Shown in pieces: positions 1 through 42,454 of a DNA stretch of 42,454 bases (within the stretch, counting starts at the first letter, position 1; each line of letters starts with the position of its first letter). The position numbers and the translations under genes were made by a program. The DNA lies in contig CAMBYC010000006.1 in assembly GCA_945871875.1 (NCBI GenBank), forward strand, positions 1-42,454, given 5' to 3'. Below the pieces are notes generated by a model. It ran no database searches. It was not told the DNA's origin and worked only from the letters and a program-made list of their open reading frames with translations. Source of the DNA: Sphingobacterium thalpophilum (lineage in GTDB: Bacteria; Bacteroidota; Bacteroidia; Chitinophagales; Chitinophagaceae).

Positions 1-816
1 ATCCTGAAATCCGGTAATTTGCTCTGATAACTTCAAAGCATAGCTCATTCCAATGGCTACAGCCTGCCCATGAGTTAACGCATATTGTGTTTCAATTGCA
101 TGTCCTAAGGTATGTCCAAAATTGAGCAATTTTCTTTCACCTTTCTCAAATTCATCATTTTGTACAACCTTGGTTTTCAACAAAACATTTCTTTGAACCA
201 ACGCTCCTAAAACATTAGATTGATTTCTAATTGAATCTATATCTTCTTTTTCCAATTGCTTAAATGCAACAGCGTCTTTAATGCAAGCATGTTTAATGAT
301 TTCAGCAAATCCATCCGACCAAACCAATTCTGGTAAAGTGGCTAAAAAACTATAATCATAAAACAAAAATTTTGGTTGACGGATCACGCCCACCATATTT
401 TTATAAACACCTACATCAATTCCATTTTTCCCGCCAACAGAAGCATCAACCATTCCCAACAAAGTGGTAGGAACAAAACCAAAAGAAATCCCCCTCATAA
501 AAACTGATGCAATATAACCTGCGAGGTCTGTAATCACTCCGCCTCCAACACCAACAAGGGTTGTAGATCGATCTGCCTCCATTTCTATCATTAACCTTAT
601 AACTTCATCAACAGTTGATTGAATTTTATGCTCTTCCCCTGGCTCAATCACAATCAACTCCCAACCAATAAATTTTTCCTGATGGGCCTCAAATACATTT
701 CTATCCGTTAAAACAATTGTTTTTTTCTTATCTACCAACGTATTCAATTGACTAAAAGAAACGTCAAAATAATAATCAACACTTGTAGTAGAAAATTTAA
801 AATTAAAGGGTTTCAT
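1..816 (-). CDS. aroB: 3-dehydroquinate synthase, truncated at window start
   Basis: Open reverse frame of 272 codons from ATG at 814-816: MKPFNFKFSTTSVDYYFDVSFSQLNTLVDKKKTIVLTDRNVFE...; contains GVGGGVITDLAGYIAS, FVPTTLLGMVDASVGGKNGID and NFGHTLGHAIE, typical of AroB. Not in the ORF track because it is open-ended. Confidence 0.93.
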   Translation of the reverse strand, partial: MKPFNFKFSTTSVDYYFDVSFSQLNTLVDKKKTIVLTDRNVFEAHQEKFIGWELIVIEPGEEHKIQSTVDEVIRLMIEMEADRSTTLVGVGGGVITDLAGYIASVFMRGISFGFVPTTLLGMVDASVGGKNGIDVGVYKNMVGVIRQPKFLFYDYSFLATLPELVWSDGFAEIIKHACIKDAVAFKQLEKEDIDSIRNQSNVLGALVQRNVLLKTKVVQNDEFEKGERKLLNFGHTLGHAIETQYALTHGQAVAIGMSYALKLSEQITGFQD

Positions 817-1243
817 GCCAATTTATAATTGTTTTGTTGAATAAAGCCAACTCTTGTTCTAAAGTTTTTGTATGATGATATTCTTCCTGACGGTCAATAT
901 AATCAATGGTTTGTTGCAAATTTCCCGGACTTACAGTAAATGCTGTATAGGTTTCTTGCCAAGAAAAATCCGATGAAATCATCTTTGAAGCATTTACAAA
1001 TTCTGAGGTTCTGTCTTTTATTTGTCTGGTTATTTGCATCAACTGTTGAGTAGGCAACATTTCTATTACTATATGAATATGATCTTCCCCTCCGTTCATT
1101 CGAACAACTTGAATATCATTTTCTGCCAGTGTTTTTTTAGACCATGCAAACAAAAGTTGCCGGAAAGATTTCTTCAATAAAGGTGTTCTTCCTGCAACTT
1201 CTATAATTAAATGCACAAAAAGATAGATTTTAGAATCTTCCAT
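803..1243 (-). CDS. IS200/Y1 (HUH)-type transposase-like protein
   Basis: HIH motif (GGEDHIHIVIEM), FSWQETYTAFTVSPGNLQQTIDYIDRQEEYHH with catalytic-type Tyr and Gln at +4, matching the Y1_Tnp family pattern. Confidence 0.85.
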   Translation of the reverse strand: MEDSKIYLFVHLIIEVAGRTPLLKKSFRQLLFAWSKKTLAENDIQVVRMNGGEDHIHIVIEMLPTQQLMQITRQIKDRTSEFVNASKMISSDFSWQETYTAFTVSPGNLQQTIDYIDRQEEYHHTKTLEQELALFNKTIINWHETL

Positions 1244-1244
1244 A

Positions 1245-2318
1245 TTAATCGTTCATAATCTTATTCTGAAGATTAATTGATTCCATATGAACTGCATCTA
1301 AATATTTTGTAATAAATTCACGGCTTAACGATAATTTTTCACCTTTTACAAATGCTCTTTCTAAAATTTCGTTCCATCGATTGGTTTGTAAAATGGTTAC
1401 ATTATTGTTTTTCTTGTAACTTCCAATTTGTGCGGCAATTTTCATCCTTTGACCAAGCAATAACAACAACTCATCGTCAACCTGATTGATTTGCTCTCTG
1501 AATTTATCTAAGGCAATATGGAAACTTTCAGATGTAATTTCTTCACTTCTCCATTTTATTCCATCTAATAAAGTTGCCAATTGTTCAGGAGTAATTTGTT
1601 GTTTAGCATCACTCCATGCATTGTCTGGGTCGATATGTGTTTCAATCATCAATCCATCAAAACCTAAATCTATAGCCTTTTGAGAAACATCTCCTAAAAT
1701 ATCTCTTCTTCCAGAAATATGCGATGGATCATTAATCAACAACATATTTGGATTTCTTCTTTTCATTTCAATTGCAAGATGCCACATTGGTGCATTTCTG
1801 TATTCGGTATTCCCATAAGAAGAAAAACCTCTATGTATCAGACCCGTTTGCTTAATTCCTGCTTTTTCTATTCGCTCAACAGCTCCAATCCACAATTCAA
1901 GATCTGCATTGATAGGATTTTTTATCAACACTGGTACATCTACCCCTCTAAGTGCGTCTGCAACTTCTTGAACACTGAATGGATTAACAGTTGTTCTTGC
2001 TCCAATCCAAAGGATATCCACTCCAAAATGTAGTGCATCTTCCACTTGTTTAGCAGTTGCAACCTCTACAGTTAATGGCAAACCAGTTATCTTTTTCGCT
2101 TGTTGCAACCATGGCAATCCCTTGGTTCCAATACCTTCAAAACTTCCCGGACGGGTTCTTGGCTTCCATATACCAGCACGTAATACATCTACTTTCCCAG
2201 TAGCTGCCAAACGTTGAGCTGTTTCAATAACTTGTGTTTCAGTTTCTGCACTGCATGGTCCAGAAATAATTAAAGGCCTTTTGTTCCATTTTTCTTGCAG
2301 CAAAGTTGAATTGTTCAT
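1245..2318 (-). CDS. bifunctional 3-deoxy-7-phosphoheptulonate synthase / chorismate mutase (AroQ type)
   Basis: N-terminal DAHP synthase motifs (ISGPCSAETE, LRAGIWKPRTRPGSFEGIG, HRGFSSYG) plus C-terminal chorismate mutase helix bundle (LDKFREQINQVDDELLLLLGQRMKIAAQIGSYKK). Confidence 0.93.
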   Translation of the reverse strand: MNNSTLLQEKWNKRPLIISGPCSAETETQVIETAQRLAATGKVDVLRAGIWKPRTRPGSFEGIGTKGLPWLQQAKKITGLPLTVEVATAKQVEDALHFGVDILWIGARTTVNPFSVQEVADALRGVDVPVLIKNPINADLELWIGAVERIEKAGIKQTGLIHRGFSSYGNTEYRNAPMWHLAIEMKRRNPNMLLINDPSHISGRRDILGDVSQKAIDLGFDGLMIETHIDPDNAWSDAKQQITPEQLATLLDGIKWRSEEITSESFHIALDKFREQINQVDDELLLLLGQRMKIAAQIGSYKKNNNVTILQTNRWNEILERAFVKGEKLSLSREFITKYLDAVHMESINLQNKIMND

Positions 2319-2384
2319 ATTATAATGGTTTGATGTGTGAGGACGATTTTATTTGTTGTTTTACTTTTCGATATAATTATTTCT

Positions 2385-3242
2385 CTATTTTATAATTCTC
2401 TTTATCTTATTTGCCTGCTCCATTAACTGCTTTAAATAATCCCAATTTTCTTTCTCTAAACAACTCTTAAACTTCCGCAGTTGGGTTATATGTTCATTGA
2501 GCACATCTAAGATATTCTCTTTGTTTTGTTTCAAAATAGGTACCCACATTTGTGGATTACTTTTTGCCAATCGAACAGTACTTTCAAAACCAGCACTTGC
2601 TAATGCAAAAATCGCTTGATCTTCATGCTCTTTCTCCAATACTGTATTTGCCAATGCAAATGAAGTAATATGTGCAATATGACTAATATAAGCTGCATGT
2701 ATATCATGTGCTTCCGCACTCATTTCCATAATATTCATTCCAATTGTACTAAACATCTCTTTAGCCCAATCCAAAGCCCTTGAGTCAGATTCCTCAGCAT
2801 TGCAAACAATTACCGTTTTGAATTCAAATGCTCCTTTTACCGCTGCTTCTGGTCCACTATATTCAGTTCCCCACATCGGATGTGCTGCTACAAACCTTTT
2901 TCTTGAAGGATGATTTTTTATTAAATTCACCATCGCACCTTTTGTAGAGCCTAAATCTATTACAATTTGTTGGTCAACTTTATCTAATACCATTGGTAAA
3001 ACTGACATCGTTGCATCAACTGGAATTGCAAATATAATTACATCTGATAAAGGGATCGCTTCATCTAATGCCATAACATCATCAACCAAACCCAATTCTA
3101 AAGCAGTTTTAAGATGATTGGGATTGTTATCAACACCAATAATTCTCTGTGCAATACCTTTTTCCTTCAATCGCATTGCCAACGAACCTCCTATTAAACC
3201 AACACCAATAATTGTTACACATTGGACTTCCATCATTTTCAC
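2385..3242 (-). CDS. tyrA: prephenate dehydrogenase
   Basis: Rossmann motif IIGVGLIGGSLAMRLKEKG and AAHPMWGTEYSGPEAA; aro operon context. Confidence 0.88.
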   Translation of the reverse strand: MKMMEVQCVTIIGVGLIGGSLAMRLKEKGIAQRIIGVDNNPNHLKTALELGLVDDVMALDEAIPLSDVIIFAIPVDATMSVLPMVLDKVDQQIVIDLGSTKGAMVNLIKNHPSRKRFVAAHPMWGTEYSGPEAAVKGAFEFKTVIVCNAEESDSRALDWAKEMFSTIGMNIMEMSAEAHDIHAAYISHIAHITSFALANTVLEKEHEDQAIFALASAGFESTVRLAKSNPQMWVPILKQNKENILDVLNEHITQLRKFKSCLEKENWDYLKQLMEQANKIKRIIK

Positions 3243-3244
3243 TT

Positions 3245-4429
3245 TTATATTTCTCTAGCTTTTTTGGTATCAAGAATTCTTGCTTTGGCAGACTTAAATT
3301 TCTCAATATTTGCACAAAGACTTATACGAACATAATTGTTTCCTGCGGTCCCAAATATACCTCCGGGTGTTATAAAAACCTTTGTTAATGACAATATTTC
3401 ATCACTTAAAGCAAAACCATCACTATATTCCTTTGGAATAGAAGCCCATACAAACATTCCTGATTGACTTTTATCGTATTTACATTGAAGCAAATCCAAT
3501 AATTCAAATACCTCAATTCTTCTTTCACGGTATATTACATTTAACTTTTCATACCAATCTTTCCCCAATTGCATTGCTTTTGCTGCTGCAAATTGAACAG
3601 GTAAAAACATGCCGCTATCCATATTGCTCTTAAATCCTAACACCTCGTTAATCCTTTCTTTTGCACCACAAAGCATTCCTACTCTCCATCCCGCCATGTT
3701 TTGAGCCTTACTTAATGAATTCAATTCGATCACAACATCCTTCGCTCCTTTTACTTGAAGCAAGCTCATCGGACTATCATTTAATATAAAACTATAGGGA
3801 TTGTCATGACAAATTAAAATATTGTGTTTTTTGCCAAAAGCTACCAATTGTTCAAATAACTCAATGGTTGGCAATGTGCCTGTAGGCATATGCGGATAAT
3901 TTACCCACATCAATTTAACCTTTGCCAAATCTTGCTTTTCTAATGCTTCGAAATCTGGCATCCAATTATTGATTTCCTCTAACATATAATCTTTGCAAGT
4001 TCCACCCGCTAATTTAACAGCACTCCGATAAGTAGGGTAACCCGGATTCGGGAGCAATACTTCATCTCCTTCATTTAAATAAGTCATGCAAATGTGCATA
4101 ATCCCCTCTTTACTACCCATCATTGGCAATATTTCAGTTTCAGGATCTAAATCAACGCTATACCAGTTTTTATACCATTCGCTCATTGCTTTCCGCAATA
4201 TTGGCGATCCTTTATAATTCTGATATGCATGTACGTTTGTCTTCAAACTTTCTTCTCTCAACACATTGATAACCTCTGGATGTGGAGGCAAATCTGGACT
4301 TCCAATGCCTAAATTGATTACTGCATGACCTACATTGTTAAGGGCATCAATCTCCCTTAGTTTTGAAGAAAAATAATACTCCCCTATTCCGTTTAATCTT
4401 TCTGACGTCTTAATTGATAACATGCTCAT
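3245..4429 (-). CDS. PLP-dependent aminotransferase class I/II (probable aromatic aminotransferase)
   Basis: NPGYPTYRSAVKLAGG, LNSLSKAQNMAGWRVG (PLP lysine region), located between pheA and tyrA. Confidence 0.88.
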   Translation of the reverse strand: MSMLSIKTSERLNGIGEYYFSSKLREIDALNNVGHAVINLGIGSPDLPPHPEVINVLREESLKTNVHAYQNYKGSPILRKAMSEWYKNWYSVDLDPETEILPMMGSKEGIMHICMTYLNEGDEVLLPNPGYPTYRSAVKLAGGTCKDYMLEEINNWMPDFEALEKQDLAKVKLMWVNYPHMPTGTLPTIELFEQLVAFGKKHNILICHDNPYSFILNDSPMSLLQVKGAKDVVIELNSLSKAQNMAGWRVGMLCGAKERINEVLGFKSNMDSGMFLPVQFAAAKAMQLGKDWYEKLNVIYRERRIEVFELLDLLQCKYDKSQSGMFVWASIPKEYSDGFALSDEILSLTKVFITPGGIFGTAGNNYVRISLCANIEKFKSAKARILDTKKAREI

Positions 4430-5285
4430 TAGATTTAATTAACCCATTACGATAAACGCCATAAACATTTAGGCCTTCTGTGAGGGATTCTATTTTATTA
4501 ATTACTCTATTGAATTGATCTAAATTATCAAATTCCATATCTGCATGAAAATTATACTTGAAATCTGATCCAGGAATTGGAAAACTTTGCAATTTTGATA
4601 AATTTACAAATTCATCAGCAATGGCGGATAACACCTTTGCCAAACTTCCTCTAGAATGATCAGTGTGAAAATTTATTGAAGCTTTGTTGGCATTTTGATT
4701 TGCCACAACATCATCTGGTCTTTGTAAAATTAAAAATCTGGTATAATTATTTGCCATTGTATGGATATTGGGGGCAATCGTATCCAAATGAAACAAACTT
4801 GCAGCTAATTTACTTGCAATTGCTGCTGTATGCTTGCTTCTGTATTGATGAAGCAATTTTGCAGAAAGTGCTGTATCTTCAGTTTCAACCAATTTCCAGT
4901 TGTATTTATCCAAATAATCCATACACTGTAAAATTGCCATTGGGTGCGAATGTACTTCCCTAATATCTTCTAATTTTACACCTGGATTTACCAATAGATT
5001 TTGTTCAATTTGTAAATATACTTCTCCAGTTACTTTTAGATTCGCGTTTTGCAAAAGTGTATAATTGGGTAAAATGCTACCTGCAATTGAATTTTCTATG
5101 GCCATTACACCTCCCATAGATTCCTTTAGAGAACTAGCTATTCTTACAACCTCTCTAAATGTTGCACAGGGTATAACTTCAACATCTTCTCCAAAAAAAA
5201 TCCTAGCTGCTACTTGGTGAAATGAACCTTCATAACCCTGAATACTTACTCTTTTTCGTTGCTCAATTTCAACTTTTTGCTTCAT
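4410..5285 (-). CDS. pheA: prephenate dehydratase with C-terminal ACT-like region
   Basis: IQGYEGSFHQVAARIFFG, VMAIENSIAGSI, TRFLILQRP and a C-terminal ACT-like domain. Track ORF starts at 5324 but the natural ATG (MKQKVEIEQRKRVSIQGYEGSF) is at 5285. Confidence 0.9.
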   Translation of the reverse strand: MKQKVEIEQRKRVSIQGYEGSFHQVAARIFFGEDVEVIPCATFREVVRIASSLKESMGGVMAIENSIAGSILPNYTLLQNANLKVTGEVYLQIEQNLLVNPGVKLEDIREVHSHPMAILQCMDYLDKYNWKLVETEDTALSAKLLHQYRSKHTAAIASKLAASLFHLDTIAPNIHTMANNYTRFLILQRPDDVVANQNANKASINFHTDHSRGSLAKVLSAIADEFVNLSKLQSFPIPGSDFKYNFHADMEFDNLDQFNRVINKIESLTEGLNVYGVYRNGLIKSNEHVIN

Positions 5286-5322
5286 CGTCTTTCTCTCCGG
5301 GAACTTCCCTATTTTTAAAAAC

Positions 5323-5350
5323 AAAAAATCCCGCTTTTCAGCGGGATTTC
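5323..5350 (-). terminator. intrinsic terminator of the pheA-operon attenuator
   Basis: Minus strand GAAATCCCGC-TGAAAA-GCGGGATTTTTTG: 9-bp stem, 6-nt loop, U-run, between the leader ORF and pheA. Confidence 0.85.
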
Positions 5351-5368
5351 TTATGTTGATTTTATTTC

Positions 5369-5455
5369 TTATTGGTTGGTCAACAAAAGCAATCCCGCTC
5401 TATTACTAAAATAATAGTTAAAATAAAAGTAACGGTATAATATGCTTTGTTTCAT
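5369..5455 (-). CDS. Phe/Tyr-rich leader peptide (attenuator)
   Basis: Manual translation of minus strand: MKQSILYRYFYFNYYFSNRAGLLLLTNQ*; codons 7-16 are Y R Y F Y F N Y Y F, just before the terminator upstream of pheA. Confidence 0.8.
   Translation of the reverse strand: MKQSILYRYFYFNYYFSNRAGLLLLTNQ
5389..5400 (-). promoter_or_regulatory. antiterminator arm of attenuator
   Basis: Minus strand GAGCGGGATTGC; AGCGGGATT is complementary over 9 nt to AATCCCGCT, the 5' arm of the terminator. Confidence 0.75.
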
Positions 5456-5460
5456 CTAAA

Positions 5461-5492
5461 CAAATATAGGATTTGTTGAAAATAAATAACAA
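5461..5492 (-). promoter_or_regulatory. Bacteroidota-type promoter (-33 TTG / -7 TAnnTTTG)
   Basis: Minus strand TTG-N21-TATATTTG immediately upstream of the leader peptide ATG. Confidence 0.65.
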
Positions 5493-5545
5493 TTTTTCCT
5501 AATTTATTTTAAAATTTTCAACTTGATTATAAATAATTCAATCAA

Positions 5546-7222
5546 TTATTCTCTTCTCCTTCCCCCTCCTGTTTCAGCATCGTTCATTCGGATTGCTCTT
5601 CCTTTGAATTTTTTACCATCCAAAGCCTTAATCATTGTATTAGCTGCTGGTGCTTCAATCTCAATCCAACTGTTCATATCTTTCATGTCGATTTTACCCA
5701 ACACTTCTTTTTTCAAATCACTCATATCAAGAATGAACTGAAGGAAACTCGCTTTGTAGAATCCATCTTTTGTGCCAAGATTAACGAAAAGTCTTTTATA
5801 TTGACCACCACCACTTGATCTTTCTGGTCTTCTATCTCTATCTCCTCCTGAGTTGGAAGAGCGATCAGGACTAATCCTTTCACGTCTTGTATCTTGACGC
5901 ATATTGAGATCTGCAGCGTTTTCATAATATTGTAAGAAACGGTCAAACTCTAATGCCGCAACACGCTGCATGATTTCTTCTTTATCTACAAGGGCAAATT
6001 TCTCCTTCAACAAAGGCAAATATGTTTCATATTCACCATGACTGATGTCTGCTTTCAACAATTTTTCAATAAAATGGAAAAATTGCTTTCGACAAACATC
6101 TTTTCCACCAGGAATATCCAATCTGTTAAAACGATTGTTGCTCATTCGCTCAATTTGCTTGATACGATGTGTTTCACGATTGGTTACCAAAGACAAACAA
6201 ACGCCAAGATTACCGGCTCTTCCAGTTCTTCCACTTCTGTGTGTATATACTTCAGGATCGTCCGGAAGTTCAAAATTGATTACATGTGTAATGCCTTGAA
6301 CATCTATACCACGTGCTGCAACGTCTGTAGCAATAAGCAATTGCAAACTTTTTTCACGGAACCTTCCCATTACTTTATCGCGTTGTTGCTGGGTAAGGTC
6401 ACCATGTAATGCTTCAATATCATAACCTTCTCTAATTAGAGACTCAGTGATTTCCTGAGCATCCAATTTAGTGCGAGTAAATACAATACCATACATCCCT
6501 GGATTGAAATCGATAATGCGCTTTAAAGTTTCAAAACGGTTTACAGCGTTGGTAATATAATATTGGTGATCAATATTTACATTACCCGAATTAACTCTTC
6601 CAATAGTTAATTCAAAAGGATCTTTCATGTATTTTTTACTAACCTGCTTAACTTCATGAGGCATAGTAGCACTAAACAACCATGTACTTTCACGAGAAGG
6701 AGTATTTTGAAGAATAAACTCAATATCTTCTCTAAAACCCATGTTTAGCATTTCATCAGCTTCATCTAAGATGATGTAATGAATTTTTTCAAGATTAATT
6801 GCTTTGCGTTCAATAAGGTCAATCAACCTGCCGGGTGTTGCCACCACTATTTGAGTGCCTCTTTTTAAATCTCTAATTTGAGTAACGATAGATGCGCCAC
6901 CATAAACTGCAGTAACAGAAACCGGAAGATATTTGGTTTTGTATTTCAGTAAATCGTTAGTAATTTGTAAACACAACTCTCTGGTTGGGCAAACAATTAA
7001 AGCCTGAGGAAATTTATCGTCCTTATTAATAAGTTGAAGGGCTGGAATGCCAAATGCAGCAGTTTTTCCAGTGCCGGTCTGTGCTAATCCCACAAAATCT
7101 TTAGTCCCCTGTAGTAAAACAGGAATCGCTTTTTCCTGTATGGGTGTAGGTGTAACAAAGCCCAATTCTTTAATAGATTCTAATATCCCCTCTTCAAGAC
7201 CGAGTGATTCGAATGTTATCAT
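5546..7222 (-). CDS. DEAD/DEAH-box RNA helicase (CsdA/DbpA-like C-terminus)
   Basis: AQTGTGKT, PTRELCLQI, LDEADEMLNMGF, FSATMP, HRSGRTGRAG; C-terminal DbpA RNA-binding-like domain. Confidence 0.95.
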   Translation of the reverse strand: MITFESLGLEEGILESIKELGFVTPTPIQEKAIPVLLQGTKDFVGLAQTGTGKTAAFGIPALQLINKDDKFPQALIVCPTRELCLQITNDLLKYKTKYLPVSVTAVYGGASIVTQIRDLKRGTQIVVATPGRLIDLIERKAINLEKIHYIILDEADEMLNMGFREDIEFILQNTPSRESTWLFSATMPHEVKQVSKKYMKDPFELTIGRVNSGNVNIDHQYYITNAVNRFETLKRIIDFNPGMYGIVFTRTKLDAQEITESLIREGYDIEALHGDLTQQQRDKVMGRFREKSLQLLIATDVAARGIDVQGITHVINFELPDDPEVYTHRSGRTGRAGNLGVCLSLVTNRETHRIKQIERMSNNRFNRLDIPGGKDVCRKQFFHFIEKLLKADISHGEYETYLPLLKEKFALVDKEEIMQRVAALEFDRFLQYYENAADLNMRQDTRRERISPDRSSNSGGDRDRRPERSSGGGQYKRLFVNLGTKDGFYKASFLQFILDMSDLKKEVLGKIDMKDMNSWIEIEAPAANTMIKALDGKKFKGRAIRMNDAETGGGRRRE

Positions 7223-7309
7223 TTCGCAAAGATAAGTGAAATAGATGGGACGAAGAATTTCATAAAAAATTGAAAAGCTAAAGAATTGTAAATATTAAAA
7301 TTTTATAAT

Positions 7310-7351
7310 AAAAAAAAGGCCCTTCCGTAGAAACGGAACGACCTCAACGAT
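7310..7351 (-). terminator. probable terminator of the small lipoprotein gene
   Basis: Minus-strand reading GGTCGTTCCGTTTCTACGGAAGGGCCTTTTTTTT: imperfect stem followed by U-run. Confidence 0.55.
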
Positions 7352-7377
7352 TGCTTGCCATATAAAAAAAAACTTAA

Positions 7378-7563
7378 TTACTTCTTAGCAGCAGTATCAG
7401 CTTTCACAGTTGTGTCAGCTACTACAGTTGTATCAGCTTTAGTTGTGTCAACAGTTGCAGTTGTGTCTACAGTTGCAGCAGTTGTGTCAACAGCAGCAGT
7501 TTCAGTTGAACCACCACAAGATGCGAAAGCTACGATAGCGAAGATTGCGATTACCTTTTTCAT
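7378..7563 (-). CDS. small lipoprotein with DTT-rich repeats
   Basis: MKKVIAIFAIVAFASCGGSTETA.. signal peptide with a lipobox-like Cys, then VDTT/ADTT repeats. Confidence 0.7.
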   Translation of the reverse strand: MKKVIAIFAIVAFASCGGSTETAAVDTTAATVDTTATVDTTKADTTVVADTTVKADTAAKK

Positions 7564-7700
7564 TTTGAAAATTTTGAGTTTGTTAAAGTATTTACACTTA
7601 ATATCGCTTTGTGCAAAAAGGTAACCTACATTTTTAAAAATTATTTTTATTAATTTTTTTGGGTTACCATTACGTTATATTTTGTATTAATAAAAGCATT

Positions 7701-8267
7701 GTGATTAATTATATTAAAGAAGCAGAATTATTGAAGGGGCTCTCCTTAAATGATAAAGAGTCCATAGAACAAATTTATAAAGATAATTACAGCATCATCC
7801 AGCAACTTGTTGTTAACAACAATGGCACAGAGGATGATGCTAGAGATATTTTTCAAGAAGCTTTGATTGTATTATATCAAAATGCCAAATCAGATACTTT
7901 TCGTTTGAATTGTCAAATTAAAACTTACTTATATTCTGTTTGTAGAAGATTGTGGCTTAAAAAACTCCAATACAACAAAAGATTTGAGGTTTTAGTAGAT
8001 AATAAGGAAGAAATTGTACCTATCGAAGAAGATCTAGAAGTTCATGAGAAATTAGACAAACAGTATGGTGTTATGAAACTTGCTATGGGGAAAATTGGAG
8101 AGCCCTGTAAAAGTTTGTTGGAAGCATTTTACGTTCATCACAAAAACATGCAGGACATTGCTAGTTTTTTTGGATATACAAATGCTGATAACGCAAAAAA
8201 CCAGAAGTATAAATGCCTCATGAGATTGAAAAAACTCTTTTTCGCTCAATATAAAAATGCAAACTAA
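7701..8267 (+). CDS. RNA polymerase ECF-type sigma-70 factor
   Basis: DARDIFQEALIVLYQNA (region 2) and a C-terminal region-4-like helix-turn-helix. Track ORF begins at a TTG at 7659; a GTG at 7701 (VINYIKEAELLKG) is a more plausible start. Confidence 0.82.
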   Translation: MINYIKEAELLKGLSLNDKESIEQIYKDNYSIIQQLVVNNNGTEDDARDIFQEALIVLYQNAKSDTFRLNCQIKTYLYSVCRRLWLKKLQYNKRFEVLVDNKEEIVPIEEDLEVHEKLDKQYGVMKLAMGKIGEPCKSLLEAFYVHHKNMQDIASFFGYTNADNAKNQKYKCLMRLKKLFFAQYKNAN

Positions 8268-9376
8268 TGGACCAAAAGCAATTGTTAGAAATTACTGAGC
8301 AATATTTAAAAGGTGAATTATCTGCAGAAGAAAAAAATTCTTTTGAAGAGATGAGATCAAATAACACTACAGTAGACCAATTTGTAGTTGAACATCAATT
8401 TTTTACAACACAATTGGATAAATATGCCGATTTAAAACGATTCAAAGCAAACCTTTATGACATTCACCATACAATGAAAGAAAATGGTGAAATTTCTGAT
8501 ATAAAAACACAAGATCACGCCAAAATAATCAAATTCTGGGGGAAATATCGCAGAACAATTGCTGTTGCTGCATCAATAGCGGGTATAACTGCATTGTTGA
8601 TTAGTGGACTTACAATTGCTTTTTCACCCAAAACACCTTTGGCAGAAATTGAAGAACTAAGAAGAAAAGTAAGCAAACTAGAGGTTAAAACAAACAAACA
8701 AGATTTACAATTAAAAAGCGTTCGTCAAAAAATTGAACCTGGTATTAATGTTTCTTTTGGAGGTTCTAGTTTCTTAATTGATACCAAAGGTTATTTGGTT
8801 ACAAGTGCTCACGTTGTAAATAATGCAGAAAGAATTTTTGTTCAGAATTCAAAAGGAGAAGATTTAATGGCTGAAATTCTTCTTACTGATACAAAACACG
8901 ATTTAGCAATCCTTAAAATAACAGACGAAGATTTCAAACCTTTAAGTTCAATTCCTTATAGCTTTAACAAGAAAAAAGTTGTTGCAATTGCAGAACCAGT
9001 ATTTACGCTTGGTTTTCCTAAAGATGAAATTGTTTATGGTGAAGGTTATCTTTCTTCTGTAACTGGATTACTAGGAGACACAATGTCTAGTCAAATTACA
9101 ATTCCAGCAAACCCAGGAAACAGTGGTGGGCCTGTTTTAAACAGCAATTGTGAAGTAATTGGTATTCTCAACGCAAGACAAACCACCGCAGAAGGTGTTG
9201 TTTTTGCAACCAAATCAAAATACATATTTAATGCAATTGATTCGTTGAAAAGTTTAGATTCAAATGAATCTATAAGATTATCCACTGTATCAAATGTTCG
9301 CAATTTGAACCGCGTTTCTCAAGTTAGTAAAATACAGAATTGCGTTTATATGGTTAAAGTAGTCTTGAAAAAATAA
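8267..9376 (+). CDS. single-pass membrane protein: N-terminal anti-sigma-like cytoplasmic region plus periplasmic trypsin-like serine protease
   Basis: N-term LLEITEQYLKGELSAEEKNSFEEM; TM AVAASIAGITALLISGLTIAF; triad motifs TSAHVV (His), TKHDLAIL (Asp), PGNSGGPV (Ser). Start overlaps the last base of the sigma gene. Confidence 0.8.
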   Translation: MDQKQLLEITEQYLKGELSAEEKNSFEEMRSNNTTVDQFVVEHQFFTTQLDKYADLKRFKANLYDIHHTMKENGEISDIKTQDHAKIIKFWGKYRRTIAVAASIAGITALLISGLTIAFSPKTPLAEIEELRRKVSKLEVKTNKQDLQLKSVRQKIEPGINVSFGGSSFLIDTKGYLVTSAHVVNNAERIFVQNSKGEDLMAEILLTDTKHDLAILKITDEDFKPLSSIPYSFNKKKVVAIAEPVFTLGFPKDEIVYGEGYLSSVTGLLGDTMSSQITIPANPGNSGGPVLNSNCEVIGILNARQTTAEGVVFATKSKYIFNAIDSLKSLDSNESIRLSTVSNVRNLNRVSQVSKIQNCVYMVKVVLKK

Positions 9377-9400
9377 TCAATTCATTCACACATCCAATTA

Positions 9401-9433
9401 AAAAAGGCTTTCAAACAATTGAAAGCCTTTTTT
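9401..9433. terminator. bidirectional intrinsic terminator
   Basis: AAAAAGGCTTTC-AAACAATT-GAAAGCCTTTTTT between convergent genes. Confidence 0.85.
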
Positions 9434-9454
9434 AATTAGATGTATGAATGATAT

Positions 9455-10354
9455 TTAATTCCAAAGACCTGATGGATATTTTCCAGATGCAATCAACTCA
9501 TCAATTGAAGCCTTAACTGCTGGAGCGTCTTCTTTGTATGTAACACCAAACCAATCAGCAGATGTTGGTATAACTTTAATTACTCCTGTTCCTGATTGAA
9601 TAAATTCGTCAGCTACAATAGGAATGAAGAATTCAGACTTCGGAGTTTCAATATGTTTATTTAAGAAATCAATAAATAATTGTTGTGAATACTCAAATAC
9701 TGCAGGATTAAAGCACCAGAAATTCATTGAAACCTTTGAATCCATTGAAATTTCGTGTGGTTCTTGCCCATCTTCACACACAATTGCCTCTCCCTTTTTA
9801 CTAATATTCAATCTTTCAACAATTGATGCAAGATTTCCTTGATTGTCTACTTGACAAACGCCGCGGTTAACGGTACCATGATCTGACAATGTTCGCAATA
9901 ATTCATAGCCAATTATAGACCATACATTATCATTACATTCACTTGTAAGAAATGTATAAGCTTTATCAAAAGCATCCCGTCCGTAAAAATCATCTGCATT
10001 GATTACTGCAAAAGGCTCATTTACAACTTCTTTAGAACATAAAACTGCGTGTGCAGTTCCCCATGGCTTTGATCTTTCTGCTGGCACGGAATGTGATCCA
10101 ATGTAAGAATTTAAGTCTTGGAAAACATAATCAACCTCTATTTTTCCTTTAAGACGAGGTTCAAATATTGCTTTAAAATTTTCGGCAAATTCTTTACGGA
10201 TAATAAAAACTACCTTGCCAAAACCTGCTTCAATAGCATCGTAAATGGAATAATCCATGATTGTTTCGCCTGATGGTCCAAAAGACTCAATTTGTTTCAT
10301 TGATCCATAACGAGAAGCCATTCCGGCAGCTAAAATTAAAAGAGTTGGTTTCAT
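9455..10354 (-). CDS. sugar-phosphate nucleotidyltransferase family protein
   Basis: LILAAGMASRYGSMKQIESFGPSGETIMDYSIYDA: NTP_transferase N-terminal signature. Confidence 0.85.
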   Translation of the reverse strand: MKPTLLILAAGMASRYGSMKQIESFGPSGETIMDYSIYDAIEAGFGKVVFIIRKEFAENFKAIFEPRLKGKIEVDYVFQDLNSYIGSHSVPAERSKPWGTAHAVLCSKEVVNEPFAVINADDFYGRDAFDKAYTFLTSECNDNVWSIIGYELLRTLSDHGTVNRGVCQVDNQGNLASIVERLNISKKGEAIVCEDGQEPHEISMDSKVSMNFWCFNPAVFEYSQQLFIDFLNKHIETPKSEFFIPIVADEFIQSGTGVIKVIPTSADWFGVTYKEDAPAVKASIDELIASGKYPSGLWN

Positions 10355-10398
10355 TCAATTATTTTTTAATTCTTTTCTATAATATTACGCAATTTATT

Positions 10399-11316
10399 AT
10401 GCAACTATCAATAGAACTTTTGTTGGAATTAGAACGTATGGGGAAAGATAATATTTTAACACAACCTATAAAAAACCAACAGATTATAAAAAATAATATA
10501 GAATGGGACATACTTCGTACAGATTTAATTCATCCTATATGCTCTGGGAATAAATTGTTTAAACTAAAACACTATCTATTAGATGCAATCACAAAACAAT
10601 ATAAAATTGTTCAAACATTTGGAGGTGCTTGGTCTAATCATATTGTTGCTACTGCATTTCTTGCAAATCACTGCGGATTAGAATCTATAGGAATTATAAG
10701 AGGGGAAGAACCAAAAGTATGGAGCCAAACTCTATTGCAAGCAAAAGAATACGGCATGTCGTTTCAATTTATTTCTCGTTCAGAATTCTCAAATGATCAA
10801 AACCTTTTTATCAATGATGATATTTATTCAATTCCTCAAGGAGGCTCTGGATTATTAGGCGTAAAAGGTGCATCAGAGATTTTATATTGCACTGATTTTA
10901 CTAAATATACACATATAATTTGTGCATGTGGAACTGGCACAATGCTTGCAGGATTGGTAAATGCTTCACAGCCTTCTCAAAAATGTATAGGCATTTCAGT
11001 GTTAAAACACCCTGAACTTATATTAGAAGTAGACCAACTTTTATTAAATTTCCCTGAAAAGAAAAATTATACTATCGTTCAAGATTTCCATTGGGGTGGC
11101 TATGCAAAAATAAATCGGGATTTAATTGATTATATGAATCTTTTTTATCAAGATTATGGGGTTCCTACTGACTTTACATATACTGCAAAAATGGTATATG
11201 CCATTGAAGAAATGATGAAAGTTGGTTATTTTAAAGAAGGCAGCAAAATTTTAAGCATTCACAGCGGAGGACTTCAAGGTAATAATTCCTTAAAAAAAGG
11301 AACATTAAACTTTTAA
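10399..11316 (+). CDS. PLP-dependent ACC deaminase / D-cysteine desulfhydrase family protein
   Basis: DLIHPICSGNKLFKLKHYL, FGGAWSNHIVATA, CGTGTMLAGLV. ATG at 10399 preferred over the track start 10261. Confidence 0.83.
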   Translation: MQLSIELLLELERMGKDNILTQPIKNQQIIKNNIEWDILRTDLIHPICSGNKLFKLKHYLLDAITKQYKIVQTFGGAWSNHIVATAFLANHCGLESIGIIRGEEPKVWSQTLLQAKEYGMSFQFISRSEFSNDQNLFINDDIYSIPQGGSGLLGVKGASEILYCTDFTKYTHIICACGTGTMLAGLVNASQPSQKCIGISVLKHPELILEVDQLLLNFPEKKNYTIVQDFHWGGYAKINRDLIDYMNLFYQDYGVPTDFTYTAKMVYAIEEMMKVGYFKEGSKILSIHSGGLQGNNSLKKGTLNF

Positions 11317-11359
11317 TAGATCAACCCCTTATCTTTGCAACCAGCGTAAATCTAAACCA

Positions 11360-12235
11360 TTGTCAAGCAAACATTCATTTTTCCAATTATTTATAGCCTT
11401 TTTTTTATCCTCTCTGATTTTTAATCAAATTAAGGCACAAGATAATTTGCCTCATTTTAATGTGGCTCTTCGCAATGATAAAATAAATATTAGCTGGATA
11501 AATAAAAATTCAAGAATTATTCAAGTCAATATCCAACGTTCATCGGATTCTTTAACTGGATTTAAAACAATTGCTTCTATTGAACAGCCTAAATTGAATT
11601 TTTTTGAATTTATTGACACAAAATCATCCAATCTAAATCAGAATTATCGACTTTACATTTTAGAAGAAGGTGGAAATTACCAATTTACCAATTCTCAAAA
11701 GCCTGTATTTGTAATTGAACCCAAATCAATAAAAGTGTCAGTTCAAAATGATCAAATTATACAACCAAATAAGCTCTTACCTCAAAATCAGCCCACCCTA
11801 AATAAGGAGAAAATTGATGTTTCATTGAAATCAAGTTCTGATTCTTCAATAATAGTTGTATCAGAAAACATTAAAAACTCAAACAATACTTTATCCTTAA
11901 ATGATACTAGAATTACAAAATTTGCTCGGTTAAATAAAATTTTATCTCCAACTAAATTATTGGTGATTAATAAACAAGAGTTGAATTACCCTCATATTTA
12001 TACTTTTATTAACCCACAAGGGCAGCTAGAAATTGTTCAACCTTTAATAAAAGATAAACTTCTAAATTTTGTGTTTTATAAAGATGATGGCAATAAAATA
12101 TTTGTTTTGAACAACGTAAAGGAAAATCAATTTGTTTTAGATAAAACTAATTTTTTGCAATCTGGGTGGTTCTACTTTGAATTGTATGAAAAAGATAAAT
12201 TCATAACAAAACAGAAATTCTATTTGCCTAAATAA
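11360..12235 (+). CDS. secreted protein of unknown function
   Basis: N-terminal signal peptide FFQLFIAFFLSSLIFNQIKAQ; start appears to be TTG. Confidence 0.6.
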   Translation: MSSKHSFFQLFIAFFLSSLIFNQIKAQDNLPHFNVALRNDKINISWINKNSRIIQVNIQRSSDSLTGFKTIASIEQPKLNFFEFIDTKSSNLNQNYRLYILEEGGNYQFTNSQKPVFVIEPKSIKVSVQNDQIIQPNKLLPQNQPTLNKEKIDVSLKSSSDSSIIVVSENIKNSNNTLSLNDTRITKFARLNKILSPTKLLVINKQELNYPHIYTFINPQGQLEIVQPLIKDKLLNFVFYKDDGNKIFVLNNVKENQFVLDKTNFLQSGWFYFELYEKDKFITKQKFYLPK

Positions 12236-12264
12236 TTCTTTACACCTTAAGATTTTAAGAACTT

Positions 12265-12972
12265 CTAGGTAAACTCGGTTTCAAAAACCTTGCTCCATGA
12301 AGATTTCACCAATTCTTTAATCATTACCATATCAACTGGAAAACCCAATTCCTTTTGAAGAGAAGTAACTTGTTTGTCTTGAATTCCACAGGGTACAATC
12401 CCTCCAAAATAACTCAACTCTGTGTTGATGTTAAATGCAAAACCATGCATCGTTATCCATCTACTACAACGTACACCTATGGCACAAATTTTCCTTGCAA
12501 GCAATGGATTTTCTGGATCTAACCATACACCGGTTTCACCTTTACTACGATTTGCAATAATGTCAAAATTTGCAAGCACATCAATTATCACCTGCTCTAA
12601 ATTTCTAAGGTATTTACCTATATCTGTATAATGTTTTTCTAGATCTAACATTGGATAACCAACAAGTTGTCCAGGACCATGAAAGGTAATATCGCCTCCC
12701 CTATTGGTATTAAAAAAAGCAATCCCCTTTTCCTCAAGCACTTCAGGTGTTAATAAAACGTTATTTATATTGCCAGATTTACCCAATGTATAAACCGGAG
12801 GATGCTCACAAAACAATAAATATTGAAGCGTTGGGATATACATTGGCAACGTATCAGGAAAATTGGTTCTGTAATCTGATTTAATAGCCAAATTATCACG
12901 AAGCAGATTTTCTTGTAAATCCCAAGCTTTTCCATATTCTATGGTTCCCAAGTCTCTGAATTCAATATTCAT
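12265..12972 (-). CDS. lipB: octanoyltransferase
   Basis: EHPPVYTLGKSG, NRGGDITFHGPGQLVGYPMLDL, GVRCSRWITMHGFAFN. Confidence 0.93.
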   Translation of the reverse strand: MNIEFRDLGTIEYGKAWDLQENLLRDNLAIKSDYRTNFPDTLPMYIPTLQYLLFCEHPPVYTLGKSGNINNVLLTPEVLEEKGIAFFNTNRGGDITFHGPGQLVGYPMLDLEKHYTDIGKYLRNLEQVIIDVLANFDIIANRSKGETGVWLDPENPLLARKICAIGVRCSRWITMHGFAFNINTELSYFGGIVPCGIQDKQVTSLQKELGFPVDMVMIKELVKSSWSKVFETEFT

Positions 12973-13035
12973 ATTGTAAAATTAATCCTAAAATACCATC
13001 CTTACTAATTAGCATCAAAACATTAATTTTGCAAC

Positions 13036-14094
13036 ATGATAAACGACGAAGCATTGGAAGATTTTGATGAATTATCTGAAATTGGCGATGATACAGAATC
13101 ATTATTTGAAAGATTATCATTAACAGTTGATAAAGGACAGGAACCATTAAGGATTGATAAGTTTTTGCAACAGCGATTAGAAAAAGCATCTAGAAACAAA
13201 TTACACCAGGCAATAGAAAAAGGTCAGGTTTTGGTGAACAACCAATCCATTAAACCAAATTATAAAGTTAAACCAGGAGACTTACTGCTTGTACTTTCTG
13301 AAAAATCGCCTGAAACCTTTGACGTAAAACCTGAGCAAATGCCTTTGTCGATTGTTCATGAAGATGATTCAATCATAATTATCAATAAAAACCCTGGAAT
13401 GGTTGTGCATCCTGGATGTGGGAATTACCAAGGCACTTTACTCAATGGAATTGCTTGGCATTTAAAAAATCAACATCCCGATATTGATGAAAAGCTCTTA
13501 CCAAGGTTTGGAATGGTACATCGAATTGATAAAAACACTAGTGGATTATTGGTTTTGGCAAAAACAGAAAAAGTATCAAAAGATTTATCTCATCAATTTT
13601 TTGAACATACTGTAAACAGAAAATATGTAGCACTTGTTTGGGGCAATCTAGAAAACGATGAAGGTACAATTACTGGCCATGTAGGAAGACATCAAAGATT
13701 TAGAAAGATAATGGATGTATATGGAGATGGCGATTATGGGAAAGAAGCGATTACACATTATACTGTTTTAGAAAGATTTAGATATGTAACCCTTGTGGAA
13801 TGTAGACTTGAAACAGGAAGAACACACCAAATTAGAGTTCACATGCAACACAAAGGACATCCTTTATTTAATGACGAAACTTATGGGGGTGATAAAATAT
13901 TAAAAGGAACAGTTTTCACCAAATACAAGCAATTTGTGGATAATTGTTTTGAAATTTGTCCTAGACAAGCATTACATGCTCAAACTTTAGGATTTACACA
14001 TCCGGGTACTGGTGAAAAAGTATTTTTCAATAGTCCAATCCCAAATGATATGCAACAAGTCCTCGACAAATGGAGAAAATACACTGTGCAATAA
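13036..14094 (+). CDS. RluA/RluD-family pseudouridine synthase
   Basis: S4-like N-term, MVHRIDKNTSGLLVLAKT, LETGRTHQIRVHMQHKGHPLFND. Confidence 0.92.
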   Translation: MINDEALEDFDELSEIGDDTESLFERLSLTVDKGQEPLRIDKFLQQRLEKASRNKLHQAIEKGQVLVNNQSIKPNYKVKPGDLLLVLSEKSPETFDVKPEQMPLSIVHEDDSIIIINKNPGMVVHPGCGNYQGTLLNGIAWHLKNQHPDIDEKLLPRFGMVHRIDKNTSGLLVLAKTEKVSKDLSHQFFEHTVNRKYVALVWGNLENDEGTITGHVGRHQRFRKIMDVYGDGDYGKEAITHYTVLERFRYVTLVECRLETGRTHQIRVHMQHKGHPLFNDETYGGDKILKGTVFTKYKQFVDNCFEICPRQALHAQTLGFTHPGTGEKVFFNSPIPNDMQQVLDKWRKYTVQ

Positions 14095-14279
14095 ATCAAT
14101 TTTTAATGCACAAATATCTTCCAATTAAAATAAACAAACAATCAAAATATTGAATATAAAGTGTGTATATATTGTTCTGTTTGTTTGAGATAGAATAATT
14201 AATTTTGTTTATAATTAAAAAATATTGAACCTAACTTAATCTAAGAAGTTCAACAATAAAGAATCAATTATACTACCAG

Positions 14280-15092
14280 ATGGCAAGGATTATAAGCATA
14301 GCCAACCAGAAAGGGGGCGTAGGAAAAACAACAACTGCTATCAATTTAGCAGCAAGTTTTGCAGTTTTGGAATATAAAACATTATTGGTAGACGCCGATC
14401 CACAGGCAAATAGCACTACTGGTGTAGGTTTTGATCTTCAAAACATACAAACAAGTTTGTACAATTGTATGGTTGGTAATGCAGAAGTAAAAGATGTGAT
14501 ACTTTCAACAGAGATTCCACACTTATTCTTATTACCCTCTCATATTGATTTGGTTGGTGCTGAAATCGAAATGATAACTTATCAACAAAGAGAATCTGTA
14601 CTTAGAAATCTATTAAATGCTATAAAAGATGAATACGACTTCATTATAATAGATTGTTCACCTTCATTGGGATTGATTACTGTAAACGCATTGGTTGCTG
14701 CTGATAGCGTTATAGTTCCTGTTCAAACTGAATTTTTTGCTCTAGAAGGTTTGGGTAAGTTATTGAATACAGTTAAAATTATACAAAGCAGACTGAATAC
14801 AAATTTGGTTATTGAAGGAATATTATTAACCATGTTTGATGCTAGGCTTAGATTATGTAACCAAGTGGTAAATGAAGTTAGAACACACTTTGAAAATGTC
14901 ATCTTTGATACCATCATCCATAGAAACAGTAAATTAAGTGAAGCCCCTAGTGTTGGTAAACCGATCATTTTATATGATGCTGAAAGTAAAGGTTCTATCA
15001 ACTATCTTCATTTAACCAGAGAAATTTTGCAAAAAAACAATAAAACAAAAATTAGCAAGGAAGAAAGAATGCTAACTGTTGACAATGAGTAA
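14280..15092 (+). CDS. parA: ParA-family ATPase
   Basis: [33 protein letters not shown]. Confidence 0.94.
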
Positions 15093-16005
15093 TTCAACGA
15101 ATAAAAAAGAAGCCTTAGGCAAAGGAATAAGATCATTGTTGCAAAACATTGATATTGAACTAAAAAACACAACTGGTTCACTCAAAGAAGAAATTGTAGA
15201 ACAAACTACATCAGCTGCTCAGATTCCTTTGGCACATATTGAACTAAATCCAAAGCAACCTCGACAAGATTTTGACGAAAAAGCATTACAAGAACTTGCA
15301 GATTCTATAAAAATTCATGGAATCATTCAACCTTTAACCGTTTCTAGAATTACAGCCAATAGATATAGATTGGTTGCTGGTGAAAGAAGGTTTAGAGCTT
15401 CAAAAATTGCTGGATTAACAGAAGTTCCAGTATATGTAAGACAAGTTAACGACCAAGAATTGCTTGAATTGGCATTATTGGAGAACTTACAAAGAGAAGA
15501 TTTAAATGCAATTGAAATTGGATTAAGTTATAAACGATTGATGGAAGAATGTGATCTTACCCAAGAACAAGTAGCGGAAAGAATGGGTAAAGAGAGATCC
15601 ACAGTTACCAATTACATTAGATTGTTAAAACTACCTCCTGGCATCGTTGTTGCAGTAAGAAACGGCAGTATAAGTATGGGACATGCAAGAGCTTTAATTA
15701 ATGTAGATTCCATTGACAAACAATTGTTTGTATTCCATAAAATTATTGATGAAGGTTTATCTGTTCGTCAAACAGAAAGTTTAGTAAAAACTTTATACAA
15801 GCAAGGCGACAATTCTCCTAAAAAGGAAATAAAAGCCGAGGCTCCACCAGCTTTCAAAAAAATTGAAGACAATTTGGCCAGCCATTTTAACACCCGGGTT
15901 AAATTGCAACACAACAAGAAAGGTTATGGGCAAATCATGATGGAATATTATTCTATCGAAGAACTTAATGCTCTTTTAGACAAAATGAATGTTACCATAC
16001 ATTAA
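15085..16005 (+). CDS. parB: ParB-family chromosome partitioning protein
   Basis: [47 protein letters not shown]; overlaps the parA end. Confidence 0.94.
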
Positions 16006-16654
16006 AGTAAATATCAAAACAATTAATTTAAAAAAAAGCATTTCATTAATGCTAATGGTAATCCTTTGCTCTATTGCAAATGGTCAAACAATTAAAGACA
16101 CCATTAAGCCTAAGTTAATAAAAACTGTAAAAGCAATTGATACGGTGAAAAAGAAACCATCAGTTGCTAGAGCTGCTGCACTCAGATCAGCTATTTTTCC
16201 AGGATTAGGCCAGATTTACAATAAGAAATACTGGAAACTACCTTTAGTTTACGGAGCAGTAGCTTTTCCAGTTGTGACGTTTACATATAATTTAGAATGG
16301 TATAATAAAACCAGAGAGGCTTATGCCATTAAGTTTTATAACGATACAGCCAAAATAAAATTACCAACAGACGGTTTAGACCAACGTTTAATTCCTTTGT
16401 CATCGGGTTCATTAAGATTATATAGAAATTCTTTTCGACAAGGGGTAGACTTCTCGGTGCTTGGACTTTTAGTGGTTTGGGGTTTACAAGTTGCAGATGC
16501 TGCAGTAGATGCGCATCTTAAAGGATTTAACATAAACGATGACCTGAGTTTAAGAATTAAACCATGGATAGCACCAACGGGTTCGAGCAGTGGAATTAGT
16601 TTAGTACTAAGTTTTAGAGACGAAAAGCCAAAGCCTTCAATTTTAATTAATTAA
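15989..16654 (+). CDS. DUF5683-type membrane protein
   Basis: AALRSAIFPGLGQIYNKKYWKLPLVYGA; follows parAB and precedes dapB. Confidence 0.75.
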   Translation: MLPYIKVNIKTINLKKSISLMLMVILCSIANGQTIKDTIKPKLIKTVKAIDTVKKKPSVARAAALRSAIFPGLGQIYNKKYWKLPLVYGAVAFPVVTFTYNLEWYNKTREAYAIKFYNDTAKIKLPTDGLDQRLIPLSSGSLRLYRNSFRQGVDFSVLGLLVVWGLQVADAAVDAHLKGFNINDDLSLRIKPWIAPTGSSSGISLVLSFRDEKPKPSILIN

Positions 16655-16671
16655 TCTTCGAATTTCAAAGT

Positions 16672-17388
16672 ATGAATATTGCATTAATAGGTTATGGCAA
16701 GATGGGTAAAATCATTGAATCTATAGCTGTTTCCCGTGGACATAGTGTAAATCTAAAGATTGACATTTCTAATGCAGAAATGTTGACTGTAGAAAACCTT
16801 CAAAAATGTGATGTTGCTATTGAATTTACTGGTCCACATAGTGCATTTAATAATGTAATGAAAAGCTTGGAAGCTAATATTCCAATTGTTTGTGGTTCTA
16901 CCGGATGGCTTTCACAATATGATGAAGCTGTAGCATTTTGCAATAAGCAGCAAGGGACATTACTTTATGCAAGTAATTTTAGTGTTGGTGTAAATGTGTT
17001 TTTTGAGGTAAATAAACTTTTGGCTGGATTGATGTCAAATTTGCCTGATTATGATGTTTCAATCACAGAAATCCATCATACAGAGAAAAAAGATGCACCA
17101 AGTGGAACTGCGATAACTTTAGCAGAACAAATATTAGCTTTAGTAAACAGAAAAGAAACTTGGGAAAATGTATCAACAACAGATAAAAGCAAATTGACTA
17201 TAATTAGTGAAAGAATAGATCCAGCACCAGGAACGCATAAGATTTGTTATAGTTCAGCTATTGATGACATTGAAATAATACATACGGCTCATAATAGGAA
17301 TGGTTTTGCAACAGGTGCTGTGTTGGCTGCTGAATTCCTCTTAAATAAGAAAGGCATATTCACCATGAAAGATGTTCTGGGCTTTTGA
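16672..17388 (+). CDS. dapB: 4-hydroxy-tetrahydrodipicolinate reductase
   Basis: IALIGYGKMGK, IPIVCGSTGW, ITEIHHTEKKDAPSGTA. Confidence 0.93.
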   Translation: MNIALIGYGKMGKIIESIAVSRGHSVNLKIDISNAEMLTVENLQKCDVAIEFTGPHSAFNNVMKSLEANIPIVCGSTGWLSQYDEAVAFCNKQQGTLLYASNFSVGVNVFFEVNKLLAGLMSNLPDYDVSITEIHHTEKKDAPSGTAITLAEQILALVNRKETWENVSTTDKSKLTIISERIDPAPGTHKICYSSAIDDIEIIHTAHNRNGFATGAVLAAEFLLNKKGIFTMKDVLGF

Positions 17389-17422
17389 CATAGTAATAGA
17401 ATAAATCAAGTTTACCCTGATT

Positions 17423-17857
17423 ATGCTTAACAAAAAAACACAATATGCCCTTCAGGCACTGATGTTTCTTGCAGAACAGAGAAACTATGAACCTGTTCTT
17501 ATTGCTGTTATTGCTGAAAAAAAACAGATTCCTTTAAAATTTCTGGAAAATATTCTTTTACAGCTTAAAAAAGAAGGCATCTTAGAAAGTAAAAAGGGCA
17601 AAAATGGAGGTTATTTCTTATCTGTACCACCATCTTCCATCCCGATTTCAAAAATTATTAGAATTTTACAAGGACCTATTGCAATGTTGCCATGTGTTTC
17701 ACTTTATTTCTATGAACGTTGTCAGAATTGTGATGAAAAAAGATGTGGTTTGCACGATACCATGATTTTGGTGAGAGATGCAACCTTAAAATTATTAGAC
17801 AATAAAACGGTTGCTGATATAGCATTGATAAAACCGTTGACAACTTTGGGAATTTAA
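17423..17857 (+). CDS. Rrf2-family transcriptional regulator
   Basis: YALQALMFLAE, IPLKFLENILLQLKKEGILESKKGKNGGYFL; Cys cluster C-x15-C-x2-C-x4-C. Confidence 0.88.
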   Translation: MLNKKTQYALQALMFLAEQRNYEPVLIAVIAEKKQIPLKFLENILLQLKKEGILESKKGKNGGYFLSVPPSSIPISKIIRILQGPIAMLPCVSLYFYERCQNCDEKRCGLHDTMILVRDATLKLLDNKTVADIALIKPLTTLGI

Positions 17858-18009
17858 AATTAATTATAGGTTTAAGAAAAAAATCCTAGTTGTTGAATTT
17901 ATGCAGTAGTTCTAAAAATGATGCAGTAATAGTTAAATCCAATGCATAGTCTCACTTAAAATAATAAATTTACTTGCAAGAAAATAATTTAGAGACTTAA
18001 AATCAATGG

Positions 18010-18405
18010 TTAATCCGCACTAAAAACATAAAATTTCGTCAAAATAGCACAAACCACCGCCCAAAAAATACCGGCAACCGCATAAAACAATCGATCATCC
18101 GCCTACAATACTTAAACAATCGTCAAAATAGCACGAACTACCGCCAAAAAATACCGTCAATCGTATAAAACAAACGATCGTCCGCTTATAAAACATAAAT
18201 AATCGGCAAAATAGCACGAATTACCGCCAAAAAAATACCAGCAATCGTCTAAAAAAAACGATCATCCACCAAAAAAACATAAATAATCGGCAAAATAACA
18301 CGAATCACCGCCAAAGAAATACCGGCAACCGTGTAAAACAAACGATCATCCGCCTATAAAACATGAATAATCGGCAAAATAACACGAACTACCGCCAAAA
18401 AACAC
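18010..18405. repeat. 83-84 bp direct tandem repeat array, about 4.5 units
   Basis: Unit starts at 18036, 18120, 18203, 18287 and 18371, e.g. TCGGCAAAATAGCACGAATTACCGCCAAAAAAATACC...; internal 21-bp subperiod. Confidence 0.9.
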
Positions 18406-18549
18406 CAAAAACTAATGAGTTTCAGCTATTCTTCTCCTTCGGACACATGTTTATTAAATAAATGTTCAATTAATATTTGACAACTTTAAGGTCTTTCTTT
18501 ATAAATAATGAGGATTTACATCTTCTTGGCATAAAAGCAAACCGAAAGT

Positions 18550-19875
18550 TTATGATTTTATTTCTTCAAACTTAGCTTTTTGCATTTTAACAAACATAAC
18601 TGCAATAGCAGCACAAATAAGTAAAACACCTGCCAATTTAATTACGTTTGTTGGGTCACTATTTAATAAAGTATGGTAATACAAAGGCAAAGTGAAAATC
18701 TGAATCATCATTGGAATTACGATGAACATATTAAAAATGCCCATATAAACTCCAGTACGATGAGGTGGAATACTATCGGCCAAAATGATATAAGGATTAC
18801 CCATTATACTTGCCCATGCCAATCCAATACCTATCATAGGAATAAATAAAACCATTTTATCGTGTATCATTGGAATACATATCATTCCAACTCCTGCAAG
18901 TGTTAAGCAAATAGCGTGAACAATTTTGGGACCAAATCTATTTGCAAAGCGAACCAAAACAAAAGCAGAAAGGAAAGATATAAAGTTGTAGAATCCACCA
19001 ATTTGACCAACAATTAATCCTGCTTCATGAAAATCTGGTGTTGAGCTTTCTGTGGTGTTGAAAAATGTTTTTGAAATAGAAAGTGCGATATATTGCCAAT
19101 AACAAAACATTCCATACCATTGAAACAATTTCATAATTGCGAGTTGCTTCATTGTATTGGGCATTTCTTTAAATGCAATAACAATATCATTAAAAAGATG
19201 AGCAAATCCTTTAGGTGTTTCTTTCATTGCTTTGATTTCAGCTTCACTTAATGGGTGTTCCTTTGTAGTTTTAAGCGTCCATAAAATAGAAATGATTGAA
19301 ATAAATGCACCAATTACAAAGGCGGTAATGGTAATGTAGGGGATATTGTTTTGATTGGATAAATCTCTACTCATTCCAAATGCAACGAGAATTGAGGGGG
19401 TTAGATAAGATAAAGTTTGACCAAGACCGGTGAAAGCACTTTGTGTTAGAAAACCAAGAGAATGCTGTTCAGGCAATAATTTATCACTAACAAATGCTCG
19501 ATAAGGCTCCATAGTTATATTATTGGCTGCATCAAGAATCCATAAAATAGAAGCTGCCATCCAAAGGGTTGAACTAAAAGGCATTACAAACAAACTTAAA
19601 CTACAAATAATTGCTCCTATCAAGAAATATGGTGTTCTTCTACCAAACCTTGAAGTGGTTTTATCACTCATCGCACCGATAATTGGTTGCACCAATAAAC
19701 CCGTCATTGGACCAGCAAGCCATAAATAAGGTAAAGAACCCTCATCAGCACCGAGATAGCTATAAATAGGGCTCATATTGCTTTGCTGCAGTCCAAAGCT
19801 GTATTGAATTCCGAAGAAACCGAAATTCATGTTTACAATTTGCCAAAAAGATAATTTAGGTTTAGGTATAGACAT
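18550..19875 (-). CDS. MFS sugar transporter (SLC45/maltose-type)
   Basis: [36 protein letters not shown] and multiple TM segments. Confidence 0.83.
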
Positions 19876-19934
19876 TCGTTGAAAGTTTTGTAGATATCAA
19901 ATCTAATTATTAGGTTTGGATTTTCAATTAATTT

Positions 19935-21095
19935 ATGCAAAACATTGTAGCGTATCAGAAAAGCATTGAATTGCTAAGAAAAGCAATTACCCCGTTCGGG
20001 TTTGTGGCGAGTGTTGAAGACATCACCAATTATAGAAGAGTTTGGACAAGAGATGCAGTTATTCACAGCATTGCAGCAATGCGAACAGGAGAAGCTGAAC
20101 TTATCGAATGTAGCAAAAATACGATTGTTACAATTTTTGATCACCAACATCCCATTGGTTTTATGCCATCAAATGTGCAACCAGATAATGGCAAAAGCAG
20201 TTATGGAGGAAATGTTGGAAGAGTGGATAATATCAGTTGGGCGGTAATTGGACTTTGTAAATATACTTTAGAAACAGGTGATCATCAACTCCTAGAAAAA
20301 TACAAATCAAAAGTTATTAGATGTTTTGAAGTAATGGATATTTGGGAATATAATGGGAAAGGGTTAATGTATGTGCCTCAAAGTGGTGATTGGGCAGATG
20401 AATATATTCAACACGGATATGTTTTATATGATCAATTGTTGCGTTTATGGGCTTTAGAAATGGCATCAAAACTTTATTTTCATGCACCTTATCAAGCAAA
20501 AGCAGATGAAATAAGAAGCTTGATTCCAATTAATTACAGAAGAAACCCTGAAAGCTCATCGCTTTATTCGCCCAATCTTAAGCACCAAATGATAGATGTT
20601 CCAAATGATTATTGGTTATTGGGATTCAATCCAGCAAGAATTTACCCTCAATTTGATTTACAAGCCAATGCATTTGCTCTTTTACTAAATGTAGGGTCTG
20701 CAACAGAAAATAAAATTACTTTAGATTATATTAAGCAATGGGTAAATTCCCAAGAACAAATACTTCCATCATTTTATCCAAGTATTGAAAATAAAGATTG
20801 GGAGATGGAAGAGTTGAAAAACAATTATGCTTACAATTTCAGGAATTTCCCGCATCAATTCCATAATGGAGGATTATGGCCTGTTTGGAATGGATGGATG
20901 GCTGCGGCATTAAAACAACACGGAGAATTAGAAACAGCAGCACTTCTGACGCAATACATTCATGAAGCCAATGCAAAAAACAATGATGTATTTAATGAAT
21001 GTTTACACGGACAAACATTAGAGCCTTCAGGAGTAAACTATTGTGTTTGGAGTGCTGCTGGGGCAATATTAGCAGAATTAGGCGTTACTTGTTAA
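19935..21095 (+). CDS. six-hairpin glycoside hydrolase (debranching-enzyme or neutral-invertase-like)
   Basis: YRRVWTRDAVIHSIAAM, SGDWADEYIQHGYVLYDQLLRLWALEMASK, GGLWPVWNGWMAAAL; divergent from the MFS sugar transporter. Confidence 0.7.
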   Translation: MQNIVAYQKSIELLRKAITPFGFVASVEDITNYRRVWTRDAVIHSIAAMRTGEAELIECSKNTIVTIFDHQHPIGFMPSNVQPDNGKSSYGGNVGRVDNISWAVIGLCKYTLETGDHQLLEKYKSKVIRCFEVMDIWEYNGKGLMYVPQSGDWADEYIQHGYVLYDQLLRLWALEMASKLYFHAPYQAKADEIRSLIPINYRRNPESSSLYSPNLKHQMIDVPNDYWLLGFNPARIYPQFDLQANAFALLLNVGSATENKITLDYIKQWVNSQEQILPSFYPSIENKDWEMEELKNNYAYNFRNFPHQFHNGGLWPVWNGWMAAALKQHGELETAALLTQYIHEANAKNNDVFNECLHGQTLEPSGVNYCVWSAAGAILAELGVTC

Positions 21096-22309
21096 TGACT
21101 TAGTTTTCTGCGGCTTTTTTCCTTTCTGATTAAAGAAAGTTCTCTGTTGGTCTGTCCAGCTACTGAAGAATTTTCCTGAGCTCGACGCATCAGATATGGA
21201 ATTACATCTTTAATTGGACCAAAAGGCAAGTATTTACTTACGTTACATCCTATTTTTGCTAGATTAAAAGTGATATTATCGCTCATTCCATACAGTTGAG
21301 AAAAATGAATATGGGGGTGATTTAATGGAATAGATTCCGACAACAATTGTTTTGTTGCCATTAAATTGCTTTCTTCATTATGAGTGGCGATGATAACTGC
21401 AACTGAAGAAAGGTTTTTAATACATAAAACAACAGCTTCATTGTAATCTTTATCAGTGGCTGCCTTATTGGGTTGTATTGGAGATTGAATTTGATGATCA
21501 TCTGCCCAGCTGCGTTCTTTTTCCATATAGGCACCTCTAACCAATTTTACACCCAAAATGTAGCTTTCGTTTTTTGCAGATTCAAAAGATTCATTTAAGA
21601 ATTTAAGCTTATCGTGTCTATACAATTGAATGGTATTGAAGACAATTGGCTCATTTTGGTTAAATTCTTTCATCATGAGCGTGGTTAAAGCATCAACGGG
21701 TTCTTGAATCCAAGATTCTTCCGCATCAACTAAAACACCAACTCGTTTTTGAGTAGCGTTTTTACAAATAGAAGTTACCCTTTCACAAACTTTTTGCCAA
21801 GATGCCAATTCATCAGGATTAAGATTTGCAATAGCATTATTATATCTCGACAATAAACTTTCACTGCCAACCATTAATCCATTAATCTTTTTAAGGATTT
21901 CAAAAGATGCAATACCAGTAACTTTAATACTTATAAAAGGGATATTATTTTGAGTAGCAGCAAAGTCAATAACTTTTATAAATTCATCTTTAGAAGCATC
22001 AAAAGCCAGTTCACCATCTTCTCCACCCTCGGCACCATAGTCGAGAATTACTTTTACATTATAAGTTGAAAGATTTTGAACAAGAGGAATGGTTTCAGTT
22101 AATGTTTCGCCACCTACAAACTGTTTAAAAATTGTAGCACGAATTAATCCTTTTACGGGTAAACCCACTTTTATAGCCCAAGGTGTAATTTGTGTTCCAA
22201 ATTTTACCAACCAAGGGATATTCATGCAAGAAAAAAGGAAATTAGATTGTGCTAAATCTGCGTCAGATTTATTGGCAAAGGCGATCTGCGTATTGTCGAA
22301 AGAAAGCAT
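21092..22309 (-). CDS. proline dehydrogenase
   Basis: VILDYGAEGGEDGE, VLVDAEESWIQEPVD, VKLVRGAYMEKER, FSQLYGMSDNITF, YLPFGPIKDVIPYLMRRAQEN. Confidence 0.92.
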   Translation of the reverse strand: MLSFDNTQIAFANKSDADLAQSNFLFSCMNIPWLVKFGTQITPWAIKVGLPVKGLIRATIFKQFVGGETLTETIPLVQNLSTYNVKVILDYGAEGGEDGELAFDASKDEFIKVIDFAATQNNIPFISIKVTGIASFEILKKINGLMVGSESLLSRYNNAIANLNPDELASWQKVCERVTSICKNATQKRVGVLVDAEESWIQEPVDALTTLMMKEFNQNEPIVFNTIQLYRHDKLKFLNESFESAKNESYILGVKLVRGAYMEKERSWADDHQIQSPIQPNKAATDKDYNEAVVLCIKNLSSVAVIIATHNEESNLMATKQLLSESIPLNHPHIHFSQLYGMSDNITFNLAKIGCNVSKYLPFGPIKDVIPYLMRRAQENSSVAGQTNRELSLIRKEKSRRKLSH

Positions 22310-22315
22310 AGTTAT

Positions 22316-23032
22316 TTATATTGCTTGATGGTTAAATGGTTGTAACACCATTTCAGAAACCACACCGGAGGCGGGTTGTTGACAAAGAAACCAAATTGCT
22401 CTTGCAGCTTCTTCTGCTTGAATCATTTTTTCTCTTTGTACACGCAAATTTATGGTATCCCAGAATGGGGAATCCACTCCACCTAAAAAAATATTTGTAA
22501 TTCGTATTTCAGTTCTTTTCAATTCTTCTCTAATACTTTGCATCATACCAACCAAACCGTATTTTGAAGCACAATAAGCTGCGGCACCAGCCATTGGTAT
22601 TTTACCTAAAATACCTGGAATATTAATAATTAACCCCTTTCCAGTTGTTTTCATTGCAGGCAAAAACTTTTGCACCAAAAGAAAACTTCCAACTAAATTT
22701 GTAGATAAAGACAATTGAAACTCTTCTAAACTCAATTGTTCGAGGGGTTTTATAATACCAATTCCTGCGGCATTCAATAAAATATCTAATTGAGGCACTT
22801 GTGCATGAATAGCATTTGCCATTTCATTGATGCTATTTTCATCAGTTAGATCAATGCTAAAGCAACGTTCAGCAGGGATAGATAATTCTTCTGCTAATTC
22901 TGCCAATTTATCTGCATTTCTTCCAGCCAAAAACACCCTTGCACCACTTTGAGCTAGTAATTTAGCGGTATTTCTTCCTACACCACCAGTAGCACCTGCT
23001 ATTAAAACATTTTTATTTGTCAACTTTTCCAT
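22316..23032 (-). CDS. SDR-family oxidoreductase
   Basis: LIAGATGGVGRNTAKLLA, LNAAGIGI, AAYCASKYGLVG. Confidence 0.92.
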   Translation of the reverse strand: MEKLTNKNVLIAGATGGVGRNTAKLLAQSGARVFLAGRNADKLAELAEELSIPAERCFSIDLTDENSINEMANAIHAQVPQLDILLNAAGIGIIKPLEQLSLEEFQLSLSTNLVGSFLLVQKFLPAMKTTGKGLIINIPGILGKIPMAGAAAYCASKYGLVGMMQSIREELKRTEIRITNIFLGGVDSPFWDTINLRVQREKMIQAEEAARAIWFLCQQPASGVVSEMVLQPFNHQAI

Positions 23033-23118
23033 GAAGATTTTTTTTAATAAACATTGTTAAGATTGATTTGTTCTATAAATGATGAAAGAAATTCTGTTGA
23101 TTTTACAAAACATCATTT

Positions 23119-23595
23119 ATGCGTAAACCGTGGAATAGAATTAGTTTACCCGTTTATAGCATTAGTTCAAACCACGGAGAAAAACACAATATGCATATTT
23201 GCACTTATGTTTCAGCAGTGAGCATGGAACCCAAGCGATATATGGTTGCAGTTTACCATGGCACAAAAACTTTAGAACTTATAAATGAAAATCCAAAGTT
23301 TTTATTGCAATTGTTGTCGGAAGAACAATACCCATTAGTAAGACTACTTGGACAACAAACTGGACATAAAGTAGATAAAATATCAAGGTTACAAAAGAGA
23401 GGATTGATTGATGTTTATAATGGATATTTTTATTTACAGGAGGCATTAGCTATTATTGAATTAGAAGCAATAAATAGAATTTCAGGAGGTGATCATGATG
23501 TATTTGTATGTGATGTAGTTGGTTTTCGAAATTTAAAAGAGGGAGAACCACTAACAACAGATTTTTTGAGACATAAAAAAATCATCAGAGCATAA
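23119..23595 (+). CDS. flavin reductase-like FMN-binding protein
   Basis: CTYVSAVSMEPKRYMVAVYHGTKTLELI pattern and split-barrel-like length. Confidence 0.72.
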   Translation: MRKPWNRISLPVYSISSNHGEKHNMHICTYVSAVSMEPKRYMVAVYHGTKTLELINENPKFLLQLLSEEQYPLVRLLGQQTGHKVDKISRLQKRGLIDVYNGYFYLQEALAIIELEAINRISGGDHDVFVCDVVGFRNLKEGEPLTTDFLRHKKIIRA

Positions 23596-23630
23596 GAAAG
23601 GCAGTAACTTAGCGTTGCTATAAAGAATTT

Positions 23631-24728
23631 ATGAAAATCACACATACAGAAATTTTCAAGCTTACTATTCCGATGGAACCCTTTGTGATAGCAACGGAGG
23701 TTTGTAGTGCTACACAAAATATCTTTATACGCATTCATACGGATGAAGGCATTATTGGTATGGGAGAATGTTCTGCGTTTCCTATGTTGGTAGGAGAAAC
23801 ACAGAATACATGTTTTGAAATTGCCAAAGATTTTGCCCGTATTACAAAAGGACTAAATCCACTAGATATTATTGGGATTTTAAAATTATTAGATCAATAC
23901 ATAGCCTTTAATTCTACTATAAAGAGTGCTTGGGATATTGCATTGAATGATATATCTGCAAAAGCGTCGGGTTTACCTTTATATGCTTTTCTTGGAGGTA
24001 TCAAAAAAGATATACATACAGACCTCACTATTGGCATTGATACACCAGAAAAGATGGCGGAGAAAGCAAGACAATTTGTTGCCAATGGGGTAACTATCAT
24101 TAAAGTTAAGTTGGGGAAAAACGGAGAGGAAGATGTAAGGAGAATAAAGTTAATTAGAGAGGCAGTAGGTTATTCTATTCAATTGAGGGTAGATGCCAAC
24201 CAAGGTTGGGATATGGAAACAGCGATAAGAACATTAAATGCAATAGCCCCCTACTCTATTGAGTTTTGTGAGCAACCCATTCACCATCATTTTGACCATC
24301 AATTGCCAGAAGTACGCAAACAATCAGCTGTAAAAATAATGGCAGATGAGAGTGTGTTTAATCATTATGATGCGATACGATTGATAGAGGCAGATGCGAT
24401 AGATTACATCAATATAAAGTTGGCAAAATCAGGCGGCATTTTAGAGGCTCAAAAAATTGCAGATGCGGCAGGTGAAAGAGGAATTCCTTGTATGTTAGGA
24501 GGAATGACAGAAAGTAGGTTAGGATTAACAGCAAAAGTTCATTTTGCTATGACACATCCCAATATTCAGTTTTATGATCTTGATACTTGTTTACTAGGAC
24601 AATATGAAGATCCTGTAATAGGAGGAGCGAATTACAACAATTATCATCTAGAAGTTTCAGATGGGGCGGGAATTGATGCCGACATAGACGAAACATTTCT
24701 TGAAAAATGTGAAAAAATAGTAGTTTAA
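23631..24728 (+). CDS. dipeptide epimerase / enolase-superfamily (MLE subgroup)
   Basis: VTIIKVKLGKN, LRVDANQGWDMETA, IEFCEQPI, IMADESV, INIKLAKSGGI. Confidence 0.88.
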   Translation: MKITHTEIFKLTIPMEPFVIATEVCSATQNIFIRIHTDEGIIGMGECSAFPMLVGETQNTCFEIAKDFARITKGLNPLDIIGILKLLDQYIAFNSTIKSAWDIALNDISAKASGLPLYAFLGGIKKDIHTDLTIGIDTPEKMAEKARQFVANGVTIIKVKLGKNGEEDVRRIKLIREAVGYSIQLRVDANQGWDMETAIRTLNAIAPYSIEFCEQPIHHHFDHQLPEVRKQSAVKIMADESVFNHYDAIRLIEADAIDYINIKLAKSGGILEAQKIADAAGERGIPCMLGGMTESRLGLTAKVHFAMTHPNIQFYDLDTCLLGQYEDPVIGGANYNNYHLEVSDGAGIDADIDETFLEKCEKIVV

Positions 24729-24738
24729 AAAATTTATT

Positions 24739-25257
24739 ATGAATATGGAAAGTAAATGTGCATCGGAAAGTTTAATAATAATGACAGAATTGGTATTGCC
24801 CAATGATACCAATCTATTTGGCAATTTGATGGGAGGAAGATTGATGTATTGGATGGATATTGCGGCAGCTCTATCTGCGGGTAAACATTGTAATTCTTTG
24901 GTTGTAACTGCTTCTGTAGACAATATATCTTTCGAATCACCAATTAAATTGGGGAATGTTGTGCATATTGAAGCAAAGGTGACAAGAGCGTTTAATACTT
25001 CTATGGAAGTTCACATTAATGTTTGGGGAGAAGACCATACCTTACAATATAAGTATAAGAGCAACGAGGCATATTATACATTTGTTTCATTAGATCCAAA
25101 CCGTAAACCGCGAAAAGTACCTACAATTATTGCAGAAACAACAGATGAAATCAGCTTATTTGAAGGAGCTTTAAGGAGAAGACAATTGAGATTGATATTA
25201 GGAGGCAAAATGAAGCCAGATGATGCACTAGAACTTAAAGCATTGTTTGGCAAATAA
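24739..25257 (+). CDS. hotdog-fold acyl-CoA thioesterase
   Basis: LVLPNDTNLFGNLMGGRLMYWMDIAAALSAGKHC. Confidence 0.9.
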   Translation: MNMESKCASESLIIMTELVLPNDTNLFGNLMGGRLMYWMDIAAALSAGKHCNSLVVTASVDNISFESPIKLGNVVHIEAKVTRAFNTSMEVHINVWGEDHTLQYKYKSNEAYYTFVSLDPNRKPRKVPTIIAETTDEISLFEGALRRRQLRLILGGKMKPDDALELKALFGK

Positions 25258-25265
25258 ATATATAC

Positions 25266-25299
25266 TCAACAGACTTATTTTTTTCAATAAGTCTGTTGA
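25266..25299. terminator. 14-bp perfect hairpin between convergent genes
   Basis: TCAACAGACTTATT-TTTTTC-AATAAGTCTGTTGA; no long U-run, so the terminator role is inferred. Confidence 0.6.
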
Positions 25300-25338
25300 A
25301 ATGTTATTAGGATTATACAGTTATAAATATGATGAAAT

Positions 25339-26109
25339 CTATATTTTCGATGCATTCATATCAGGATTGCTAATATTCATCATATAAGAAGCACTTTGCT
25401 CGATGGCATCCATTATTTTTTCCATAATTGCATCAACAGTTTCATTGATATCAAAATGAATAGGTTCTTTAAAGCAAACAGAAAGCATGCATCCCTTTTC
25501 TTTTAGTCTTAACCCTTTTTTACCAAAGGCGTTCCAAAAACCTTTAATTACAATCGGCACAACAATAGGATTGTTTTTCTTAATAATATAAGCTGTTCCT
25601 TTTCTACCGGGTGCAAAAGGTTTAGTTGTGCCTTGAGGAAAAGTAATTACCCAACTTTTGGATAATGTTTCATCTATTTTTTGTGTATCAGAGGTGTCAA
25701 TCTCTCTTTTAATTTCTTTTCCACCTTCACGCCATGTACGTTTGATAGTAATTGCTCCAGCCTTCGCAAGAATTTTACTAATAAAACTGCTATTCATTGT
25801 TTCTTCAGCAGCAATATAATGAACATTTGTAAAAGGGTTTAGTAAATAATAAGGAAGCCCTAGCTTATTAATTTTTCTCCATTTGTGTGCACAAAAAATA
25901 TGAATAAATGTAATAACGTCTGCGAAATATGTTTGGTGATTAGAGACAAAAAGAACGTTTGTTTTAGGCAACTTCTTTAAATGCTCCATTCCGCTAATTT
26001 GAATTTTATTAACAACAGTTAGTCCTGAATATGTAATAAATCCAACCACAGCGTAAAGTATTTTTTTAAGAGGTTGAAATCCTCGCAATCTTTTAACCCA
26101 GTTTAGCAT
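25339..26109 (-). CDS. 1-acyl-sn-glycerol-3-phosphate acyltransferase family protein
   Basis: VSNHQTYFADVITFIH (HX4D), FPQGTTKPFAPGRKGTAYI. Confidence 0.87.
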   Translation of the reverse strand: MLNWVKRLRGFQPLKKILYAVVGFITYSGLTVVNKIQISGMEHLKKLPKTNVLFVSNHQTYFADVITFIHIFCAHKWRKINKLGLPYYLLNPFTNVHYIAAEETMNSSFISKILAKAGAITIKRTWREGGKEIKREIDTSDTQKIDETLSKSWVITFPQGTTKPFAPGRKGTAYIIKKNNPIVVPIVIKGFWNAFGKKGLRLKEKGCMLSVCFKEPIHFDINETVDAIMEKIMDAIEQSASYMMNISNPDMNASKI

Positions 26110-26271
26110 GCATCGTTATTGAATAAAAATAGTTGCAATATAGAACAATCCATGTTAATAATCATTATTCAAACATCAAGGTTCTAAATCAACAAATTTA
26201 AATGTACAAAAATTATAGAAATTGTACAAACTAAGTTAAACCATAAGTAATTAATACCAATTAAAAATCAT

Positions 26272-26315
26272 CTAACAACTAACTACTAACAACTAACTAC
26301 TAATCCCTAATTTTG
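26272..26315 (+). repeat. heptamer CTAAYNA tandem array abutting a -7-like element
   Basis: CTAACAA CTAACTA CTAACAA CTAACTA CTAATCC CTAATTTTG; last unit forms TAATTTTG (26308-26315). Confidence 0.8.
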
Positions 26316-26321
26316 CACCAT

Positions 26322-26987
26322 ATGAAAGCAGTAATTTTTGACATGGATGGACTAATTATAGATTCAGAGCCACTTTGGTATGAGGCTGCAGTAGAATGTT
26401 TTAGTCCTTTAGGGATTAAACTTACCCCTAGTTTATATGCAGATTCGGTAGGATTAAGGACTAAAGAATTTGTAGCCTATTGGTTTGAGCAATATCAAAT
26501 TGATTTAACAAAATCAGAAGAAACTATCCATGCAATTAATGAAGTAGTTGTAGATAAAATCCAAAAAAAAGGAGAAGAATTACCGGGAGTACATCAAGTA
26601 TTAGAGATGTTAAAAAAGAAAGAATTTGCAATTGGATTGGCTTCATCATCCCCTTCTAGATTGATTGAAATTGTTTTAAAAAAATTAAATATTGCAAACT
26701 ATTTTGATGCGTTCAGTTCTGCTGAGTTTCTTCCATTTGGAAAACCTCATCCACAAGTATATCTTGATTGTGCAAGTTTGTTGAATATAAAACCTGTGAA
26801 TTGTTTTTGTTTTGAAGATTCATTTTATGGGATGATTGCCGCAAAATCGGCTAGAATGAAATGTGTAGTTGTACCTCATAATGATGTGATTCACCAACCT
26901 AGATGGAATGCTGCAGATATAATATTAAAGTCGTTAATCGAATTTGATGAAGAACAATTAAAATATATAATAAACGGAGCCAATTAA
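26322..26987 (+). CDS. HAD-family hydrolase (beta-phosphoglucomutase-like)
   Basis: MKAVIFDMDGLIIDSEPLW, LASSSPSRLIE, CFCFEDSFYGMIAAKSARM. ATG at 26322. Confidence 0.9.
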   Translation: MKAVIFDMDGLIIDSEPLWYEAAVECFSPLGIKLTPSLYADSVGLRTKEFVAYWFEQYQIDLTKSEETIHAINEVVVDKIQKKGEELPGVHQVLEMLKKKEFAIGLASSSPSRLIEIVLKKLNIANYFDAFSSAEFLPFGKPHPQVYLDCASLLNIKPVNCFCFEDSFYGMIAAKSARMKCVVVPHNDVIHQPRWNAADIILKSLIEFDEEQLKYIINGAN

Positions 26988-27003
26988 GAGGTTTAAATAA
27001 AAA

Positions 27004-27030
27004 AAATCTCCTGTGGTTAGCAGGAGATTT
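27004..27030. terminator. bidirectional terminator
   Basis: AAATCTCCTG-TGGTTAG-CAGGAGATTT with flanking A/T runs between convergent genes. Confidence 0.8.
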
Positions 27031-27058
27031 TAATATACTTAAGATGTAGTTGGGATTT

Positions 27059-29038
27059 TTATTCGCCGTCTTCCATTTTCTTTTTAAGTTCAGCAAGAAT
27101 ACTAAGATCACCAAGGGTAGTTTTTTCAACTTTACCTTGTACTTCCTTAACCGCTTTTTTGGTTTTAGCAGCTTCAGCTTTTTTCTCTTTGAATTCAGCA
27201 TCTTTTTCTTCTTGTTTCGCCAATTCCCAAATACGTGAGTGGCTTAAAACAATTCGCTTTTCATTACGATCAAACTCTATAACAATAAAATGCACATTTT
27301 CTTCAGCATTTACAGTTTTACCATCTTCTCTTAACAAATGTCTTGCAGGAGCAAATCCTTCCAAGCCATAAGGCAATTGAACAGTAGCACCTTTTTCATC
27401 TTTACGACTTACAGTACCTTCATGAACAGTTCCAACTGCAAAAGTTTCTTGTAACATGTTCCAAGGATCTTCTTCAAGTTGTTTGTGTCCAAGCTGCAAT
27501 TTCCTATTTTCTTTGTCGATATTCAAAATAGCAACATCAATATGGCCACCTACTTTAGTGTATTCTGATGGGTGATTGAAACGCTTCAACCAGCTTAAGT
27601 CGCTGATGTGAATCATTCCACCAATACCAGGTTCTAACTCAATAAATACGCCATAAGGGGTAATATTCTTAACCAAACCTTTATGACGACTTTCAATAGG
27701 GAATTTAGCTTCAATTTCATTCCAAGGATCAGTAGTCATTTGTTTAATAGACAAACTCATTTTACGAGTTTCCTTATCAAGTGTAACCACTTTTGCTTCA
27801 TGATCATCACCTAATTTGAAGAATTCTTTAGCATTTACTGGAGTATTTGCCCAAGTAATTTCACTAACATGCACCAATCCTTCTACACCAGGTAGAATTT
27901 CAAGGAATGCACCATAGTCTTCAATATTTACAACTTTACCTGCAACGATAGCACCTTCAACAATTGTATCTGGTAAAGTATCCCAAGGATGTGGGGTAAG
28001 TTGCTTTAATCCTAAGCTGATTCTTCTCTTTTCGTCGTCGAAATCTAATACTACAACATTCAACTTTTGGTCTAATTTCAACACCTCTGAAGGGTGAGTG
28101 ATACGACCCCAGCTGATATCAGTAATATACAACAAACCATCTACGCCGCCCAAATCAAGGAATGCACCGAAGTCTGTAATATTTTTAATTGTACCTTCCA
28201 ATACTTGACCTTTTTCTAATTTATTCATGATCTCAACACGTTGTGCTTCGATGTCACTTTCAATTAGTGCTTTGTGTGAAACTACAGCATTCTTAATGGT
28301 TTCGTTGATCTTAACCACTTTAAATTCCATTGTTTTACCTACAAACTGGTCGTAATCTGTAACTGGTTTCACATCAATTTGCGAACCTGGCAAGAAAGTC
28401 TCCATTCCTAAAATGTCAACAATCAAGCCACCTTTAGTTTTGCTTGTAACATAACCTGCAACAACTTCGCCAGTTTTGTGCATTTCAACAATTCTCTCCC
28501 AAGCACGAGTAATACGAGCTTGTTTGCGACTGAGGTGAAGATTTCCTTCTCTGTCTTCTTTTTCTACAACCATTACTTCAACAACATCTCCAACTTTCAG
28601 GTTATTTAAATCCCTGAATTCGTTAAGAGAAATCAATCCATCGCTCTTAAATCCAATGTTAATTACAGCATCGGTTTTGGTTAAAGCAACCAAAATACCA
28701 TCAATCATTTCTCCGTCTGTAATTGTTTTGAATGTGTTTTCATACACATAATCGTACTTTTCTTTTTCCTCTTTAGTGTACGATGTAACATTTCTTTTGT
28801 CAACGCTCCAATCGAAATCGTCATGGGCGGTAACAACTGGCTGAAATACTGGCTTAGCAGCAATTGGTACTGGTGCTGGTGCTTCAATTTCAACAGTTTT
28901 AACTTCTTCTGCAACAACTTCACTAGAAACAACTGGTTCAACAGTTTCTGGAGTTGCATTTTCTACCGGGCTTTCTAAATTTGCCTCGATTTGTTCTGGC
29001 TGGTCAGGGCTGGTTGAGTGTGATTTGTTTTCTTCCAC
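27059..29038 (-). CDS. rpsA: 30S ribosomal protein S1 (multiple S1 domains)
   Basis: Repeated S1 domains (GTIKNITDFGAFLDLGGVDGLLYITDISWGRI; GKVVNIEDYGAFLEILPGVEGLVHVSEITW; GLVKNITPYGVFIELEPGIGGMIHISDLSW). GTG start. Confidence 0.95.
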   Translation of the reverse strand: MEENKSHSTSPDQPEQIEANLESPVENATPETVEPVVSSEVVAEEVKTVEIEAPAPVPIAAKPVFQPVVTAHDDFDWSVDKRNVTSYTKEEKEKYDYVYENTFKTITDGEMIDGILVALTKTDAVINIGFKSDGLISLNEFRDLNNLKVGDVVEVMVVEKEDREGNLHLSRKQARITRAWERIVEMHKTGEVVAGYVTSKTKGGLIVDILGMETFLPGSQIDVKPVTDYDQFVGKTMEFKVVKINETIKNAVVSHKALIESDIEAQRVEIMNKLEKGQVLEGTIKNITDFGAFLDLGGVDGLLYITDISWGRITHPSEVLKLDQKLNVVVLDFDDEKRRISLGLKQLTPHPWDTLPDTIVEGAIVAGKVVNIEDYGAFLEILPGVEGLVHVSEITWANTPVNAKEFFKLGDDHEAKVVTLDKETRKMSLSIKQMTTDPWNEIEAKFPIESRHKGLVKNITPYGVFIELEPGIGGMIHISDLSWLKRFNHPSEYTKVGGHIDVAILNIDKENRKLQLGHKQLEEDPWNMLQETFAVGTVHEGTVSRKDEKGATVQLPYGLEGFAPARHLLREDGKTVNAEENVHFIVIEFDRNEKRIVLSHSRIWELAKQEEKDAEFKEKKAEAAKTKKAVKEVQGKVEKTTLGDLSILAELKKKMEDGE

Positions 29039-29046
29039 TTATTAAG

Positions 29047-29102
29047 TCCTCCTTTTGTTAGATTAACAGGTTTTTTTTTCCTGTTTGGGGACTGCAAAGT
29101 TA
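29047..29102 (-). promoter_or_regulatory. rpsA leader: TAACTTTG -7 element, short hairpin, strong Shine-Dalgarno
   Basis: Minus strand TAACTTTGCAGTCCCCAAACAGGAAAAAAAAACCTGTTAATCTAACAAAAGGAGGACTTAATAAGTG. Confidence 0.7.
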
Positions 29103-29618
29103 AATTGTTTTTTTGTAATATGATATTTTTTTAAATAATGATATAATAATTTTACTGAATTGATAATCAGTTATTTATAAATGATAAACAATTAATTGAA
29201 ACCTTACATTACAATTATTTTCAAATAACTATCATAAATCATAAATCAATTTATTTAAAAGTAGCTTTATTAAAATTCTAATAATACATCTTTTTAAAAC
29301 TAAGATTTATGGTTTTATAATTGAATTCTAATACTTACGAGGAAGAAAACAGGATGGAAATAAATTTTAGTTTAAATGAAATGTGCACTAAAAAAGAAAT
29401 TAATCAATAAGACTATTAAATTACTAACACATTAGAAGTTTTAAAAAAATGAAAATGATCTATTTTATTTGACACATTTAAGAAATGTGTAAAAATTATT
29501 GAATAAAAACCATCAAAACCTGCTAAAAATCAATAAAATAAAATAAATAGATTTTTTATGCCTTGAATTTTGAGATTTGTGTTGTCAGGTTGTACTTTGC
29601 AGCCGAATTTACTTATTT

Positions 29619-30065
29619 ATGATTACTTCTCTGTTAATTGAACTTTACAACAACGAATTTGACAAACTTAATGATGAGTTAATGGCTTATGAATCAGATG
29701 AGTTGATTTGGAAAACCATTGGCGATAATAAAACTACTGCTGGAAACAATTGCCTAATTATTTCAGGATCTTTACAGCAATATATAGGTTCTATGATTGG
29801 AGAATATGAGTACATGCGCAACAAAGAAGCTGAACTCAAAGCAAAAAACATGTCTAAAGAGAGGCTTGCGGAAGAAATATCCAATACCAGAAAAGTAGTA
29901 ATTGCAACCTTAGAAGAGGTTTCTAAAATGGATTTGATGAAAGTTTTTCCAACTACAGAATTTAAAGAACCAGTTACTACTGAATTCTATCTACTTCATT
30001 TGTTAAAAACATTAGGTTTTTATAATGGACAAATAGCATTCCACAGACAACTAATTGCTGGATAA
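29619..30065 (+). CDS. DinB/DUF1572-like protein
   Basis: 148-aa four-helix-bundle-like protein (LLIELYNNEFDKLNDELMAYESDELIWKTIGD...LLHLLKTLGFYNGQIAFHRQLI). Confidence 0.65.
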   Translation: MITSLLIELYNNEFDKLNDELMAYESDELIWKTIGDNKTTAGNNCLIISGSLQQYIGSMIGEYEYMRNKEAELKAKNMSKERLAEEISNTRKVVIATLEEVSKMDLMKVFPTTEFKEPVTTEFYLLHLLKTLGFYNGQIAFHRQLIAG

Positions 30066-30113
30066 ATTTCTGCCTAAAACTATTTTGTTTTTTAATTATA
30101 TATTTTTAAAAAG

Positions 30114-30191
30114 AATATACAATCAATTATATAAATGCAAAAGTCCAATTAAATTGGATTATATACATTTATATGATTGATTGTTGTATAT
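30114..30191. repeat. long imperfect inverted repeat with inner palindrome between convergent genes
   Basis: ATATACAATCAATTATATAAATG ... TCCAATTAAATTGGA ... CATTTATATGATTGATTGTTGTATAT. Confidence 0.75.
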
Positions 30192-30238
30192 ATTAGGTTA
30201 GTAAAAGGATTTATTTATTGAATAAAACCCATTTTAGA

Positions 30239-32374
30239 TTAATCAGTTTCCTCTTCTCTAAGTTGAACGGCTATTAAATCTGCAAGATCAACAGTTATAG
30301 GAATTGCACCAAGTTGTACAATAGCTTTCTTTCCCCGAATTTCCTTAACTGTTCCAACTTGATTGTTTTGTTTCATCAATGCAAGTTCTCCAACAGCAAC
30401 GGCTGTGCCAGTTTCAATATAGCGAGCGTTGAATTTTCTTTTAACTTTTTCGGTAACCTGCTTTTCTTTTTGTTTAAACAATATGCCTTGTAATAATTTC
30501 ATTAAATCACGTTTGTCTTCTTGAGATTCAGACTTACGCCAATCCATTACAATTTGTTTGAGCTTTCGCTCCATATCTTTTAAATACAAAATTCGATCTT
30601 CGGAGATTTTATTTTGCTGTTGCAAAATTTCAACCTGCATCCTATGTTTTTCCTTATTAAGTTCAGTTTCCATTTGCTTTTTCAACCTTTCGTTGGTCTT
30701 GAGCAACTTTTGCAAGTCAGATTCTTTCTCTTCAATCTTTCTTAAATCTTGTTCAGTTCGGTTAAGGAGTTTGTCTAAGCTAAAATGATCATCATCAACT
30801 AATTTTCTTGCTCTATCGATGATTCTTCTTTCCAAACCAATTCTTTCAGCGATCGAAAAAGTATAAGAACTTCCGGGTTTTCCCACAGTAAGTTGGTATA
30901 GAGGCAATAAATTTTGTTCATCAAAAGCCATTGCACCATTTATGATTCCTGAGGTTTTACCAGCCATTACTTTTAGATTTAAGTAATGCGTTGTTACAAT
31001 ACCATAAGCATGTTTTCGCAACAATTCTTCTAAAATTACTTCCGCAAAAGCTCCACCTAAATTTGGATCAGAACCACTTCCCAACTCATCAATGAAAAAC
31101 AAAGTTCGTCCGCTAGCGTTTTCCATGAAATATTTCATATTTTTGAGGTGCGAGCTGTAAGTTGATAATTCAAATTCCAGACTTTGAGTATCGCCAATAT
31201 GAATCATTATTTGTTTAAAAATACCAAATTCAGATCCTGGATCAACAGGAACCAATAATCCAGATTGAACCATCAACTGCAATAAACCCACAGTTTTAAG
31301 GGTAACGGTTTTGCCACCAGCATTTGGACCAGATATCACCAACATCCTTTGCTTTTCGTTCAGCGTTACATTAACCGGCATGGTAACTTTCCCTTGTCTG
31401 CGGTTATACAAATAGAGCAATGGATGAAAAGCTTTAATCAAATGAACTCCAGAACGGTCAGATAAATTTGGCAATGTTGCATTAGTATCAGCCGCCAATT
31501 TTGCTTTTGCCCTAATAAAATCATAAGTACCCAAAATGGAATGCCACTGAACCAATAAAGGTGCATAAACGGAGAGCCTTTGTGTTAGGTCTCGTAAAAT
31601 TCGAATTATTTCCTTTTGTTCTTCACTCTCTAAAGAAAAAATATCATTATTTAATTCGATTGTTTCTTCAGGTTCGATAAAAGTAGTTCGTCGGGTGTCG
31701 CTTTCACCATGCAAAATGCCTTTAACTTGACGTTTGTATTCAGCTTGAACCGCAACTACCCTTCTTCCATTAAGAAAAGATTCGTCAATATCCGCCATAA
31801 ATCCGGCTTTATTGAGCTTCTGGATAATGCGATCGAACATCCTCCTTAGTTCGGTTCTTTTACGAAACAAACTCATACGTATTTTTTGCAAATCATCGGA
31901 TGCATTGTCTTTAACCTGCCCAGATTCATCAAAAATATGATCTATTGAAACCAAAATAGCCTTCTCATAATAAGATTCTGCAATTACTTTATGCAATGCC
32001 GAAAAATTTGTAACCCTTTCTGCATCAAACCATCTGAATATTTTTTGAAGCCCTTCACACAATTTTCGGATTTGCATGAAATCATCTTCCCGAAGCACTG
32101 CTCCTGGAATACCTAATAATTTTAATTCCCTGCTTATATTTAGAATGGAATCATTAGGAAAATACATTGCAGTTCTAATCAACAACAAATATTCATAAGA
32201 TTGACGGAGTTCAAGCTCTATATATTCTCTTCTTGTATGCAAACGCAATTCAGCTGCCAATTGCTTTCCTAATTCAGTTGCACAATATTCCACCACAATT
32301 TGGCGGATCTTCTCAAATTCTAATTGAACGGAGGCCGATTCTGGAAATAACTTCAATCCTGATTTTTTTTGCAA
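30239..32374 (-). CDS. MutS2-type ATPase, apparently lacking a C-terminal Smr domain
   Basis: Walker A ISGPNAGGKTVTLKTVGLL, FIDELGSGSDPNLGGAFAEVILEEL; ends in ..AIPITVDLADLIAVQLREEETD*. Confidence 0.88.
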   Translation of the reverse strand: MQKKSGLKLFPESASVQLEFEKIRQIVVEYCATELGKQLAAELRLHTRREYIELELRQSYEYLLLIRTAMYFPNDSILNISRELKLLGIPGAVLREDDFMQIRKLCEGLQKIFRWFDAERVTNFSALHKVIAESYYEKAILVSIDHIFDESGQVKDNASDDLQKIRMSLFRKRTELRRMFDRIIQKLNKAGFMADIDESFLNGRRVVAVQAEYKRQVKGILHGESDTRRTTFIEPEETIELNNDIFSLESEEQKEIIRILRDLTQRLSVYAPLLVQWHSILGTYDFIRAKAKLAADTNATLPNLSDRSGVHLIKAFHPLLYLYNRRQGKVTMPVNVTLNEKQRMLVISGPNAGGKTVTLKTVGLLQLMVQSGLLVPVDPGSEFGIFKQIMIHIGDTQSLEFELSTYSSHLKNMKYFMENASGRTLFFIDELGSGSDPNLGGAFAEVILEELLRKHAYGIVTTHYLNLKVMAGKTSGIINGAMAFDEQNLLPLYQLTVGKPGSSYTFSIAERIGLERRIIDRARKLVDDDHFSLDKLLNRTEQDLRKIEEKESDLQKLLKTNERLKKQMETELNKEKHRMQVEILQQQNKISEDRILYLKDMERKLKQIVMDWRKSESQEDKRDLMKLLQGILFKQKEKQVTEKVKRKFNARYIETGTAVAVGELALMKQNNQVGTVKEIRGKKAIVQLGAIPITVDLADLIAVQLREEETD

Positions 32375-32537
32375 AGTTAGCAGTTTGATTGCTATTTCAA
32401 ATGGATTATAGAATAAAGGATTGATTAAATAAACTAAACTTTAATTCAATATTTTTGTTTCTAAATCAAATAATTCATCAATAACCATAAATCTTTTAAT
32501 CAATTATCTTACTAATAAATCAAAATGAATATTAATC

Positions 32538-33197
32538 ATGAAGACATTTATCTTTAGTTTTATGAGCCTTTCGATGTTATTAACAGCTTGTGCTCAAAAA
32601 AAAGCTAGCCCTACAGATTTGGAAAAAAACCTTAATAAATCTAAAAATATACAAACATCTATGCAAAAAGATACAGCAACATTTGCCAACGGTTGTTTTT
32701 GGTGTACAGAAGCCATTTTTCAACAATTAAAAGGAGTTGACACTGTAACCAGTGGTTATAGTGGTGGACAAGTAGAAAATCCAACTTACGAACAAGTTTG
32801 CAATAAAAAAACAGGTCATGCAGAAGCATTAAGAATTGTTTTTGACCCTAAAGTGATAAGTTTTGACGAGCTATTAGAAATATTTTGGAGCACGCACGAT
32901 CCAACAACATTGAATCAACAAGGAAATGATGTTGGGCCTCAATACCGTAGTGTTGTATTTTACCACAATGATTTTCAGAAAGAGCGTACAGAACATTTTA
33001 AAGCAGAATTAGAGAAATCTAAAGCTTTTGACAAACCAATTGTTACTGCAATTGAACCTTTTACAAATTTTTACGCTGCAGAAGATTACCATCAAAATTA
33101 TTTCAATAGCAATGGGAATCAACCTTATTGCCATTTTGTAATTAGACCTAAGGTTGAGAAATTTGAAAAAGCTTTTAAGGATAAAATAAAACATTAA
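32538..33197 (+). CDS. msrA: peptide-methionine (S)-S-oxide reductase, lipoprotein
   Basis: ATFANGCFWCTEAIFQQLKGV, SGYSGG, GNDVGPQYRSVVF; N-terminal lipobox LLTAC. Confidence 0.94.
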   Translation: MKTFIFSFMSLSMLLTACAQKKASPTDLEKNLNKSKNIQTSMQKDTATFANGCFWCTEAIFQQLKGVDTVTSGYSGGQVENPTYEQVCNKKTGHAEALRIVFDPKVISFDELLEIFWSTHDPTTLNQQGNDVGPQYRSVVFYHNDFQKERTEHFKAELEKSKAFDKPIVTAIEPFTNFYAAEDYHQNYFNSNGNQPYCHFVIRPKVEKFEKAFKDKIKH

Positions 33198-33201
33198 AGT
33201 T

Positions 33202-33319
33202 GTTAGTGGTTAGTATTTAGTGGTTAGTATTTAGTGGTTAGAATTTCTAGTTATTTATGACTAACAACTAATTACTAACTACTAACAACTAATTACTAAC
33301 TACTAACAACTAATTACTA
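33202..33319. repeat. inverted pair of heptamer arrays
   Basis: GTTAGTG GTTAGTA TTTAGTG GTTAGTA TTTAGTG GTTAGAA then CTAACAA CTAATTA CTAACTA (x3). Confidence 0.85.
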
Positions 33320-33322
33320 TTT

Positions 33323-34039
33323 TCAAATCTTTTTCACAGAACTAGCCCCATTACTGCGAATATCTTTAATTACACCTTCACCTTTGTAATTAACAGAACT
33401 AGCACCAGAAGCTTCAACAGACAATTCTTTGTTTACTATAATATTTATATTGCTTGCACCAGAAGCTTTAGCTTTACAAATTTCTGATGACAATTCAATT
33501 GCTTTTATTGAACTTGCTCCACTTGCATTAGCAGCTGTATAGTTTGATTTTCCCTTTAATGTTATTCTTGAACTTCCATTGGAATTCAATTGAAGGTTTT
33601 TAACATCTACTTCACCATTAAAGTTACTTGCTCCACTTACTTGAATATCTAAATCAACAGTTTTAAGAATTCCGTTAAGGTTTATTGAAGTTGAACCAGA
33701 ACCTGTAATTTCAGTTAGTTTTTTAAAAGAAACATAGGCTTTTAGTTTCAAATCAGGCATTCTAATCCAAGTTTTGCTATCATAATATATTTCCAACCTG
33801 TTGCCAACTACTTTGGTGATAATTCTATTTCTGACTTCTTCATCTCTTGCAGAAACAACTACTTCATCTTTATCATCCTGAGTTAAAAAAAGTTGTATTC
33901 CTCCTGAAACTGAAATCTCACTAAACGCATCTACCGACCTCTTTTCTGCCAATCTGTCTGAAATAGTAATTTTTTCTTGTGCCATTGTTGAAAAAGAAAT
34001 TACCAAAAAAAAGCCAACTATCCAATTGCTGTATTTCAT
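33323..34039 (-). CDS. DUF2807 (head GIN domain) secreted protein
   Basis: Signal peptide MKYSNWIVGFFLVISFSTMAQ; repetitive SGASNINI/SGASSVNYKG beta-helix pattern. Confidence 0.8.
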   Translation of the reverse strand: MKYSNWIVGFFLVISFSTMAQEKITISDRLAEKRSVDAFSEISVSGGIQLFLTQDDKDEVVVSARDEEVRNRIITKVVGNRLEIYYDSKTWIRMPDLKLKAYVSFKKLTEITGSGSTSINLNGILKTVDLDIQVSGASNFNGEVDVKNLQLNSNGSSRITLKGKSNYTAANASGASSIKAIELSSEICKAKASGASNINIIVNKELSVEASGASSVNYKGEGVIKDIRSNGASSVKKI

Positions 34040-34100
34040 GTTATGTGATTTTAAATTTGAAAACTTAAATGAATTACAATTATAATGATTTTTTTTGCAA

Positions 34101-34108
34101 TAGATTTG
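34101..34108 (+). promoter_or_regulatory. -7 promoter element TAGATTTG of the TPP riboswitch transcript
   Basis: Matches TAnnTTTG about 6 nt before the aptamer. Confidence 0.5.
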
Positions 34109-34113
34109 CATTT

Positions 34114-34198
34114 CGTTCCCGGGGTGCTGCGGCAAATGCCAACGCTGAGATTATACCCGTAGAACCTGATCAGGATAATGCCTGCGCAGGGAAGGTTA
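34114..34198 (+). ncRNA. TPP riboswitch (THI element)
   Basis: CCCGGGGTGCTGCGG...GCTGAGATTATACCCGTAGAACCTGATCAGGATAATGCCTGCGCAGGGAA: the conserved THI-box segments in order. Confidence 0.96.
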
Positions 34199-34276
34199 CC
34201 GACTTTTATGCGGCTCCTTTCCTGTTTTTGTAAACCCCGTCTCTTTAAAAATCAAAAGAGACTTAAACAAAAACAG

Positions 34277-36640
34277 ATGAAAAAGTTTTTTTTGCTCAGT
34301 TTTTGCCTATTTACGGCAATTTTAGCCCAATCACAAAGTATTGTTAAAGGTAAGATTACTGCTCTCGAAGATGGTACGCCCATCTCAAATGCAACCATCA
34401 AATCTTCAAAAGGTCAAATTTGGTTGGTTGATGAAAACGGATTTTTCAACTTTCAAGTTTCTGCAAAGGACAGTTTGATGCTTGAAATTTCAGCAATTGG
34501 ATACGTAACTTGGAAAGGGAAAATTGATCCATCACAACTGCTAAACATTAATTTAGAACAAAACAAAAGCTTGATGCAACCTATTGAGCTGCTAGCAGTA
34601 AGAGCGGCTGATCGATCTCCTTTTACCAAAACAACCTTAAATGCGAGTGCAATTGTTAAACAAAATTTTGGGCAAGACATCCCATTTTTATTAAACCAAA
34701 CTCCTAGCGTTGTGATTCATTCTGATGCGGGAAATGGTGTTGGCTATACAGGTATTCGAATTCGAGGATCAGATGCATCACGCATTAATGTAACTATAAA
34801 CGGTATTCCCTATAATGATGCAGAATCCCAAGGAACTTTTTTTGTAAATCTCCCAGACTTTGCTTCATCTTTAAACAGCATTCAAGTGCAACGTGGCGTA
34901 GGAACCAGCAGCAATGGTGCTGGTGCATTTGGTGCAACGCTCAATCTTTCAACAAACGATATAATAGAAAACCAATATGCTGAAATCAATTCTAGTTTAG
35001 GATCTTTCCAAACTTTAAAAAATACTATTAAAGTTGGTACAGGATTACTAAACAACCATTTTACAATAGATGGAAGATTGTCTAGAATTTCAAGTGCTGG
35101 ATATATTGATAGAGCTTCAAGCAACTTACAATCTTATTATATTTCAGCTGCTTATCTTAACAAAAAATCTTCTTTAAGATTGAACGTATTCTCAGGAAAA
35201 GAAAAAACTTATCAAGCTTGGAATGGAGTTTCAGAAGCAAATTTGATAACAAATAGAACATTAAATACAACAGGAACCGAAAAACCAGGTAATCCTTACG
35301 ATAATGAAACCGATAATTATAGTCAAACTCATCTACAATTGTTTTATAACCAAACATTAAAAAAAGATTGGAAATTAAATGTTGCAAGCTTTTATACACG
35401 TGGATTGGGCTATTACGAACAATACAAAGCAGAAAATGCTTATGCCGATTATGGATTAAAAGATTTTATTGATAATAAAGATACTATTAGAACAACCGAT
35501 TTTATTAGGCGGCTTTGGTTGAACAATCACTTTTTTGGCAACAATTTTTCTTTGCAGCAAAAAAATAAAAAATCTGAATTCATAATTGGCGGTGGCTGGA
35601 ACATTTATTTAGGCAATCATTATGGTGAGGTAATTTGGGCAAAACAAGGATTAACAGAACCACATCGTTGGTATCAATTGAATTCAAATAAAAAAGATTT
35701 CAATTTTTACAGCAAATGGCAGCAAAAGATATCGAACCATTTTACATTTTTTACTGATTTACAATTCAGACAAGTATCTTATTCAATCAATGGATTCAGA
35801 TACAACCCTGATTTGATGATTGATAACCATTGGAGTTTTCTAAATCCAAAATTAGGAATTAGCCATTCAAAAAATAATTGGTTTAGCTATTTGTCGTATG
35901 CAATATCAAGTAAAGAACCGAATCGAGATGATTTTGAAGCAGGTAAATTACAATTGCCAAAACCTGAAAAATTGCATGATTTAGAATTGGGAATTGAAAG
36001 AAGATCAGAAACATTAAATTTTGGAGCTGCTTTTTACTATATGAAATATGTGGATCAATTGATTTTAACCGGACAAATTAATGATGTAGGGGCATATACA
36101 AGAACCAATATCCCCAATAGTTATCGAGCTGGTATTGAACTTACTACAAGATGGAAACCTTCCACGTGGGCAACTCTTTCTGGGAACTTAACTTATTCGC
36201 AAAATAAGATAAGCAAGTTCACTGCTTATTACGACGATTATGACAATTTTTCCCAAAAACAAGAAACCTTTTCTAATACTGATATTGCATTATCTCCAAA
36301 TCTAACTGGAGCAGTAACTTTAACCGTAAATCCTATTAAAAACACTGCAATTGACTTTTTGAGCAAATATGTTTCAAGACAATATCTTGATAATACCTCA
36401 AGAATAAACCGAAGTTTAGAAGCATTTTTTGTGCAAGATATAAGATTGGCTTATGTAATGAAAACAAAGCTGGTTAAAGAGATAAACTGGGGATTTCAAG
36501 TAAACAATATTTTTAACAAGTTGTACCAACCCAATGGATATACTTATTCTTATTATTATAATGGAAAATTAGAAACTGAAAACTTTTACTATCCAATGGC
36601 AGGAACCAATTTCATGATATCAATGAATATAAAATTGTAA
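34277..36640 (+). CDS. TonB-dependent outer membrane receptor (putative thiamine/TPP uptake)
   Basis: Signal peptide MKKFFLLSFCLFTAILAQSQ, carboxypeptidase-like domain, plug motifs (GIRIRGSDASRINVTINGIPYNDAESQG), barrel end; downstream of a TPP riboswitch. ATG at 34277. Confidence 0.9.
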   Translation: MKKFFLLSFCLFTAILAQSQSIVKGKITALEDGTPISNATIKSSKGQIWLVDENGFFNFQVSAKDSLMLEISAIGYVTWKGKIDPSQLLNINLEQNKSLMQPIELLAVRAADRSPFTKTTLNASAIVKQNFGQDIPFLLNQTPSVVIHSDAGNGVGYTGIRIRGSDASRINVTINGIPYNDAESQGTFFVNLPDFASSLNSIQVQRGVGTSSNGAGAFGATLNLSTNDIIENQYAEINSSLGSFQTLKNTIKVGTGLLNNHFTIDGRLSRISSAGYIDRASSNLQSYYISAAYLNKKSSLRLNVFSGKEKTYQAWNGVSEANLITNRTLNTTGTEKPGNPYDNETDNYSQTHLQLFYNQTLKKDWKLNVASFYTRGLGYYEQYKAENAYADYGLKDFIDNKDTIRTTDFIRRLWLNNHFFGNNFSLQQKNKKSEFIIGGGWNIYLGNHYGEVIWAKQGLTEPHRWYQLNSNKKDFNFYSKWQQKISNHFTFFTDLQFRQVSYSINGFRYNPDLMIDNHWSFLNPKLGISHSKNNWFSYLSYAISSKEPNRDDFEAGKLQLPKPEKLHDLELGIERRSETLNFGAAFYYMKYVDQLILTGQINDVGAYTRTNIPNSYRAGIELTTRWKPSTWATLSGNLTYSQNKISKFTAYYDDYDNFSQKQETFSNTDIALSPNLTGAVTLTVNPIKNTAIDFLSKYVSRQYLDNTSRINRSLEAFFVQDIRLAYVMKTKLVKEINWGFQVNNIFNKLYQPNGYTYSYYYNGKLETENFYYPMAGTNFMISMNIKL

Positions 36641-36670
36641 TTCAAAGCGATTGAGATATAGAATAAAACG

Positions 36671-36710
36671 AAAGGTAATAATCAATTAATATAATTTGAT
36701 TATCACCTTT
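36671..36710. terminator. bidirectional hairpin terminator
   Basis: AAAGGTAATAATCAA ... TTGATTATCACCTTTTGTTTT between convergent genes. Confidence 0.75.
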
Positions 36711-36733
36711 TGTTTTATATCATTATTTACTGA

Positions 36734-37036
36734 TTAAAACTTTTCTTGCCAAGCAAGCATACCACCAATAAGGTTTTTAACATTTGTAAAACCCAAAGTT
36801 TCTAAAATCAAAGCAGCCTGACCACTGCGATTACCACTTCTACAATACAAGATTACTTCCTGTTCTTTTAAGTTATCAATTTCACTTGTGTCGAAATCTT
36901 TTATTTTTCCGAGTGGAACCAATAACCCGCCAATGTTGAATGCATCGTGTTCAAAAGATTCTCTAACATCAACAAGTTGGAGATTTTCATTTGCATCCAA
37001 CCGCTTTTTCACTTCTTCAGGAGTAATAGTAAGCAT
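36734..37036 (-). CDS. rhodanese-like domain protein
   Basis: LVDVRESFEHDAFNIGG, ILYCRSGNRSGQAALIL. Confidence 0.9.
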   Translation of the reverse strand: MLTITPEEVKKRLDANENLQLVDVRESFEHDAFNIGGLLVPLGKIKDFDTSEIDNLKEQEVILYCRSGNRSGQAALILETLGFTNVKNLIGGMLAWQEKF

Positions 37037-37064
37037 AATACTTTCTTTGGAGTTTTTTAATAAA

Positions 37065-37868
37065 TTAATATTTAGCGGCTGTATCTATTAATGATACTGG
37101 TTTTGTGATTGCCAACCGTATATCCATTAACTGTCCGCTTCTAATTGTGTTTTTTTGGTTATCATCTTTAAGAGGTGAAGGGTTTTGCCAATACACATAG
37201 CCAGCTGTTGTGTCAGTAAGGTTTGCATCTAATAAAACCACACCCATGGTAATTCCAGATGCTTCTAATAGGATTGAAGCTTCTGGATAGGACATTCCAA
37301 ACAAATCGGGAACTGGAATTTCTTCTGCCCCTAATCCAGATCCCAATTCTAGATCTATTCTGCTACCTAATGCAATTTTACTACCTGCCCTTATTGGAAC
37401 ATTGTTAAACAATTGGGTTTTTACCGCATTTTTTGCTAAATCAGGCACATAAGTTATGGCACCCAATTTTAAACCCTTTGCTCTTATTTCAAGTTCTGCA
37501 GTTCTATAACTCATTCCAACCAAATTGGGCATATCAATTAAAGGTGCAATGCCGCTGTTTATAGTAAGATAAACAGTTCTGTTTACTTTCACTGTTGCTT
37601 CAGGATCTGGAAATTGCTTAAGTACCACTAATGGCATTTCTGTTTCATTAAAAACAGAATCTTGAATTACAACTTCAAAACCTTCTTTTTCAAGCATTTT
37701 TTTTGCATCATTAAAAGATTTACCTATTATATCTGGTACAATCAGTTGTTGACCATGACTTGTCCAAAACTTTAATGTTTGTAAAAACACAAACAAAACT
37801 AATGCTGATATAAGTAATCCGGATAGGATATTGAATACCAGAGATTTTTTAAAAAGTTTTTCAAACAC
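37065..37868 (-). CDS. membrane-anchored PASTA-domain protein
   Basis: N-terminal TM, three PASTA-like repeats (VPDIIGKSFNDAKKMLEKEGFEV; MPNLVGMSYRTAELEIRAKGLKLG; VPDLFGMSYPEASILLEASGITMG). Confidence 0.88.
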   Translation of the reverse strand: MFEKLFKKSLVFNILSGLLISALVLFVFLQTLKFWTSHGQQLIVPDIIGKSFNDAKKMLEKEGFEVVIQDSVFNETEMPLVVLKQFPDPEATVKVNRTVYLTINSGIAPLIDMPNLVGMSYRTAELEIRAKGLKLGAITYVPDLAKNAVKTQLFNNVPIRAGSKIALGSRIDLELGSGLGAEEIPVPDLFGMSYPEASILLEASGITMGVVLLDANLTDTTAGYVYWQNPSPLKDDNQKNTIRSGQLMDIRLAITKPVSLIDTAAKY

Positions 37869-37879
37869 TATGAATAGTT

Positions 37880-38869
37880 TTATTGTTTTGGAAGAATTTC
37901 TTCAATCAATGAAGTATAAAAAGACATCAAATCCATTCCTGAAGCACGCACTTGTTGGGGCACTATACTAGCAGCCGATTGGCCAGGAACTGTATTTATT
38001 TCCAATAAAAAAAGCTTGCCGCTATTTTCATTGTATATAAAATCTATCCTTATAACTCCTTTACAATTGAACAATTCATACAATTTAGAAGCTGTTTGTT
38101 GAACTAGATTCGTTAATTCATCATCACAATTTGCTGGAGTAATTTCTTTTGACATGCCATTGTATTTGGCATCGTAATCAAAAAATTCTTTTTCAGTAAT
38201 GATTTCAGTAAAAGGCAAAGGTATAATTTCTCCATTTTTACGATAGATGCCAATAGTGAATTCTCTTCCATTTATAAATTCTTCTAATAAAATTTGGTTG
38301 TCTTCTTTAAATGCTTTTGTAATTGCAAGATCTAGTTCTTCGGGTTTATTCACTTTACTCATTCCGATGCTAGAACCACCATTATTAGGCTTTACAAAAA
38401 GAGGAAGTGTTAATTTTTGAAGAATAGAAGCAGCAGGCAAAGCTGAATGCTGGAACATCACAATAGATTTTGCTGTATTTATACCGCCGGCTGCGGCAAT
38501 AGCAATTGTATATTTTTTATTAAATGTAACAGCAGATGAAGAAGCATCACAAGAAGTATAAGGAATATCAAGCATATCAAAATATCCTTGCAATTTTCCA
38601 TCTTCACCAGGGGTACCGTGGATACCAATTAATACACCATCAAATAATACTTTCTCACCTTGAATGGTTAATGAAAAATCATTTTTATCTACTAATACAA
38701 TGTTATTGTCAACAATTTTATGGAACCAACTATCTTTAGTTATATCAATTCTGTAAACATCAAACTTAGAAACATCTACATTTTGCTGTATAGTTATTGC
38801 ACTTGCATAAGAAATAACAGCTTCGCCAGAATATCCGCCAGTTACAAAAGCTATACGTGGTTTACTCAT
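37880..38869 (-). CDS. ddl: D-alanine--D-alanine ligase
   Basis: VLIGIHGTPGEDGKLQGYFDMLDIPYTS, FVKPNNGGSSIGMSKV, LLEINTVPGQSAASIVPQQ. Confidence 0.93.
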   Translation of the reverse strand: MSKPRIAFVTGGYSGEAVISYASAITIQQNVDVSKFDVYRIDITKDSWFHKIVDNNIVLVDKNDFSLTIQGEKVLFDGVLIGIHGTPGEDGKLQGYFDMLDIPYTSCDASSSAVTFNKKYTIAIAAAGGINTAKSIVMFQHSALPAASILQKLTLPLFVKPNNGGSSIGMSKVNKPEELDLAITKAFKEDNQILLEEFINGREFTIGIYRKNGEIIPLPFTEIITEKEFFDYDAKYNGMSKEITPANCDDELTNLVQQTASKLYELFNCKGVIRIDFIYNENSGKLFLLEINTVPGQSAASIVPQQVRASGMDLMSFYTSLIEEILPKQ

Positions 38870-38900
38870 TTATTTTTAAGTTGAATATTTAGATATAAGT

Positions 38901-39347
38901 TTAATCATGCTTTTCCAATACAAACTTCCACTTTCCGTCTGGTTGTTTTTTCCAAATGGTAACATAGCTTCCTTGTTGCATGGTAGTTGTATCTTTTTTA
39001 AGAAAAAAAGTTCCATAAGTATAACCCATTTCGCCAGAGGAAGCAACTTCTCCACCAAGTGGATTCCAAGTAAGTTCAAGATTCGCATCATTCATATTTG
39101 CAATAAATAGAATAGCATCAGCCCCAATAATAGGAATAGTATTTGAATGCAACAAAACTGCATCATCAGCTATAAATTGCAAAAAAGCTTTATGCATTCC
39201 TTTTAGCTTACTGTATTCGGAAAAAGCTATGTCTGCTTTTTGCATTTCAATTAAAGCTTCTTCATTGGTATTAATTTCTTCTTTCTCGGTAGAAAAAAAA
39301 CTACACGAAGTGGTAAAAAATAGCAAACAAAGAGAAATAAATTTCAT
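38901..39347 (-). CDS. SnoaL/DUF4440-like lipoprotein
   Basis: Lipobox LLFFTTSC; NTF2-like pattern with LQFIADDAVLLHSN and KQPDGKWKFVLEKHD. Confidence 0.72.
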   Translation of the reverse strand: MKFISLCLLFFTTSCSFFSTEKEEINTNEEALIEMQKADIAFSEYSKLKGMHKAFLQFIADDAVLLHSNTIPIIGADAILFIANMNDANLELTWNPLGGEVASSGEMGYTYGTFFLKKDTTTMQQGSYVTIWKKQPDGKWKFVLEKHD

Positions 39348-39372
39348 GTAAAGATTTAACCTAATGCAAAAT

Positions 39373-39720
39373 TTATGAATGTAGGCTCTCTTTTTTAGCC
39401 ATTAATTCATCAACTGTTTCAACATACATTTCGTCAGGAACGCAACAATCAACAGGACAAACTGCAGCACATTGTGGCTCTTCATGAAAACCTTGACATT
39501 CAGTACATTTATTTGCTACAATATAATAGGTATCTGTGCTAAATGGAGCATTTTTTTCTGATGCACTAATGATAGATCCATTAAGAAGCGTAAAATTTCC
39601 TCTAACAGTTGTTCCTTCAGATAATGTCCATTCTACTCCCCCTTCATAAATTGCATTATTTGGACATTCAGGTTCACAAGCTCCACAATTGATACATTCA
39701 TCAGTAATTTTAATAGCCAT
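39373..39720 (-). CDS. 4Fe-4S dicluster ferredoxin
   Basis: [16 protein letters not shown] and [22 protein letters not shown]. Confidence 0.93.
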
Positions 39721-39796
39721 ATTTAAATATTAAATTTATCGTTAATACAAGTTTAAATTTGCATATAAAGTTAGGACAATAAGAACAAATTTACAC

Positions 39797-40783
39797 ATGA
39801 ATTTACAGAACAGAATCGCAATTCTTCAACAATTACAGCAGTATTTATTATCTAAAGAGGAAACTTGGGTAGAAGCCAAAGAAAACGCAGCTTATCACAA
39901 TGCCTGGTTTCTTCCTTCTTTTATTGAAATTGCCACAAAAAATATAGCAGAACACCTTTTAAATATAGAAACTTTAGGAAAAGCCATCAATATTTATCCT
40001 CAAACACAAAATCCGCAAAACATAGGAATAATTATGGCGGGAAATATTCCACTTGTAGGGTTTCATGATTTTTTATGTGTTTTTTTAAGTGGTCATAAAC
40101 AAACGATCAAACTATCATCAAAAGACAATAATTTACTACCGCACTTGGTGGAAAAGATGAGAGCATGGAATCCTGAAATTCAAAAAATAGTTCAATTTGC
40201 AGAAATGCTTAACGGATGTGATGCTTACATCGCAACAGGTTCAAACAATTCAGCAAGATATTTTCATCAATATTTTGGTAAATTTCCTAATATCATCCGA
40301 AAGAACAGAACATCAATTGCCATTCTTGATGGCACAGAAACAAATGAAGAACTTATTCTTTTGGCAGATGATATACAGTTGTATTTTGGACTAGGCTGTA
40401 GAAATGTAACTCAAGTTTTAGTGCCAGAAGAATATGACTTTCTGCCATTACTAAATGCATTAGACAAGTATGATTATCTGATGGATGCACACAAATATAA
40501 ACACAATTATGATTATGTATTGACGATAAACATAATGAACAATACAAGTTATAAAACCAATGGCTCAATTGTTTTAACCCCAAACCCATCTCCCTTCTCT
40601 GTTATTTCAAGCTTAAATTACGATTATTATAAAAACTTAGAAAGTGTAATTTCAACTATCGACAAGGAACAGTTGCAAGTAATCATTGGGCATTCTTTTA
40701 AGCCATTTGGAGAGGCACAATGTCCAAGTTTTTTTGATTATGCCGATGGGATAGACATTATGGCATTTTTAAGTAACCTTTAA
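39797..40783 (+). CDS. acyl-CoA reductase (LuxC-like)
   Basis: IGIIMAGNIPLVGFHDFLCVFLSGHK, YIATGSNNSARYFHQYFGKFPNIIRKNRTSIAIL, LYFGLGCRNVTQVLVPE. Confidence 0.82.
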   Translation: MNLQNRIAILQQLQQYLLSKEETWVEAKENAAYHNAWFLPSFIEIATKNIAEHLLNIETLGKAINIYPQTQNPQNIGIIMAGNIPLVGFHDFLCVFLSGHKQTIKLSSKDNNLLPHLVEKMRAWNPEIQKIVQFAEMLNGCDAYIATGSNNSARYFHQYFGKFPNIIRKNRTSIAILDGTETNEELILLADDIQLYFGLGCRNVTQVLVPEEYDFLPLLNALDKYDYLMDAHKYKHNYDYVLTINIMNNTSYKTNGSIVLTPNPSPFSVISSLNYDYYKNLESVISTIDKEQLQVIIGHSFKPFGEAQCPSFFDYADGIDIMAFLSNL

Positions 40784-40970
40784 AGTAAAATAAACTGTCA
40801 AAATGCTAGCTAATAATGTTGTAATTTTAATACCTATTTATAATATTTATTCAATAAACTAAAATTTTGTTAAAAGTTATACATTAACAATTTCAAAGTT
40901 GTCAGCTTTATATTTTTGCAAACCAAAAGGCATACAATTTGCTAATTTTAAATTTTAAATTCTTAATACA

Positions 40971-42454
40971 ATGACAATCAAACAAACACTTTCTGTTGTG
41001 CTTATTAGTGCCACAACCACTGTGGCGACGTTTTTTACTTATAATTACTATACTAAAAAACCTGCTTTAATACAAGCAGAAAATGGAAAAATTCCTGCTA
41101 ATTACACGGGTATTCCAGAAAAATCAAGTAGCCCTGATATACCAGTTGTAGATTTTCAGCAAGCTGCAAAATCATCGATACCTGCAGTTGTTCATATTAC
41201 CACGGTTATAGGAAAAGCAAATGCAAGCAATAATTTACCAAAGAAAAAGAATCCATTTTTTGATTTTTTTGGAGACGATTATGAAGATTTTTTTGGAGGC
41301 CCACAAATGCGCTCCGTTCCACAAAGAGCAAGTGGTTCAGGAGTTATAGTAAGTGAAGACGGTTATATCGTAACCAATAATCATGTAATAGACGAAGCTG
41401 AAGAGATAAAAGTTACTTTGAGTAATAAAAAATCATACAAGGCAAAACTAATTGGGAAAGATCCAAGTAGCGATTTAGCGATGATAAAAATTGAAGAAAA
41501 GGGTTTGCCGTTTATATTATATGGTAATTCAGATGTTGTAAAAATAGGACAATGGGTTTTAGCTGTAGGATATCCTCTAAATCTTGAAACTACTGTAACC
41601 GCAGGAATTATCAGTGCAAAAGCACGCTCATTGGGCTTAAATTCGCAAAAAAGCAATACGCCTATTGAGTCATATATTCAAACAGATGCCGCTGTAAACC
41701 AAGGAAATTCTGGTGGTGCATTAATAAATACAAATGGCGAATTGGTAGGAATTGTTTCTGCTATTGCATCACCTACAGGATCTTATGCGGGTTATTCTTA
41801 TGCAATTCCGGTTAATATTGTAAAGAAAATCATCAACGATTTACTGCAATTTGGAACAGTGCAGCGTGCTTATTTAGGAATTTCATATTTACCAGACGCT
41901 GCTCCAGATACTGAAAAAGAAAAGATTGGTTTCAAAGAGGGACAAGGTGTTTTTGTGAGAGAAGTTGCAAAAGATGGGGCTGCTGCAAATTCAGGTATTC
42001 AAACAGGAGATTATATTACAAAAATAAATGGAGTAAAAGTAATTTCAGGTAGTGAAATGATTGAGCAAATTGCGGGCTACAAGCCAGGAGATAAAATCAC
42101 ATTAACCTATTCGAGAAATAGTAAAGAATTTACAACCAACATCATCTTAAAAAATAAAACAGGTTCTTATGGTATTGTAAAAACGGCAGTATTGGATGTT
42201 TTAGGAGCTGAACTTGAAAACCTTTCTGCAGCAAAGACCAAGGAATTTGGAACTACAGGTGGCGTAATTGTAAAAAAAGTAAATAAAGGTGCAATTGATG
42301 ACCAAACACGTATGCGCGATGGATTTATCATAATCAAAGCTAATAATGCAGAAGTTAAAAACATTGATGACCTAAATAATATTTTCTCAAAAAGTCCAAA
42401 ACGTATTATTCTTGAAGGATTTTACCCTGGATATGATGGAATGTATAGTTATCC
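40971..42454 (+). CDS. HtrA/DegP-type periplasmic serine protease with PDZ domain, truncated at window end
   Basis: Open frame from ATG 40971: VTNNHVIDEAEEI (His), DPSSDLAMIKI (Asp), NQGNSGGALINTNG (Ser); PDZ region GIQTGDYITKINGVKV. Confidence 0.93.
   Translation, partial: MTIKQTLSVVLISATTTVATFFTYNYYTKKPALIQAENGKIPANYTGIPEKSSSPDIPVVDFQQAAKSSIPAVVHITTVIGKANASNNLPKKKNPFFDFFGDDYEDFFGGPQMRSVPQRASGSGVIVSEDGYIVTNNHVIDEAEEIKVTLSNKKSYKAKLIGKDPSSDLAMIKIEEKGLPFILYGNSDVVKIGQWVLAVGYPLNLETTVTAGIISAKARSLGLNSQKSNTPIESYIQTDAAVNQGNSGGALINTNGELVGIVSAIASPTGSYAGYSYAIPVNIVKKIINDLLQFGTVQRAYLGISYLPDAAPDTEKEKIGFKEGQGVFVREVAKDGAAANSGIQTGDYITKINGVKVISGSEMIEQIAGYKPGDKITLTYSRNSKEFTTNIILKNKTGSYGIVKTAVLDVLGAELENLSAAKTKEFGTTGGVIVKKVNKGAIDDQTRMRDGFIIIKANNAEVKNIDDLNNIFSKSPKRIILEGFYPGYDGMYSY

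Follow-up and report, generated by a model that had tools for sequence, protein, structure and literature searches.

Among the described systems closest to the locus analysed here is the enterobacterial pheA attenuator (Rfam RF01859, Phe_leader), in which a Phe-rich leader ORF and an antiterminator/terminator switch stand before pheA. Closer in taxonomy is Bacteroid-trp RNA, the name of which ties it to trp genes. This RNA is a candidate cis-regulatory RNA of Bacteroidota (RF01692; PMC2864571), and the main text of a study of Flavobacterium psychrophilum describes structured, transcribed 5′ elements of pheA and hisG that belong to no Rfam family, together with hints of leader-peptide attenuation upstream of amino-acid operons in Flavobacteriaceae (PMC9723704). 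Given these two precedents, attenuators are better documented in the phylum than the initial annotation of this locus had supposed. The trpL attenuator of Sinorhizobium meliloti places its leader ORF directly at the RNA 5′ end, much as predicted here, but carries Trp codons and comes from another phylum (PMC7298713). The literature searched offered no description of this leader for Chitinophagaceae; Bacteroidota examples might be found in a survey of attenuation from 2010 (Lopatovskaya et al., Mol Biol 44:128, cited in PMC4833913).

In this work, we have analysed a Phe/Tyr leader in a 42,454-nt stretch of DNA (the window), and the sequence argues strongly that the operon behind it is governed by a ribosome-mediated transcription attenuator of the classical leader-peptide type, a reading that we consider very probable. 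The locus shares with RF01859 a leader ORF rich in Phe codons, the antiterminator/terminator switch, and the position before pheA; it differs in having Tyr codons as well as Phe codons, an operon with DAHP synthase and tyrA in it, an ORF predicted to be near-leaderless, and a hairpin, P1, that stays clear of segment 2. With the F. psychrophilum pheA and hisG elements it has the phylum, the first genes, and structured leaders in common, a likeness by description; those elements come from Flavobacteriaceae and are presented in the main text without their anatomy (PMC9723704), whereas here we give the anatomy, the covariation, and the spread in Chitinophagaceae and other families. The mechanism proposed is classical, and what is new lies in the details, namely the wide spread, the covarying P1, and the predicted near-leaderless start. 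The features of the locus, in order of transcription, are as follows:

5546 to 7222, minus strand: DEAD-box helicase gene, upstream of the leader.
5461 to 5468, minus strand: TATATTTG, a Bacteroidota primary-sigma −7 box (TAnnTTTG) 5 nt before the leader ATG; predicted transcription start about 5456.
5369 to 5455, minus strand: leader ORF, MKQSILYRYFYFNYYFSNRAGLLLLTNQ and stop; ATG at 5455, predicted 5′ UTR of about 1 nt.
5408 to 5437, minus strand: codons 7-16 of the leader ORF, the putative regulatory Tyr/Phe codons.
5400 to 5418, minus strand: P1 hairpin, arms around CTATTA/TAATAG; its 5′ arm lies in codons 13-15 (the last Tyr codons), and it directly abuts the antiterminator.
5380 to 5399, minus strand: segment 2, made up of AGCGGGATT (5399-5391) and the extension CTTTTGTTGA.
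5340 to 5359, minus strand: segment 3, made up of TCAACATAAG and AATCCCGCT (5348-5340); the 3′ strand of the antiterminator.
About 5323 to 5349, minus strand: intrinsic terminator 3:4, AAATCCCGCT-GAAA-AGCGGGATTTTTT and then a T run; extended hairpin of −21.0 kcal/mol.
4413 to 5285, minus strand: pheA, prephenate dehydratase with an ACT-like C-terminal part (PF00800); start at 5285.
3248 to 4429, minus strand: class I/II aminotransferase (PF00155).
2388 to 3242, minus strand: tyrA, prephenate dehydrogenase (NF006307, above cut-off).
1248 to 2318, minus strand: DAHP synthase/chorismate mutase fusion (PF00793, PF01817).

The anatomy of the leader mostly bears out what the initial annotation had read from it. 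Codons 7-16 of the minus-strand ORF 5455-5369 include 5 for Tyr and 3 for Phe, and the last part of segment 3 doubles as the 5′ arm of the terminator, both as claimed. Segment 2, said to lie right after the Tyr/Phe codons, is in fact set off from them by codons 17-19, and AGCGGGATT begins 9 nt past the last Phe codon. The 9-nt complementarity between segments 2 and 3 is exact, AATCCCGCT against AGCGGGATT, but the pairing extends well beyond 9 nt to about 17 bp, with the strands GCGGGAUU-GC-UUUUGUUGA and UCAACAUAAG-AAUCCCGC. The antiterminator 2:3 and the intrinsic terminator 3:4 are mutually exclusive.

With pheA, an aminotransferase, tyrA, and the DAHP synthase/chorismate mutase gene in one set, the operon therefore makes both Phe and Tyr, and the presence of both codons in the leader matches this output. 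Past the DAHP synthase/chorismate mutase gene, an IS200-like (Y1) transposase gene (806-1243, minus strand) is lodged inside the aromatic operon; it closely abuts the neighbouring reading frames and is possibly co-transcribed with them, and the gene beyond it resembles aroB, judging the sequence by eye.

The arrangement recurs well beyond this genome. Wherever the available DNA reaches far enough upstream of pheA in a close relative, it holds an aromatic ORF of about 24-31 codons with a terminator behind it, and a covariance model built from this leader (R1) matches in 189 of 296 Chitinophagaceae genomes and 75 of 104 genera, with one copy per genome, so the aromatic ORF and its hairpin are kept in relatives, a check that the initial annotation had itself named. 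The leader is found in 75 of the 82 family genomes that encode this PheA type, as opposed to 3 of the 36 that do not (p = 5e-19, a nominal value as the genomes are related); in the remaining 7 of the 82, the R1 search detected no leader at pheA. Across a sample of the class Bacteroidia, R1 matches in 31 of 289 genomes, and 26 of these belong to other families; all but one of the class-level matches examined precede pheA or another gene of the pathway. One class-level match (L126) was rejected as a false positive in which only a terminator had matched. At two loci the Phe/Tyr leader stands not before pheA but before a different gene, that for the aminotransferase (L089) or that for the DAHP synthase/chorismate mutase (L130), which implies that the leader can follow the pathway through changes in gene order.

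A trivial origin must also be weighed, whereby the hairpin is the mere terminator of the upstream DEAD-box helicase gene and the aromatic ORF a product of chance in AT-rich DNA. The hairpin does lie 3′ of a helicase gene on the same strand, and the end of a helicase-like gene is present upstream in several relatives. Chance is countered by 32 PheA loci from the class or order that were chosen via the protein rather than the leader: 19 have an upstream ORF in which at least 7 of 12 residues are aromatic, and in 15 of these a terminator also follows, whereas 1600 dinucleotide shuffles gave such an ORF in 10 cases (0.6%) and an ORF with a terminator in none. Over a third of the class-level PheA loci in this 32-locus sample have no obvious leader. 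The pairing of leader ORF and terminator is thus a correct observation, confirmed and far from chance. A terminator serving the helicase gene alone is further at odds with the conserved promoter and leader ORF that lie between that gene and the hairpin, with the covariation of 2:3, and with a separate terminator further upstream in some relatives (L028-L030), and we regard this origin as very unlikely.

The codon content of the leaders points back to the attenuator and to codon supply as its signal. Across 83 family leaders, Phe and Tyr account for 80% of codons 7-17; the two remaining frames give 22-26%, and nucleotide shuffles 37%. U-rich DNA would also yield Leu, Ile, and Cys codons; these are nearly absent from codons 7-17 of the same 83 leaders, and Trp is rare. 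The Phe/Tyr enrichment, as read from the leader sequences, thus reflects codons rather than base composition. The leader peptide might instead act by itself, either in trans, a role known for peTrpL of Sinorhizobium meliloti (PMC7298713), or by sequence-driven arrest of the ribosome. Against such a peptide, Phe and Tyr freely interchange between leaders, and the C-terminal part varies both in reading frame and, from clade to clade, in sequence: segment 2 is found in all three reading frames (58:14:8), and the ORF ends over it vary by clade (..AGLLLLTNQ, ..GAFC, ..SSRVVFVKA) while the pairing is maintained. It follows that RNA pairing is conserved, not the C-terminus of the peptide, and an active peptide is highly improbable as the basis of regulation.

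At the RNA level, the fold of the 186-nt leader is 5.1 SD better than that of its dinucleotide shuffles, which again speaks against chance. Folding each sequence up to segment 3 gives a tandem of P1 and the antiterminator in nearly all leaders, mostly with no base between the two. Both pairings exceed what the codons alone would produce, with a mean z of −1.96 against synonymous-codon shuffles for P1 (26 of 30 leaders below −1) and of −1.63 for 2:3 (23 of 30 below −1). On 83 aligned leaders, with an alignment that was fitted to the structure and so favours it, and with sequences that are related, P1 and 2:3 together show both-sided changes in 18 of 22 pairs, 142 compensated cells versus 64.5 in shuffles, and a covariation score of 0.225, which drops to 0.129 in shuffles and does not exceed 0.087 once the partner is slid; a smaller alignment left the picture unchanged. 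The synonymous-codon test and the per-sequence folds are independent of this alignment. On the raw MAFFT alignment, RNAalifold recovered the terminator alone owing to a misregistration of P1 and segment 3, which the model-based alignment corrected.

The position of a conserved, structured RNA ahead of an amino-acid operon would also suit a riboswitch or a T-box-like element, with Phe, Tyr, or uncharged tRNA as its direct ligand. The leader matches no riboswitch or T-box of Rfam, and what is conserved is an ORF with Phe/Tyr codons and two helices rather than a large binding core, which makes direct binding extremely improbable. More generally, no Rfam family matches the leaders at its gathering score, either in the leader region here or at the sampled related loci. 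RF01859 scores 39.5 bits where 55 are required, and it aligns mainly via the terminator and a U-rich stretch, with the family's own helix poorly paired; the covariance model of RF01692 matches nothing in the window, nor in 60 genomes of the family Chitinophagaceae.

Returning to the attenuator, the antiterminator (about −21.7 kcal/mol without P1) and the terminator are nearly equal in energy, so the outcome would rest on kinetics, in keeping with a switch in which timing decides. The initial annotation saw no segment 1 and proposed a minimal three-segment version. This stands insofar as a protector of segment 2 is not clearly present in the sequence; it falls short in that a conserved, covarying P1 lies directly 5′ of segment 2, and codons 7-9 of this leader hold a weak possible protector. 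Over the first codons, the best complement to segment 2 surpasses codon shuffles by only a small margin (mean z −0.77), and in this leader it reaches −6.5 kcal/mol versus −4.1 in codon shuffles (p = 0.04). P1 itself sits beside segment 2 without pairing to it and can coexist with 2:3. If there is no protector, an untranslated leader should read through, unlike in the E. coli scheme.

The ORF is predicted from its promoter to be near-leaderless. Among 83 leaders, 68 carry the motif TAnnTTTG 3-8 nt upstream of the ATG, as compared to 0.7% of background ATGs. In F. psychrophilum, the −7 box is placed at −12 to −5 (PMC9723704), which would give a 5′ UTR of 0-4 nt in most leaders and the value of about 1 nt listed above. 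Leaderless or nearly leaderless mRNAs are put at ~4-5% in Bacteroidota (PMC7366714; PMC9723704).

Conservation, codon content, covariation, and gene context strongly support the Phe/Tyr leader-peptide attenuation proposed in the initial annotation, and from these parts we infer the start site, termination, stalling, induction by starvation, and role of P1. Transcription would start about 1 nt before the leader ATG, and a ribosome would load on the near-leaderless ORF. When charged tRNA-Phe and tRNA-Tyr are both ample, the ribosome would reach the end of the ORF and cover segment 2, so that the 3:4 hairpin forms and the polymerase terminates at about 5323. With either tRNA in short supply, the ribosome would stall within codons 7-16, and P1 and the long 2:3 antiterminator would form before segment 4 is made; with segment 3 unable to pair with segment 4, RNA polymerase would continue into pheA, the aminotransferase gene, tyrA, and the DAHP synthase/chorismate mutase gene. 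Most likely, P1 either stacks on 2:3 or pauses the polymerase, letting the ribosome catch up.

The same ORF and alternative pairings could in principle gate the start codon of pheA rather than transcription. Such translational attenuation would suit the several relatives in which the 3:4 hairpin is near that start codon, and the reported independence of Bacteroidota from Shine-Dalgarno sites (PMC9723704); it is made unlikely by the T tract after 3:4, which is nearly always retained, and by the distance of tens of nucleotides between the hairpin and the pheA ATG here and in other lineages.

Comparable leaders stand before other amino-acid operons. Upstream of hisG in the same genome (L172), a His-rich leader ORF, MKICLHIHHSLQLL, is followed by a terminator, and a relative has MNINNKHHHHLPIGTQTR at this position (L173), with others similar; upstream of trpE (L176), a Trp-rich leader ORF, MINNIKRWWWHNNS, is again followed by a terminator, with MAMINNNWWWHTNS in a relative (L177). 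A search upstream of ilvD yielded no clear leader in this genome and one same-order relative (L189) with an Ile/Leu/Val-rich ORF, MNNKQLSVILSIIISVVNIY, and a terminator, a possible ilv attenuator. Separately, the window contains a TPP riboswitch (RF00059) at 34110-34209 on the plus strand, at 63.1 bits.

More tentatively, and with doubts that somewhat outweigh our confidence, we propose that Bacteroidota may have a distinct, phylum-wide attenuator layout, in which a leaderless or near-leaderless ORF is combined with a hairpin that stacks on the antiterminator without masking it. This hairpin would replace the 1:2 protector as polymerase pause and timing device, and untranslated leaders would default to read-through.

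The Phe/Tyr leader represents a widespread and well-supported attenuator family that is without an Rfam model, in a phylum with promoters and translation starts unlike those of model bacteria. Attenuation by a ribosome on the leader needs close coupling of transcription and translation; the phe, his, and trp leaders would therefore make coupling in Bacteroidota directly testable, and could also show if an ORF that is leaderless is able to time the switch.
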